Of a stretch of DNA of 64,000 bases, positions 1 to 64,000 are shown piece by piece. The position numbers and the translations under genes are program-made. The notes beneath the pieces were generated by a model. The model was not told the origin of the DNA and ran no database searches. It saw nothing but the letters and a program-made list of their open reading frames with translations. Positions within the stretch are counted from its first letter, which is position 1. The number at the start of each line of letters is the position of its first letter. Origin of the DNA: Candidatus Accumulibacter regalis (GTDB taxonomy: Bacteria > Pseudomonadota > Gammaproteobacteria > Burkholderiales > Rhodocyclaceae); NCBI GenBank assembly GCA_000585075.1, contig JEMY01000013.1, forward strand, positions 1-64,000. The letters run 5' to 3'.

Positions 1-284
1 AGCAAATAAAGTCCGACTCACTCCAAGGTGGCGGCTGGTGACACAACTGCTTGTTCTACCCCATCTGGCGGCAGAACAAACACGTCGAGCAGGATAAGTT
101 CCGGTCGCTGCGGGTGCTCGGTGAGGCGTAGCGTACGATTTTTCCCGTTTCGTGAGCTGACCCCGTGGACTGCACGGGTTTCAGCATGCCTTGACTGCTC
201 AGGCGGATTTGCTGCCCCCGCCCTGGAGTGGTAGATTGCCGGGCTGCGGCCCGTCGCCGCCCCTTCGTTCGAGTGTCTTCTTCC
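1..284. other. Window edge with no supported gene
   Basis: Short open frames exist on both strands but none has a ribosome binding site, a recognisable domain or a plausible partner. One plus-strand frame ending near position 130 could be the tail of a gene lying left of the window. It is too short to name. Confidence 0.4.
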
Positions 285-1169
285 ATGCCACAGATCGCCG
301 TCAACAATCTTCATATCGAATACGAGTCTTTCGGCGCGCCGTCGGCGCCCGTCATTCTGCTGATCATGGGACTCGGCGCGCAATTGAGCCGCTGGAGCAG
401 GGAATTTTGCGCAGCGCTCGTCGAGCGGGGGTTTCGTGTGCTTCGTTTCGACAACCGCGACTGCGGCCTGTCGACCAAGTTCGACGAGGCGGGCGTGCCC
501 AACGTCGGCCAGGCGCTGCGCACGGGTGCGGCGCTGAACGCGCCTTACACGCTGGCTGACATGGCCGCTGACAGCGTTGGCCTGCTCGATGCCCTGGCGA
601 TCGAAAAGGCGCATCTTGTCGGCGCGTCGATGGGGGGCGCGATTGCCCAGATCATTGCCGCCCAGTATCCCCAACGTACCTTGTCGCTGACCAGCATCAT
701 GTCCACCAGCAGCCATCCGGATTTGCCGCCGCCGACTCGCGAGGCCTCACAGGCACTGCTTGCTCCCTTGCCTGAAACGCGCGACAAGGAAAGCCTAATC
801 GAAGACGCGCTCAAACGCCAGTTGGCCGTCGCCAGCCCTGATTTCCCCACTTGTCCGCAACGCTTGCGCGAGGTGATCGTCGACGAGCACGAGCGTGGCT
901 TTCATCCGCGCGGCGTGGCGCGTCAGCTGGCCGCTTTTCTGGCCAGCGGCGATCGTCGCGCCATGCTGCGCACGATCAGCGCGCCAACGCTGGTCGTGCA
1001 CGGTAGCGAAGACCCCCTGATTCCGGTCGCCTGCGGTCGTGACGTGGCGGCACACATCGCAGGCGCGAAACTGCAGGTCATCGAAGGAATGGCCCACGAT
1101 CTGCCAGTGGCCTTGACCGAGGTCTTCGCCGATGCCATCGCGGCTATCGCGCGATCGTCGGGGCGCTAG
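285..1169 (+). CDS. Alpha/beta hydrolase
   Basis: A 294-residue alpha/beta-fold hydrolase, probably a cytoplasmic esterase or lactonase; the substrate cannot be read from sequence. The nucleophile elbow GASMGG places Ser115, the acid is Asp243 in HGSEDPLIP, and the histidine is His271 in EGMAHDLP, so the catalytic triad is complete. I chose the ATG at 285 because family members begin with a short strand ending just before the glycine loop (LLIMGLGAQ); the longer frame from 228 adds a non-conserved arginine-rich stretch. It stands alone upstream of the exonuclease gene on the same strand. There is no signal peptide. Confidence 0.85.
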   Translation: MPQIAVNNLHIEYESFGAPSAPVILLIMGLGAQLSRWSREFCAALVERGFRVLRFDNRDCGLSTKFDEAGVPNVGQALRTGAALNAPYTLADMAADSVGLLDALAIEKAHLVGASMGGAIAQIIAAQYPQRTLSLTSIMSTSSHPDLPPPTREASQALLAPLPETRDKESLIEDALKRQLAVASPDFPTCPQRLREVIVDEHERGFHPRGVARQLAAFLASGDRRAMLRTISAPTLVVHGSEDPLIPVACGRDVAAHIAGAKLQVIEGMAHDLPVALTEVFADAIAAIARSSGR

Positions 1170-1315
1170 AAGCTGCCGCAGCTGATCATCCTCTGGCAGG
1201 CCATGAACAACGATCGCCAGCAGCAGGCGATCCGGCGTTGGCGCTTTGGCGGAAGAACGGCTGCTCGGGCGACGAGCCTTTCCGCCTGTCCAGCAGCCCT
1301 CCCCGCTGGCCACCA

Positions 1316-2761
1316 ATGAATCCTGTGCTTGCTCGCGAAAGGTTCGTTTTCGTCGACCTCGAAACCAGCGGCGCCAATTTCGCCAACGACCGGATCATCG
1401 AAATCGGCCTGGTCGAAGTGGACAGCCATGGCGCCCGCGAGTGGAGTGCGCTGGTCAATCCCGAAGCCCCCGTTTCTTCCTTCATCACCGGCCTCACCGG
1501 CATTGACGACTCGATGCTCCGCTCGGCGCCGACCTTCGCGCAAGTCGCGCCGTCCTTGCTCGACAAGCTGCGCGGTAAGTTGCTCATCGCGCACAACGCC
1601 CGCTTCGATTACGGCTTCCTGCGAGGTGAGTTCAAGCGACTCGGCATCGAGTTCCGGGCGCCAACCCTGTGTACGGTGAAGCTCTCGCGCAAGCTCTTCC
1701 CGCAGCACCATCGCCACAATCTGGACACCCTGGTGACGCGTCATGGGCTGGCAGTCGCGGGCTCCCGCCACCGGGCACTGGCCGACGCTCGCCTGCTGTG
1801 GGATTTGTGGCGCTGCTGGCACGGGCAAGTGCCGGTCGAGACGATTCGCAGCGCGGTGGCGAACATCGTTGGCCGCCCCGAGCTGCCAGCGCAGATCGAT
1901 GCGGAAGTGATCGACGACCTGCCGGAGGCCGCCGGCGCCTACGCGTTTTACGGCGAGGGCGAGCGCCTGCTCTTGCTCCGGCGGGCGACCAATATTCGCC
2001 GGCAGGTACTGGCGCACTTCACCGCCGCCAAGCGCGAAACCCCCTTGCTGCGCGACCTTAGGCGCGTCGACTGGCGCGACGCAGCAGGCGAGCTGGGAGC
2101 GCGTTTGCACGAGATCGGGCTGGCCCGTTCCGCGGCCCGAGCCGGGCCCGAAGAAGGCGAGCAACAGCCGGGCGGCAGTTCTCGCACAGCGCACAGCGAG
2201 CTTTGTTCCTGGCAACTTCGGGCCCAGGAAAGCGGCGACTTCCCGCCGCAACTCGTCCTTGCTCAAGACCTTGATTTTGCCGTCGCCGACGACCTGTTCG
2301 GGCTCTACCCGAGTCCGCGCGAGGCCTTGCGCAGCCTGCGCAAGCTCGCCGACGCGCACCGTCTGTGCTACAAGCTGCTCGGACTCGATGATCGCGCAAA
2401 GGCAGGGCCCTGCGCCGCCTATCGACAGAAGAGCTGCCGTGGCGTTTGCATTGGCAGGGAAACGCTCGCCCTGCATGGCGCCCGTGTCCTGATCGCCCTG
2501 GCAAAATTCAAGCTCCGGCCCTGGCCTTACAAGGGGCCGCTGGTGCTACTGGAGCGCGACGAGTTCGGGATGCGTGAAGACGTTCACTTGGTGGACCGGT
2601 GGCGCCTGGTCGCCACTGTGCATAGCGAAGAGGCTCTGCAGGAACGGCTGGCGAATGGACCAACCCGCCAGCCGTTCGACCCCGACATCTACCGCGTCAT
2701 CGGCCGCTGCCTGCACGCCGGCAAGATCGGCATTCGACCCCTGCCCCCTTTCTCACTTTGA
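1316..2761 (+). CDS. DnaQ-like 3'-5' exonuclease fused to a UvrC/Cho-type GIY-YIG domain
   Basis: 481 residues. The N-terminal half (about 8-168) is a DEDDh exonuclease of the DNA polymerase III epsilon type, with Asp14 and Glu16 in VFVDLETSG, Asp98 in HNARFDYG, and His152/Asp157. Residues about 202-280 align with the GIY-YIG fold of UvrC/Cho, but the hallmark is degenerate: GAYAFYG replaces GIY, and LLLLRRATNIR stands where UvrC has YVGKAxNLR. The C-terminal part keeps the Cys-containing SCRGVCIGRE segment of this fusion family. A DNA repair or proofreading role is expected, and the second nuclease may be inactive. I chose ATG 1316 over the longer frame from 1238 because the exonuclease fold starts right after it. 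The gene converges with the ankyrin gene, overlapping its 3' end by nine bases. Confidence 0.85.
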   Translation: MNPVLARERFVFVDLETSGANFANDRIIEIGLVEVDSHGAREWSALVNPEAPVSSFITGLTGIDDSMLRSAPTFAQVAPSLLDKLRGKLLIAHNARFDYGFLRGEFKRLGIEFRAPTLCTVKLSRKLFPQHHRHNLDTLVTRHGLAVAGSRHRALADARLLWDLWRCWHGQVPVETIRSAVANIVGRPELPAQIDAEVIDDLPEAAGAYAFYGEGERLLLLRRATNIRRQVLAHFTAAKRETPLLRDLRRVDWRDAAGELGARLHEIGLARSAARAGPEEGEQQPGGSSRTAHSELCSWQLRAQESGDFPPQLVLAQDLDFAVADDLFGLYPSPREALRSLRKLADAHRLCYKLLGLDDRAKAGPCAAYRQKSCRGVCIGRETLALHGARVLIALAKFKLRPWPYKGPLVLLERDEFGMREDVHLVDRWRLVATVHSEEALQERLANGPTRQPFDPDIYRVIGRCLHAGKIGIRPLPPFSL

Positions 2762-3415
2762 AGGCTCGGCCGCGGCCTTGCCGCCATGGCCGCCGGCCTT
2801 GCGCACGATGTCGGCGATGTCGGTATTCGAGCTCTTCAATGCCCAATCGACGGCCGTCGCACCGCTCTCGTTGGCGATATTCGGGTCGGCCTTGTTCTGC
2901 AGCAGCAGCTCGACGATCTGCAGGTGGCCAAAGCGGGCGGCGAAGAGCAGCGCTGTCGAACCGTTCTCCGTTGTTGCATTGACGTTGGCGCCCTTCTTGA
3001 GCAGGTACTCGACGACCGCCGTGTGGCCGTTGAAAGCGCCGTAGATCAGTGGCGGCCAGCCGTACAGGTTGACGTCCGCCCCGGCTTCGACGAGACGCTG
3101 GACGAGTGGCAAATTTCCCTTGAAAGCGGCCAGGCTGAGCGCCGTCTCGCCGTTCCGATTGCGGGTATTCAGGCGGGCACGGCGCTTCAGCAGCTGCGTC
3201 AGCAAATCGGCATTGTCACGCTGTACAGCCTGCATCAGCAAGGTATTGCCGGCAGCATCAACGGAGTTGACGTCCATCCCCTTGTCGAGCAGCTTGATGG
3301 CCCACGACGTGTCTCCGGAGATCAGCGCCTCCTCCATGTCTTCGTAGGCGCCGGCCGCGGCAAGGCCCGGCATGAGCAGGGCAAGGAGCAAAGCAAGAGT
3401 CTTGAGTGTCTTCAT
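2753..3415 (-). CDS. Exported ankyrin-repeat protein
   Basis: A 220-residue protein with an N-terminal signal peptide (about 1-21, ending in GLAAAGA) followed by about five ankyrin repeats of the form DxxGNTxLxxAxxxxxxxxxxxLLxxGAxxN up to residue 205. Ankyrin arrays bind protein partners; the leader predicts action in the periplasm. The start codon overlaps the tatD stop (ATGA), so it is translationally coupled as the last gene of the mltG-tmk-holB-pilZ-tatD run. The C-terminal tail (GGHGGKAAAEPSK) is polar and probably disordered. The partner is unknown. Confidence 0.85.
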   Translation of the reverse strand: MKTLKTLALLLALLMPGLAAAGAYEDMEEALISGDTSWAIKLLDKGMDVNSVDAAGNTLLMQAVQRDNADLLTQLLKRRARLNTRNRNGETALSLAAFKGNLPLVQRLVEAGADVNLYGWPPLIYGAFNGHTAVVEYLLKKGANVNATTENGSTALLFAARFGHLQIVELLLQNKADPNIANESGATAVDWALKSSNTDIADIVRKAGGHGGKAAAEPSK

Positions 3416-4194
3416 TGGCTGACTTTCGAACGGGCTTCTGGGAAAAGGCGGAAGAAGTTGTCCGTCGTGGCGTCGACAACTTCCTGGTAAGTCAGGCCAC
3501 GCAGGCGCGCGACCTCTTCGGCGACGTGCTTCACGTAGCCCGGCTGGTTGGTCCTGCCGCGATAGGGGACCGGGGAAAGATAGGGAGAGTCGGTTTCGAC
3601 CAGCAGCCGCTCGAGGGGAACGCGCCGCGCCACGTCGCGCACGATTTCGGCCTTCTTGAAGGTAACGATACCGGACATCGAAATGTAGAAGCCCTGTTCG
3701 AGCGCTTGCTCGGCAACCTGCCAGGTTTCCGTGAAGCAGTGCATCACGCCGCCGGCTGCCGCAGCGCCCTCCTCCTTCATCAGCCGCAGCGTGTCGACCG
3801 CTGCCTCGCGGGTATGAATGACCAGCGGCTTCTGCGCTTCGCGCGCGGCACGGATGTGGGTACGGAAGCGTTCGCGCTGCCACTCCGGTGCGTCCTTGTG
3901 CCAGTAGTAATCGAGACCGGTCTCGCCGATGGCGATCACTCGCGGGTGCCGAGCCAGCTCGACCAGTTCGCTGACCGAGGGTTCGCGTCCGCCGGTCGCC
4001 TCGGGATGGACGCCAACGGAAGCCAGGATCGTGGGCCATTCCTCGGCAAGCGCCAGCACCCGGTCCAGATCCTCCAGCGTAACGCCGATACAGACCGCGC
4101 AAGCCACGTCGTTGGCTTTCATCAGCGCCAGGATTGGCGCCATGTTTTTGGCCAGGTCCGGAAAGTCGAGATGGCAGTGCGAGTCGATCAGCAT
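3412..4194 (-). CDS. tatD: TatD family metal-dependent hydrolase
   Basis: 260 residues of the TatD amidohydrolase-fold nuclease family, cytoplasmic. The N-terminal metal site is visible as DSHCHLDF, with the further ligand segments SVGVHPE, AIGETGLDYY, VIHTREA, MHCFTE and ETDSPYLSP all present, so it looks active. E. coli TatD is a 3'-5' DNase, with roles proposed in repair of oxidative damage. The frame could open 18 bases earlier at a GTG, but the ATG at 4194 gives the usual family N-terminus MLIDSHCHL. It follows pilZ and is the usual fifth member of this operon (ycfH in E. coli). Confidence 0.92.
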   Translation of the reverse strand: MLIDSHCHLDFPDLAKNMAPILALMKANDVACAVCIGVTLEDLDRVLALAEEWPTILASVGVHPEATGGREPSVSELVELARHPRVIAIGETGLDYYWHKDAPEWQRERFRTHIRAAREAQKPLVIHTREAAVDTLRLMKEEGAAAAGGVMHCFTETWQVAEQALEQGFYISMSGIVTFKKAEIVRDVARRVPLERLLVETDSPYLSPVPYRGRTNQPGYVKHVAEEVARLRGLTYQEVVDATTDNFFRLFPEARSKVSQ

Positions 4195-4217
4195 CGGCGT
4201 GTTTCGGAGCACGTCGG

Positions 4218-4598
4218 TCAGATCGTGTGCGTCGGGCGGCCGGACTGCATCACCCCGCCGAGGAGGCCTTCGATGCGCCTCTTGGCTTCGACCTCGCCTT
4301 CATCGTTGTTGAAGTGCACACCGATGCCTTGCGCCTTGTTGTTCTGGGCACCCACCGGGGTAATCCAGACCACGGTGCCCGCAATTGGCAGCTTGGCCGG
4401 GTCGTCGATCAGCGACAGGAGCATGAAAACCTCGTCGCCGATAGCGTAGTTACGGGTCGTCGGAATGAAAATTCCGCCACGGCGCAAGAGTGGCATGTAT
4501 GCCGCGTACAGCGCCGATTTCGAGTTGATGTTCAGCGACAATACGCTCGGGCGCGGTGAGCCGGGTGCCGCTTGCTTGCGGCTGTCTGCTTCTGCCAT
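4218..4598 (-). CDS. PilZ domain protein
   Basis: A 126-residue single-domain PilZ-like protein of the kind encoded between holB and tatD in many beta- and gammaproteobacteria. The core contains GIFIPTTRNYAIGDEVFMLL, VVWITP and GIGVHF, which fit the PilZ beta barrel. The RxxxR...D/NxSxxG c-di-GMP signature is not obvious, as in the original P. aeruginosa PilZ, which does not bind c-di-GMP and supports type IV pilus assembly by interacting with PilB. A pilus role here is inference from family and position. The gap to holB is 15 bases. Confidence 0.88.
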   Translation of the reverse strand: MAEADSRKQAAPGSPRPSVLSLNINSKSALYAAYMPLLRRGGIFIPTTRNYAIGDEVFMLLSLIDDPAKLPIAGTVVWITPVGAQNNKAQGIGVHFNNDEGEVEAKRRIEGLLGGVMQSGRPTHTI

Positions 4599-4613
4599 AT
4601 CCCCTCGGGAGGT

Positions 4614-5645
4614 TCAGAAAAGCCGTGCGTAGTTCAGGAAAAACTCTTCGAGAAACAGGCGGCTATTCACGGGTTGCTCGCACTGGGCCTTGTATTGTAT
4701 CGCCTTTCCATTGAATGCCAAGAGCTTGCGAGTATCCGTGTCTTGCGCCAGGCGCAGCAACTGCGGCGCGTGCGCGACGAAATAGCGCGGCGGCAGGCCC
4801 TGACTGCCCAGAGTCAGGTCGAACAACCACTTCTGAGCCCACTCGAGGGAACGCTTCAAAGGCGCCGGGCGCTTTTCCGCCTTCACCGCCTTATCGACCA
4901 CCGCCGCGGCGGCCACGGCATCGAGGCCTTTGCCGCGCAACATCTGGCCGAGCAGCGAATCGAGCAGCGCGCGCTCACCCTTGACACTGAGTTCAAGCGC
5001 CAGCAGCGGCGAACCGCCGGCGAGCGCCAGCCACTGTTCGCCGTCGCCAACGCCGGCATGACGCAGCCAGGCGACCGCGTTTGCCGCTGGCGGCGGTCGC
5101 ATGGGAACCGTCTGGCAGCGGCTGCGAATGGTCGGCAGCAATCGGTGTGGTTCGCTGGAAATCAATATAAACAAGGTACCTGCAATGGGTTCTTCAAGTG
5201 ATTTAAGAATCGCGTTGGCCGTTGCCCGGTTCATCGCTTCGGCGGGGTTCAACAAGACCACGCGCGCCCCATGACGGTGGGTGCCCACATGCAGAAACTC
5301 GTCGAGAGCGCGAACCTGATCGATGGTGATCTGCTGGCTGGCCTTCTTCCTGCTCACCTCTTCGCCCGCAGCGGCTTCACTCCCCTCGCCTTCGCCGAGC
5401 GCATCCGGCTGCACGAGGCGCAGGTCCGGGTGATTGCCTTGCGCCAGCCAGCCGCAGGCTGGGCAGTGACCGCAGGCGTTTCCCGACTCGCTGCGCACTT
5501 CGCAGAGCAGCGCCGCGGCAAAGCTGCGCGCCAACTCGAATTTTCCGATCCCCCGCTGGCCCGCAATCAGCAGCGCATGCGGCAACTGGGCGCGCCTCTC
5601 CTGAAGTTGCTTCCAGCCTTGGCTGTGCATCTCTATTATGTTCAT
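4614..5645 (-). CDS. holB: DNA polymerase III subunit delta'
   Basis: 343 residues. It is the clamp-loader delta' subunit, an AAA+-fold protein that works with delta and the tau/gamma subunits to load the beta clamp. The N-terminal segment [17 protein letters not shown] is the degenerate P-loop, the cysteine cluster [10 protein letters not shown] is the zinc module, and the later [31 protein letters not shown] and [12 protein letters not shown] segments are typical of the family. Its ATG overlaps the tmk stop (ATGA). Length is close to the E. coli protein (334). Confidence 0.93.
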
Positions 5646-6277
5646 AAACAGTATTCTATGAGCGCTTCTTGAATCAATTTCTTGATTCTGTCCCGCGCCT
5701 GGTTGGCGTCGATACGGCGAATTCTCTGCGGCGCTGCCGCCGCACGCTCGAGGTAGGCGAGGCGCACGCGCTCGTGAAACTCGGCACGCTCCTGTTCGAA
5801 GCGGTCAAGGTCTCGCGCTTGCGCGGCGATGCGCTGGCTGGCGACCGACGACGGCAGGTCGAAGAGCAGCGTCAGGTCGGGTTGCAGGTGGCCGTGCACC
5901 CATTGCTCGAGCTGTACGAGCTTGGCCTTGTCGAGACCGCGTCCGCCGCTCTGATACGCGTAGGTGGCGTCGCTGAAGCGGTCGCAGATGACCCAGTCAC
6001 CGCGTTGCAGAGCCGGTTCGATGACCTCTGCGAGGTGTTCGCGGCGGGCGGCGAACATCAGCAGGGCTTCGGTTTCCAGGTGCATCGCTTCGTGCAGCAG
6101 CAGTCCGCGCAGCTTTTCGCCGAGGGCGGTGCCGCCCGGTTCACGGGTCGTCAGCACGTTGAGCCCGCGGCCGCGAACCAGGGCGGCAGCGCCGGCAATA
6201 TGACTGCTCTTGCCGGCCCCGTCGATGCCCTCGAAAGTGATGAACTTTCCGCGCTTCCGGCTCTCGCTTCGACTCAA
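5642..6277 (-). CDS. tmk: Thymidylate kinase
   Basis: 211 residues. It phosphorylates dTMP to dTDP with ATP in the cytoplasm, an essential step of dTTP synthesis. The P-loop [12 protein letters not shown], the DR(Y/F) motif in [19 protein letters not shown] and the Asp/Arg segment TREPGGT are all present. Start and stop overlap the neighbouring genes by four bases each (ATGA junctions with mltG upstream and holB downstream), a tightly coupled operon conserved in proteobacteria. Confidence 0.95.
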
Positions 6278-7275
6278 GGTCTGCCGCCTTTCTGATAGCG
6301 CCTGACGGCGCGATTGTGTTCGTCGAGGGTCGGTGAAAACTGGCTGCTGCCATCGCCACGCGCGACAAAATAAAGCGCCTCGGTGGACGGCGGATGCAGA
6401 GCCGCCTGCAGTGAAGCAAGCCCGGGCATGGCAATCGGCGTTGGCGGCAGACCCGGCCGGGTATAGGTGTTGTACGGCGTGTCGGCGAGCAGGTGGCGCT
6501 TGCGCAGGTTGCCGTCGAAGTTCTCGCCGATGCCGTAGATCACCGTCGGGTCGGTCTGCAGAAGCATTCCCTGGCGCAGGCGGTTGACGAACACCCCGGC
6601 AACCAGCGGCCGATCATGGTCGCGTCCGGTTTCCTTTTCGACGATAGACGCCATGATCAGGGCCTGGTAAGGCTCCCGGTAAGGCAAGTCGGGGGCCCGC
6701 GCCTGCCAGGCGCGTGCCAGATGCTGCTGCATCGCACGGTAAGCTCGGGCGAGCAGGTCGACATCGCTGCTGCGCTTGGCGAAAAAGTAGGTATCCGGAA
6801 AGAAGAGCCCTTCAGCGGCTGTTTCTGGCGCGCCGATCAGACTCATGACCTCCGCGTCCGGCAGGCCCTTGGTATCGTGGCGAAGGTCCGGGTGTGCGTC
6901 GAGACGTTCGCGCATCTGTCGGAAAGTCCAACCTTCGATGAATGCCAGCTCGGCCTGCGTAACGTCGCCACGTGTCAGCTTGGTGAGCAACTCCAGCGGC
7001 GTGATGCCGGCAGCAATTTCGTAACTGCCCGCCTTGATCGCCGTGTCCACGCGCATCAGTTTGCCCAGGACGATCAGAACCCACGGATTCAGCTCCGCGC
7101 CTGCCGCGGCGACCTCCCTGGCGGCGACGCGCATGCTGCTCCCGGGAACGATCGTGAAATCGACCTGCTCGCTCGTCAAGGTGACCGGCGTCAGCACCAC
7201 CCAGGCGGCGGCAGCAGTCAGCAGAACGAAAACGGAAACCGCGAGAACGAACAGCTTGAGGAGGTGTTTGCGCAT
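6274..7275 (-). CDS. mltG: Endolytic transglycosylase MltG
   Basis: 333 residues. An inner-membrane lytic transglycosylase that cleaves nascent peptidoglycan and is thought to terminate glycan strands. One N-terminal membrane helix (about 6-27, [18 protein letters not shown]) is followed by a LysM-like region and the YceG domain, with the catalytic glutamate in [11 protein letters not shown] and the conserved [10 protein letters not shown] and [14 protein letters not shown] blocks. I chose the ATG at 7275, just before the membrane helix; the open frame continues far upstream without conserved sequence. First gene of the run to tmk, holB, pilZ, tatD and the ankyrin gene. pabC, present here in E. 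coli, is absent. Confidence 0.93.
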
Positions 7276-7481
7276 CAATCCGGCGCAGCGGAGACGCTGC
7301 GTGGCTGGGGGTGAGGATGAAGTTCGACTGGCCCTATAATAGCCGAAACCTGCGCGGCTGAACCGACCGGCCGCCAACCCGGTCAGAGTTCCACGAGGCT
7401 TTCCGCCGAAGGCGACAATGAGCGCTTCCCGGACCCGCAAACTCAGGCCCGCCCCGAACCACTGACGAGAATGGCTTAACG

Positions 7482-8498
7482 ATGAACGCAAGCTGGCAGG
7501 AATTTCTTTGTGCCTCAGGAGCACGACTCGACCAGGACCTGGTCGCCGATTTCGGCGCGGCAGCCGACGAGCTGCGGGCCGCACCCGCAGCAACGATCGT
7601 CGCTCCACTGGCCCATCTTGGGGTGATTGAAGTCAGCGGCGCCGACGCGGCGAGCTTCCTGCACCAGCAGCTGACCAGCGACGTCAAGCACCTGGCCGAC
7701 GGCAGTGCCCAGCATTCGGCCTGGTGCTCGGCGAAAGGGCGCATGCTCGCCAGTTTTCTCGTCGTCCGCAGCGGATCCAGTTATCACCTGCGACTGTCTG
7801 CAGACCTGTTGCCAGCGATTCTCAAGCGCCTGCGGATGTTCGTGCTGCGTAGCCAGGTGAGCATCAGTGACCGCTCCGACGATCTCCAGCTTATCGGCCT
7901 GTCCGGCCCGCGCGCCGAAGAAGCGCTGCAGGCAGCCGGCCTTTCCGGACCCGTCGCGCCGCTGACCTGTAGCGCGTCCGCCGAAGGCATTGTCGTGCGT
8001 CTGGACAGCCAGCGTTTCGAACTGGTGGTCAGCAGCGAGACCGCTGGCAAGCTCTGGCAAGGCCTGCTCCTTGCGGCGCGACCGGTCGGCACGCGGGTCT
8101 GGCAATGGCTGGAGATAGCCGCCGGCGTGCCCTTGATCACCGACGGAACCAAGGAGGAGTTCGTTCCGCAAATGGCCAACTTCGAGCAGCTGGGCGGAGT
8201 CAGTTTCCACAAGGGCTGCTATCCGGGCCAGGAAATCATCGCCCGCACGCAGTATCTGGGCAAGGTCAAGCGCCACCTCTATCGCGCCCATTCGAACACC
8301 CCGATCGCCGCCGGCACGGCAATCTATTCGCCAGCCAACCCTGAGCATGCGTGTGGAATGGTCGCCAATGCGGCGCCGGCGCCGGCAGGCGGCTTCGACG
8401 CGCTGGCGGTTGTCCTGGAGAATTTCGTCGCCGCCGCCGACCTGGAAATCGCCGCCCCGGGTGGCGCGCACATCGACCTGCAGCCGCTTGTGCGCTAG
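7482..8498 (+). CDS. ygfZ: Folate-binding protein YgfZ
   Basis: 338 residues, GcvT-like fold. YgfZ proteins help repair or assemble Fe-S clusters in selected enzymes such as MiaB and use tetrahydrofolate. The signature KGCYPGQE with its conserved cysteine appears near residue 246, followed by IIARTQYLGKVKR. The N-terminal SGADAASFLHQQLTSDV and AWCSAKGRMLASF blocks are also diagnostic. It is divergent from mltG, a common arrangement in betaproteobacteria. Length matches E. coli YgfZ (326) closely. Confidence 0.92.
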   Translation: MNASWQEFLCASGARLDQDLVADFGAAADELRAAPAATIVAPLAHLGVIEVSGADAASFLHQQLTSDVKHLADGSAQHSAWCSAKGRMLASFLVVRSGSSYHLRLSADLLPAILKRLRMFVLRSQVSISDRSDDLQLIGLSGPRAEEALQAAGLSGPVAPLTCSASAEGIVVRLDSQRFELVVSSETAGKLWQGLLLAARPVGTRVWQWLEIAAGVPLITDGTKEEFVPQMANFEQLGGVSFHKGCYPGQEIIARTQYLGKVKRHLYRAHSNTPIAAGTAIYSPANPEHACGMVANAAPAPAGGFDALAVVLENFVAAADLEIAAPGGAHIDLQPLVR

Positions 8499-8531
8499 GC
8501 GAGCGGTCGGCGCGCCCTCGGTCGGCCAGCG

Positions 8532-9290
8532 ATGTGCCTGATCCTCATCGCCTGGCAGGCACATCCCGACTACCCCCTGGTCGTCGCCGCCAACCGCGAC
8601 GAGTTCTTTGCACGCCCCTCGGCGGCGGCTGCGTTCTGGTCGGACGCCCCCCAGGTACTGGCTGGCCGTGATCTCGAAGCGGGCGGCAGCTGGCTGGGAA
8701 TCGGCCGGGAACGGCGTTTTGCCGCGCTCACCAACTACCGCGAGGGTCGCCAGATGGCGATCAATGCGCGCTCGCGCGGCGCCCTGGTCGCCGACTTCCT
8801 CACCGGTGATGCCCACCCGTCGACGTACCTGGAGCAGGTCTCGGCGCGTGCCGCCGACTACAACGGCTTCAACCTCTTTGTCGCCGATGGCCAGCATCTC
8901 GCCTACTACGCGAACCGTGGCGACAGCCCGCCACGCTTCCTGAGCCCCGGTATCTACGGCCTCTCGAATCATCTCCTCGACACCCCCTGGCCCAAGCTGG
9001 CGGCGGCCAAAGCCAAATTCGCCAGCGCCCTCGCCGACTTGCCGGCGCAGGCCGCGTTCTTCGATCTGCTCGCCGACCAGGAAATCGTTGCCGATTCCCA
9101 CCTGCCGGAGACCGGCGTACCGCTCGCCTGGGAGCGCATCCTTTCGGCCGTCTTCGTGCGTTCCGAACACTACGGGACGCGGGCGTCCACGCTGCTCACC
9201 CGTCACCGAACGGGCGTAACGACGCTGCGCGAACGCAGTTTCGACGCCGGCGCGCTGCTCAGCGGCGAAGTTTGCGAGACTTTTACCTGA
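8532..9290 (+). CDS. NRDE family protein (TANGO2-like)
   Basis: 252 residues of the NRDE/TANGO2 family. The protein starts MCLILIAW, with the conserved second-position cysteine, and carries the name motif in AANRDEFFARP (about residues 20-30), then LAGRDLEAGGSWLGI and ALTNYREG. Eukaryotic TANGO2 is linked to haem and lipid handling; no bacterial function is firmly established. It begins 33 bases after ygfZ and is probably cotranscribed. No signal peptide. Confidence 0.88.
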   Translation: MCLILIAWQAHPDYPLVVAANRDEFFARPSAAAAFWSDAPQVLAGRDLEAGGSWLGIGRERRFAALTNYREGRQMAINARSRGALVADFLTGDAHPSTYLEQVSARAADYNGFNLFVADGQHLAYYANRGDSPPRFLSPGIYGLSNHLLDTPWPKLAAAKAKFASALADLPAQAAFFDLLADQEIVADSHLPETGVPLAWERILSAVFVRSEHYGTRASTLLTRHRTGVTTLRERSFDAGALLSGEVCETFT

Positions 9291-9364
9291 TCAAAACTGT
9301 CGGGAATTTTTACACTTCAAAAAAGGGACTGTTATATCCGATTGATCTGAAAAACTATTTTTTA

Positions 9365-9380
9365 TGGCCCGATAATTGCT
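9365..9380 (+). promoter_or_regulatory. Sigma-54 (RpoN) -24/-12 promoter for the PEP-CTERM gene
   Basis: TGGCCCGATAATTGCT matches the sigma-54 consensus TGGCAC-N5-TTGCW, with GG and GC exactly ten bases apart. Transcription would start near 9391, giving a leader of about 34 bases that contains the strong site AAGGAAGG before the ATG at 9425. PEP-CTERM genes of the related floc former Zoogloea are known to depend on RpoN with PrsK/PrsR. No activator site was identified. Confidence 0.7.
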
Positions 9381-9424
9381 TTGTAATTTTGTGAGAATCT
9401 GCTCACCTCTAAGGAAGGACCGCG

Positions 9425-9937
9425 ATGATAAAGAAGACCTTGCTCGGCCTGATGGCCATGGCCGGACTACTTGCTTCCGCAGCCGTTCAGGCGACCATCA
9501 TTCCCTGGTCGGCCGCACTCAATGGGGCGCAGGAAGTCCCGGCCTCCGGCTCCCTTGGCACGGGATCTGCGTTCGGCACTATTGATGACGCGTCCGGTGC
9601 TCTCGCCTGGAACATCACGTTCAGTGGCCTGTCCGGCCCCTTGACCGGCATTCACTTCCACGGCCCGGCCGCCCCTGGGGTGAATGCCGGTGTGCGGGTG
9701 AATATTGGCAACATCAGTGGTTTCCTGAGCCCGAACAGCGGGTCAGCTATCATCACTGCCCAGGAGGTCACGGATCTTCTGGCAGGAAGCTGGTACATCA
9801 ATCTGCATACGGCGCAGCATCCCGGCGGTGAAATTCGCGGCCAGGTCATCCCGGAGGCCGTTCCCGAACCGGCCATGCTCGGCCTGCTTGGCCTCGCTCT
9901 CGCGGGTCTTGCAGCGTCGCGTCGCCGCAAGCTGTAA
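9425..9937 (+). CDS. CHRD domain protein with PEP-CTERM sorting signal
   Basis: 170 residues. A signal peptide (1-23, cleaved after AVQA) is followed by a CHRD domain (about 27-140) with the characteristic GIHFHGPAAPGVNAG, INLHTAQHPGGEIRGQ blocks. The C-terminus VPEPAMLGLLGLALAGLAA plus RRRKL is a textbook PEP-CTERM signal: the exosortase recognition motif, a membrane helix and a basic tail. The protein should be exported, processed by exosortase (gene not in this window) and placed on the surface or in the extracellular matrix. A sigma-54 site lies just upstream and a terminator just downstream, so it looks monocistronic. Confidence 0.93.
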   Translation: MIKKTLLGLMAMAGLLASAAVQATIIPWSAALNGAQEVPASGSLGTGSAFGTIDDASGALAWNITFSGLSGPLTGIHFHGPAAPGVNAGVRVNIGNISGFLSPNSGSAIITAQEVTDLLAGSWYINLHTAQHPGGEIRGQVIPEAVPEPAMLGLLGLALAGLAASRRRKL

Positions 9938-9961
9938 GCGTCAGCATCCGCGTCACGACGG

Positions 9962-9982
9962 CCCCGCTTCGGCGGGGTTTGT
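9962..9982 (+). terminator. Rho-independent terminator after the PEP-CTERM gene
   Basis: Perfect stem CCCCGC / GCGGGG closed by a TTCG tetraloop and followed by TTTGT, 25 bases after the CHRD gene stop. It would end the single-gene transcript from the sigma-54 promoter. Confidence 0.75.
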
Positions 9983-10076
9983 CGTTGCTGAGGCCCGATC
10001 TTCAGCGCGCTTCGCGATCCTGAAGCCCCGGGCGGCAGTTCGGGCGTCGACTCGCAGCGCCCCGAGACGAGGCTTT

Positions 10077-11155
<1,079 letters not shown>

Positions 11156-11173
11156 TCAGCAGGAGACAAGGCC

Positions 11174-11656
11174 ATGACGACCATCCGATTTCTGCAGGAA
11201 CAGGCGCTGTTCGGCGGCGTCGACGATCAGGCGATGGCGGCGATCGTTCCCTTGCTCAGCGAGCTCACTTTCGCCGCCGGCGAAGCCATCGTTCGTGAGG
11301 GCGACGACGGCGATTCGCTGTTCGTCATCTGCAGTGGCTCGGTCGAAGTGCTGAAAGCAACGGCAGCCGACGACGGCCCCTTCGAGAAGCGCCTCGCCGT
11401 CCTGAAAGTTGGCGACGTTTTCGGCGAGATGGAGTTGATCGACATGCAGCGCCGCTCGGCAACGGTGCGCGCGCTTGAACCGGTTTCAGCCCTGGCCCTG
11501 TCCAACGGCGACCTGTTCCGGATCTACGAATCCGATCTGCCGACGTTTACGCTGGTCGTCCTCAATCTGGCCCGGGAGTTGAGTCGTCGGCTGCGCAGCC
11601 TCGACGATCTGGCGGTGCACTACATGGCCATGGATCCAGCCGCGGAGCCGTGGTAG
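11174..11656 (+). CDS. Cyclic nucleotide-binding domain protein
   Basis: 160 residues consisting of one CNB (CAP_ED) domain: FAAGEAIVREGDDGDSLFVI, then VGDVFGEMELIDMQRRSATVRA, the phosphate-binding cassette segment. There is no helix-turn-helix after residue 140, so it is not a CRP-type DNA-binding regulator as it stands; it may regulate a partner protein. AGGAG sits upstream of the ATG at 11174, which supports this start over the longer frame from 10979. It converges with the CZB gene. Confidence 0.85.
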   Translation: MTTIRFLQEQALFGGVDDQAMAAIVPLLSELTFAAGEAIVREGDDGDSLFVICSGSVEVLKATAADDGPFEKRLAVLKVGDVFGEMELIDMQRRSATVRALEPVSALALSNGDLFRIYESDLPTFTLVVLNLARELSRRLRSLDDLAVHYMAMDPAAEPW

Positions 11657-11668
11657 GCGCCGCACCGC

Positions 11669-12067
11669 TCACGGCGTGCGTTTCAGCGTGTCCTGCCACG
11701 CGCGCATGGCGATGGCCAGGCGACCAGACATGGTGATGTACTCGCCATAGAGCAGAGCGTAGGCATCGCGGGTTTTCCCGGATGCCGCCAGTTCGACGAC
11801 CTGCGCGGCCAGCCGATGGAAGTCGGCGTGCAAACGCCGCACGTCCTGGTAGACGCTGCTCGCCCGGTCTTCAACCGACAGCCGTGAGCCGTGCAACCAC
11901 TTGCCGAATTCGCACTGGTCTTCCGCCCGCACCTCGTCCACGTCGACCGGCGGATGGGCCTGGAAAACGGCCTCCCGCAGACGCAACATCCACAGGGCGT
12001 GATTACCGATCGCCTCTTCAATTTCCGCCACTCTGTCCACCCTGTCCAGCTTATCCACTTTCTCCAC
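11669..12067 (-). CDS. CZB (chemoreceptor zinc-binding) domain protein
   Basis: 132 residues. The stand-alone CZB domain shows the 3His/Cys zinc set: His23 (GNHALWML), Cys52 (DQCEFGKWLHG), His80 and His84 (RRLHADFHRLA). CZB domains sense zinc or oxidation by hypochlorous acid, usually inside chemoreceptors or diguanylate cyclases. Here the domain is free and lies next to a c-di-GMP-type HD-GYP regulator, so a partnership is plausible but not shown. A start a few codons later is possible. Confidence 0.82.
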   Translation of the reverse strand: MEKVDKLDRVDRVAEIEEAIGNHALWMLRLREAVFQAHPPVDVDEVRAEDQCEFGKWLHGSRLSVEDRASSVYQDVRRLHADFHRLAAQVVELAASGKTRDAYALLYGEYITMSGRLAIAMRAWQDTLKRTP

Positions 12068-12240
12068 CCAAGCTTTCCTGGCTGTGAGCAGGTCGTCGAC
12101 CAGGCGCCAATTCTACATTCTTCAGGCACCGATCCATTTGTGCGCAGCGAGCCATGCGAGCCGCGCAAGCCAGCGAATGTCGCCGGGAGATGGGCTGCCG
12201 GCAGTGCAGTCGAGGTCCACGAGCGCAGGAGCATCCCCGC

Positions 12241-13296
12241 TCAAATCTCTTCCGACAAGGCCTCGTCCTGAAAGCGGGCGCGAATCTCGACGGCGTCGTT
12301 TCGACGCGCCAGGAAAGCCGCGACACATTGCGGATCGAAATGCTCGCCAGCCCCGTTCCGCAGGTAAGCCAAGGCCTTCTCGAGCGGCCACTGCCGCTTG
12401 TACGGGCGGTCAGACATGAGTGCATCGAAAACGTCGGCGACAGCGACGATCCGGCCAAAAAGCGGGATCGCCGTCCCGGCCGTGCCGTGCGGGTACCCCG
12501 AACCGTCGAACTTCTCGTGGTGCGAATCAGCGATCAAGGCCGCCGCCTACAAGACCGTCGATTCACTGCCGTCGAGCAGCTCGAAACCCAGTTTGGCGTG
12601 CCCCTTCATGATTGCAAACTCTTCCGGGGTCAGTTTTCCGGGCTTCAGAAGAATCGCGTCCGGGATGCCGATCTTGCCAACGTCGTGCATGGGCGCAGCC
12701 TGCAGAATGAGTTTCTGGTCAGCGAGGGGCAGCGCAAGTTCGGCAGCGATCAGGTGCGAGAAATGCGCCATGCGCTGGATGTGCATGCCGGTTTCAGGAT
12801 CGCGGAACTCGGCAGCTCTCGACATCCGATAGAGCAGCTCCTGTTCGCCCGCGTGCACCGCGGCCGTCGCCTTGGCCACCTCCTCGGCCAGCCACGAAGC
12901 ACGGTCGGCCAGGTGCCGCCGGCTGGTATTGAGGGCCAGCAGGTTGCGCACGCGCGCCGAGAACTCCATGCGGTCAACCGGCTTGGTCAGGAAATCGGTC
13001 GCCCCGATTCCCAGCGCCCTATAGCGAACGTCCTTGTCGTCATTGGCGGTGATCATCAGCACCGGCAGTTCCTGCCGATCAGGAATTTTGCGCAGGCGGG
13101 TGATGAACTCCAGACCGTCGAGGTCCGGCATCATGTAGTCGACGATGATCAGGTCCGGCAGATTCTCCGAACACCATGCCAGGCCCTTGGGCGACTCCTG
13201 GAAAAGGACGGCCTCACAGTCGCCGAGCTTGGCAACCAGCGCCTTCAACAGCACGAGATTGATATCGCTGTCGTCGATAATGGCGATCCGGTTCAT
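12241..13296 (-). pseudogene. HD-GYP response regulator interrupted by an in-frame TAG
   Basis: Reading through, a 351-codon gene: a receiver domain (1-120; phospho-acceptor Asp53 in IIVDYMMPDLDG, Lys105) and an HD-GYP c-di-GMP phosphodiesterase domain with HDVGKIGIPD and, after the break, [15 protein letters not shown] at 12549-12547 stops translation after residue 249 (GSESTVL) and leaves out the GYP half; the same frame resumes at once with [15 protein letters not shown]. One C-to-T change from CAG (Gln) would explain it. The first 249 residues could still be made as a receiver plus half HD domain. A TTG three codons after the TAG could in principle restart the rest. Sequencing error is not excluded. 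Confidence 0.8.
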
Positions 13297-13446
13297 CCTG
13301 CCCTCCGCGCGAGTTTTGTCGAGTATAGCAAGAGGATTCCTGGCCGCGGTGGCCGGGTTCCTTTCGCCGTCGGAGAACGCCTGCAGCGTCGGTCAGGCAC
13401 TGCAGTTCCGTGACCGTCGGAAATAGCCGCGCAAAAAGGGCAGACG

Positions 13447-13474
13447 AAAAAAAGGGGGCGTTCAGTGCGCCCCC
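13447..13474 (-). terminator. Rho-independent terminator of the giant surface-protein gene
   Basis: On the minus strand a perfect 7-bp stem GGGGGCG / CGCCCCC with a 7-base loop is followed by seven T. It lies about 120 bases after the stop at 13593, ending a monocistronic transcript. Confidence 0.8.
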
Positions 13475-13592
13475 TCGTGTCAGACCGGCTTTGCCCCGCT
13501 CACACGCCACTGCAGGCGAAGCACGGCGGGCGCGACGATCATCGTCACGCCCGCCGCGTCGCCTGGTAGCGAGCCAGCGGAGCTTCGCCCGC

Positions 13593-16500
13593 CTACGCGA
13601 ACAGCCAACCCGGATCGCTGACCGGCGCTTCCGCCACAGCGGCGCCATCATTTGCCGCCACGCTGAAGTAGATGTCGGTCATGTCGACCACATTGCCGTT
13701 GGCCAGGGTGGCCGAACTCTGCTCGAGATGCAGGTTGCCATTGACGTCCCAGAAAGCGTCTTCGTGATACGCCACGTTGACACTGACGACGCCTGCGTCG
13801 GCCAGACTGATCAACTCGCCAGGGTCGGTTTGATGGTTGCCGTTGGCGTCCCGCCACACCGACAGATTGACGTAGCCGTCGTCCGCGGCATCGACCAGAC
13901 CATCGCCGTTGCTGTCGAAAGCCGCCAGCCGTGCGAAGCCATCGCCCTGCTTGCTCCCGCCGAACAGCTCGGAAATGTCGTCGATGCGGCCGTTGCCGTC
14001 GGCGTCGAAGGCCAGGAAGGCATCACCCGCCGACAACCAGCCGGACTTGACCGCGCTACCGTTTCCGAACAGATCGAACTGACCCTGCGCATCAGCCAGC
14101 GAGGTGGTCTGGATACCGTTGCCGTCGAGGTCGATGGCAATCGGGGTCACCGTCTTCGACGCCGCACTGACGACCAGCTTCTCGATCTTGAAGTAGTCGG
14201 GTGTGTTGTCCCCGACGCTGCCTCTGGTGCTATCCGGGAGTCTGGCGGCCACCACCAAGACATTACCCTCGGCTTGTGCGCTGTTGATATCGGCCCAGCG
14301 CGCAGATGTCGAACTGGTGTCGTTGACTTCTTTGGTCAACCCGGCAAGGGGGTTGGACAAATTGACTGGCCCATCCAACGAACCAATCCACGCCGTGAGG
14401 TCGCTGTCGCCGATGACGTAGCCCAGGAAGGCCTTATCTACCACCACTTTCTCGGAGAACTCGTAGATCACGTAGTTGATACGGCCCACGTTGTCGACCG
14501 TGTGCGTGTTGCTGCTGCGCCCGTCGCCTTCGCTGCGATCGGTGACGCCATGCCCACCACTGTAGGCGCCTAGCCAGGCAGTTTCCCAGTTAGTGGGTTG
14601 GCCGTCCCTGTCGAAAGAGCTGCTGCTGACTGCACGGGCGTTGACCGTGATGCCGTCGACAGTGTAGCTCCGCACGTTGCCATTGCTGCCGTCAGTGGCC
14701 GAGTTGCCACTGAAGTCGTAGGTTACGTTTACCCGCGGCGGCGTCAGGCCGGCATCCCAGCCGTTGTTTTCGCCTGCGACCAGTGTGATCAGCCCGGTCT
14801 TGCCGGAACTGCCGACGTCTGAATCCAGCGCGTCGTTGCCGCCCTCGTTGGCCACCGTAAAGCCGCCAAAAGCCGTGGGTTTGACGAACTGCAACTCGTA
14901 CTTGCCGAGAACCAGGTTAGTGAAGCTGTAGTTGCCGCGGCCATCGGTGGTGGTGTCTTGGAGAAATGTACCCGCACTGTTGAACAGCTTCACCGTCACT
15001 CCTGCCACACCCGCTTCACCAGTATCCTGCAAGCCGTTACCGTTGGTGTCGCACCAGACCCGGTCGCCGATGCTGGCCAGTGCCGGATTCTTGTAGTGGC
15101 TGAGGTCGAAGTCTCCCGGCGCACCTGGAGCCGAGACGGTGGCCTTGTTCTCATAGACCCCGCCGGCCGTCGGCTGCTGGAAGGTCAACTTCTCGATCTT
15201 GAATCGATCCTCCGGTGTGCTGTCGCCCGTCCAGGCAGCAAGCACCAGCACGTTGCCGGCGAGGTTGCCGGCATTGATGTCGGCTGTCCGCGCCGAAGTC
15301 AAATCCGTCAAGTTGACTTCGGTGAAACCGAGTCCGTTGAGCACCGCGTCGCTGAGCGTCAGGTGGCTGTTGAAGGCGTTACTGCTGGTGCCAATCCACA
15401 CCGTGATGTCGCTGTCGTTGACCACGTAACCCAGGTACGCCGAGTCGACGATTACGCTCTGGTTGAACTCGAAGAGCACGTAGTTGTCCCGGCCGACATT
15501 GTCGACGGTGTGCATGTTGCTGCCACCGCTTCCCTCGCTGCTGTCGGTGACGCCCAGCCCACCGCCGTAGCTTCCCAGCCACGCGGTCGACCATTCACCA
15601 CTGGCCTTGTCTCTGGCGAAGGCGCTGGCCTTGACCGATACCGCTCCGCTGCTGAACTCGCGGATATTGCCATCCGGGCCGTCCAGCGCGCTATTGCCGC
15701 TGAAGTCAAAGGTCCGGGGGGCGCCGAGTGCCGTCAGATTCTGGACGATGCCCGAGGCCTTATACAGCCACACTTCACCCGGTGACAGGAGACTGTCGTT
15801 TCCGACGTCACCCGACAGGTAGGTGATCTTGCCGTTGGCTACCGACAGGTCGTCAGCCGTGTTCGCCGGCGTACCGTTGTCATCGACAATCGCGATCTCG
15901 CTTTTTGCGAAGGTCGTGTTGCCGGTGTTGGTCACCTGGTAGGTCCAGTTGACCACCGAGCCGGGGGTCAGGAGCGGAACGCCCGCGCCATTAGCCGAAT
16001 CTTCGTTGTCGTAGTCCGGCGCAACCGGGTTGCTGTTGCTCGCACCGTTGGTGGTTTTCTCGATGTCGATTCCGGGCCTCAGGACCACCAGACCGGCATC
16101 CCAACTCAGGTCCTCCTTGCCGGCCGTCAGCATAGTGGAGATCGATTTACCGGTAAGTGGATCGATGTCGCTGTCTATTGCGTCGTCGCCACCCTGGTCC
16201 TTGGCAGTGATCGTGTAGCCCTGAGGCGCCAGCACATGAATGGCGTAGTTACCCGGAGCGAGATTGGTGAACAGGTAGTTGCCGTCCGCGTCCGTGTTCT
16301 GCGTCGCTTGCACATTGCCGGAACCATCCAGCAGTTCCACCGCAACACCGCCAATGCCGACCTCGCCGGAGTCCTGAACACCGTTGGCGTTATTGTCCAG
16401 CCACACGCGGTCACCGAGACTAGCAGTCAAAAGCGAGGTGGTGTAATACGCCTTGTCGGAATCAGAAACCGTTGCGCCGGTGCCCGCATATACGCCAACG

Positions 16501-19500
16501 ACCGTACCGGTGTTCTCATGCAGCCCGCTCCACGTCACCATTTCCGTGGCGGTGTAGGTCCAGGTCTCGTTGATGTCCAGCTTATGATCGCCGTTGATGT
16601 CGCCGCCGACGAAGGTCAGGCCTTGGATATGGTCGTCCGTCACCTGCACGTCGCTCAGTGCGACCTCGCCGGTATTGGTCACCACATAGGTGAACACCGC
16701 CTTGCCACCCACGGGTATCAAGGGTCCTGTGGGATCGTCCGCGTCGTAGTCGGGCGTGATCACCAACGTGCCAGCGCCGGCCGGAGTGCTGAGGTCGGCA
16801 CCCAGTTCGTTCTGCGTTGCAAACAGGTCCTTGGTGCTTTCATAGGTGCTGCTGTTGACCGCGGCCTTGGTCATAGCGATGACCTCGGCCTTGCTATAAG
16901 CGTAATCGACATAGCCATTGGCTGCATTCAGCAATGCAGCCGTGGAGTGGCGCATAAGGGCGTAGACCCCACCACCGTTCATGTTCAGAGCGTCCAACAG
17001 TGTTGGCGTACCGGGTACGTCGACGCCAAAGATGGCCTCGTAGCTGTCATTCGGGCTGTAGCCCGTTTCCGGCCAACCAGCCAGCGGTGCGGGTCCGTAG
17101 CTGGAGTGCGTTTTCCAGAAGCCAGGCGTCAGCCCCTCGCCGCCGCCGCCGCCGTCCACCATGTACTCACCGCGAACGTATTTCTCGATGTCGATACCCG
17201 GCGCCATTGCGACCAGGCCGGCATCCCACGACAGATCCACCTCGCCGGGGCTCAGCGAGGTCAGCGCGCTCTTGCCGGTTGTCGGATTGACGTCGGAGTC
17301 CGTAGCGTCGTGAGTGTTGTTACCGGCATCCTGCGTCGTGAAACGGTAACCGACGGGCTTGACCACCTCTATGGCGTAGTCGCCGGACGTCAGATTGCTG
17401 AACAGGTAGTTGCCATCGCTGTCGGTAAGCGTGCTGCCGATTTCACCACCGGTGCGATTCAGAAGTTTGACCGTCACTCCAGCGACACCCGCTTCGTTGT
17501 CGTCTTGGAGGCCATTGCCGTTACTATCCAGCCACACCCGGTCACCGATCGACGCTTTGCAGGGCGCCGCCGTGCAAATATCAAGTTTCTCGATCTTGAA
17601 CTGGTCCTCCGGCGTGCTATCGGAGATGTTGGCGGCAATGATCAGCACGTTGCCACTGACCTTGCCGTCGTTGAAGTCGGCCCAACGAGCATAGCGGCTT
17701 GTCGTCCAGTTTTCCTCGTAGTGGGTCATGCTGGCCAGGAACGCATCGTTCACGGTCGTGACCGGGGTCGCCGAAGAGCCAATCCACACCGAGATATCGC
17801 TGTCGCAGACGACATAGCCCAGGTAGGCATTGTCCACGATGACATCCTGCGAAAACTGGAATACCACGTAGTTGTCGCGTCCGCCAACGTTGTCGACCGT
17901 GTGGCTGTTGCCCGAGCCACTCTCGCTGGTATCCGTGACACCGAGACCGCCACCATAGGCACCCAGATAGGCGGCAGCCCACGTGTCCGTATTATTCTGC
18001 ACACGACTCCAGGCGGTTGCCGTCACCGAGACGCCCGACAACTCGTAGGTCCGCGAATTGCCATAGGCGCCCGAGGTGGACGAACTGCCGGAAAAATCGT
18101 ATCTGACGCATACCGGATCGCCGATCAGGCCGGCGTCGACCGTGAGGTTGTTCTCGCCGGCGCCCAGGATAATGGGAGCGGTTCGGCCCGTCGCATTCAC
18201 GTCGGAATCTTTGCCATCGCTTGTACTGGTATTGCCACCTGCGTCCTGCGCGGTGAAGGCGTAACCGACCGGCTTGTCCACCTGGATGGCGTAGCTGCCA
18301 GCTCCCAGGTTACTGAACAGGTAATTGCCACTGTTGTTGGTCGTCGCGGTCGCGACCTCCTGACCACCCTTCAACAGACGGACCGTCACCCCAGACACAC
18401 CGCCTTCACCCGCATCCTGAATACCATTGTTGTTGCAGTCCAGCCAAACGTGATCACCGATCGACCCAAGCCGCTCAACCGCCACCTTGTAGTCCTCGAC
18501 CTCGCCGTTCGAAGCGAGCCCAGTGGGCGCCAGTCCCGCGTCGGTGCTCAGGCGGAAGCGCGCGTATGTATCACCGACCACGGCGTCCGTCGGCGCCGTG
18601 AAACTTAGCGTCTGCATGCCATTGCTGACAGCGTAATCAGTAAAGACTTGCTCGCCCGCGCCGAAGGCGCCATCACCGTTGAAGTCGATCCACGCGTTCA
18701 GAAGCCCGTGGACCCCATCGGCTTCGACCACCGTCACCTTGACCTGCGTAGTCTGGCCGGCCTGGATCGGCGTCAGAAACTGGATACCGTCCTCGTCGTT
18801 CAGGTTGTTCGAGTTGTCGCCGTCGGCGTCCAGGGTCGGCTGACCATCGCTTTCGGTATCCACCAGTGCTCCGAGGTAAAGCGCCGGCGTCGCCGCCGTT
18901 TGCCCCACGCTCAGCACGTGCCGCGCACCATTCGCGGCAAAGGTCGTGCCGTAGCTGTCCGGGTTGTCGCCGTAGTCCAGCGCCCGATAGCCGAAGTCCT
19001 GCAGGAGATTAACCTCGCCCGGTGTCAGCGTTTCGGTGGACATACTGTCATTGCCGCCAATGCCGCCGTCTGGGTCAACAGTATTTGCCCAGCCCACTCC
19101 GACCTGTGGCAGGGTGCTGGTGTCGACCATTACCCGGTACACGATACCGGCGCCAGGACCACCCGTGGAGTTGTAGGTAGGGCCAGCCAACAGCGGGCCG
19201 AAGAAATAGTAACCCGTCTCCACGACGTCAAGGGTGTTAGGGTTGTCGCCGGTCATGGCGGTAGCCACGAACGTATCAACTGACCCATCACCATTCGTAT
19301 CAGCCCAAAGCGTGACCTTTACGTTATCGATCCCCTCCCCGGCGTCGGCTAAGCCGTTATCGTTCTTATCGAAGAAAACCGTGTCGCCGATTCCTGCCGT
19401 CTTGACCTCAATGATCGTCGGCTGATGACTGGGGACCTCGCCGCCCGGCGAGAGGATCACGCCAATATCCTGGCCAGCAACAGGGACGAACTCGCTACCC

Positions 19501-20096
19501 ATCGTTCTGGCAAGGAGCGCTATTTTCTCGGCCGTGGCTCCCGACGTGTCGTAGTCTATCAGTGCATTCATGACACTTGGGCTTGCTGTTACGCCAAGCA
19601 ATTTCCATATAGCCCACTGCACATCACCCGAGGTGAAGATCTCATCCCCCGACACATCGTCAATATTGTAGTGATAGGAATTAGTGGAAGGACCAAATGG
19701 AGTTGGTGTGGATTCCAGTACCACGTTGTCCGGCTCGGTAATGTTATTGAATATCCAGTTGATAGCTTGAAGGGTGTCGAGGTACCCGTCCATGTTGACA
19801 TCGTTAACTAACGCTGGCGAAAAAACAGTGCTTGGTATCGCGCCGTAACTCGAATACACAGAAACATCATTGTACGTCGTACCACGGGTGATTCCTTTTT
19901 CCGGATCGAGGCACCAGGCGTCATACTTCCCATTCAGCAAACCACCATTTGCGATATTCACGTTTAAATAGCTGGGCATGCCCCACACGGGATAGAGGTG
20001 AAAGCTATAGAAGCGATCACTCTGCCTCTCGACGCCTTCTTGGGCGCCGCTGGTCGGAAGTAGCGACTCGAACAACGAGAGTGGGCCGTTAGTCAT
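13593..20096 (-). CDS. Giant mosaic surface protein with SdrD-B repeats, a thioester-like N-terminus and a calcium-binding C-terminus
   Basis: 2167 residues with no N-terminal signal peptide. In order: residues 30-200 resemble a Cys-Gln thioester adhesin domain (Cys62 in DAWCLDPE, Gln160 in DVQWAIW); about 235 starts the first SdrD-B-like domain; about 410-535 is a GEVED domain; SdrD-B domains recur near 543, 851, 1226 and 1672 (S(I/L)GDxVWxDxNxNGxQDxGE); three ectodomain modules near 663-842, 1461-1640 and 1790-1980 carry VDNVGRDNYV and LGYV(V/I)xDSD; DUF11-like segments lie between. The C-terminal 185 residues have DLDGNGIQ, FDADGNGRIDD and FDSNGDGLVDA Ca-binding loops and end in GWLFA, as in type I-secreted proteins. 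GGAG sits seven bases before the ATG. An adhesin or matrix role is inferred. Confidence 0.85.
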   Translation of the reverse strand: MTNGPLSLFESLLPTSGAQEGVERQSDRFYSFHLYPVWGMPSYLNVNIANGGLLNGKYDAWCLDPEKGITRGTTYNDVSVYSSYGAIPSTVFSPALVNDVNMDGYLDTLQAINWIFNNITEPDNVVLESTPTPFGPSTNSYHYNIDDVSGDEIFTSGDVQWAIWKLLGVTASPSVMNALIDYDTSGATAEKIALLARTMGSEFVPVAGQDIGVILSPGGEVPSHQPTIIEVKTAGIGDTVFFDKNDNGLADAGEGIDNVKVTLWADTNGDGSVDTFVATAMTGDNPNTLDVVETGYYFFGPLLAGPTYNSTGGPGAGIVYRVMVDTSTLPQVGVGWANTVDPDGGIGGNDSMSTETLTPGEVNLLQDFGYRALDYGDNPDSYGTTFAANGARHVLSVGQTAATPALYLGALVDTESDGQPTLDADGDNSNNLNDEDGIQFLTPIQAGQTTQVKVTVVEADGVHGLLNAWIDFNGDGAFGAGEQVFTDYAVSNGMQTLSFTAPTDAVVGDTYARFRLSTDAGLAPTGLASNGEVEDYKVAVERLGSIGDHVWLDCNNNGIQDAGEGGVSGVTVRLLKGGQEVATATTNNSGNYLFSNLGAGSYAIQVDKPVGYAFTAQDAGGNTSTSDGKDSDVNATGRTAPIILGAGENNLTVDAGLIGDPVCVRYDFSGSSSTSGAYGNSRTYELSGVSVTATAWSRVQNNTDTWAAAYLGAYGGGLGVTDTSESGSGNSHTVDNVGGRDNYVVFQFSQDVIVDNAYLGYVVCDSDISVWIGSSATPVTTVNDAFLASMTHYEENWTTSRYARWADFNDGKVSGNVLIIAANISDSTPEDQFKIEKLDICTAAPCKASIGDRVWLDSNGNGLQDDNEAGVAGVTVKLLNRTGGEIGSTLTDSDGNYLFSNLTSGDYAIEVVKPVGYRFTTQDAGNNTHDATDSDVNPTTGKSALTSLSPGEVDLSWDAGLVAMAPGIDIEKYVRGEYMVDGGGGGEGLTPGFWKTHSSYGPAPLAGWPETGYSPNDSYEAIFGVDVPGTPTLLDALNMNGGGVYALMRHSTAALLNAANGYVDYAYSKAEVIAMTKAAVNSSTYESTKDLFATQNELGADLSTPAGAGTLVITPDYDADDPTGPLIPVGGKAVFTYVVTNTGEVALSDVQVTDDHIQGLTFVGGDINGDHKLDINETWTYTATEMVTWSGLHENTGTVVGVYAGTGATVSDSDKAYYTTSLLTASLGDRVWLDNNANGVQDSGEVGIGGVAVELLDGSGNVQATQNTDADGNYLFTNLAPGNYAIHVLAPQGYTITAKDQGGDDAIDSDIDPLTGKSISTMLTAGKEDLSWDAGLVVLRPGIDIEKTTNGASNSNPVAPDYDNEDSANGAGVPLLTPGSVVNWTYQVTNTGNTTFAKSEIAIVDDNGTPANTADDLSVANGKITYLSGDVGNDSLLSPGEVWLYKASGIVQNLTALGAPRTFDFSGNSALDGPDGNIREFSSGAVSVKASAFARDKASGEWSTAWLGSYGGGLGVTDSSEGSGGSNMHTVDNVGRDNYVLFEFNQSVIVDSAYLGYVVNDSDITVWIGTSSNAFNSHLTLSDAVLNGLGFTEVNLTDLTSARTADINAGNLAGNVLVLAAWTGDSTPEDRFKIEKLTFQQPTAGGVYENKATVSAPGAPGDFDLSHYKNPALASIGDRVWCDTNGNGLQDTGEAGVAGVTVKLFNSAGTFLQDTTTDGRGNYSFTNLVLGKYELQFVKPTAFGGFTVANEGGNDALDSDVGSSGKTGLITLVAGENNGWDAGLTPPRVNVTYDFSGNSATDGSNGNVRSYTVDGITVNARAVSSSSFDRDGQPTNWETAWLGAYSGGHGVTDRSEGDGRSSNTHTVDNVGRINYVIYEFSEKVVVDKAFLGYVIGDSDLTAWIGSLDGPVNLSNPLAGLTKEVNDTSSTSARWADINSAQAEGNVLVVAARLPDSTRGSVGDNTPDYFKIEKLVVSAASKTVTPIAIDLDGNGIQTTSLADAQGQFDLFGNGSAVKSGWLSAGDAFLAFDADGNGRIDDISELFGGSKQGDGFARLAAFDSNGDGLVDAADDGYVNLSVWRDANGNHQTDPGELISLADAGVVSVNVAYHEDAFWDVNGNLHLEQSSATLANGNVVDMTDIYFSVAANDGAAVAEAPVSDPGWLFA

Positions 20097-20410
20097 CTGT
20101 AGACTCCAAAATTGTTGGCACGGGGGTGGGGACTACCGAGCAATCTCTTAGGAACAGTTGCATTTACGCCGCATTGGGGAAGCACCATTTATGCCAGCTC
20201 TGTTTAGATGTTTGATTTAACGCGTCTTCGATTTTTTTGCCAAGATCTTGCGTCGCTCGAGTGTAAGATTTTTCGACACCCGCGCTCCTCAATAGAGAGC
20301 GGTGTTCGAAGGGCCAAGATTGGGACGACCTACCGGCTGCGTGATCGCTGATCCTTCAAGTCGTCTAGTGCGGTTGTTGGATGGAAGCACGACATCGCAA
20401 CGAAGCTATC
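20097..20410. other. AT-rich upstream region of the giant gene
   Basis: This gene-free stretch separates the giant gene start from a MITE-like element. It is visibly richer in A and T than the flanking core genes. Apart from the sigma-54 site at 20181-20196 I see no supported gene or RNA; the 65-codon plus-strand frame from 20302 lacks a ribosome binding site and domain similarity. Confidence 0.4.
20181..20196 (-). promoter_or_regulatory. Sigma-54 -24/-12 promoter for the giant gene
   Basis: On the minus strand TGGCATAAATGGTGCT has the invariant GG and GC ten bases apart and matches TGGCA and TGCT of the consensus. Transcription would begin near 20170, leaving a leader of about 74 bases with GGAG properly spaced before the ATG at 20096. 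Confidence 0.65.
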
Positions 20411-20644
20411 CTAGCAGCCTGTCGGACTTAGGAATCTCGGACATGCTATATGCAACGCGCTGCTTTAATGGCGGTATTTTTAACGGCATTGGCTGCTAGA
20501 ACTGCTGTGAGCAAAACTTTTTGCCGGAAATCGCTCCAAAAAATGCATAATGCATTATTTCGCAACCTCTTTGGATCATGCGTCCGTTATAAGATTTGTT
20601 TCTACTCATGTCGTGTCTTTTCGGAAAGTGCAACAGGCTGTTAG
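20411..20644. mobile_element. MITE-like element with 19-bp imperfect terminal inverted repeats
   Basis: The left end CTAGCAGCCTGTCGGACTT and the right end (read in reverse complement) CTAACAGCCTGTTGCACTT agree at 16 of 19 positions and face each other across 234 bp. The interior is AT-rich and has no credible transposase frame. This size and structure fit a non-autonomous miniature element or the collapsed remnant of an insertion sequence. No clear target duplication was identified. Confidence 0.5.
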
Positions 20645-21019
20645 TGTACCGTTGCACGCAGTGTGGAACATATGAATTTCAGCCACCACAAGGGTTTGCG
20701 GCCACTTCTATGCCTGCTGAAAGTGCCATCAAGAATTCAGCGCTACACTAGCGAACTCCTGCGTGCGGGGAAAACAGTATGAATGATCCTTTACACTTAC
20801 CGCCCTTCCCGGCGATACAGGGGCCGAAAGCTGTGGACACCGAGCCGCGCACGGAAGGCTGGCTTCACCAGCACCGGACTGCGCAAGCCAAATTCTCCCT
20901 AGCCATCAATCAAGGTGTCGACTTTTTTTACACCCCCGCCTTTCCTAGCCTGCTACGATTTGACGGAAAGTATTATATGTCGTTTTAAACCATGGCTTTA
21001 CAGACACGCAAAGAGCTCA

Positions 21020-21035
21020 TGGCATGAGTCCTGCT
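21020..21035 (+). promoter_or_regulatory. Sigma-54 -24/-12 promoter upstream of the small-peptide operon
   Basis: TGGCATGAGTCCTGCT matches TGGCA and TGCT of the RpoN consensus with GG and GC exactly ten bases apart. Transcription would begin near 21046, giving a long leader of about 220 bases before the ATG at 21267. Confidence 0.6.
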
Positions 21036-21150
21036 TTATTCATTCGAGGGCGGCGACCGCATCGATTTCTGGCGCCCTAGAGCGCGCGGCCCTGACAAGC
21101 CTCACTTCATTTCTGATTGCGCTCAGCCATCTTCAGGTTTTTTTGTAAAA

Positions 21151-21170
21151 CGCCTACAGATGTATAGGCG
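21151..21170. other. Hairpin in the leader of the small-peptide operon
   Basis: CGCCTA and TAGGCG pair across an 8-base loop. On the minus strand the stem is followed by TTTT, so it could be a weak terminator in that direction; on the plus strand it would lie within the predicted long leader. No function can be assigned. Confidence 0.35.
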
Positions 21171-21266
21171 GCGTGAACGCTTGGCAGTGAATACGAGCTC
21201 TGTACACACCCCACATGGCGCGCCACGCGCCCCTTTGTTTGGTACTTTTTCCGCGAGGAGCCAAGA

Positions 21267-21470
21267 ATGAAAGCACATCAAGAGCACCTTGATAAAACCA
21301 CCCCCGCCGCAAAAAACGCTGCAAGTGACCAGAACAAGATGAACCGTCGTGAGGCGCTGGCGATTGTCGGAAAGCACGCGGTCTACACGGCTCCTGCGGT
21401 GCTTGCAGTTCTGGCAGCAACAAAATCAAACCGTGTGCACGCCGGCGATGGGGATCCTAGCCCTAACTGA
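21267..21470 (+). CDS. Small peptide, probable RiPP-type substrate of the adjacent PqqD-kinase
   Basis: 67 residues starting six bases after a strong GAGGAG. Residues 1-25 are polar; 26-59 look like a Tat-type leader: NRREALA at 26-32, a hydrophobic run (Y40 to A51), and a VHA-G junction at 57-60 that could be a signal peptidase site. That would leave only the eight residues GDGDPSPN. The YTAP at 40-43 fits the YxxP motif by which lasso leaders bind their PqqD-like recognition element. Ser65 lies two residues from the C-terminus, near where lasso-peptide kinases phosphorylate. Position next to a PqqD-HprK fusion supports a substrate role; none of this is proven. Confidence 0.75.
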   Translation: MKAHQEHLDKTTPAAKNAASDQNKMNRREALAIVGKHAVYTAPAVLAVLAATKSNRVHAGDGDPSPN

Positions 21471-21502
21471 TTGCGCGTTCGCCGTCATCACAATCAGCAG
21501 CA

Positions 21503-22753
21503 ATGACGCGGACGAATAGAGGAGCGAACACGTCGATTGGGGCTGTCGGCCGAGGCCGACTTGGCAGGCTTATAAGTGTGACGGAAAAAATTGCGTCATA
21601 CCCGCAGGAGTCCTTCCTCTGTCCCTTAGGCTGCGCTTGGGTTGTCTACTACCCGCTGGCCGACAAGCTCCTGATTCTCAACGAGACTGCGAAGGTCGTC
21701 TGGGATCTACTGAGCCAAGGATGCGAGGCGCCTGAAATAACTTCAGCCTTAGCTGGCCATTTCGGGATTCCTGAGAAACAGGCTGCGCAGGACGTTGCGC
21801 AACTGCTTGCTGACCTGACCGACTGTCCCACCGGGTGCGATGGGGAAAAAACTGATGCGTGCGAAGCTTACTCGTTAAAGCCACAGGAATGCACCGTCAA
21901 TCGCAACGCATCGGTGGACTGCGGAACCTTCCGATTTGGCAAGAGCAAAATCAGAATCCTTTCTGTTACGAAGGAACTGGACGAATCATTTTTCTTGCGT
22001 TTTCAACATCGTGCTATCGATGACGACGGTGCGGACGTGCTCGAAATTTCGGCAGGGGACTCATCTTATAGGCTGACCTTTCGCAATAGAACTATCGCAC
22101 AAGCGACGACAATCACGCGGACGATGTCGCATTTGGTGGAATTCCTGCTGGCTCAAGAGCATCCACACAAGCCCTTGTTGGCGTATTGCCACGCGGCCGC
22201 AGTCAGCCACCGGGGGCGCGCCGTTCTGATGCCCGGTAATAGCGGCGTAGGAAAGTCAACCCTTACTGGCTTCTTGGTGGCGCACGACTTTTCCTATTTG
22301 GGCGACGATATGATCGCCATTGGTGAAGACGCGATGTCATTATTCCCGCTGCCCACCTGCTTGTCGATCAAGGCTGGTTCCTGGGCGCTCTTGGAGCCAT
22401 TCTATCCGGCGTTACCGAAGCTTGCGACGCTTAACCGCTATGGCCGCAGCGCTCGCTATATCGATCCACCGGGCAATTATGAAGTGCTATCTTCAGCCGC
22501 CGTCCCGGCAGCGATCGTGTTCCCCGCTTTTTCTGAGGGCGCAGCAACACGGCTGGCGCCATGGCAGCCACACCAGACAATGATTCGTCTCCTTGAGGCC
22601 AATGTCCGACTGTCTGGATGGGGCGCCGCTACCGAGGACCAACTCGCCAGATTCGTCCGCTTTGTCGAGCAGACACCGGCCTATGAGCTGAGTTATTCGG
22701 AACTACCTGAAGCCATGAAGGCCATCGAGGAATTGCTTGGCAGCCAACCCTAG
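21503..22753 (+). CDS. PqqD-like peptide-recognition domain fused to an HPr kinase-like domain
   Basis: 416 residues. About 36-107 is a PqqD/RRE-type winged-helix domain (PLADKLLILNETAKVVWDLL), the fold that binds leader peptides in many RiPP systems. A cysteine-rich linker follows (Cys108, 112, 120, 130, 140). Residues 225-410 form an HprK-like kinase domain with Walker A GNSGVGKST (245-253), preceded by His230 and followed by YLGDDMI (265-271). In paeninodin-type lasso clusters a separate HprK-like enzyme phosphorylates the peptide C-terminus. Here recognition and kinase are one chain. No clear site precedes the ATG at 21503; a GTG at 21581 is an alternative start. The distance to the peptide gene is 32 bases. 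Confidence 0.85.
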   Translation: MTRTNRGANTSIGAVGRGRLGRLISVTEKIASYPQESFLCPLGCAWVVYYPLADKLLILNETAKVVWDLLSQGCEAPEITSALAGHFGIPEKQAAQDVAQLLADLTDCPTGCDGEKTDACEAYSLKPQECTVNRNASVDCGTFRFGKSKIRILSVTKELDESFFLRFQHRAIDDDGADVLEISAGDSSYRLTFRNRTIAQATTITRTMSHLVEFLLAQEHPHKPLLAYCHAAAVSHRGRAVLMPGNSGVGKSTLTGFLVAHDFSYLGDDMIAIGEDAMSLFPLPTCLSIKAGSWALLEPFYPALPKLATLNRYGRSARYIDPPGNYEVLSSAAVPAAIVFPAFSEGAATRLAPWQPHQTMIRLLEANVRLSGWGAATEDQLARFVRFVEQTPAYELSYSELPEAMKAIEELLGSQP

Positions 22754-23861
22754 AGCGGCCTCGCGACTTCTCAGTCGCTGCCTGTCGGGAGCATTGGGGC
22801 AACCACTCGCCCGATCGGACCTGCCGGCCAACCAGAGCGAGTGGGAAAAGATGCTGCGCGCCTCCAGCGCTCATCTTGCCGCTCCACAACTGCGCTGGGC
22901 ACTGCGTGAACAAGGTCTTTTCCCGGCTTTGCCGGCCGATGTCGCCGAGTATCTTGATGCCATCTACACGCTGAATCTCGATCGAAACCTTGAATGCGAA
23001 AATCAGCTGGCGGATTTCATACAGCTGCTGAACAGCATTGGTGTGCGCCCAGTGCTTCTCAAGGGTGCAGCGGCACTCGTCGGCGGTCTCTATCCGACTT
23101 CCGGGGAGCGGATGATTTCCGATCTGGATATTCTGATTCCCGCTCAACGGCTGCCGGAGATCCTCGACAAGGTGGCGGGCGCGGGTTACCACGCGGGGGT
23201 AGCGGAAGGCATGCAGATGCCCGACCCGGTCGATTTTTCCGAGCACCATCACTATCAACCGCTTCTGAGCCCCAACTGGCCAGCTAGCGTGGAATTGCAT
23301 CTCCACCCAGTCCTCCTCGAATTTGGCGAGCTTCTTACGAGTGAAGAAGTTTTTCAGGATGCCCGTTTAGTTAAGTGGCGTGGCGGCGAGTGTTTGTTGC
23401 CTTCCCCGACCCACTTTGTTACCCACAACATCATCCATACTTTCCTCGTCAATACCAAGCATCACCTTCAACGACTCTCTCTTCGGCAACTGTTCGAGTT
23501 CGTTCTCGCCACCCGAACATACGGCGACCGCATCGACTGGAACGACATCCGCCACCGCTTTGACAGCCACGCTAACGGCAAGGCATTGCGGCAATACCTG
23601 GCATTGGCGAATACCTGCCTCGGTTTTAATGTGCCAAATAGCATAAATATGGACGGCCGCGACCGACCTCGCATCCAGCTCTACCTTTTCCACCTTGACT
23701 TGGAGAATCGCACCGCCCTGTGGACACTTAATCTCGCACGCCAGGTGCGCTCTCGGTTGCAAGCGCTGCGGAAAAGACCGGGAAAGACGGTAAGAAAGCT
23801 CTTTACGACCGGGGTTTACAGAAGGTTCATCGACAGCATCCTTGACACACCTGGCAAGTGA
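22737..23861 (+). CDS. NTP_transf_5-type nucleotidyltransferase
   Basis: 374 residues. The nucleotidyltransferase core shows LLKGAA (107-112) and SDLDIL with Asp129 and Asp131 as metal ligands, then ELHLHP (186-191). Family members accompany HprK-like kinases in lasso-peptide clusters; in pseudomycoidin biosynthesis such an enzyme adds sugars to the phosphorylated peptide end. The start is a TTG preceded by GAGG, overlapping the kinase gene by 17 bases, so translation is coupled. A role acting after the kinase on the 67-residue peptide is inferred. The C-terminal third is helical and basic. Confidence 0.85.
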   Translation: MAANPRAASRLLSRCLSGALGQPLARSDLPANQSEWEKMLRASSAHLAAPQLRWALREQGLFPALPADVAEYLDAIYTLNLDRNLECENQLADFIQLLNSIGVRPVLLKGAAALVGGLYPTSGERMISDLDILIPAQRLPEILDKVAGAGYHAGVAEGMQMPDPVDFSEHHHYQPLLSPNWPASVELHLHPVLLEFGELLTSEEVFQDARLVKWRGGECLLPSPTHFVTHNIIHTFLVNTKHHLQRLSLRQLFEFVLATRTYGDRIDWNDIRHRFDSHANGKALRQYLALANTCLGFNVPNSINMDGRDRPRIQLYLFHLDLENRTALWTLNLARQVRSRLQALRKRPGKTVRKLFTTGVYRRFIDSILDTPGK

Positions 23862-23920
23862 TCTGAGCCTCCTTCCAACAAGTTGACTGTGCTGAAGGAT
23901 GCGTGAACCCTGCCACCTGA

Positions 23921-24847
23921 TCAAGGAATGAACGACCACTCGATCTGATCACTCCGCTCGACGCCGGCGGTCATCGCCCGGCACAGGCCGATGAACTCGC
24001 GCATGCCTGCCGTCTGGAACTTGCGGCGGTGCCAGAGGAAGTGAAAATGCCGCTGCAGGTCGAGTTCGGGCGTCTGTATGGCCACCAGGCTGCCGCGCCG
24101 GAAAGCCTCACGCAGCGCCAGGCGCGAGATGCAGCCAATGCCGAGGCCGAATTCGACGGCACGCTTGATGGCTTCGGTGTGCTCGAGTTCGAGGCGGACC
24201 TTGAGCGGCGAATGCTGGTGGCGCAGCGCCTGATCAAGGGTCTCACGCGTCCCCGAGCCGGGCTCGCGGACGATCCAGGACTCGTCGGCGAGTTCCGCGA
24301 GCGTCACCGACGCTTTTTTCGCCAGCGGATGACCGGGAGCGCAGAAAACGACCAGTTCGTCGGCCACCCACGGTTCGACGATCAGCTCGGGGTGCCGGCA
24401 ACTGCCTTCAACCAGACCGAGATCGAGTTCATGGCGCGCCACCTGGTCGACGATCGTCGCCGTGTTGTGCACTTTCAGATGCACGCTGCTCTCGGGATGA
24501 CGGGTGAGAAAATCGGCGACGATCAGTGTCGCCAGGTAGTTGCCGATGGTCAGCGTCGCTCCGATCTGCAGCTTGCCGTAGCCGGCGTGCCCTTCGAGCC
24601 CGCTCTCGATCGCCGCAGCACGCTCGATCAGCTCGACGGCTTGCGGCAGCAGGGCCTGGCCAAGCTCGTTCAGGCGCAGGGTCTTGCCGAAGCGGTCGAA
24701 GAGCTGCGTGTCGTACTGGCGCTCGAGTTCGCCGAGGGCCGTACTGGTCGCTGACTGCGACAGCGAGAGCTCTTCGGCGGCGCGAGAAACGCTCTCGTGC
24801 CGAGCCACGGCCACAAAGACCCCGATCTGCCGCAAAGTGAATCGCAT
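23921..24847 (-). CDS. LysR-family regulator, FinR-like
   Basis: 308 residues: winged helix-turn-helix (1-60; SRAAEELSLSQSATSTALGELE) and a LysR substrate domain (90-295). It is divergent from the ferredoxin-NADP reductase gene across a 100-base AT-rich gap, the arrangement of finR and fprA in Pseudomonas, where FinR activates fprA under oxidative stress and in sulfur metabolism. The FinR role here is inferred from context and general similarity. Confidence 0.85.
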   Translation of the reverse strand: MRFTLRQIGVFVAVARHESVSRAAEELSLSQSATSTALGELERQYDTQLFDRFGKTLRLNELGQALLPQAVELIERAAAIESGLEGHAGYGKLQIGATLTIGNYLATLIVADFLTRHPESSVHLKVHNTATIVDQVARHELDLGLVEGSCRHPELIVEPWVADELVVFCAPGHPLAKKASVTLAELADESWIVREPGSGTRETLDQALRHQHSPLKVRLELEHTEAIKRAVEFGLGIGCISRLALREAFRRGSLVAIQTPELDLQRHFHFLWHRRKFQTAGMREFIGLCRAMTAGVERSDQIEWSFIP

Positions 24848-24870
24848 ATCTACGAGTTAGATATAGTTTA

Positions 24871-24898
24871 TTGAGAAAATCTGTTTTACAAATATAAC
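24871..24898 (+). promoter_or_regulatory. Sigma-70 promoter for fpr
   Basis: TTGAGA and TATAAC are separated by 16 bases in the AT-rich gap between the LysR gene and fpr. Transcription would start near 24905, about 43 bases before the fpr ATG. The LysR protein probably binds in the same gap. Confidence 0.5.
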
Positions 24899-24947
24899 AT
24901 ACGCAAATACCATGGTTCTCATCAACCGCACACTAGGGTCAAGAACG

Positions 24948-25727
24948 ATGAGCACCTTTTCCGCCCAACAAGTCCTTTCGGTCCATCACTGGAACGACAC
25001 CCTGTTCAGTTTTCGCACCACGCGCGACCCGGGCTTGCGCTTCATCAACGGCCAGTTCGTGATGATCGGTCTGGCGCAGGAAGAGCGGCGACCGCTGACC
25101 CGCGCCTACAGTATCGCCAGCGCCAATCATGACGAATACCTCGAGTTCCTGAGCATCAAGGTGCCCGACGGCCCGCTGACCTCGAAGCTGCAGCACTTGG
25201 CGGTCGGCGACGAGATCGTCGTCAGCCGCAAGCCGACCGGCACGCTGGTGCTGCGCGACCTGCGCCCGGGAAGGAACCTCTACCTGCTGTCGACCGGCAC
25301 CGGCCTGGCGCCGTTCATCAGCCTTATCCAGGACCCCGAGACCTACGAACGCTTCGAGAAGGTGGTCCTCATCCACGGCGTTCGCTGGCAGCGTGACCTG
25401 GCCTACAGCGACTTCATCAGCAGGGATTTGCCGCAGCACGAGTTTTTCGCGGACATGGTTCGCAACCAGCTGATCTACTACCCGACAGTGACCCGCGAGC
25501 CCTTCCGCAATCAGGGCCGGATCACCGAGCTGGTCAACAGCGGCCGCCTGTTTTCCGACATCGGCCTGCCGCCCTTGGACCCCGCTCGCGACCGCGCCAT
25601 GCTCTGCGGCAGCCCGGCGATGCTCAAGGATTGCTGCCAGTTGCTCGACAGCCGGGGATTCGAAGTTTCGCCGCACATTGGCGCGCAGGGCGACTACGTG
25701 ATCGAACGGGCTTTCGTGGAAAAGTAG
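24948..25727 (+). CDS. fpr: Ferredoxin-NADP(+) reductase
   Basis: 259 residues of the bacterial Fpr family: FAD-binding RAYSIAS (about 50) and NADP-binding STGTGLAPFISL (about 112-123), with LCGSPAML and a C-terminal VEK of subclass IA enzymes. It moves electrons between NADPH and ferredoxin or flavodoxin, in the cytoplasm. ATG 24948 gives a length equal to characterised Fprs (about 258). Under likely control of the divergent LysR regulator. Confidence 0.93.
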   Translation: MSTFSAQQVLSVHHWNDTLFSFRTTRDPGLRFINGQFVMIGLAQEERRPLTRAYSIASANHDEYLEFLSIKVPDGPLTSKLQHLAVGDEIVVSRKPTGTLVLRDLRPGRNLYLLSTGTGLAPFISLIQDPETYERFEKVVLIHGVRWQRDLAYSDFISRDLPQHEFFADMVRNQLIYYPTVTREPFRNQGRITELVNSGRLFSDIGLPPLDPARDRAMLCGSPAMLKDCCQLLDSRGFEVSPHIGAQGDYVIERAFVEK

Positions 25728-25923
25728 GCGCGACGGGGCAAGAGCGTTGTCTTCGCTTCGCCGGCGGTTACCGCGGCAGCTTTGAAGGGCCGCCTTTGAA
25801 TCGCCGCCGTGTGAAGCCTCGCCGGCCACGAGCCGCCAGTCTCGGGTAGACTTGCGCTTTTCGGGCGCCACGCGTTGGCCGCCCGCCGACCGCTTTTCCT
25901 CCTTTGGATCGACACGCAAGGCC

Positions 25924-27588
<1,665 letters not shown>

Positions 27589-27620
27589 TGGCGGCAATCG
27601 TGATGAGGCTTTCGGCGACC

Positions 27621-27688
27621 CCGAGGGCAGCGTGGAACCCACCTGGCGCCTGGAGTTCGCGCGGTCCATGGCGGCGCGCTGCCCTCGG
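27621..27688. repeat. 12-bp perfect inverted repeat
   Basis: CCGAGGGCAGCG at 27621-27632 and its exact reverse complement at 27677-27688 flank 44 bases, just after the ettA stop. It is a possible hairpin without a T-tract. Confidence 0.5.
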
Positions 27689-27720
27689 CGCCAAATGCGG
27701 GCCACCCTGCCCCAGCCACC

Positions 27721-27843
27721 GTCATTGCGAGGCGGCGTAGCCGACGCGGCAATCCAGTTCCATTGTCTGACTCTTTGTCCGCCACATCAGCCAGGTAAAG
27801 AAACCTCTGGATTGCCACGTCGGCTACGCCGCCTCGCAATGAC
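27721..27843. repeat. Palindromic repeat element with 37-bp arms
   Basis: The 37-base arms at 27721-27757 and 27807-27843 are reverse complements with a single mismatch and flank 49 bases. They begin GTCATTGCGAGG. From memory, such arms recur as intergenic repeats in beta- and gammaproteobacterial genomes; a genome-wide copy count would confirm a REP/MITE-type family. It lies between two convergent genes. Confidence 0.75.
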
Positions 27844-27921
27844 GAACGGGTTGCCGTGGCGCGGCGTTTACGCCGGGACTTCCAGCACGCACGGCAGCCG
27901 GGCGCGGCTGCCCGCCGGGGG

Positions 27922-29310
27922 CTAGCCAAGCCCCTTGAGGAATTCGCTGCGTTCGGGCTCCGAGTCGATATGCTCGGCGAGCTTCCGATAGAGTTCCCCG
28001 AGGTCGCCGGAATCGTTTGCCGCCCGCTTGATGAGCACCCTGGCGAGCGGCCCGACGTACTGCGCGAGGCGCTTCTCGGCGGCGGCGAGGGTCACGGCAT
28101 CGAAGATCACTGCGGCCGCCTGCGCCGCTTCCTTGGCGCCGTCGGCGGCACGGTCGCTTTTTTCGACACGCGTCGCCGGCGCGGGTGGGATCGACGCCGA
28201 CGGCGCTTTCTCCAGGCGCTCGATACGCTTCAGAAATTCGGAGCGCTCGCTACCCTCCGGAAGATTTTCCGCCAGCTCGGCGTTGAACTCCTCGACGCTC
28301 CTGGCATGCGAGGCACTCTTGCGCACCAGATGCTTGGCCAGTGGCCCGATCGACCTGACCAGGGACGACTCGATCTCGGCCAGCGTTTCCGGAGGCAGCG
28401 TCATCTGCAGCGCCGGCGGCGGGCTCGCGGCGGGGACGGTGCGCGCGGATTGCTCGGCCACCTGCCCTGCTCCAGCCCCTGGCTTGCTCTTCAGAAAGGC
28501 GCTCACCAGGGCAGCCGCGAAGTCGCGCGCGTTCTGATAGCGCTCGTCGGGCTTCTTCGCCAGGGCGCGTGCGATCACGGCGTCGAAGGCCGCCGGCAGC
28601 GCCGGGACGATCGACGACGGTGGCGCCGGCTCGACCCGCATCACATTATGGATCACGGCGACCGGCGTTTCGGCGACAAACGGCCCGCACCCGGTGAGCA
28701 GTTCGTAGAGGATCACGCCGGCCGCCCAGAGGTCGCAGCGGCCATCGGCCGGCAGGCCGAGCAGTTGCTCGGGGGAAATGTGCGTCGGCGTCCCGACCAC
28801 CGAGCCGACCCGGGTCAGCGACGAACTCTCGATCCGCGCCACACCGAAGTCCATGATCTTGATCTTCATGCCGCTGAGCACCATCAGGTTGGCGGGCTTG
28901 ATGTCGCGGTGCACGACGCCGCTCTTGTGCGAATAGTCGAGCGCGGCGAGCAACTGCTTCATCACCTCGAAGATGTCGATCAACTCGAAGCGCCCGCGCT
29001 CGCGCATCAGCTTGCGCAGTTCCTTCCCCTGCACGTACTCCATGACGATGAAAGCCATCGTCTCGTCCTCGCCGAACTCGTAAACACCGACGATGCCTGG
29101 ATGCTGCAGTTTCCCGCCAGCCTGCGCCTCACGCTTGAAGCGGGTCACCGCCGAATCCACTTCGACGTTGGCCAGGTACTCGGCAAGAATCGTCTTGATG
29201 GCCACCGGGCGCTCGATGACCGGGTCGAAACCCTCATAAACCGCGCCCATCGCGCCCTTGCCGAGCTCGCGACGGATTTCATACTTGCCGATGCGTTCCG
29301 GGATGGTCAT
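27922..29310 (-). CDS. Hanks-type Ser/Thr protein kinase with a duplicated C-terminal helical domain
   Basis: 462 residues. The kinase domain (about 9-275) is complete: GKGAMGAVYEG glycine loop, Lys39 in VAIKT, HRDIKPAN (134-141) and DFG (154-156). A proline/alanine linker leads to two related segments at about 307-362 and 408-461, each with a GPLA(K/R)xLxxKxA core and ending ERSEFLKxx. The duplicated module has no name I can assign with certainty. There is no membrane helix, so this is a soluble kinase. I chose the ATG at 29310 (MTIPERIGKYEI) over one 18 bases upstream. Substrate unknown; the haem sensor gene lies next to it on the same strand. Confidence 0.9.
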   Translation of the reverse strand: MTIPERIGKYEIRRELGKGAMGAVYEGFDPVIERPVAIKTILAEYLANVEVDSAVTRFKREAQAGGKLQHPGIVGVYEFGEDETMAFIVMEYVQGKELRKLMRERGRFELIDIFEVMKQLLAALDYSHKSGVVHRDIKPANLMVLSGMKIKIMDFGVARIESSSLTRVGSVVGTPTHISPEQLLGLPADGRCDLWAAGVILYELLTGCGPFVAETPVAVIHNVMRVEPAPPSSIVPALPAAFDAVIARALAKKPDERYQNARDFAAALVSAFLKSKPGAGAGQVAEQSARTVPAASPPPALQMTLPPETLAEIESSLVRSIGPLAKHLVRKSASHARSVEEFNAELAENLPEGSERSEFLKRIERLEKAPSASIPPAPATRVEKSDRAADGAKEAAQAAAVIFDAVTLAAAEKRLAQYVGPLARVLIKRAANDSGDLGELYRKLAEHIDSEPERSEFLKGLG

Positions 29311-29408
29311 GGCCTGGCTGCTCCACATTCAGGGACGACAAATGAATCGACGGCGACGAATCGACAGCGCCCCAGTGCTTGCCTGCGCCATCGCCTGGCC
29401 GCGAACGC

Positions 29409-30281
29409 TCAGGATTCGATCAGCTTGATCGCCTTTTGCAGACTGCGGCGCATGCGGTTGAACGAGTTGGCCAGCACGTCGATTTCGTCGCCGCCGCGGG
29501 CCGGGAACTCGGGAACGTCGAAGTCCCCCGTCGATACCTTGTTGGCCGCCGCCGACATGCGCGAAATCGGCTGGATGATGAGCAGCGAGAGCATCAGGTT
29601 GAGGACCACGAAAGTGGCGAGAAAGACGCCGCCGAGGGAAACCATGAACGTCGTGAAGGTGCGTTGAGCGTTGGCCAGCGGCACCGACATCGGCACCGAG
29701 ACGACCTGCGCGCCGACGGTTTCCATGTGCTTCCAGCCGAAACCGTTGTTACCGCCGTAGATCTTGATCATCGACGCCGGCGCCGCCGATGGCACGCTGT
29801 GGCAGGCCAGACACGCCGGATCCTTGATGGTGATCGGCCGCGCGATGTAGAGCATGCGCCCGGTCGGCGTCTCGCGCTCGCCAACCAACTCGGTCGCACT
29901 TTCATCGCCACGGAACTTCTGGACGATGTCGCTCTCCCAGTCCACCGCACGGTCGCGCGGGTTGGTGGGATTGAGCGTCGCCTCCTTGTAGCTGAAGTCC
30001 GGGTACTTGCTGTGCAGCTTGTTGAAAATCTCGGTGGCCGCGTAAGCCGGTACCGTCTGCGGCAGAAAAGTCGTCGCCAGTTGCGCCTCGAGCAGAGGTT
30101 TGACCTGCGCCACCGTGTAGCCGCGCACCGACAGTGCCGACTCCATCATCAGGCCGGCGTTGCGCAGCGTTTCCTGCTTGGCGTTCTCGTCCAACAGTCG
30201 GTGCGAGACGTAGGCCGACACGGCCATGCCCGCGCCAAAGACCAGCAACAGCACCACGTTGAATTTCAGTCGTAGACCCAT
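29409..30281 (-). CDS. Membrane sensor: Tll0287-like (DUF3365) haem domain plus HAMP
   Basis: 290 residues. A helix at 8-28, a periplasmic Tll0287-like domain (about 30-205) with the haem c motif CLACH (157-161), a second helix at about 211-235 and a HAMP domain (236-288), then the protein ends. There is no kinase, cyclase or methyl-accepting output domain, so it must signal through a partner; the downstream Ser/Thr kinase on the same strand, about 100 bases away, is the nearest candidate. I chose the ATG at 30281, since residues upstream in the open frame are not leader-like. Confidence 0.85.
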   Translation of the reverse strand: MGLRLKFNVVLLLVFGAGMAVSAYVSHRLLDENAKQETLRNAGLMMESALSVRGYTVAQVKPLLEAQLATTFLPQTVPAYAATEIFNKLHSKYPDFSYKEATLNPTNPRDRAVDWESDIVQKFRGDESATELVGERETPTGRMLYIARPITIKDPACLACHSVPSAAPASMIKIYGGNNGFGWKHMETVGAQVVSVPMSVPLANAQRTFTTFMVSLGGVFLATFVVLNLMLSLLIIQPISRMSAAANKVSTGDFDVPEFPARGGDEIDVLANSFNRMRRSLQKAIKLIES

Positions 30282-30532
30282 GATCGCTTCCCCTTTTAAA
30301 AAAAGAAGCCGAGTAACGTCAGCCGCGGCAGCGGGAATCGGGGCAGGCCCCCTTACCCGTGCCCAAACCATACTCTCCTGCCATGGCGTAAAGCGGGTCC
30401 AGGCCCGTGCTGCAAGGTACAAGCTAGAGGGGGGAAAAGGCAAGGAGAATCGTTCCGCTCCGTGGCCTTGACCCCTTGCCCTTGTTCAACCAGGTAGCGT
30501 GAGCCGATGCTCCGGCCAAGCTCGATCGCCCC

Positions 30533-31912
30533 TCATTCCAACTCGCGCAAACGCTGCACAGCCTCCTCGACCCGCCGCACGGCGATCACTTCGAGGCCGG
30601 CTATGGGCTGCCTGGGCTCGTTGGCTTCGGGAATCATGGCACGCGTGAAACCGAGCTTGGCCGCTTCGCGCAGGCGTTCCTGGCCGCGCGGCGCCGGGCG
30701 TATCTCACCGGCCAATCCAACTTCACCGAATACAACAAGTTTCTCCGGTAACGCCCTGTTTTTAAGCGATGATACGATCGCCAACAAGACCGCCATATCG
30801 CCCGCAGGCTCGCCGATCTTGACCCCGCCGACGGCATTCACGAAAACGTCCTGATCGAAGCAGACGATGCCCGCGTGGCGGTGCAGGACGGCCAACAGCA
30901 TCGCCAGGCGCTGCGCGTCGAGCCCGACCGTCAGCCGCCGCGGATTGCCGTGCGCCTGATCGACCAGCGCCTGGATCTCGACCAGCAGCGGCCGGGTGCC
31001 TTCCTGGGTGACCAGCACGCAGGAGCCCGGAACGTCGTTGCCGTGCGGCGAGAGAAAGATTGCCGAAGGATTGCTGACCCCCTTTAGGCCGCGGTCGGTC
31101 ATCGCGAAAACGCCAATCTCGTTGACGGCGCCATAGCGGTTCTTGACGGCGCGAATCAGGCGGAAGCTGGAGTGCGTATCGCCCTCGAAATAGAGCACCG
31201 TGTCGACCATGTGTTCGAGGACCCGTGGCCCGGCCAGGGCCCCCTCCTTGGTCACGTGCCCGACCAGGATCACCGTGATTCCGGTCTGCTTGGCCAGGCG
31301 GGTAAGCTGCGCAGCGCATTCGCGCACCTGAGCAACCGAGCCGGGTGCCGAGTTCAGCTGTTCCGACCACAGGGTCTGGATCGAATCGATCACCGCCACC
31401 TGCGGCCTGGCCGTCTGCAGGGTGGCGAGGATTTTCTCCAGATTGATTTCGGCGAGCAGGCGGAGTTCGCCGGTCTCCAGCGACAGTCGCCGGGCGCGCA
31501 TGGCAATCTGCTGACCCGACTCCTCGCCGCTGACGTAGAGGACGTTGCGCGCCGGAGCCAGCCCGGAAAGCGCCTGCAGCAGCAGCGTGCTCTTGCCGAT
31601 TCCCGGGTCTCCACCGATCAGCACCACTCCACCGGCAACCAGTCCGCCCCCCAGAGCGCGATCAAATTCGCTGATCCCGGTCGGCAAGCGATCTTCCTCG
31701 CGCGCCTCGATGGCGGAGAGCGTCTGCAGTCCTGCCGTGCCGCCGAGCGCCGCAAAACGGCTCTGCTGGCCGCTGGCGGCGGCTTCGGCGATCGTTTCGA
31801 CGAGGGTGTTCCAGACGCCACAGCCGGGGCACTGCCCTTGCCACTTGGCAGCGCTGGCACCGCATTCGCTACACGAAAAGACCGTCTTGCGAGAGCCCGC
31901 TGCCCTGGCCAC
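30533..31912 (-). CDS. radA: DNA repair protein RadA
   Basis: 459 residues, equal to E. coli RadA (460). Zinc finger CSECGxxxxKWxGQCPGC at the N-terminus, RecA-like ATPase with GDPGIGKST and the RadA-specific KNRYG motif, and a C-terminal Lon-like domain. RadA drives branch migration in recombination. The start is a GTG at 31912, two bases after the alr stop; the longer frame runs back inside alr without conservation. Confidence 0.94.
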   Translation of the reverse strand: MARAAGSRKTVFSCSECGASAAKWQGQCPGCGVWNTLVETIAEAAASGQQSRFAALGGTAGLQTLSAIEAREEDRLPTGISEFDRALGGGLVAGGVVLIGGDPGIGKSTLLLQALSGLAPARNVLYVSGEESGQQIAMRARRLSLETGELRLLAEINLEKILATLQTARPQVAVIDSIQTLWSEQLNSAPGSVAQVRECAAQLTRLAKQTGITVILVGHVTKEGALAGPRVLEHMVDTVLYFEGDTHSSFRLIRAVKNRYGAVNEIGVFAMTDRGLKGVSNPSAIFLSPHGNDVPGSCVLVTQEGTRPLLVEIQALVDQAHGNPRRLTVGLDAQRLAMLLAVLHRHAGIVCFDQDVFVNAVGGVKIGEPAGDMAVLLAIVSSLKNRALPEKLVVFGEVGLAGEIRPAPRGQERLREAAKLGFTRAMIPEANEPRQPIAGLEVIAVRRVEEAVQRLRELE

Positions 31913-31914
31913 GA

Positions 31915-33027
31915 TCAGACTTCCAGCACCGGCACGCGCCGGGCGAGCGCGCAAAACAGCTCGTAGCTGATGGTCCCGGCGGCACTGGCCACCTCGTCGG
32001 CCGGCAGCCCGTCGCCCCACAGGACGACCGGACTGTTCAACCCGGCGTCGGGCAGTTCGGTGAGGTCGCAGGCCAGCATGTCCATCGACACCCGCCCGAG
32101 TGTCTTTGTCCGTTGCCCGCCGACGACGATTGGCGTGCCGCCCGGTGCATGCCGCGGGTAGCCGTCGGCGTAGCCGCAGGCGACGATGCCGACGCGCGTC
32201 GGCCGCTGCGCGACAAAGGTGCCCCCGTAACCGACCCGCTCACCGACGCCGATCTCCTGTATGGCCAGGAGGCGGCTATGCAGCGTCATCACCGGTTTGA
32301 GGCCAAGGCTCGCCGCGTCCTGGTCGGCAAACGGGCTGCCGCCGTAGAGCATGATCCCGGGTCGTACCCAGTCGTGCGCGGTCTGCGGATAGCGCAGGAT
32401 AGCCGCCGAATTGGCGAGGGAGAGCGGGAAATTTGCCGCGGCGGGCCAGTTCGCGGTCATCGCCCTGAAACGCTCCAGCTGCCAGGCGATGCAGGACTCG
32501 CCGCCGCTGCCGTCGGCTTCGGCGAAGTGGGTCATCAGGGTGAGCGGACCGAGAGCCGGCAGGGCTTCGATTTCGCGTCTGACGGCCGGCAGCTGCGCAG
32601 CGCTGATCCCCAGGCGATTCATTCCGCTGTTGAGCTTCAGATAAATGGGCAGTGGCCTGCGTGGAGCAGGCTGCGCTGCCCGCCGCAGCATTTGCAGTTG
32701 CTCGACGCTGTGCACGACGATGCTCAGATCATGCGCCGCGCAGACCGCCAGGTCGGCGACCTCGAAGAAACCTTCGAGAAGGAGAATCGGCTGCCGAATG
32801 CCCGCCTGGCGAAGGGCGATCGCCTCGTCGAGATCGAGCAGGGCGAAACCGTCGGCAACGTCGCCGAGCGCCGCCGCAGCGCGCAGCAGACCATGACCAT
32901 AGGCGTTGGCCTTGACCACCGCCCAGGCCCTCGCCTCCCTGTCCCGGCGGCGGGCGTATTCCCTGGCCAGCAGGTAGTTGTGACGCAGCGCCGCAAGGTC
33001 GATGCGCGCCCCGATCGGCCGCGGCAT
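31915..33027 (-). CDS. alr: Alanine racemase
   Basis: 370 residues. PLP enzyme that makes D-alanine for peptidoglycan. The PLP lysine lies in AVVKANAYGHG near residue 38 and the second catalytic tyrosine in GYGGTFVAQ. The start codon shares one base with the stop of the LysR gene (TGATG), and radA follows two bases later, so the three genes are likely one transcript. Confidence 0.95.
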   Translation of the reverse strand: MPRPIGARIDLAALRHNYLLAREYARRRDREARAWAVVKANAYGHGLLRAAAALGDVADGFALLDLDEAIALRQAGIRQPILLLEGFFEVADLAVCAAHDLSIVVHSVEQLQMLRRAAQPAPRRPLPIYLKLNSGMNRLGISAAQLPAVRREIEALPALGPLTLMTHFAEADGSGGESCIAWQLERFRAMTANWPAAANFPLSLANSAAILRYPQTAHDWVRPGIMLYGGSPFADQDAASLGLKPVMTLHSRLLAIQEIGVGERVGYGGTFVAQRPTRVGIVACGYADGYPRHAPGGTPIVVGGQRTKTLGRVSMDMLACDLTELPDAGLNSPVVLWGDGLPADEVASAAGTISYELFCALARRVPVLEV

Positions 33028-33929
33028 CAGGCAGACAGCTCCTTGAGCTTGTTCCGGGCGAACTCGACGAAGCTGAGGACCACCTGCGAGCGGAAGCGCT
33101 CCTTCGGATAGACCAGCGACAGGGTGCGGGTCAGCGCCGGACGCAGGGGAACGGCAACCAGCGTGCCCAACTGCCGCTCCTTGTCGAAGCTTGCCCGGGA
33201 GACAATCGAAAAACCGAGGCCGGTCGCCACCACACCCTTCAGCGCTTCCGGACTCGAAAGCTCCATGATCGTCTTGAGCTGGTCGGGCTCGACGCCGCAG
33301 GCGCGCAAGTAGTCGTCGGTGACTTCGCGCGTGCTCGAACCTGGCTCACGGGCGACGAAGTCGTGCGGCAGCAGGCTGCGCGCCTCGACTTCGCGATAGC
33401 TGGCCAGCGGGTGGCTGGGCGTGCACACGACCTGCAGTTCGTCATCGCCGCAGCCCTCGCATTGCAGGCTGGGCAGGCTCACCGGCGATTCAATCAGGCC
33501 AATATCGAGCGTATGTGCGGCGATGGCGTTGCTGATCACGTCCGAGTTTCCGACCGTCAGGCGGACGCGCACCTGCGGATAACGCACATTGAATTCGCCT
33601 AGAATCGGCGGCAGCATGAACTCGGCAATCGTCGTGCTCGCCCCGACCAGCAGGCTGCCGCTCATCTGCCCGGTCATTTCGGCGACCCGGATATCGAGCT
33701 CGGTAGACAAAGCGAGGATGCGCTCGGCATAGTCGAGCACCAGTTCGCCGGCCGCGGTCAGCGAGATGCGCCCCCCACCGCGATCGAAGAGGCGGGTATT
33801 GAAGCGCTCTTCCAGTTGCTTGATCTGAAAGGTGACGGCCGGCTGGGTCATGTGCAGCGCCTCACCCGCCTTGGTGAAAGAAAGGTGCTTGGCCACAGCG
33901 TGAAACACCTGCAGGCGACGGTCTGCCAT
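33027..33929 (-). CDS. LysR-family transcriptional regulator (CysB/CbbR-like)
   Basis: 300 residues: helix-turn-helix in SFTKAGEALHMTQPAVTFQIKQL-type sequence (about 16-38) and an effector domain (90-290). The overall pattern (MTQPAVTFQIKQLEE, VGASTTIAEFMLP) is like the CysL/CbbR branch. The regulon is unknown. It begins the lysR-alr-radA run and is divergent from lplT. Confidence 0.87.
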   Translation of the reverse strand: MADRRLQVFHAVAKHLSFTKAGEALHMTQPAVTFQIKQLEERFNTRLFDRGGGRISLTAAGELVLDYAERILALSTELDIRVAEMTGQMSGSLLVGASTTIAEFMLPPILGEFNVRYPQVRVRLTVGNSDVISNAIAAHTLDIGLIESPVSLPSLQCEGCGDDELQVVCTPSHPLASYREVEARSLLPHDFVAREPGSSTREVTDDYLRACGVEPDQLKTIMELSSPEALKGVVATGLGFSIVSRASFDKERQLGTLVAVPLRPALTRTLSLVYPKERFRSQVVLSFVEFARNKLKELSA

Positions 33930-34096
33930 AAGTCCTCTCCCGGTTACGACTTATTTTTTCTATTCAATCACAAAACCGGCCTGCCGGCCAGAGCGCGGGC
34001 GCGCCGTGCGACGCACCGCCACCCGCTGCGCTAACAAGTTGCTGCCTTTCATGGTATAAGCCCAGCATATCAAGAATAGCCCTTTCAGAACGCTCA

Positions 34097-35359
34097 ATGC
34101 CCTTCGGTTTCTACATCATCATGGCCGCGCAGTTCTTTTCCGCGCTGGCCGACAATATCCTGCTCATCGTCGCCATCTCGCTGTTGCGCGACATGCAAGC
34201 CCCAACTGAATACGAGCCGCTGCTGAAGACCTTTTTCACGGTCTCTTACGTCGTCCTCGCTGCTTTCGTCGGCGCCTTTGCCGACTCGATGCCGAAGGGG
34301 CGGGTGATGTTCATCAGCAACGGCATCAAGATCGTCGGCTGCGCGATGATGTTCTGGCAGGTGCATCCCTTGCTCGCCTACGCCGTCGTGGGCCTCGGCG
34401 CTGCCGCCTACTCGCCCGCCAAGTACGGCATCCTCACCGAGTACCTGCCGCACCGCCTGTTGGTCGTCGCCAACGGCTGGATCGAAGGCCTGACCATCGG
34501 CGCCATCATCCTCGGCGTCGTCGTCGGCGGCCTGCTGATCCGGCCGGACGTCGCCACTGGGCTGCTGAGCTTCGATTTTCCGCTACTGGACACAGGTGTC
34601 GATACGGTTGGCGAAATGGCCATCTGTTTTGTCGCCCTTTTCTATGTGGTCGCCGCGCTGTTCAACCTTTACGTCCCCGATACCGGCGTCGATCACCGCG
34701 TTCTGCACAAGAACCCCTGGTACCTGCTGCGCGAATTCAACCATTGCCTGATGCTTCTCTGGCGAGATCGCCTCGGCCAGATCTCTCTGGCCGTGACCAC
34801 GCTGTTCTGGGGCGCTGGTGCGACACTGCAGTTTATCGTCATCAAGTGGGCCGAAACCTCGCTGCAATTCGACCTCTCGAAGTCGAGCATGCTGCAGGGG
34901 GTCGTGGCGATCGGCGTCGCACTCGGTGCCGTCGGCGCCGCGCGCATGATCACCCTGCGCCGGTCGGTGCGAGTCATTCCGCTCGGTATCGCCATGGGAA
35001 TCATCGTGCTGGCGATGAACTTCGTCCAGCACACCTGGATCGCCGTCCCGTTGCTGGTCCTCATTGGCGCGCTTTCCGGCTTTTTCGTGGTACCGATGAA
35101 CGCCCTGCTGCAGCACCGCGGCCACATTCTGATGGGTGCCGGTCATTCGATCGCGGTGCAGAACTTCAACGAAAACCTGTCGATCCTGGCGATGACCGGC
35201 CTCTACTTCCTGATGGTCCGTGCCGAGATGTCGATCTACCTGGTGATCACCCTCTTCGGGCTCTTCCTCAGCGGCACGATGCTGCTCGTCAAGTTCCGCC
35301 ACGAGGCGAACCAGCGGCAGCACGACAACGTGATTCACCTCGACGACGGCGGGCACTGA
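34097..35359 (+). CDS. lplT: Lysophospholipid transporter LplT
   Basis: 420 residues, a major facilitator protein with about twelve membrane helices. The N-terminus IIMAAQFFSALADNILLIVA and the motif YGILTEYLPHRLLVVANGWIE-type segment near 113-130 are typical of LplT, which flips lysophospholipids inward for reacylation. In E. coli the acyltransferase aas follows; here the next gene is convergent and unrelated, so the acyltransferase must lie elsewhere. The start has no strong ribosome binding site. Confidence 0.88.
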   Translation: MPFGFYIIMAAQFFSALADNILLIVAISLLRDMQAPTEYEPLLKTFFTVSYVVLAAFVGAFADSMPKGRVMFISNGIKIVGCAMMFWQVHPLLAYAVVGLGAAAYSPAKYGILTEYLPHRLLVVANGWIEGLTIGAIILGVVVGGLLIRPDVATGLLSFDFPLLDTGVDTVGEMAICFVALFYVVAALFNLYVPDTGVDHRVLHKNPWYLLREFNHCLMLLWRDRLGQISLAVTTLFWGAGATLQFIVIKWAETSLQFDLSKSSMLQGVVAIGVALGAVGAARMITLRRSVRVIPLGIAMGIIVLAMNFVQHTWIAVPLLVLIGALSGFFVVPMNALLQHRGHILMGAGHSIAVQNFNENLSILAMTGLYFLMVRAEMSIYLVITLFGLFLSGTMLLVKFRHEANQRQHDNVIHLDDGGH

Positions 35360-35420
35360 CGAACGCGGTCGTGCACAGAACCTGGGTATCAGCGCCCGCA
35401 GCGTCAATCGGGAAGTCGGT

Positions 35421-37046
35421 CTACCTCGCCGCGTTGAGCTTCTTGACCCCGGCAACGAAACGCTCCAGCGTCGCCGACAGCACGCCGCGCGGAATGGTCA
35501 GCTCGATCAGCTGAAAGCGACCGCGCGTCGCTACCGCCTTGTCGAGCGCGGCCTTCAGTTCGCCGCGGCTGCCCACCCGTTTCCCGTCACCGCCGAGGCC
35601 GGCGGCCATTTCGGCGAATCCCCAGTGCCCCAGGTCGTTGAAGCGGGATTCCGGCTGGAAAGTGCGCAGCATTTCCCAACTGGCGTTGTTGAACAGCAGC
35701 ACAATCGGATCCCAGCCATAGCGCTGGCAGTTGCCGAGTTCCCAGCCAGTCATCTGGAAAGCACCGTCGCCGACCAGGATCAGCGGCCGTTGCCCGGTCG
35801 CCGCCTGCAGGCCCAAGCCCGCCGGCACCCCAAAACCCATGGTCGCGTAGTAGCCCGGGGCGACCAGTGCCGTGTGTTCGATGTCCATGGCCGTAAACAG
35901 GCAGTCGCCGATGCCCGAGGCAATCGGCAACTTGCCATGCACGGCCATCAGATCATTAACCGCGGCGGCGATGTCGGTGGGTGTCAGTGACGCCTGATCG
36001 GCAGGCATGTGGCGTGGAAAGTTGCGCGACGACATCGCCGAGCGGCTTGAATTGGCGCCAGGAACGCTCTCCAGCAGGCAATCGACAAGCGCCGTGAGCG
36101 GTATCTGCGGGTAGATGTGGTAGCCGATGGTGACCTGCTCATCGAGCGCCTGGATCGTCTTGCGCAGATCGATCTTGCTCGCCGAAACACCGAAGTTGGT
36201 GTCGCAGACGATCACTCCGAGCAGGAACAGGCCATCAGAGGTCTCGACCAACTCGGTCACCTCGGGTAGCCCGGCGACCCCCATGTAAGTTCCGAGCAGT
36301 GGCACATCGGCATCTGCGAGAAGGCCGCGGCCCATGAAACTGGTGACCACCGGCAGATCGAGGCGGCGCGCCAGTTCGGCGACGCGCGCTTCCAGTCCGA
36401 AGCGGCGCACCTCGACGCCAACCATCAACGCCGGCCTGCTCGCGCGCTGCAGGCGCGCACGAATCTCGTCGACACAGGCAGCGAGCGCATCCGGGTCAAC
36501 CACCGCCGCGGGCATCGCCGGCACCGGCTGACAGGGCTCGGCGACCATGTCGCGCGGTAGCTCGATGTAGACCGGCCGCGAGTAGCGCCGGCAGTTGGCG
36601 AGCACGCGCGCGATGTCGCTCGGCGCCCGCCCGGCGTCATCGAGTCGTACCTGGTCACAAGTGATTTCGCGGAAAATCTGGAACTGCGAGTCGAGAGTCT
36701 TGGCCTGATGGTGCAAAAGCAGCCCGGCTTTCGACTCGTTCTTTCCGGGCCCGCCCGAGAGGACCACCAGCGGCGATTTTTCGGCGTAGGCGGCGGCCAC
36801 CGGGTTGACCATGTTCAGCGCACCGGCGCCGTAGGTCACGGCAGCGACACCGAGCCCGCCGATCATGCGCGCTGCCGCATCGGCCGCGAAACCGACGCCC
36901 GGTTCGTGCGATAGCGTGTACAGCGGCAGGATCTGCGACTCCTCGATGATCTTGAAAAAGGGCAGCGCGAAATCGCCCGGGATGCCGAAGATCTGGTGGG
37001 CGCCGTTTGCCTTGAGGGCCAGGAGCAGGGATTCGGTAAGGTTCAT
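35421..37046 (-). CDS. ppdC: Phenylpyruvate/indolepyruvate decarboxylase, ThDP-dependent
   Basis: 541 residues with the three ThDP-enzyme domains: HQIFGIPGDFALPFFK and the catalytic Glu in LSHEPGVGFAADA at the N-terminus, a central domain, and the ThDP-binding VGDGAFQMTGWELGNC...NNASWEMLRTFQPES at the C-terminus. It closely resembles Azospirillum phenylpyruvate decarboxylase (from memory), which decarboxylates aryl 2-oxo acids in auxin and phenylacetate formation and the Ehrlich pathway. Divergent from an Lrp/AsnC regulator, a usual control partner for this enzyme. Cytoplasmic. The exact substrate preference is not readable. Confidence 0.87.
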   Translation of the reverse strand: MNLTESLLLALKANGAHQIFGIPGDFALPFFKIIEESQILPLYTLSHEPGVGFAADAAARMIGGLGVAAVTYGAGALNMVNPVAAAYAEKSPLVVLSGGPGKNESKAGLLLHHQAKTLDSQFQIFREITCDQVRLDDAGRAPSDIARVLANCRRYSRPVYIELPRDMVAEPCQPVPAMPAAVVDPDALAACVDEIRARLQRASRPALMVGVEVRRFGLEARVAELARRLDLPVVTSFMGRGLLADADVPLLGTYMGVAGLPEVTELVETSDGLFLLGVIVCDTNFGVSASKIDLRKTIQALDEQVTIGYHIYPQIPLTALVDCLLESVPGANSSRSAMSSRNFPRHMPADQASLTPTDIAAAVNDLMAVHGKLPIASGIGDCLFTAMDIEHTALVAPGYYATMGFGVPAGLGLQAATGQRPLILVGDGAFQMTGWELGNCQRYGWDPIVLLFNNASWEMLRTFQPESRFNDLGHWGFAEMAAGLGGDGKRVGSRGELKAALDKAVATRGRFQLIELTIPRGVLSATLERFVAGVKKLNAAR

Positions 37047-37108
37047 CAGCGCCGCCTCAGATGTCGTTACAATAAGGTGACGATGATCGCATTAGCGCGC
37101 AAGAGGTG

Positions 37109-37137
37109 TTGGACATTTCTCCGATAATCCCTATACT
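37109..37137 (+). promoter_or_regulatory. Sigma-70 promoter for the Lrp/AsnC gene
   Basis: TTGGAC and TATACT with an optimal 17-base spacer. Transcription would start near 37144, about 25 bases before the ATG at 37169. Confidence 0.65.
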
Positions 37138-37168
37138 ACGCACATTTCATGCGCGAATTGGCCAGTTA

Positions 37169-37690
37169 ATGTCAAAGATCACCATCGATCGCTACGATCT
37201 TGCACTTCTCGACGCCCTGCAGCGAAAAGGCAACGCCACCAATGCAACCCTCGGCGAGCAGATCAATCTCTCCGCGTCGCAGATCAGTCGCCGTATCCAG
37301 CGACTCGAAGAAGATGGCATCATCGCCGGCTACGTCGCCTTGCTGGCTCCCGCCGCGCTCGGTCTGGGCGTCACGGCCTTTGCCCAGGTGATCCTGGAAA
37401 GCCATGGCGACAACGCCAGCGAAACCTTCGAAAGCGCCGTGGCGGCAATGCCTGAAGTCGTCGATTGCTACTCGATCAGTGGTGATGCCGACTACATGCT
37501 GCGCATCGTCGTTCCGGATCTGGCTTCGTTTTCGGATCTGATGATGAAAAGCCTGCTCTGTCTGCCCGGTGTCGCGCGCATCAAGACCAGCATCGCCCTG
37601 CAGACCATCAAACAAACGCACGTCCTGCCGCTCGGTCACCTGACGCAGCCGAGCAGGCCGCGCCAACGCGTCCGCTACGCCGAGAATTAG
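37169..37690 (+). CDS. Lrp/AsnC family regulator
   Basis: 173 residues: N-terminal helix-turn-helix (LLDALQRKGNATNATLGE, SASQISRRIQRLEEDG) and C-terminal RAM ligand domain (GLGVTAFAQV, VVDCYSISGDADYMLRIVV). Divergent from the phenylpyruvate decarboxylase gene, whose aromatic or branched 2-oxo/amino acid substrates probably act as effectors. I chose the ATG at 37169; a longer frame from 37106 would run through the promoter. It converges with the small TPM gene, whose stop it overlaps by four bases. Confidence 0.9.
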   Translation: MSKITIDRYDLALLDALQRKGNATNATLGEQINLSASQISRRIQRLEEDGIIAGYVALLAPAALGLGVTAFAQVILESHGDNASETFESAVAAMPEVVDCYSISGDADYMLRIVVPDLASFSDLMMKSLLCLPGVARIKTSIALQTIKQTHVLPLGHLTQPSRPRQRVRYAEN

Positions 37691-38184
37691 AGCAGCAGCG
37701 GCGCGTTCGGCAGTTCGTTGGCGTTTTCGGGCGACGCCGGGAAGTGCTCGCGCAGGGCTTCGCTGATCGTCTGCAGCGCCAGCAGCACGCCGTTCTCGAA
37801 ATCCCCGGCGGCAAAGGCGTCTTCCATTCGCCGGCAGACGGCATCCCAGAAGGGCCGACCGACGCGGCGGTCGATGCCCCGATCGGCGACGATTTCGACC
37901 CGCCGGTCGATCAGTTGCAGGTAGATCAGAACGCCGCTATCGAGCTCCGTATCCCACACCCTGAGCTGCGAGAAAAGATCGATCGCCCGCATCCGTGGCG
38001 TTTGCCCGCGCCACAGGTCGGGCAGCGCCAGATTGCCTTCGACGACCAGCCGCAACTCACCCAGATGGCCGGCCTCCGAACGGGCGATAGCACTCTCCAG
38101 CCGCTGCAGCACTGGGCGCGAAAACACGCGCCGCACCCACCAGTCGGGAAAAATCAAGTGCCGCAGCAGTCGTTTCAATTCCAT
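37687..38184 (-). CDS. TPM domain protein (short)
   Basis: 165 residues. A TPM (DUF477/YgcG-type) domain covers about 25-150 (RLESAIARSEAGHLGELRLVVEG, DTELDSGVLIYLQLIDRRVEIVADRG). No signal peptide. The ATG overlaps the stop of the longer TPM gene (TAATG), so it is coupled to it. The trio TPM-short, TPM-long and LemA is common in Gram-negative bacteria; the function is unclear, though TPM proteins include a photosystem II repair factor and acid phosphatases. Confidence 0.87.
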   Translation of the reverse strand: MELKRLLRHLIFPDWWVRRVFSRPVLQRLESAIARSEAGHLGELRLVVEGNLALPDLWRGQTPRMRAIDLFSQLRVWDTELDSGVLIYLQLIDRRVEIVADRGIDRRVGRPFWDAVCRRMEDAFAAGDFENGVLLALQTISEALREHFPASPENANELPNAPLLL

Positions 38185-39071
38185 TACCAGCCTCCCGAAG
38201 CGCCGCCGCCACCAAAACCGCCACCCCCACCCCCACCCGAGAAGCCCCCACCGCGACCACCGCGACCACCACTGCCACCACCCCACGAAACACCGCCCGG
38301 AAGTCCGCTCCGACCACCGGCAATACCCACGACCAGCGAAACGACGAAAGCGAGCACGCCGATGATTGCCGCGACCAGTAAAGACGAGAACAGGAAGGAT
38401 GTGATTACGCTGGCGGCAAGTGCGACCAGGCCGGCGGCCAGAAAACGCCCGAAAATGGCGCGCAGCACACCGCCAACGACAAATACCAGAACGAAACCGG
38501 CAAAAAGGAGCTGCTCGAAACGGTCGTCGACGTCGGCCGATGTGCTGCTCTGCGTCTCGGGAGCCGGCAACGGCTCGCCGGCGATCACCTTGAGCATCGC
38601 CTCGACGCCGGCGTCGACGCCGCCGTAAAAGTCGCCTTCCCTGAAGCGCGGCGTGATCGTCTCGCTGATGATCCGTTTGGCGATGGCATCGTTGAGCGCG
38701 CCCTCGAGGCCATAACCCACCTCGATACGCAGGCGCCGGTCATCCTTGGCGATCAGCAGCAGCGCGCCGTCATCGATTCCCTGGCGCCCCAGCTTCCACG
38801 CCTCGACGACACGCAGCGCGTACTGTTCGACGCCTTCCGGTTGGACGCTGGCGACGATCAGGACCGCGACCTGCGCTCCCGTCTCGCGCTCGAGAGTCGC
38901 CAGCTTGGCGTCGAGCGCCTCCCTCTGCTCGCTGGTCAGCGTACCGGTCAGGTCGTTCACCCGCGCCGTCAGCGCCGGTATCGCCTGCTCGGCGCCCGCC
39001 GGAAAAGCGGCGAAGACCAGGACGAGCAGACTCAACAGCCAGCCGAGCGGGCGGGTAGGCAGCCAGGACAT
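38184..39071 (-). CDS. TPM domain protein with C-terminal Gly/Trp-rich tail (YgcG-like)
   Basis: 295 residues. Signal peptide (1-27), TPM domain (about 32-160; VNDLTGTLTSEQREALDAKL, DDGALLLIAKDDRRLRIEVGYGLEG), two to three membrane helices (about 185-255) and a glycine-rich tail dominated by GGG with Ser/Arg/Phe, ending SGGW. Such tails are common in membrane-anchored TPM proteins. It follows lemA by 13 bases and is followed by the short TPM gene. Confidence 0.9.
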   Translation of the reverse strand: MSWLPTRPLGWLLSLLVLVFAAFPAGAEQAIPALTARVNDLTGTLTSEQREALDAKLATLERETGAQVAVLIVASVQPEGVEQYALRVVEAWKLGRQGIDDGALLLIAKDDRRLRIEVGYGLEGALNDAIAKRIISETITPRFREGDFYGGVDAGVEAMLKVIAGEPLPAPETQSSTSADVDDRFEQLLFAGFVLVFVVGGVLRAIFGRFLAAGLVALAASVITSFLFSSLLVAAIIGVLAFVVSLVVGIAGGRSGLPGGVSWGGGSGGRGGRGGGFSGGGGGGGFGGGGASGGW

Positions 39072-39084
39072 CCCTTGCTGCGCC

Positions 39085-39714
39085 CTAGTGTGCGCCTGCC
39101 GGCGCGGCTTTAGCCGCCCCCGGCGGCGCGGAAAAGTCTACTTTCGGCGCCGTCGAGATCGCTTTCTCGTTGTCGACCGTGAAGTTTGGCTTGACCGCGT
39201 AGCCAAGAATCATCGCCGTCAGATTATTCGGAAAGGTCCGCACCGAAACGTTGTACGCTTCGACCGCCTTGATGTAGCGGTTGCGGGCCACCGTAATCCG
39301 ATTCTCAGTCCCTTCGAGCTGCGCTTGCAGATCGCGAAAGGCGCCGTCCGCTTTCAGTTGCGGATAGTTTTCGGCGACCACCAGCAGCCGTGAAAGGGCG
39401 CTGGACAAGCCAGCCTGTGCCTGCTGGAAGCGGGCAAAGGCGGCCGGATCATTGACCAGCTCCGGCGTCGCCTGGATGCCGCCAACCTGTGCGCGCGCCT
39501 GCGTCACCTGGGTGAGGACTTCCCTCTCGTGACTGGCGTATCCCTGCACCGTGCTGACCAGATTGGGAACCAGGTCGGCTCGCCGCTGGTACTGATTGAT
39601 CACTTCCGACCACGCCGACTTGACCGCCTCGTCAGCGGTCTGGAAAGTGTTGTAGCCGCAGCCCGAGAGCAGGCTGGCCAGCACGACGACGAGGGACAAA
39701 AAGCCGATGCGCAT
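39085..39714 (-). CDS. LemA family protein
   Basis: 209 residues. N-terminal lipoprotein-type leader ending LLSGCGYN, so probably lipidated, then the long helical LemA domain (NQYQRRADLVPNLVSTVQGYASHEREVL, RFPNNL-type segment, MILGYAVKPNFTVDNE). Function unknown; LemA proteins occur with TPM proteins as here. An ATG at 39729 would add five residues. Confidence 0.9.
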   Translation of the reverse strand: MRIGFLSLVVVLASLLSGCGYNTFQTADEAVKSAWSEVINQYQRRADLVPNLVSTVQGYASHEREVLTQVTQARAQVGGIQATPELVNDPAAFARFQQAQAGLSSALSRLLVVAENYPQLKADGAFRDLQAQLEGTENRITVARNRYIKAVEAYNVSVRTFPNNLTAMILGYAVKPNFTVDNEKAISTAPKVDFSAPPGAAKAAPAGAH

Positions 39715-39883
39715 GATGATTTCCTTCATGGGATAGACAGCCTGTGGAATGCAGCGGGGATTGCAGGGAACATGCCCGCCGCCCGTCGAACGATTGCGGC
39801 GTGCTCGCCGGAAGGCGCGCGGCAAGGGCGGGGAACGGGCAAGACATCGATCATCGGCGGGGTGTCGCGAGCGGTCATGGGCG

Positions 39884-40756
39884 TCAGGCCGGCAGCGCAG
39901 CCGAAGTGGTGGCGGTATGTAGCAGCGTTCGCGCCCGGCACAGATCCTCCCAGGCCTTGGCCTTGTCCTGCAGCGTGCGCAGAAGATAGGCCGGATGGTA
40001 GCTGACGATGACCGGAATCCCGGTTGCACTGCCGTCCGCTTCCCGATACTTGAAGGTCTGGCCGCGCAGACTGGCCAGCGAACCGACGTCGCCGAGAACG
40101 GCATGCGCCGCGGCCCGGCCGAGCAGAACGATCAAGCGCGGCTGGATGAGTGTGATCTGGCGCCGCAGATACGGCGCACAGGTGGCCATTTCGGCTGCCT
40201 CGGGCGTACGGTTGCCGGGCGGGCGACACTTTACGGCGTTGGCAATGTACACGTTCTCGCCGCGCTGCAGGTCGATCGCCGCCAGCATCGCATCGAGAAG
40301 CTTGCCGGCTGGTCCGACAAAGGGCTCGCCACGAAGATCCTCCTCGGCTCCCGGTCCTTCGCCGATGAACAACCAGTCGGCAGCGGTGTCGCCAACGCCC
40401 AGCACGGCTTGCCGGCGCTCCTGGCACAGCGCGCAGGCACGACAGCCGGCGACACTGTCGCGCAACCCATCCCAGTCCAGGCGCGCGATCTGCTGTTCGC
40501 GGTCGTTGGCCGGCGGCCCCGCGCTGCGGCTGACTGCCGGTGGCGAGGGAGCGTCGGCCGCCGCGGCGACCACGGGAACGGCCGCCATTGCTTCGCTTAC
40601 CGCGGGCGTCGTCGTGGCTGGCGGCCCGGCGAACGCTGCCGTGCCTCCTCGGCGCAGCGCCGCCTGCTCGCGCAGGCGCCATTGCGAAGGCAGGCCCATC
40701 TCGTTCAGCAGCTGCCAGCGCGTCAAGCCCGTGGCGCGGGAATTTCCAGCCCTCAT
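39884..40756 (-). CDS. Uracil-DNA glycosylase, family 4
   Basis: 290 residues. A low-complexity N-terminal 80 residues rich in Ala/Pro precedes the glycosylase. The 4Fe-4S ligands are visible (Cys105, Cys108, Cys177, Cys193), as are the active-site motif GEGPGAEEDLRGEPFVG (132-148) and the HPAYLL motif (about 252-257). It removes uracil from DNA in base excision repair. ATGA overlap with rimI upstream, conserved tsaB-rimI-udg order. The N-terminal extension is longer than in thermophile UDGa enzymes and resembles the interaction tail of related proteins. Confidence 0.93.
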   Translation of the reverse strand: MRAGNSRATGLTRWQLLNEMGLPSQWRLREQAALRRGGTAAFAGPPATTTPAVSEAMAAVPVVAAAADAPSPPAVSRSAGPPANDREQQIARLDWDGLRDSVAGCRACALCQERRQAVLGVGDTAADWLFIGEGPGAEEDLRGEPFVGPAGKLLDAMLAAIDLQRGENVYIANAVKCRPPGNRTPEAAEMATCAPYLRRQITLIQPRLIVLLGRAAAHAVLGDVGSLASLRGQTFKYREADGSATGIPVIVSYHPAYLLRTLQDKAKAWEDLCRARTLLHTATTSAALPA

Positions 40757-41229
40757 CCCGAAACCTCTTCCAGTACGTGTTGCAGCACCAGTGCATCCTC
40801 GCGCCCGAGCGCGGCCGCGTAGTAGTCGCGGCGCACGCCGATCTGCTGAAAACCGAAATGCTCGTAGAGCGCCAGCGCCCGCGTGTTCGACCGACGCACC
40901 TCGAGCAGCAGCACCACTGCCCCGGCCCGCCGCGCCGACTGCATCGCGTGACGCAGCAGGAGGGCGCCAAAACCCATTCCCTGACGCTTCTCAGTGACGC
41001 TCAGGTTGAGCAGGTGCGCCTCATCGAGCGCCAGCATCACCACGAAATAGCCGACCAGGTCGCCAGCGACGCGGCAGCCCCACACACTGTAGCCGGCGAC
41101 AATCGAATCGACGAAGTTGCCACGCGTCCAGGGAAACGCATAAACGCCCTTCTCGACGGCCAGCATTTCGTCGACATCGCCGTGACCGAGCGGCAGTATC
41201 TCGACCTGTGCGGAGAGCACGGCGTTCAC
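40753..41229 (-). CDS. rimI: Ribosomal protein bS18-alanine N-acetyltransferase
   Basis: 158 residues, GNAT fold. Acetyl-CoA loop RQGMGFGALLL and the C-terminal ALALYEHFGFQQIGVRRDYY block are typical of RimI. It acetylates the N-terminal alanine of S18. Starts within the tsaB stop (ATGA), as in many proteobacteria. Confidence 0.92.
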   Translation of the reverse strand: MNAVLSAQVEILPLGHGDVDEMLAVEKGVYAFPWTRGNFVDSIVAGYSVWGCRVAGDLVGYFVVMLALDEAHLLNLSVTEKRQGMGFGALLLRHAMQSARRAGAVVLLLEVRRSNTRALALYEHFGFQQIGVRRDYYAAALGREDALVLQHVLEEVSG

Positions 41230-41903
41230 GCCTTGCCGCCGTTGGCCAGTCGTTCGGCAACCGTCTGCGCCACCTTGTTGCGCACGTACAGCGGCGCCGC
41301 GTCGGCGGCGTCGACCGTCTCGCCATGCGCCAGGCGTACCGCGGCCAGGCGTGCCACGCAGCCGGCGTCAGGCATCAATTCCGGCTGCCATTCGTACACG
41401 CAAGGCGACAGGCGCTCCCGTAACGCGGGATACGCCTTGAGGCCATTGCCACACGCCAGCCAGCCGCTGGACTCGGGAAGCGGCAGCGCTGCAGGGTCGC
41501 AGACGGCGACCGCCGCCAGGGCGACGCCACCGACATAGAAAGCGTAATAGACCTCTCCCATGCGCGCGTCGAGCGCGACGATGACCCGTTGCCCGGCGCC
41601 GCTCAGCGCCATTGCCTCGAGCGTGCCGACCGGGATAACCGGCAGGTCATGGGCAAACGCCAGTCCCTGCGCGACGCCGCAAGCGACCCGCAAACCGGTA
41701 AACGAGCCCGGACCGGCCGCGAAGGCAATGGCGTTCAAGTCGGCAAAGCGTAGCCCCAATTCGCCCAGCGTCGCCCGAATCAACGGCAGCAGGGTCTCGG
41801 AATGGGCAACGCCGATCGGGCAGGCACGCCGCAGCAGCTCGCCCTCGCGCCACAGGGCGATGCTGCCAAGCTCGGTCGAAGTCTCGATGGCAAGCAGATT
41901 CAT
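41226..41903 (-). CDS. tsaB: tRNA threonylcarbamoyladenosine biosynthesis protein TsaB
   Basis: 225 residues, actin-like fold. The N-terminus LLAIETSTELGSIAL and the VAFAAGPGSFTGLRVACGVAQGLA block are diagnostic. TsaB supports TsaD/TsaE in making t6A37 on ANN-decoding tRNAs. I chose the ATG at 41903, which gives the family N-terminus; the longer frame is not conserved. First gene of the tsaB-rimI-udg run, divergent from glgA. Confidence 0.94.
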   Translation of the reverse strand: MNLLAIETSTELGSIALWREGELLRRACPIGVAHSETLLPLIRATLGELGLRFADLNAIAFAAGPGSFTGLRVACGVAQGLAFAHDLPVIPVGTLEAMALSGAGQRVIVALDARMGEVYYAFYVGGVALAAVAVCDPAALPLPESSGWLACGNGLKAYPALRERLSPCVYEWQPELMPDAGCVARLAAVRLAHGETVDAADAAPLYVRNKVAQTVAERLANGGKA

Positions 41904-42195
41904 GCGCTGCATTTTACCCGTCCTGGTCGCCGGCGTCGCCTGCGCAGCGCCTGGTGGAAGCTGCGCAAAGGCGAACAGCGCGCCGGGCGCGAGCCCCGAC
42001 AAGAGCACCGCCGGCCCCCACTTCCCTCTCCGCAGCGGCCACTATCGGGCAGCGGGAACGCCTCCACGACTCGTCGCGACTGGCGACCCAGCACCGCCGG
42101 TTTGGCCGCCCGAGCCCTTTGCCGATACAATGCCAGGGTCTTCGACGCGTTGCTGTCGCGTTCGACTCCATAACCTCAGCATAGAAAGTGCCGCC

Positions 42196-43404
42196 ATGAA
42201 AGTACTGCTATTGACGCGAGAGTATCCTCCCCATGTTTACGGTGGAGCCGGCGTCCACGTCGAGTACCTGGCCGATGAACTGGCCAAACTGATGCACGTG
42301 GAAGTGCGCTGTTTCGGTGACCAGGACACGGTCAGCGGCGGCGTGCGCGTCAAGGGCTACCCTTTCGGCAAGGGCAGCTTTGCACACGTCGACAAGAAGC
42401 TCAGCGGCGCGCTCGACACCTTCGAAACCAACCTCGAGACGCTCAGCGAACAGGTGGACGCCGATCTGGTGCATGTCCACACCTGGTACGCGCACCTCGG
42501 AGGCATCCTGGCCAAGAATCTCTACGGCATTCCCCTGGTGCATACGGTGCACTCGCTCGAACCCCTGCGGCCATGGAAGCGCGAGCAACTCGGCTGCGGC
42601 TACGACATGTCGTCGTGGGTCGAACGCACCTCACTGCAGATGGCCGACTCGGTGATCGCCGTGTCGCAGGGAACCAAGGCCGACATTCTCGAGCACTTCG
42701 ACATCGACCCCGACAAGATCGCGGTGATCTACAACGGGATCAAGGTCGAGCAGTATCATCCGACGACGGATACCGACGCCCTGGAAAAGCACGGCGTCGA
42801 CCCGAGCAGGCCTTTCGTGCTCTTCGTTGGCCGGATCACGCGCCAGAAGGGCATCGTGCACATGGTCAATGCCGTCAAGTACATCCACCCCGACGTGCAG
42901 GTCGTCCTCTGTGCCGGCGCGCCGGACACCAAGGAAATCCTTGCCGAAATGGAAGCTGCGGTCAAAGCGGTGCGCCAGGAAGGTTTCAGGAACCTGATCT
43001 GGGTCCGGGAAATGCTCAGCAAGGCCGAGGTCATCCAGATGTATTCGCATGCCACTGTCTTCTGCTGCCCGTCGATCTACGAGCCTTTCGGGATCATCAA
43101 CCTGGAAGCGATGGCCTGCCACACGGCCGTGGTGGCCAGTGCCGTTGGCGGCATCAAGGAGGTCGTCGTCGATGGCGAGACGGGTTACCTGGTCCCGCTG
43201 GAGCAATTGCACGTGGCGCCGTTCGAGCCGGTAAATCCGGATGCCTTCTCGCGCGATCTGGCGACGGCGATCAACAAGATCCTCGACGACCCGGCGCTTG
43301 CCGACTCGATGGCCTCGGCCGGTCAGAAACGCGCGCGCGAAGTATTCAGCTGGTCGAGCATTGCGCAGCAGACCAGGACCCTCTACGATTCCCTGCTGAA
43401 GTAG
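42196..43404 (+). CDS. glgA: Glycogen synthase, GT4 type (GlgA/GlgM-like)
   Basis: 402 residues. A GT-B fold glycosyltransferase of family GT4: acceptor-side REYPPHVYGGAGVHVEYLADEL at the start and the donor-side E-X7-E motif in EPFGIINLEAMACHT (about 296-310). This is the actinobacterial-type enzyme, not the GT5 GlgA of E. coli (477). Characterised members use ADP-glucose, and the mycobacterial GlgM makes maltose-1-phosphate for GlgE. As glgE is the next gene, a GlgM-like activity is likely but not readable. The gap to glgE is 147 bases. Confidence 0.88.
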   Translation: MKVLLLTREYPPHVYGGAGVHVEYLADELAKLMHVEVRCFGDQDTVSGGVRVKGYPFGKGSFAHVDKKLSGALDTFETNLETLSEQVDADLVHVHTWYAHLGGILAKNLYGIPLVHTVHSLEPLRPWKREQLGCGYDMSSWVERTSLQMADSVIAVSQGTKADILEHFDIDPDKIAVIYNGIKVEQYHPTTDTDALEKHGVDPSRPFVLFVGRITRQKGIVHMVNAVKYIHPDVQVVLCAGAPDTKEILAEMEAAVKAVRQEGFRNLIWVREMLSKAEVIQMYSHATVFCCPSIYEPFGIINLEAMACHTAVVASAVGGIKEVVVDGETGYLVPLEQLHVAPFEPVNPDAFSRDLATAINKILDDPALADSMASAGQKRAREVFSWSSIAQQTRTLYDSLLK

Positions 43405-43551
43405 CGATTCGAGCACCCTTTCGGCCGCTGGCGAGGACTCGCCTCAGCGCGAAGGGGATTGCGCATGACGGCCCGCAGGGGCCGTCGCCGTTCATATCAC
43501 CTCTCACCGTATTCTCCCGGCTCGCCGGGTCAGCATTAAGGAGCGCTATCG

Positions 43552-45510
43552 ATGATTCCCCAGGACTACCCCCGCGTAAATATTGAAGCGGTCAAGCCGC
43601 AGATCGACTGTGGCCGCTATCCGATCAAGCGCGTCGTCGGCGAAAAGGTCGCCGTCAGCGCCGACATCTACAAGGAGGGACACGACAAGCTCTCGGCCGT
43701 GCTCAAGGCCCGCAAGGTGGGTGAGAAAGCGTGGCAGGAAAGCCCGCTGACGCTGGCTCTCAATGACGACTGGTACGGCGAGTTCACGGTCACCGAGATC
43801 GGCCCCTGGGAGTACACCATCGAAGCCTACGCCGATCACTATCGGTCTTGGGTCGAAGAGATCAGCAAGAAGAACGTGCCGGGCGCCAAGCTTGAGAGCG
43901 AACTACTCGAGGGAATGGCGATCATCAGGAAATCGGCAGCGATGGCCAAGGGCGAGGACCGCGCGCGTATCGAAAGCATCATCGGGGCCATGGAAAGCGC
44001 CGTCGGCGCCGGTGAGCAGCAGGGTGCCGTCGACCTCGGAATTGGCGGCGTGCTGCACAGCCTGATGGCCCGGTACCCGGATCGTAGCGAGGGCTACGAA
44101 CTGGCGCCGACGCTGCAAGTGATGGTCAACCGGCCGATCAGCCGTTTTGCCGCCTGGTACGAATTCTTTCCTCGCTCGCAGAGCACGACGCCGCACAAGC
44201 ACGGCACCCTGCAGGACAGCATCCGCCGCCTGCCCGAGATCAAGGCCATGGGTTTCGACGTCATCTATCTGCCGCCGATCCATCCCATCGGCCACAGTTT
44301 CCGCAAAGGCAAGAACAACAGCCTCACCGCCGAGCCGACTGACGTTGGCAGCCCGTGGGCGATCGGCAACGAGCACGGTGGCCACACCGGCCTCGAACCG
44401 AAGCTCGGCACCTGGGACGACTGGGATCGCTTCGTCGCCACCTGCCGCGAGCTGGAAATCGAGATCGCGCTCGATTACGTGATGAACTGCTCGCCCGACC
44501 ACCCCTACGTCACCGCCCATCCGGAGTGGTTCTTCCACCGTCCCGACGGCTCGATCAAATACGCCGAGAACCCGCCGAAGAAATACCAGGACGTCTACCC
44601 GCTGAACTTCGGAACCAGCGACCGCGCCGGCCTGTGGCAGGAGATGCTCAGGGTCTTCCTGTTCTGGATCGACAAGGGCGTGACGACTTTCCGGGTGGAC
44701 AATCCGCATACCAAGCCAGTCGCCTTCTGGGAATGGGTGATCGGCCAGGTGCACCGCCAGCACCCCGGCGTGATCTTCCTTGCCGAAGCGTTTACCAAAC
44801 CGAAAATGATGCGCCTGCTGGCCAAAGCCGGCTACGCCCAGTCCTACACCTACTTCACCTGGCGCAACGAGAAGGACGAAATCACCGAGTACGTCAACGA
44901 GCTGACCAACGGCGAGATGAAGGAGTACTTCACCGGCAACTTCTTCGCCAATACGCCAGACATCCTGCCGCCGATCCTGCAGTACGGTGGTCGCCCGGCG
45001 TTCATCATGCGCGCCGTACTGGCAGCAACCCTGTCGTCGGTCTACGGCATCTACAGTGGTTACGAGCTGTGCGAGAACGCGGCGATTCAGGGCAAGGAAG
45101 AGTACCTGGACTCGGAGAAATACGAAGTCAAGGTGCGCAATTGGCGGGCACCCGGAAACATCGTCGACATCATCACCCGGATCAACCAGATCCGGCGTGA
45201 ATCACCGGCCCTGCACCGCTACAACAACGTGCTCTTCCTGGCCACCGACAATCCGAACATCATCGCCTACGCCAAGATGACCGAAGACCGGTCGGATATC
45301 ATCGTCTGCGCGGTCAACCTCGACCCCTATCACCAGCAGGTGGCGACCCTCCAGATCCCGCTGGGCAGCTTCGATATCGGCTGGGACGAGCAGTACCAGG
45401 CGCACGACCTGCTCTCCGATCGCACCTACCGCTGGAGCGGACCGACCGCCTACGTCGAACTCAGCCCGCACAACACCATGGCGCACATCATCAAGATCCG
45501 CCGCTGGTAG
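43552..45510 (+). CDS. glgE: Alpha-1,4-glucan:maltose-1-phosphate maltosyltransferase
   Basis: 652 residues, GH13 subfamily 3. An N-terminal immunoglobulin-like domain (about 1-110) and helical insert precede the TIM barrel. Catalytic motifs: FRVDNPHTKPVAFWEW (nucleophile Asp), FLAEAFTKPKMM (acid/base Glu) and the DYVMNCSPDHP segment. GlgE extends alpha-1,4-glucans with maltose-1-phosphate. AAGGAG lies eight bases before the ATG. Together with the upstream synthase it forms the GlgM-GlgE route; a branching enzyme (glgB) is not in this window. Confidence 0.95.
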   Translation: MIPQDYPRVNIEAVKPQIDCGRYPIKRVVGEKVAVSADIYKEGHDKLSAVLKARKVGEKAWQESPLTLALNDDWYGEFTVTEIGPWEYTIEAYADHYRSWVEEISKKNVPGAKLESELLEGMAIIRKSAAMAKGEDRARIESIIGAMESAVGAGEQQGAVDLGIGGVLHSLMARYPDRSEGYELAPTLQVMVNRPISRFAAWYEFFPRSQSTTPHKHGTLQDSIRRLPEIKAMGFDVIYLPPIHPIGHSFRKGKNNSLTAEPTDVGSPWAIGNEHGGHTGLEPKLGTWDDWDRFVATCRELEIEIALDYVMNCSPDHPYVTAHPEWFFHRPDGSIKYAENPPKKYQDVYPLNFGTSDRAGLWQEMLRVFLFWIDKGVTTFRVDNPHTKPVAFWEWVIGQVHRQHPGVIFLAEAFTKPKMMRLLAKAGYAQSYTYFTWRNEKDEITEYVNELTNGEMKEYFTGNFFANTPDILPPILQYGGRPAFIMRAVLAATLSSVYGIYSGYELCENAAIQGKEEYLDSEKYEVKVRNWRAPGNIVDIITRINQIRRESPALHRYNNVLFLATDNPNIIAYAKMTEDRSDIIVCAVNLDPYHQQVATLQIPLGSFDIGWDEQYQAHDLLSDRTYRWSGPTAYVELSPHNTMAHIIKIRRW

Positions 45511-45541
45511 GGGCGCAGGGCAGCGCTGCCCGGCGCTGACA

Positions 45542-45578
45542 AATGAAATGGCGGCCCCCTGGTGGCCGCCATTTCATT
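45542..45578. terminator. Bidirectional terminator between glgE and glgP
   Basis: A perfect 15-bp stem (AATGAAATGGCGGCC with its complement) around a 7-base loop, with A-rich and T-rich ends on both sides. It lies between the convergent glgE and glgP stops and can serve both directions, although the T-tract is short. Confidence 0.7.
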
Positions 45579-45655
45579 GTGAACCGGGCTTATAGCACGG
45601 GGCAGGGGAAAAGCATCGTTCCCCTGCCCTTCCCCTGCCCTGCCTGCCGCTGTCT

Positions 45656-48235
<2,580 letters not shown>

Positions 48236-48713
48236 CTCCACACCCCTCGATAACTCTGTTTGATTGCGAACGATTACGCTTTCAGCGTCATTTTTTCAGC
48301 CTTGAAAGGCACGTCAGCGGCGAGTCTAAAGCATAGTTAGCGCCTCTGACTACCGCCCGGCAAGAGGTTTTTTCGCGCGCCGCTGCTTCTCGGCGGGAGA
48401 TAACATCGTCGGCGTCATTCCTCTCGCTGCCCGGGGCGTTTGATTGCAGTCACAATGCGCATGACCCGGCCGAGGGCCGCGCTCGCGACGATCTGCGTTT
48501 GCCCGCCGCGCGCAGATCTGCGCCATGCATCGATGCCACACTTGGCGCCCAGGCCAGGAACGTCGCATGCAGCGGCGGGCGACCAAACACGATGCCCGGA
48601 CGACGGATGGTGCTAGGATTCACGGGCAGGCAGTCAGACACGCAGGAATGTTTCCGGTGGCGCATCCTCGATGCGCCGTATTCGATCCGTCTCAACCCTC
48701 GCGAGGACAAGCA
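48236..48713. other. Intergenic region without a supported gene
   Basis: About 480 bases between the divergent glgP and amidase genes. It should hold both promoters, but no convincing -35/-10 pair or sigma-54 site was found. Short open frames have no support. Confidence 0.4.
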
Positions 48714-49649
48714 ATGACTCTGAAAATCGAAAACCACCAACTGGTCGGCGACCTGGTCAGCCATCGCAGCACACCCAATTGTGGCGGCATCATGGCGCCC
48801 AGCTATCTGATCTTCCATTACACCGCCGGTCGCTCGACGGACAGCTCGGTCGAGTCGCTGTGCACGCGCAAGGCGCAGGGCAATGCGTCGGCGCACGTGG
48901 TCCTCGGACGTGACGGGAGGATCGTGCAACTGGCACCGTTCAACGTTGTCACCTGGCACGCCGGGGTCAGCCAGTGGGCGGGTCTGGTGGGACTCAACTC
49001 GCACTCCATCGGCATCGAAATGGACAATGCCGGCCTGCTCAAGAAGGTCGGCAGCCAGTACCAGGCGTGGTTTGCCAAGGTCTATCCCGACGACGAGGTC
49101 ACCCTCGCTGCGCATCGCAACGGCGGTCCGGTGTCGCCCTGGCACACCTACACGGAAGCGCAGATCGAAAGAGCCGTCGAACTCGCCGACCTGCTCGTCG
49201 AGCACTATGGTCTGCAGGACATTCTCGGCCACGAAGACATCGCACCCGGACGCAAGACCGACCCGGGTCCGGCGTTTCCGCTGGCCGCCGTACGTAGCCG
49301 CGTAATCGGCCGCGAGCAGGACGAGCCGCCGCGCTACGTGGTCACCGCCAGCAGTCTGAACATCCGCAAAGGACCCGACGCCAGTTTCGACCGCGTCGCG
49401 GCGGCGCTGAAGAGCGGCAGCGAGGTCCTCCTGCTCGAAGCACGTGACCGCTGGAGCCTGGTCGAGGTCGTCGCCGACCCCGAGATCGAGGGCTGGGTCA
49501 GCAACGCCTACATTGCTCCCAGCACGGGCCGCGGGATGGCGCTCCCGAGATTCACCGTCGCCGGCCCGGCGTCAACCGACCCGACCATCGCCGTCGCCAA
49601 GCTCAAGAAAGGCGGCAAGGGCAAGAAGGCACGCCGTCACGCGCCGTGA
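48714..49649 (+). CDS. N-acetylmuramoyl-L-alanine amidase (AmpD-like) with SH3b domain
   Basis: 311 residues. Amidase_2 domain (about 14-190) with His35 in FHYTAG, His173 and Asp183 in GHEDIAPGRKTDPG as zinc ligands; an SH3b domain (about 210-265; TASSLNIRKGPDASFD) follows; the last 18 residues are Lys/Arg-rich. No signal peptide is present from the ATG at 48714 (GAGGACAAGCA precedes it). The domain pair is typical of phage endolysins and exported cell-wall hydrolases, but without a leader this one must stay inside or be released by another route. It precedes a TIR gene by 71 bases on the same strand. Confidence 0.88.
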   Translation: MTLKIENHQLVGDLVSHRSTPNCGGIMAPSYLIFHYTAGRSTDSSVESLCTRKAQGNASAHVVLGRDGRIVQLAPFNVVTWHAGVSQWAGLVGLNSHSIGIEMDNAGLLKKVGSQYQAWFAKVYPDDEVTLAAHRNGGPVSPWHTYTEAQIERAVELADLLVEHYGLQDILGHEDIAPGRKTDPGPAFPLAAVRSRVIGREQDEPPRYVVTASSLNIRKGPDASFDRVAAALKSGSEVLLLEARDRWSLVEVVADPEIEGWVSNAYIAPSTGRGMALPRFTVAGPASTDPTIAVAKLKKGGKGKKARRHAP

Positions 49650-49720
49650 GTGAACGGCACGGAGCCGGCAAGCGCCCGATCCGCCAGCTTCGCTGAGCGG
49701 CAAGAAGCAAGCGCAGACCA

Positions 49721-50743
49721 ATGGCGCAATTGTTCATCAGCTACCGCTCGTCCGACGGCAAGGACAAGGCGACGGCCCTGGCGCGTGATCTCGGCGCCGT
49801 CTTTGGCGACGAGCAGGTTTTCCTCGACAAGGATGATCTGCGCGCCGGGGTCCGCTGGCGCGAGGAGATCGCGCAGACGCTCAAGGCACGGCCGATACTC
49901 CTGCTGCTGCTCACGCCGCAGCTGCTCGCCGCGACCGACGATCGCGGAGCCTTGCGGATCGACGACCCCACGGACCCGATCCGCCGCGAAGTGGCCGACG
50001 CCCTGGCCGGCGGTGCGCACCTCATTCCTTTGCTTTGCGACGACGTGGCTGCGCCGCCGCCAGCCGCCGAACTGCCGGCGCCGTTCAACCGCATCGGCGA
50101 TTTCACCTGGCGCCCGCTGCGCGCGTACGACTGGCACCACGACGTCCAGCGGCTGGTAGACGACCTGCACGCGCTTGGCGTTGTTGCCACGCCGCCTGCA
50201 GTCACGCCCACTTCAGCCCCGCCAGGCCAGTCCGTCGGGCAAGCAAGCCGACGACGGCTCGTCGTGGCGGCGGTGCTGGCAATGCCAATCGCTCTCGGCA
50301 TCGGCTGGTACGCGCTGCGGGTCGCCGGCACCGCTTCCGCCACCGATGTCACCGGGTCGTGGTTGGCCACACTATCCCCCGACGAGACGCTCTTCCTGGC
50401 GCTGCGACAGAGCGGCGAAAAGGTCGAGCTCAGCAGTCGTCCCGTGCCCATCGGCGAGAGGGCCGACTGGGCCGACTACCGCAGCTTCTGGCGCGAGCGC
50501 TTCGGCAGCGAACTCGACGCCGTAAGCTACCGCGGAAAGGGCACCGCAAGCGCTCTCCCGGGTGCTGAACTGGTGGTCGACATCGCGCTGCAGATTGTCA
50601 GCAGTCCCGGCGACGTACTGGTCGATACGGGAAACCTCACCGCAACGATCGCCGGCGATGGCGCCACGATGGCCGGGACCCTGTGGTTGAACAGCGCGCA
50701 GAAAGAGCGTCCCGTCAATCTGGCGCGCGTAGCGCAGCGGTGA
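49721..50743 (+). CDS. TIR domain protein with a membrane helix and C-terminal domain
   Basis: 340 residues. TIR domain (about 1-150): FISYRSSDG box 1, DKDDLRAGVRWREEI with the candidate NADase glutamate (Glu48/49), LLLLTPQLL. One membrane helix (about 180-202) follows a proline-rich linker. Residues 210-340 are a beta-rich domain of unknown family (VTGSWLATL, GTASALPGAELVVD, DGATMAGTLW). The TIR would lie in the cytoplasm and the C-terminal domain in the periplasm, as in a sensor-linked TIR. Bacterial TIR proteins include NAD-consuming immune effectors; no known Thoeris or other partner genes are adjacent. Confidence 0.85.
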   Translation: MAQLFISYRSSDGKDKATALARDLGAVFGDEQVFLDKDDLRAGVRWREEIAQTLKARPILLLLLTPQLLAATDDRGALRIDDPTDPIRREVADALAGGAHLIPLLCDDVAAPPPAAELPAPFNRIGDFTWRPLRAYDWHHDVQRLVDDLHALGVVATPPAVTPTSAPPGQSVGQASRRRLVVAAVLAMPIALGIGWYALRVAGTASATDVTGSWLATLSPDETLFLALRQSGEKVELSSRPVPIGERADWADYRSFWRERFGSELDAVSYRGKGTASALPGAELVVDIALQIVSSPGDVLVDTGNLTATIAGDGATMAGTLWLNSAQKERPVNLARVAQR

Positions 50744-50776
50744 TCGTGCGAAGGCGACCTCGGGGCGGCACCCGAT

Positions 50777-51256
50777 TCAGCTCGCTTGGCTGATCAGCAC
50801 CACCGCCTCGGTAGCAACGCCTTCCCCTCGCCCGACGAAACCCAGCTTTTCTGCGGTCTTCGCCTTGACGTTCACGCAGGCCGCCGCCACCTGCAGATCG
50901 CCAGCGATGTTGGCGACCATTTGCGGCAGGTATGGCGCCATCTTCGGCTGCTGGGCGATGATCGTCGCGTCGACGTTGCCGACCTGCCAGCCCGCCTGCG
51001 CCAGCAGCGCAACGGTGGCGCGCAGCAGGACGCGGCTGTCGGCGCCGCAATAGCGAGGATCGCTATCGGGAAAGTGCTGCCCGATGTTGCCCAGTGCGGC
51101 GGCGCCGAGCAGGGCGTCGATGATCGCATGCACCAGCGCGTCGGCATCGGAATGACCGAGGAGCCCGCTGCCATGGGCGATGTCGACACCGCCAAGGATC
51201 ATCTTGCGGCCGGGAACCAGCGCGTGGATATCGCAACCCTGTCCGACGCGGATCAT
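50777..51256 (-). CDS. ispF: 2-C-methyl-D-erythritol 2,4-cyclodiphosphate synthase
   Basis: 159 residues, equal to E. coli Isp[14 protein letters not shown] (metal ligands), [23 protein letters not shown] and the C-terminal [15 protein letters not shown] blocks are present. Fifth step of the MEP isoprenoid pathway. ATGA overlap with ispD. Confidence 0.95.
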
Positions 51257-51974
51257 TCGTCCACCCTCGCCCTGCCCTGCAGGATCAGCTCCGCCAGACG
51301 CAGGTCAGCCGGAAAAGTGACCTTGAAGTTGCTGCTGTCGCCGGCGACCAGCCGCGGCTTGAAGCCGGCGGCCTCGACGGCCGAGGCTTCGTCGGTGCCA
51401 TCCGGGTATCCGGCAAGCACCCGGCGCAGCAGGCCGTAACGAAACATCTGTGGTGTCTGCGCCTGCCACAGGCCGTCGCGCGACTCGGTACGCGCGACGC
51501 GCTGCGCGTCGTCCGCGCGCTTGAGCGTGTCGGCCAGCGGCACGGCCAGGATCCCGCCGACCGGATCGTCGGCCAGTTCGTCGCACAGGGCGTGCAGGTT
51601 TGCCTGCGACAGGCCGGGGCGTGCCGCGTCGTGGACCAGCACCCAGTCGTCGTCGTGGGCGGCCGTCGCGGCGGCAGCCAGGCCATTGGCGACGCTCAAG
51701 CCAGGCCATTGGCGACGCTCGCCGAGCGGCTCGCCCCGCCACAGAAGACCGTCTCAAGCTTGTGGCCGAGACTTGTCCAGTCGTATTGCCGCCACCAGCT
51801 GTCGTCCGGAGAGAGAACGACCCAGACGCGGTCGATGCGCGGGCAACGACACAAGGCGGCCAGGCTGTAATAGATCAGCGGTCGGCCGGCGAGCATCTGG
51901 TATTGCTTTGGCATGGCGCCGCCAAAGCGCGAGCCGCTGCCGGCGGCGGGGACGATTGCGTAGTGACGTAGCAT
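51253..51974 (-). pseudogene. ispD: ispD (MEP cytidylyltransferase) frameshifted by a 23-bp tandem duplication
   Basis: Read with one repeat removed, the gene encodes a normal 232-residue IspD (E. coli 236): [32 protein letters not shown], and [13 protein letters not shown] are all intact. A 23-bp unit occurs twice at 51676-51720; the extra copy shifts the frame, ending the first part (92 residues) at ...SVANGLA and stop. The second copy provides a TTG overlapping that stop (TTGA) from which the rest (148 residues, 51253-51699) could be translated. IspD is normally essential, so either the duplication is an assembly artefact, the two parts work together after reinitiation, or another copy exists. 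Confidence 0.85.
51676..51720. repeat. 23-bp tandem duplication inside ispD
   Basis: The same 22 bases (AGCCAGGCCATTGGCGACGC and TC) occur at 51676-51697 and 51699-51720 with one A between, a direct repeat of period 23. Removing one unit restores the ispD frame exactly. Confidence 0.9.
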
Positions 51975-52125
51975 GGCGTAATTTTAACCAAAGTAGGCAG
52001 GCAGATACCGAAATGGGCGCGCAGCTCTGCGCACGGATGCGCGCCAGCGGGTGATTTTTCCGTTATCGAGGTCGATGCCTGCACCGCCGGCCCTGCTTGA
52101 GCCCCACTCCTCGAGGATTGACCAG

Positions 52126-52962
52126 ATGACACACTCGACCCCAGGCATCCGTCCGGCCGCCGTCGCCGGCACCTTCTATCCCGGATCGGCCAGCGTCCTG
52201 GCGGGCGATCTGCGCCGGCTGCTCGACGACACGCCGGCGGCGCAAACGACTCAGGAGAGGCAGGAGGGGCGCCCGAAAGCGATCATCGCGCCGCATGCCG
52301 GCTACGTCTATTCAGGGCCCATCGCGGCCAGCGTCTACGCACCGCTGCACGCGCTGCGCGCCACCATCCGGCGCGTCGTGCTGCTCGGCCCGACGCACCG
52401 CGTCGCCGTCGCCGGGCTGGCGCTGCCTTCGGCCAGCGCCTTCGCCACGCCGCTGGGCGAGGTAGCGCTGGACATGGCGGCCATCGCCAGCATCGCACAC
52501 CTGCCGCAGGTCGTCGTCAGCGACGCCGCGCACGCCATGGAACATTCGCTGGAAGTGCAGCTGCCCTTCCTGCAGACGGTCCTCGAACGCTTTACGCTGG
52601 TGCCGCTGGCCGTCGGTCGTGCCTCCGCGGCAGAGGTCGCCGAAGTGCTCGAAGCCCTCTGGGGCGGCGACGAGACGCTGCTCGTGATCAGCTCCGACCT
52701 CTCGCATTACCTTCCCTACGCGATCGCCCGCAAGACGGACAATGAAACCGCCCGGCACATCGTCGCCCTCGACGCACGGATCGACCATCAACAGGCCTGC
52801 GGCGCGACGCCGGTCAATGGCCTCCTCCTGGCGGCGCGCCGGCACGGGCTGCAGGCGCGCCTCGTCGACCTGCGCAATTCCGGCGATACCGCCGGCGACA
52901 GGTCGCGCGTCGTCGGCTACGGCGCCTTTGCCTTCACGCCGGTGAACACCGATGTCCACTGA
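52126..52962 (+). CDS. amrB: AmmeMemoRadiSam system protein B (MEMO family)
   Basis: 278 residues, MEMO fold related to LigB-type dioxygenases. Metal-site histidines lie in PHAGYVYSGP, GPTHR and MEHSLEVQLPF; SSDLSHYLPY is also typical. Part of the conserved MEMO-AMMECR1-radical SAM trio, whose reaction is not firmly established. I chose the ATG at 52126, which gives the family start (STPGIRPAAVAGTFYPG). Overlaps amrA by 11 bases. Confidence 0.9.
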   Translation: MTHSTPGIRPAAVAGTFYPGSASVLAGDLRRLLDDTPAAQTTQERQEGRPKAIIAPHAGYVYSGPIAASVYAPLHALRATIRRVVLLGPTHRVAVAGLALPSASAFATPLGEVALDMAAIASIAHLPQVVVSDAAHAMEHSLEVQLPFLQTVLERFTLVPLAVGRASAAEVAEVLEALWGGDETLLVISSDLSHYLPYAIARKTDNETARHIVALDARIDHQQACGATPVNGLLLAARRHGLQARLVDLRNSGDTAGDRSRVVGYGAFAFTPVNTDVH

Positions 52963-53484
52963 CCCCCTCGGCAGCGCCCTGCTGGTCAGCGCACGCAACG
53001 CCATTGCCGCGAAATTCGGATTGCCGGCAAGACCGGTGGCGACGACGCCGGAACTCGCCGAGCCCGGCGCGAGCTTCGTGACGCTGACCCAGGACGGTGC
53101 CTTGCGCGGCTGTATCGGCAGTCTCGAAGCCCAGCGGCCGCTGGCCGCAGACGTTGCCGAGAACGCCTTCGCCGCCGCCTTTCGCGACCCGCGCTTTCCG
53201 CCGCTGAGCGAGCGGGAGTTGGCGCACACGCGGATCGAGGTTTCCTTGCTGACGCCAGCCGAACCCTTCCCGGTCAGCAGCGAAGAAGACGCGCTGGCCC
53301 GCCTGCGGCCGGGTGTCGATGGCCTGATCCTGAGCTACGGGCGGCGGCGGGCCACCTTTCTGCCACAGGTCTGGGAGTCGCTCGCCGACCCCCGGCAATT
53401 CCTCGCCCAACTCAAGATGAAAGCCGGCCTGGCCGCCGACTTCTGGCACCCGGAGCTCACCCTGGCGCGTTATGGAGTACGAAA

Positions 53485-53512
<28 letters not shown>
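52952..53512 (+). CDS. amrA: AmmeMemoRadiSam system protein A (AMMECR1)
   Basis: 186 residues. AMMECR1 domain with ASFVTLTQDGALRGCIGSLEAQRPL, containing the conserved LRGCIG hexapeptide. Overlaps amrB (start) and amrS (end), so all three are translationally coupled. Human AMMECR1 mutations cause disease, but the biochemical role of the family is unclear. Confidence 0.92.
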
Positions 53513-54590
<1,078 letters not shown>

Positions 54591-54594
<4 letters not shown>

Positions 54595-55280
54595 GCGAAA
54601 CGAGCGCCTCGACCGGGGCAACGACGATGGCCATCGACAGCGGCGGTGTGCGCCTGCACGCCGACCTGACCCTGCCCGCGCGGCCCTCGGCGCTGGTCGT
54701 CCTGGCCCACGCCGGGCCGAATCCCGAAGCCCGCGACGACGCCCTCGCCGTCATCCTCCGCCATGCCGGCGTCGGCACCCTGAGCTTCGACCTGTTGACG
54801 CGCAGCGAAGATCGCTTCGTCGACAATCATCACAACGTTCCTCTCCTCGCCAGCCGCCTGGTCGACGGCCTCACCGTTCTCAGGCAGCATATGCTGCTCG
54901 ACGAGCTGCCCAGCCTGCCGGTCGGGCTCAGCGCTGCCGGTGACTGCTCGCCGGTGGTCGTGCGCGCGGCCGCCATCCGTGATCGCGACATTTACGCCGT
55001 CGTCTGCCGCGGTGGCCTGATCGACCTTGCCGGCATGCTCTACCTGCGCACGCTGGCCTCGCCCCTGCTGGTCCTCGTCGGCGACGGCGAACAGCGCGTC
55101 GAAACCAGCAACCGCCGCGCACTACGCGAACTCACCGGGCGCAAGGAGTTGAAGCTGCTGCCGGCGAGCGCCGACGCCCCCGACTCGGCCGCCGCCTTCG
55201 AGTGGGTGGCGCGCGAAACCGCGCACTGGTTCGTGCGCACCCTGCCGACGGCGACAGCGAACACCGTCAACCGCGCCTGA
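54591..55280 (+). CDS. Alpha/beta hydrolase, dienelactone hydrolase-like
   Basis: 229 residues. A hydrolase core with VVLAHAGPNPEARDD, VGLSAAGDCSPVVVRAA (residues near 110-120) and LVLVGDGEQRVE. The nucleophile is unclear: GLSAAGD lacks the central GxSxG-type spacing of classical hydrolases but could use Ser in that loop. The GTG start at 54591 overlaps the amrS stop (GTGA), so it is coupled to the Amr set. Substrate unknown. Confidence 0.75.
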
Positions 55281-55359
55281 GCGTACTGCTCGCGCCTGCC
55301 AACGCTGATCGCCCTGGCAGGAGCGATCGACACAGGGGAGTCATCACGCCCGAAGACTG

Positions 55360-57195
55360 TCAATGCCCCGCCGCCGGCTCGTCGTGTTGCCGGCGCGCGG
55401 CGCGCTCCAGCCGCTCCTGCGCCATCTGGTCCTCCAGTTGCTGGCGTCCCTCCTTGACCACGGCAATCATCCGGGCGCGGTCGTCGTGGTGGGGATGCAT
55501 GCGTTCAAACAGCTCCAGGTTGTGGGCACGAAAACGTGTCGTCGTCAGCAGGGCGTCAGCCGCCGTAAGGCCGAGCAACTCGAGCACGCTGCGCGCACTG
55601 CACAGGCTCGATTCGAACAGCTCGCGCTGGACACGCGTCACCTGATGGTCACGCAAGCGGTGCCAGTGGGTCACGTCACGTGCGCGGGCGACGATTTCCA
55701 GATTCGGGAAATGCTCGCGCACCAGGTCGACGATCTTCAGCGACTGGTCGACGTCGTCGACCGCCAGCACCAGCACCCGCGCGCTGGCAGCCCCTGCCGT
55801 ACGCAGCAGGTCGAGTCGCCCGGCATCGCCGTAGAAGACCCGGTAGCCGAAGCTGCGTGCAGCCTCGACCATCTCCGCGTCGTGGTCGAGAATCGTGCAC
55901 GCGATCCCCTCGGCGAGCATCACGCGGGTGACGATCTGCCCGTAACGGCCAAAACCCGCAATCAGGATCGGCGCGTCCTGGGCTTCCGAGATCTCTTCAA
56001 GAGCAACTTTCCGTCGGCTGGCGTAACGCGGGAGAAGCCATTTGTCGACGACCACCAGCAACAGCGGCGAGACGAGCATCGATACGGCCACAGCGCCAAT
56101 CAGGAGAGAGCCCGTTGCGGGCGGAAAGACGCGCGCGCCGACAGCCGCCTGGAAGACGACGAAAGCAAATTCTCCGCCCTGCGCGAGAAGCAGCGTGAAC
56201 ACGGGCCGATCCTGGAAAGACACGCCCATCTGCCAGGCGAGGGTGTAGATAACCGCGGCCTTGAGGAGCAGAAAACCAGCGACGATGGCGGCCATCTGCA
56301 GCGGTGAGGCGATCAGTACGGCGAAGTCGATGCTCATCCCGACGGCGATGAAGAACAATCCAAGGAGCAGGCCCTTGAACGGCTCGATGTCGGTTTCCAG
56401 TGCCCGCCGGTATTCGCTCTCGGCGAGCAGGACGCCGGCCAGAAACGCTCCCAGGGCCATCGACAGTCCCACCTGGTGCATCAGTCCGGCAATGCCGACG
56501 ACCAGCAACAGCGACGCCGCGGTGAAGATCTCGGGCGTCCGCGAGCGCGCAATCCAGCGCAGCAGGGGGCGCAGCAGCAAGCGCCCGCCAAGCACGATGG
56601 CGGCGATCACGGCGACGATCCGAGCCGCCTCCAGCCAGTGGTTAACCGGCGTTGCGCCCACATCGCCAACGACGCCGGTGGCCAGCAATGGCAGCAGCGC
56701 CAAAATCGGGATCGCCGCGACGTCCTGGAAGAGCAGGATGGCAAAGACCGAGCGACCGCTCGAGGTCGGCATCAAATTACGTTCGCCCATCACCTGCAGG
56801 GCAATCGCCGTGCTCGAGAGCGCCAGCCCCAGCGCGGCCACCAGCGCGATACGCCAGGGCACCCCGCCGAGCATGGCCAGCGCGGCGAGCACCGCGGCGC
56901 AGCCAAGAACCTGCGCGCCGCCCCAGGCGAAGATCGGCCGCCGCATGTTCCACAGCCGTCTGGGGTCGAGTTCCAGACCGACGAGGAAAAGCATCAGCAC
57001 GACGCCGAACTCGGCGAAATGGAGGATGTCCTCGACGTTCGCGACCAGGGCCAGGCCCCAGGGCCCGATGGCCATCCCCGCCGCCAGATAGCCGATGATC
57101 GCGCCGAGGCCCAGCGCCTTGCTCAGCGGCACGGCGATCACCGCGGCGCTGAGGTAGATGAAACTATTGACCAGCCAGGCCGGTGCGTTTTCCAT
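55360..57195 (-). CDS. KefB/KefC-type monovalent cation:proton antiporter with TrkA-N domain
   Basis: 611 residues. A CPA2 membrane domain of about twelve helices (1-380; FGVVLMLFLVGLELDPRRLW, LALSSTAIALQVM, LLFQDVAAIPIL) and a cytosolic KTN/TrkA-N nucleotide-binding domain (about 398-520; LIAGFGRYGQIVTRVML, GDAGRLDLL). E. coli KefC (620) is a glutathione-gated K+/H+ antiporter; glutathione regulation here is not shown. The ATG at 57195 gives the membrane-proximal start; the longer frame to 57282 lacks conservation. Confidence 0.9.
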   Translation of the reverse strand: MENAPAWLVNSFIYLSAAVIAVPLSKALGLGAIIGYLAAGMAIGPWGLALVANVEDILHFAEFGVVLMLFLVGLELDPRRLWNMRRPIFAWGGAQVLGCAAVLAALAMLGGVPWRIALVAALGLALSSTAIALQVMGERNLMPTSSGRSVFAILLFQDVAAIPILALLPLLATGVVGDVGATPVNHWLEAARIVAVIAAIVLGGRLLLRPLLRWIARSRTPEIFTAASLLLVVGIAGLMHQVGLSMALGAFLAGVLLAESEYRRALETDIEPFKGLLLGLFFIAVGMSIDFAVLIASPLQMAAIVAGFLLLKAAVIYTLAWQMGVSFQDRPVFTLLLAQGGEFAFVVFQAAVGARVFPPATGSLLIGAVAVSMLVSPLLLVVVDKWLLPRYASRRKVALEEISEAQDAPILIAGFGRYGQIVTRVMLAEGIACTILDHDAEMVEAARSFGYRVFYGDAGRLDLLRTAGAASARVLVLAVDDVDQSLKIVDLVREHFPNLEIVARARDVTHWHRLRDHQVTRVQRELFESSLCSARSVLELLGLTAADALLTTTRFRAHNLELFERMHPHHDDRARMIAVVKEGRQQLEDQMAQERLERAARRQHDEPAAGH

Positions 57196-57510
57196 GGTCG
57201 GATACTCAGGAGATGATCGAAGGTGTTGGCGAGCCTCGTAGAAGGCGCATGCGGCACAGATGATGCCATTGACTGCCGACAATTACAGGCGGCGCTGGCG
57301 AGCACTGCGAGCAAAATGCCTTGCCCGGGACTGCGAGGCCGGAACCGAGACGTCGACGCGCGACCCCGACCCGCGGCCAACCCCTTTTAATGGTACAAGG
57401 GACCCCGTATGCTGCGTGCTTGAGAATCGAAAGCTGCCGACGGCGACAGTCGCGATGCTGTCCGCGATCGGAGACTGATCGGAAGCTGCCGCGAATCAAG
57501 GAGACCAGTA
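57196..57510. other. Intergenic region without a supported gene
   Basis: 315 bases between the divergent kefC-type and nhaD genes. It should hold promoters for both, but I see no convincing element other than the AAGGAG ribosome binding site before nhaD. Confidence 0.4.
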
Positions 57511-58962
57511 ATGACAAGGCTAGCGCGCCTGCTCGTCCTCCAGCTGTTTTTTCTGTCGCCGCTTCCTGCCTGGGCCTCGGCAGCGGAGGATGGGCGCCTC
57601 GACCTGACCGCCCACTGGGTCGGTTTCACCGCCCTCGTCCTGTTTGGTTTGGCTTACGCACTGGTGATGGCGGAGGAATTCACGCATCTGCGCAAGTCCA
57701 AACCCGTGATCCTTGCCGCCGGCCTTATCTGGGCGCTGATCGCCATCGTTTATGCCGACCACGGCATGAACCATGTTGCCGAAGGGGCGGTACGGCATAA
57801 TCTGCTCGAATACGCCGAACTGATGCTGTTCCTGCTCGTCGCCATGACCTACATCAACGCCATGAGCGAGCGCAATGTGTTCGGCGCCCTGCGCTCGTGG
57901 CTGATCAAGAAGGGCTACGGACTGCGCAAGCTGTTCTGGATAACCGGCGCGCTGGCGTTTTTCATTTCCCCCGTCGCCGACAACCTGACCACCGCGTTGC
58001 TGATGTGTGCGGTGGTGATGGCGGTCGGCGGCGAGAATACCAAGTTCGTCCTGGTTGCCTGCATCAGTATTGTGGTGGCGGCAAACGCGGGTGGCACCTT
58101 CAGCCCGTTTGGCGACATCACGACCCTCATGGTCTGGCAGAAAGAGATCGAGACGCCGCAGGGCGTGGTCGGGTTCGGCGCCTTCTTTGCGCTGTTCGTT
58201 CCCGCTCTGGTGAACTGGCTGCTGCCGGCGGCAATCATGTCGATCACCGTCCCCAATACACAACCCCACGCCGGCGGCGAGGCAGTGGTGATGAAACGCG
58301 GCGCCAGGCGCATCATCGCGCTTTTCCTGCTGACCATCGTAACCGCCGTCAGCTACCACAACTTCCTGCATTTGCCACCGGTCGTCGGCATGCTCACCGG
58401 CCTGGCCTATCTGCAGTTCTTCGGCTACTTCCTGAAGAAGACCGTACACCTCGAGCACGGCATGACCCGGTATCAGTTCCTGACCCTAACCGGCGACGAC
58501 GAACAACTTGGCAGCCTGCCGGCGTTCGACGTGTTCAACAAGATTGCCCGGGCCGAGTGGGATACCCTGCTCTTCTTCTACGGCGTTGTGCTCTGCGTCG
58601 GCGGCCTCGGCTTTATCGGCTACCTGGCGATGGCCTCCAAGGTCATGTATATCGACTGGGGTGCGACCAACGCCAATATCGCGATCGGTATCCTGTCGGC
58701 GGTGGTCGACAACATCCCGGTGATGTTCGCAGTGCTAACCATGATGCCGGACATGTCGATGGGCCAATGGCTGCTGGTCACGCTCACCGCCGGTGTCGGC
58801 GGCTCCCTGCTGTCCATCGATTCGGCCGCGGGGGTGGCCCTGATGGGGCAGGCACGCGGCAAGTATACCTTTTTCGGGCACCTCAAATGGGCGCCGGTCA
58901 TCGCACTCGGCTACGCAGCCAGCGTCGCCACGCACATGTGGATCAACAGCGCCCTGTTCTAA
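57511..58962 (+). CDS. nhaD: NhaD-type sodium:proton antiporter
   Basis: 483 residues with a cleavable-looking leader (1-24, ending AWASA) and about twelve membrane helices. Motifs VADNLTTALLMCAVVMAV and ANAGGTFSPFGDITTLMVW are diagnostic of NhaD, along with SAVVDNIPVMFAVL. Extrudes Na+ at alkaline pH. AAGGAG sits eight bases before the ATG. Confidence 0.92.
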   Translation: MTRLARLLVLQLFFLSPLPAWASAAEDGRLDLTAHWVGFTALVLFGLAYALVMAEEFTHLRKSKPVILAAGLIWALIAIVYADHGMNHVAEGAVRHNLLEYAELMLFLLVAMTYINAMSERNVFGALRSWLIKKGYGLRKLFWITGALAFFISPVADNLTTALLMCAVVMAVGGENTKFVLVACISIVVAANAGGTFSPFGDITTLMVWQKEIETPQGVVGFGAFFALFVPALVNWLLPAAIMSITVPNTQPHAGGEAVVMKRGARRIIALFLLTIVTAVSYHNFLHLPPVVGMLTGLAYLQFFGYFLKKTVHLEHGMTRYQFLTLTGDDEQLGSLPAFDVFNKIARAEWDTLLFFYGVVLCVGGLGFIGYLAMASKVMYIDWGATNANIAIGILSAVVDNIPVMFAVLTMMPDMSMGQWLLVTLTAGVGGSLLSIDSAAGVALMGQARGKYTFFGHLKWAPVIALGYAASVATHMWINSALF

Positions 58963-59383
58963 TGCAGTGCTGCATTCTTGATGCGACTTTTTGCGTCTGC
59001 TGAAAGCAGGGCGAAAACCCGGTGGTGGCTGAAATTCGCACGGCCCATGCCGCGGCGACCCTCGGCGAGCGCCGCGACCTCCGCCACCCTGCCCACGCCA
59101 CCCCTCTACCCGGATTCGCCAAAATCGTTTATATTGCAGCGCAGCAAAGGTGCCTGAAGGCCGCTGACCGGCGCCGCACGCGTAGCCACCCCCCGCCCGG
59201 CGTTGCGTATCCCTGCGGCCATGGCTACCATGCGCAAGCCAGAAGAAATGCCCCGCAGTGCTTTGCCCCTCTTTCAATTTTCCCGACACCCGGCGCGAAG
59301 CAGCTGCCAGTTCTGGCGCTGCCGCAGCCGAGTGTTGAAGCCTGTCACCGGGCCGCCGCGGCGGCAAATACCAGGACCCCTCC
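58963..59383. other. Intergenic region without a supported gene
   Basis: 421 bases between nhaD and the DUF2760 gene. Open frames here have no ribosome binding site or domain. A promoter for the Hsp70 operon is expected; an AT-rich patch near 59126 (TTTATATT) is the only hint. Confidence 0.4.
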
Positions 59384-59947
59384 ATGAAGCCAGACAATCC
59401 ACACTTTTTCAGCCGAATCGGCATTGCCATCGCCAGCTTTTTCAAGATCATTGGCAATAGCGACTTTGCCGGCGGCGTCCAGGCGCTGCGGCGCGCCGGG
59501 CGACCCGGCACGACGGCCGACGACACGGTAGCCGCAGCGAAGCCTGCGGCCCCGCTGCTCAAGGAAGCGCCCCCCGACGGCGCCCTGCAGCTTCTCGGTC
59601 TCTTGCAGCGCGAGGCCCGGTTCATCGATTTCATTCAGGAGGACGTCGCCGCCTATCCCGACGCCGACGTCGGTGCGGCTGCGCGCCTGGTCCACGAAGG
59701 CTGCCGCAAGGTGCTCAGCGACAACTTCAGCATCGACCCGGTACGCGACGAAGAAGAAGGCAGCGCGATCACCCTGCCGGAAGGCTTCGACGCCGCGGCG
59801 ATTCGCATCACCGGCAACGTCGTCGGTGAGCCGCCCTTCAACGGCCATATCACCCACCGCGGCTGGCGGGTCATCGAAACACGCCTGCCCAAACTGGCCG
59901 GCAGCCACGATCTGCACATCGTCGCTCCGGCGGAGGTTGAACTATGA
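59384..59947 (+). CDS. DUF2760 domain protein
   Basis: 187 residues, DUF2760 (about 60-185; LLGLLQREARFIDFIQED, HEGCRKVL, PFNGHITHRGWRV). Hydrophobic N-terminal stretch (FFSRIGIAIASFFKIIG) may associate with membrane. The stop overlaps the start of the first Hsp70 gene (ATGA), so it belongs to the same operon. No function is known; this gene order with two Hsp70s is seen in other proteobacteria (from memory). Confidence 0.87.
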   Translation: MKPDNPHFFSRIGIAIASFFKIIGNSDFAGGVQALRRAGRPGTTADDTVAAAKPAAPLLKEAPPDGALQLLGLLQREARFIDFIQEDVAAYPDADVGAAARLVHEGCRKVLSDNFSIDPVRDEEEGSAITLPEGFDAAAIRITGNVVGEPPFNGHITHRGWRVIETRLPKLAGSHDLHIVAPAEVEL

Positions 59948-61809
59948 GCGAAGCAAAATTCTCCATCGGTATCGATCTCGGTACCACCCATTGTGCGTTG
60001 TCGTACGTCGACATCGCCAACAGCGACGGCGAGCAGGTGGCGCAGGAAATATTGCCGATCCCGCAATTGACGGCGCCCGGTTCGGTCCAGTCGCCCGGGT
60101 TGCTGCCGTCGTTCATCTACCTGCCCCATGCCAGCGAACTGGCGCCCGGCGACCTGAGTCTGCCGTGGACCGCCGAGCTGGACTACGCGGTCGGTGAAAT
60201 GGCGCGCAGCCGCGGTGCGGCAACGCCGATCCGGCTGGTGTCGAGCGCCAAGAGCTGGCTCTGCCATGCCGGCGTCGACCGCCGCGCGGACATCCTGCCG
60301 CACGACGCACCGCCGGAAGTGGCACGCCTGTCGCCGCTCGAAGCCTCTCTGCGCTACCTCACGCATATGCGCGCGGCCTGGGATCAGGCCCATCCCGAGG
60401 CGCCCTTCGTCGACCAGGAAATCGTCGTCACCATCCCCGCTTCCTTCGATCCGGCGGCACGCGAGCTGAGTGCCGAAGCGGCCAGGACGGCAGGCTGCGA
60501 ACACATGATCCTGCTCGAGGAGCCACAGGCGGCGCTGTACAGCTGGATTCAGAAAAGTGGCGGAAACTGGCGCAAGCAGGTACAGCCGGGCGAGATCATT
60601 CTCGTCGCCGACGTCGGTGGCGGGACCAGCGACTTCTCGCTGATCGCGGTGCTCGAACGCGACGGCGTTCTCGAACTGCACCGGGTCGCGGTCGGCGAGC
60701 ACATCCTGCTCGGTGGCGACAACATGGACCTGGCGCTGGCCTTCACCGTGGCCAGCAAGCTCGGCGCGCAGGGGATCAAGACCGACGCCTGGCAACTGCG
60801 CGCGCTGACCCATGCCTGCCGCGCGGCCAAGGAAGCGCTGCTCAACGACGCGTCGCTCGGCGAAGTGCCGTTGGTCATCGCCAGCCGCGGCGCCAAGTTG
60901 ATCGGAGGCTCGCTGCGCAGCGAACTGACGCGCGCCGAACTCACCGCCACCCTGCTCGAAGGCTTTTTCCCGGACGCCGAAATCGGCGACCGTCCGCAGG
61001 TACGCGGTCGCGCCGGTCTGACCCAGCTCGGCCTGCCCTACGCGCACGATGCGGCGATCACCCGTCACCTCGCCGCTTTCCTCGCGCGCCAGGTCGCCGC
61101 GACGGCCGACCTCGAAGGCTTCACCAGCGCCCTGCCGGAAGGCGCCACTTTCCTCCATCCGACGGCGGTGCTGTTCAACGGCGGCGTCTTCAAGTCGGAA
61201 CTGCTCGCCGAGCGCACGCTGGCGACGATCAACTCCTGGCTCGCCGCCGAGGGCGCGCCACCGGCCCGCCCGCTGGAAGGCGCCGACCTCGATCTGGCGG
61301 TTGCCCGTGGCGGCGCCTATTACGGCTACGTTCGTCGCGGCCAGGGTGTGCGCATCCGTGGAGGTACGGCGCGTTCGTACTATGTGGCGATCGAATCGGT
61401 GATGCCGGCCGTACCCGGCATGCAGCCGCCGGTGCAGGCGCTGTGCCTGGCGCCGTTCGGCATGGAAGAAGGCAGCGACGCCGCGCTTCCCGAGCAGGAG
61501 TTCGGGCTGGTCGTCGGCGAAGCGGTACGCTTCCGCTTCTTCGGCTCGTCGGTTCGCCGCCAGGACCAGGTCGGCACCCTGCTCGACGACTGGGATCCCG
61601 ATGAATTGCAGGAACTCGCCGAAATTCAGACCACCTTGCCCGCCGAAGGTCACGCCAACGGCGAAGTGGTGCGCGTCAAACTGCACGCGCGGGTTACCGA
61701 GGCCGGCACACTCGAACTCGAAGCGCTGCCACACGATGGTCCGCAGCGCTGGAAAGTCGAGTTCGATGCGCGCGACGCCGGCGGCAGTGCAGTGAACGCA
61801 GCAGGCTGA
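59944..61809 (+). CDS. Hsp70 family protein, atypical (first of a tandem pair)
   Basis: 621 residues. Actin-like ATPase domain with phosphate loops GIDLGTTHCALSYVD and VADVGGGTSDFSLIA; LLEEPQAALY and GEHILLGGDNMDLALA are also Hsp70-like. The region after about residue 400 does not show the canonical DnaK substrate-binding domain or a J-domain-binding EEVD-type tail. Shares TSAKSWLxHAxVDR and other blocks with the next gene, so the two arose by duplication. Cytoplasmic chaperone or ATP-driven scaffold; partner unknown. Confidence 0.9.
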   Translation: MSEAKFSIGIDLGTTHCALSYVDIANSDGEQVAQEILPIPQLTAPGSVQSPGLLPSFIYLPHASELAPGDLSLPWTAELDYAVGEMARSRGAATPIRLVSSAKSWLCHAGVDRRADILPHDAPPEVARLSPLEASLRYLTHMRAAWDQAHPEAPFVDQEIVVTIPASFDPAARELSAEAARTAGCEHMILLEEPQAALYSWIQKSGGNWRKQVQPGEIILVADVGGGTSDFSLIAVLERDGVLELHRVAVGEHILLGGDNMDLALAFTVASKLGAQGIKTDAWQLRALTHACRAAKEALLNDASLGEVPLVIASRGAKLIGGSLRSELTRAELTATLLEGFFPDAEIGDRPQVRGRAGLTQLGLPYAHDAAITRHLAAFLARQVAATADLEGFTSALPEGATFLHPTAVLFNGGVFKSELLAERTLATINSWLAAEGAPPARPLEGADLDLAVARGGAYYGYVRRGQGVRIRGGTARSYYVAIESVMPAVPGMQPPVQALCLAPFGMEEGSDAALPEQEFGLVVGEAVRFRFFGSSVRRQDQVGTLLDDWDPDELQELAEIQTTLPAEGHANGEVVRVKLHARVTEAGTLELEALPHDGPQRWKVEFDARDAGGSAVNAAG

Positions 61810-61814
61810 AGGCC

Positions 61815-64000
61815 GTGAAGCAGCAATACATCGTCGGCATCGACCTTGGCACGAGCAATACCGTCGTCGCCTACGCCGCGCCCGGAGAGCAGCAGGTCCA
61901 GCTCTTCGAGATCGAGCAACTGGTCGGCGCCGGCGAGGTTGCCGCCCGGCCGCTGCTCCCTTCGGTGCGCTTCCATCCGGCGGCCGGTGAACTCAGCCCG
62001 GGCGACCTGCAACTGCCGTGGCCTGCCGCCGAGAAGAGCGGCAGCGTTGGCGGCCAGGGCGAAGATACTGAAAATGCCGGCGCCGGCGCTGAGCTCGCCC
62101 TCACCGGACGCTTCGCGCTTGAACTCGGCGCGCAGGTTCCCGGTCGCCTGGTGACCAGCGCCAAGAGCTGGCTGTCGCATGCCTCGGTCGACCGCATGGC
62201 GGCCATCCTGCCCTGGGGTGCCGAAGAAGGCGTCGCCAGGGTCTCGCCGGTCGCCGCCAGCGCCAGCTATCTGGCACATGTCCGCGCCGCCTGGGGGCAT
62301 CGCTTTGCGCAGGCGCCACTGGAACAGCAGCAGGTCATCCTGACGGTTCCCGCGTCATTCGACGAAGGCGCGCGGGCGCTGACGCTGGAAGCCGCGCGCC
62401 AGGCCGGACTGCCCAGGCTGCGCCTGCTCGAGGAACCGCAGGCAGCGTTCTACGACTGGCTTTTCCGCCATCGGCAGACGCTCGACGCGGAACTCGCCGG
62501 AACGCGGCTGCTGATGGTCTGCGACATCGGCGGCGGCACCACCGACCTGACGCTGATCCAGGTGACGTTCAAGGACGGCGAGCCGGAACTGACGCGCATC
62601 GGTGTCGGCGACCACCTGATGCTCGGTGGCGACAACATGGATCTGGCGTTGGCGCACCTGGTCGAATCACGTCTGCCGGAGAGCGGCGGCAAGAAGCTCT
62701 CGGCAGCGCGTTTTTCGCAGCTCACCGCGCGTTGCCGGGCGGCCAAGGAGCAACTGCTGGCCCCCGGCGCACCGGAATCGGTCTTGCTGACGCTGCTCGG
62801 CGGTGGCGCCAGGCTGATCGGCGGCGCACGCAGCATCGAATTGCACCGCGACGAAGTGCTGAACATGATCGTCGACGGCTTCATGCCACGCGTCGCCGCG
62901 GACCAGCCGGTACTGCAGCGGCGTTCCGGGCTGGTCGAATTCGGCCTGCCCTACCCGGCCGACGCGGGGATCACCCGCCATGTCGCCGCCTTTCTCCGCC
63001 GGCACAGGGAGGCTGCACGCCGGGCACTCGGCGAGCAGGGCGAGCGGCTCGAACCGCCCGCGGCGCAGCCAGCCGGCAACGAACAGGCGCTGCCCGGTGA
63101 GCAGCGCCTGCCGGTGCCCGATAGCGTGCTCTTCAATGGCGGCGTGTTTCGTGCAGAGGCGCTTAGCGAACGTCTGCAGGCGACGCTCGCCGACTGGCGC
63201 GGAGCGCCGCTGCGCCTGCTGCACAACGAAAACCCCGATGTCGCTGTCGCCCGTGGCGCCGTCGCCTACGCCCTGGTCCGCCAGGGACACGGACAGCGCA
63301 TCGGTGGCGGCTCGGCACGCAGCTACTTCCTGGTCCTCGAAGATGGCAGCAAGCAGCGACAGGGCATCTGCATCCTGCCGCGCGGCAGCGAGGAAGGGCA
63401 CGAAATCCGCCTCCCGGAACGGACCTTCAGCCTGCGGCTGGGCCAGCCGGTGCGCTTCTACCTCGCCTCGTCGGTCGCCGACACGGCCTATCAGCCGGGC
63501 CAGATCGCGTCCCTCGACAATGAAGATTTCGTCCGCCTGCCGCCAATCGCCACCGTTGTCCAGCCGCAGGCCGGCAGCAGCCAGCGCGAAGTACGCGTCG
63601 AGCTGATCACCGGCATCACCGAGGTCGGCAGCCTGGAACTGCACTGCGTCAGCATCGACAACCCGGCCCGCCGCTGGCTGCTCGAATTTCAGTTGCGTGG
63701 CGACGGGGAAGCGACGACGGCGTCGTCGGAAGTCCTGCCGCCGCGCTTCGCAGACGCGGTGAAATCGATCGAGAACATCTTCGGCGGCCGCTCGCAGGCG
63801 GTCGACAGCAAGGAAGTCCGCCGCCTGCGCGGCCACCTCGAACACCTGCTCGGCAAACGCGACGACTGGGAAATGCCGCTGCTGCGCGCCCTCTTCGACG
63901 CCCTGCTGCAACGCGCCCGACGGCGGCGGCGCTCGCCGGAACACGAGCGTCTGTGGCTCAACCTAGCCGGCTACTGCCTGCGGCCGGGCTTTGGCGACGC
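61815..64000 (+). CDS. Hsp70 family protein, atypical (second of the pair; runs off the window)
   Basis: At least 728 residues, open to the end of the window. It starts at a GTG five bases after the first Hsp70 stop. ATPase motifs: GIDLGTSNTVVAYA, CDIGGGTTDLTLIQ, GGDNMDLALAH. The last visible part (RLWLNLAGYCLRPGFG) fits the DUF3731-type C-terminal domain known in such Hsp70s. Compared with its neighbour it has an extra insert near residues 70-100 and a longer C-terminus. Partial only because of the window edge. Confidence 0.88.
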   Translation, partial: MKQQYIVGIDLGTSNTVVAYAAPGEQQVQLFEIEQLVGAGEVAARPLLPSVRFHPAAGELSPGDLQLPWPAAEKSGSVGGQGEDTENAGAGAELALTGRFALELGAQVPGRLVTSAKSWLSHASVDRMAAILPWGAEEGVARVSPVAASASYLAHVRAAWGHRFAQAPLEQQQVILTVPASFDEGARALTLEAARQAGLPRLRLLEEPQAAFYDWLFRHRQTLDAELAGTRLLMVCDIGGGTTDLTLIQVTFKDGEPELTRIGVGDHLMLGGDNMDLALAHLVESRLPESGGKKLSAARFSQLTARCRAAKEQLLAPGAPESVLLTLLGGGARLIGGARSIELHRDEVLNMIVDGFMPRVAADQPVLQRRSGLVEFGLPYPADAGITRHVAAFLRRHREAARRALGEQGERLEPPAAQPAGNEQALPGEQRLPVPDSVLFNGGVFRAEALSERLQATLADWRGAPLRLLHNENPDVAVARGAVAYALVRQGHGQRIGGGSARSYFLVLEDGSKQRQGICILPRGSEEGHEIRLPERTFSLRLGQPVRFYLASSVADTAYQPGQIASLDNEDFVRLPPIATVVQPQAGSSQREVRVELITGITEVGSLELHCVSIDNPARRWLLEFQLRGDGEATTASSEVLPPRFADAVKSIENIFGGRSQAVDSKEVRRLRGHLEHLLGKRDDWEMPLLRALFDALLQRARRRRRSPEHERLWLNLAGYCLRPGFGD

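Follow-up and report, generated by a model that had tools for sequence, protein, structure and literature searches.

A three-gene peptide, kinase and nucleotidyltransferase cassette in Candidatus Accumulibacter regalis: a candidate minimal phosphopeptide pathway with a leader resembling a twin-arginine signal peptide

The window analysed here is the whole stretch of 64,000 nucleotides at positions 1 to 64,000 of the forward strand of contig JEMY01000013.1 (assembly GCA_000585075.1; G000:C13 in our analysis labels) of Candidatus Accumulibacter regalis, whose genome is listed as 100% complete. Between positions 21267 and 23861 the + strand carries, in this order, a gene for a small peptide, a gene for a fusion of a PqqD domain with an HprK-like kinase, and a gene for an NTP_transf_5 enzyme, with the following features:

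21217..21231, + strand: terminator-like hairpin immediately 5' of the peptide gene (hairpin search)
21255..21260, + strand: GAGGAG, ribosome binding site of the peptide gene (read from the sequence)
21267..21470, + strand: precursor peptide gene, 67 aa, with a variable N-terminal part, the leader block NRREALAIVGKHAVYTAPAVLAVLAATKS, a rule-picked site after VHA and the tail GDGDPSPN
21503..22753, + strand: PqqD (RRE)-HprK-like kinase fusion, 416 aa from ATG; alternative start GTG at 21578 (391 aa)
22737..23861, + strand: NTP_transf_5 nucleotidyltransferase-family enzyme, 374 aa, TTG start

The peptide and kinase genes lie 32 bp apart and the kinase and NTP_transf_5 genes overlap by 17 bp (a gap of -17 bp), which, with GAGGAG standing before the peptide ATG, confirms the tight three-gene cassette with a TTG overlap described in a first-pass annotation of this DNA. 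Terminator-like hairpins such as the one listed occur at about chance level, with six found and 4.2 expected. No clear ribosome site precedes the kinase ATG at 21503, and residues ~1-33 of the protein are weakly conserved among the five relatives aligned, so the true start of the kinase may be the GTG at 21578. The neighbouring genes scanned encode an SdrD-type protein, a response regulator-HD protein, a LysR protein and an oxidoreductase, and neither an LppS-like peptidase nor an MsbA-like exporter is found in the cassette or among these neighbours. The window has no match in Rfam, and the three cassette proteins have none in PADLOC. The two named relatives found are both contigs of A. appositus.

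The profile search proposed in the first-pass annotation placed the PqqD domain (residues 46-107 of the kinase protein) above the cut-off of Pfam PF05402 (1e-10, 42.2 bits, cut-off 23.4) and matched the third gene product to Pfam NTP_transf_5 at 1.2e-32, while the HprK-related matches fell below their cut-offs. The fusion protein reaches only 22.2 bits (1.1e-4) against a cut-off of 33.3 for Pfam Hpr_kinase_C, and for this reason the kinase is assigned from its match to NCBIfam TIGR04352, HprK_rel_A (2.5e-24, 85.8 bits, cut-off 200), and from aligned residues; the PqqD part scores 17.5 against TIGR04353, where the cut-off is 35. In an alignment of 27 kinase rows, one of them an HPr-rel-A kinase, H230, G248, G250, K251, D268 and K290 are invariant, and position D269 is D in 13 rows and E in 14. 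In the NTP alignment K109, G110, D129, D131 and H234 are invariant in all 24 rows. (One record, L032, is partly masked; its NTP protein was omitted from the alignments and its kinase used with X or cut before the mask.) The H, K, D and D/E positions of every kinase row and the K-G..D-x-D pattern of every NTP row thus support the kinase and nucleotidyltransferase identities first proposed, and to judge from these residues both enzymes look active. The best solved-structure matches of the PqqD part are lasso RREs, with weak E-values (TbiB1 0.0061, TfuB1 0.076), in support of the suggestion that it is of the leader-binding type. The NTP profile had no match in the PDB and the kinase none in phage records. 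Structure predictions were too poor to use (mean pLDDT 39.4 for three kinase sequences and 41.3 for two NTP protein sequences).

With its PqqD part closest to lasso RREs and a YxxP motif in the leader of the peptide, the cassette could be read as a degenerate or relict lasso-peptide system. We regard this as very improbable. No lasso B2 or C gene is present among the adjacent genes scanned, and the model for the B2-type protease, PF13471, has no match in the whole of the own genome (its control matched 2 of 14 genomes), so that the earlier statement that no B2/C pair is adjacent was borne out; and because the catalytic residues are intact across many lineages, the cassette does not appear to be decaying.

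The window peptide has no Pfam match, one NCBIfam match far under its cut-off (TIGR04117, 13.6 vs 50), and PHROGs matches at E>0.02 only. A profile of five copies, run over 61 genomes of which 28 belong to the genus, found six copies in five of them, all inside the genus. A block of 27 residues beginning RREALAIVGKHAVYTAPAVLAVL has few variable positions among the six copies and its codons are heavily turned over: across the 15 pairs, pS in the 27-codon leader block ranges from 0.46 to 0.95 and pN from 0.017 to 0.109. That the six copies keep almost the same leader while their synonymous sites have changed so much indicates that the peptide is a real gene, beyond a chance open reading frame, and on the same comparison the leader is under strong purifying selection and the tail is variable. 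YTAPAVL is present in all six Accumulibacter copies. The tails that follow [A/V]xA (GDGDPSPN, RVCPPDCSHT, DCPQGQICAS, VGSLN, QVGSDG and ETSF) run from 4 to 10 residues and differ freely in sequence as well; every one contains a single Ser. Two of the copies come from one assembly, G008, and have the same flank of LysR and oxidoreductase genes; the assembly may therefore mix two strains, each contributing its version of a single locus, with no duplication involved. An order-wide peptide search of 399 genomes matched two, the own genome and one poor match with an internal stop, and the latter was dropped.

Kinase profile searches were run over 369 genomes of the class, 8 of one order, 398 of the phylum and 147 of one family. 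Three other genomes (G638, G627 and G509) carry the peptide, the fused kinase and the NTP gene in that order on a single strand, with 848 bp and other open reading frames between peptide and kinase in G509. The Accumulibacter copies and the peptides of G638, G627 and G509 were combined into a peptide profile, which was applied to 18 further fused-kinase loci (L146-L156, 11 from the phylum search, and L185-L191, 7 from the family search) hand-picked among the matches listed, with others such as G983 left out. Thirteen of the 18 hand-picked loci matched at E<=1e-4 (E-values for small sets of open reading frames), and 17 of the 18 matched the NTP profile. No convincing peptide was found at the remaining five, where L151 has a weak match on the opposite strand and L154, L155, L188 and L191 have none; among the 13 matched, L153 has two weak peptide matches without a clear core, and lacks an NTP gene. 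Gene order varies in L150, L152, L156 and L190. Partners are missing from some of the stretches examined: within a 19.7-kb stretch G022 has no NTP match, the short contig of G024 has no kinase match, and on contig C49 of Methylosinus a kinase relative (36.9% identity) has neither a peptide nor an NTP profile match in 11 kb. The annotated C49 protein has no Pfam match, although extending its frame to an earlier start brings in a match to the PqqD part of the profile.

A leader profile (34 positions, 15 rows) was then run over 369 genomes of the class, apparently the same draw as in the kinase search, and five genomes matched at E<1e-9, with the next at 1.9e-4. All five adjoin a PqqD-containing fusion; four of the genomes had supplied rows for the profile, whereas G673 had not. 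PqqD units in G673 are joined to either a 2OG oxygenase or a glycosyltransferase, which hints at a swappable platform. The set also occurs on plasmids. Those of Rhizobium gallicum IE4872 and Rhizobium sullae WSM1592, found through the kinase, have leader matches of 1.3e-15 and 1.4e-14 and the gene order peptide, NTP gene, kinase. On plasmid pMt-1 of Methylobacterium tardum DSM 19566 a peptide open reading frame missing from the gene table (4703-4987 of L218) lies directly before WP_238199978.1, with an NTP_transf_5 gene close by on the opposite strand; it scores only 0.0022 with the leader profile and 9.8e-8 with the peptide profile. Because these plasmids carry the set, the joint role of HprK-like kinases and NTP_transf_5 enzymes becomes testable in organisms easier to obtain than Accumulibacter. 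The neighbourhood survey suggested at the outset has thus found a YxxP/TxP peptide recurring alongside the enzymes, both in further lineages and on plasmids.

This recurrence bears on another reading, in which the peptide is a mere exported neighbour and the true substrate is a glycan or a surface protein, namely the 2167-aa SdrD/XDP1-like protein encoded divergently from the cassette. The giant gene lies divergently upstream in the window and at both G008 loci, and some 3.1 kb off on the same strand in G025. Against a link stand the recurrence of peptide and enzymes in other lineages and on plasmids, the genome G014, in which the N-terminus of the giant has a 64% relative (a match at a contig end) but the peptide has no match, and a search of 29 genomes (a draw that excludes G022, G024 and G025) that found the same N-terminus in 4. 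The evidence on a link between the cassette and the giant protein is mainly against it, and we consider this reading improbable. The peptide itself, by contrast with that reading, is very probably the substrate of the two enzymes.

The leader has features beyond a YxxP motif. Its consensus is RRxFLxKxGKxAxxTPPA..., followed by [A/V/S]xA, and its overall form is that of a twin-arginine signal peptide whose hydrophobic stretch contains the RRE motif. We compared 22 peptides, a set that leaves out L151, both peptides of L153, and L090, L218, L219 and L220, the last four having been found later. Twenty carry RR and the other two KR; the best 14-mer of every peptide is more hydrophobic than that of most of 500 shuffles (p 0.000-0.054); and a site of the form [A/V/S]xA was picked in all 22 by a rule of our own that has no chance control, the picks in L148 and L149 being doubtful. 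The window peptide has all three features, a twin arginine (NRREAL), a hydrophobic 14-mer that none of 500 shuffles equalled, and an AxA-type site, VHA by the site rule. The leader of G638 reads SRRDFLKK, which we take to be close to the Tat consensus, and TatC is present in the own genome. The curated models are less favourable: the window peptide matches neither TIGR01409 nor a Pfam model in the Tat signal test, a Pfam scan of 10 peptides gave no match, and in an NCBIfam scan of 14 only the peptide of G638 touched TIGR01409, below its cut-off (13.9 vs 16.7). Since the curated Tat models are not reached, we infer a signal peptide from shape and not from Tat membership.

The same enzymology could operate with a leader that serves for RRE docking only, its Tat likeness being coincidental, and whose removal, if any, falls to an unlinked cytoplasmic protease. 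Such a leader would explain why no Tat family model is reached, why two leaders carry KR, and why prolines fall midway along the hydrophobic stretch, where an RRE motif would require them; it leaves the RR of the other 20, the hydrophobicity of all 22, the site picked in each (subject to the same missing control) and the SRRDFLKK of G638 as coincidence. We find this alternative rather unlikely, and incline, with modest confidence, to the view that the leader is a working export signal.

Two claims of the first-pass annotation are altered by the leader and its tail. The system had been called one without protease, and this stands insofar as no peptidase is found in the cassette, but the RR and [A/V]xA site suggest that it may rely only on the general signal peptidase. 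A modification near the C-terminus, likewise, fits the tiny Accumulibacter tails; the first Ser, however, lies 1-4 residues past the rule-picked site in 17 of the 22 peptides (many of them close kin, so that the cases are not independent), and in the window peptide, which belongs to the other five, Ser is the sixth of the eight tail residues.

We propose, on balance, that the cassette is a minimal phosphopeptide (RiPP-like) pathway whose substrate peptide carries a working signal leader. The PqqD/RRE domain of the fusion would grip the precursor leader at the YTAPAVL motif, and this docking would place the short core at the C-terminus within reach of the attached HprK-like kinase for phosphorylation of the core Ser, a modification that we consider probable. 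The NTP_transf_5 enzyme would then elaborate the phosphate with a nucleotidyl group or a sugar. Freed from the RRE, the leader would direct general export as a twin-arginine-type (or Sec) signal peptide, and signal peptidase I would cut after [A/V]xA to leave a modified peptide of 4-10 residues outside the cytoplasm. Because the leader would itself be the export signal, a private peptidase and exporter (counterparts of LppS and LppD) would be unneeded. We infer the binding, the phosphorylation site, the NTP chemistry and the export route, with the docking, kinase and cutting scheme drawn by analogy with the LPP system compared below, and it is somewhat doubtful that every step is correct as written. 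If true, such a pathway is unusually simple, its leader being both the docking tag of the enzymes and the export signal.

A more speculative version, which we hold only tentatively, would make this a class of RiPP in which the RRE motif lies inside a twin-arginine signal and the RRE-kinase acts as a Tat proofreading chaperone, hiding the signal until the core Ser is phosphorylated. In its boldest form, the kinase and nucleotidyltransferase would make an NDP-peptide for attachment to a surface glycan, much as choline kinase and a cytidylyltransferase activate phosphocholine.

Among known systems, the paeninodin and pseudomycoidin lasso pathways (PadeK/PsmK, PsmN) share with the window an HprK-like kinase acting on Ser, a nucleotidyltransferase partner and a His-Lys-Asp-Asp set, which the accessible text on lasso-peptide kinases reports as catalytic (PMC9266682). 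They differ in that the window has no match to a B2-type protease and no adjacent cyclase, and a linear product is expected. No RiPP with a Tat-type leader and an RRE was found in the open-access literature. The nearest parallel for the leader is with bufferins and oxazolins, MNIO-modified RiPPs whose precursors have a signal peptide in place of the usual leader, and for bufferins it has been suggested that the partner protein of the modifying enzyme masks the signal; these, however, have Sec signal peptides, MNIO enzymes and partner proteins, and the part of the source available to us describes no kinase or NTP transferase (PMC12452194).

Closer in its parts is the HPr-rel-A system, an example of which lies on contig C17 of the own genome (L034), with separate genes for an RR peptide, PqqD, an HprK_rel_A kinase and a nucleotidyltransferase-like protein. 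This locus exceeds both HPr-rel-A cut-offs (TIGR04352 354.7 vs 200; TIGR04353 39.4 vs 35), and its nucleotidyltransferase-like protein, which has no NCBIfam match, can be aligned with the NTP set and shares its K-G and D-x-D residues. Its PqqD is separate where that of the window is fused, and its peptide has a long mature part where the window peptide has a tiny tail. The window set falls outside HPr-rel-A because its proteins score under both cut-offs (85.8 vs 200 and 17.5 vs 35).

The closest published system is the family of Linear Polyphosphorylated Peptides (LPP) of Bacillota (Popov et al. 2026), as described in the accessible part of that paper: a YxxP leader, a discrete RRE that binds leaders of the YxxPxVL type, an HprK-like kinase that polyphosphorylates core Ser3, an NTP transferase, and a signal-peptidase-like enzyme, LppS, that removes the leader; deletion of lppN changed nothing in the assay (PMC13381572). 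It supplies a precedent in print for a linear peptide polyphosphorylated by an HprK-like kinase, and it has overtaken the earlier remark that no product was assigned. The window resembles it in the YxxPx[V/L] leader motif (YTAPAVL), the HprK-like kinase and NTP transferase, the RRE, a variable C-terminus and the lack of a cyclase. In contrast, the full LPP motif YxxPxVLxHQxIxFETxxS is not present, as the window leader, YTAPAVLAVLAATKS, lacks HQxIxFETxxS; the leader has RR and an [A/V]xA site, unlike that described for LPP; and the Accumulibacter cores are only 4-10 residues long. LPP clusters, again as far as the accessible text describes them, have a SpI-like LppS, an MsbA-like exporter and a discrete RRE. 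With its RRE and kinase fused, no peptidase or exporter in the cassette, and a host outside Bacillota, the window cassette is not an LPP. The concept of a linear phosphopeptide is already in print, to go by the accessible text, and what the present analysis adds is the signal shape of the leader, which suggests a way to dispense with a dedicated protease and exporter by writing the docking motif of the enzymes into the export signal. The set would carry LPP-type phosphopeptide logic from Bacillota into another phylum with three genes only, working like LPP and HPr-rel-A while being filed as neither.

The same run of neighbouring genes (CRP-like, CZB, giant protein, LysR and oxidoreductase) is found in the window (G000) and, as identified by eye, in the comparison loci L035 and L036 from genomes G025 and G022. 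Because the cassette of peptide, PqqD-HprK-like kinase fusion and NTP_transf_5 genes occupies a different place relative to this run in each of the three genomes, its shifting position suggests local mobility. Two other window genes are as follows:

9425-9937, a protein that carries a CHRD domain and a PEP-CTERM motif
13593-20096, a protein of 2167 aa containing XDP1-like stretches and five SdrD_B stretches

The XDP1-like stretches score 159.3 against a cut-off of 125 (NF041927), and the C-terminus DPGW[LM]FA is common to this protein and locus L033. Its N-terminal part is reminiscent of thioester adhesin domains; no model matched such a domain there.

At L036 (16775-17608 and 18990-19184 of the locus), whose 19.7-kb stretch has no NTP gene match, a glutamine cyclotransferase gene (PF05096, 2.1e-88) comes after the kinase, and the core picked by our rule, QVGSDG, begins with Gln, a pairing that may be coincidence. 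PqqD is also fused to other enzymes in genome G673, where a 2OG-Fe(II) oxygenase-PqqD fusion, whose C-terminal part has lost the P-loop and resembles HprK by eye only, adjoins a precursor with a Pro/Thr-rich core (contig C114, L090 1717-4785), and a PF11397 GlcNAc transferase adjoins a GT2-PqqD-HprK-like fusion (contig C120, L088 51-2656). Together these genes possibly serve hydroxyproline glycosylation of a leader-guided peptide.

Among the matches listed, the HPr-rel-A-type peptides of the genus (L002, L015, L017, L019, L021, L024, L027, L028, L030 and L031) have in common a leader like RR(R/K)LLKxAA..P.IF.LP. Their mature part is conserved and contains ASCWNS, whereas the peptides of the window-type cassettes in Accumulibacter end in tiny variable tails.
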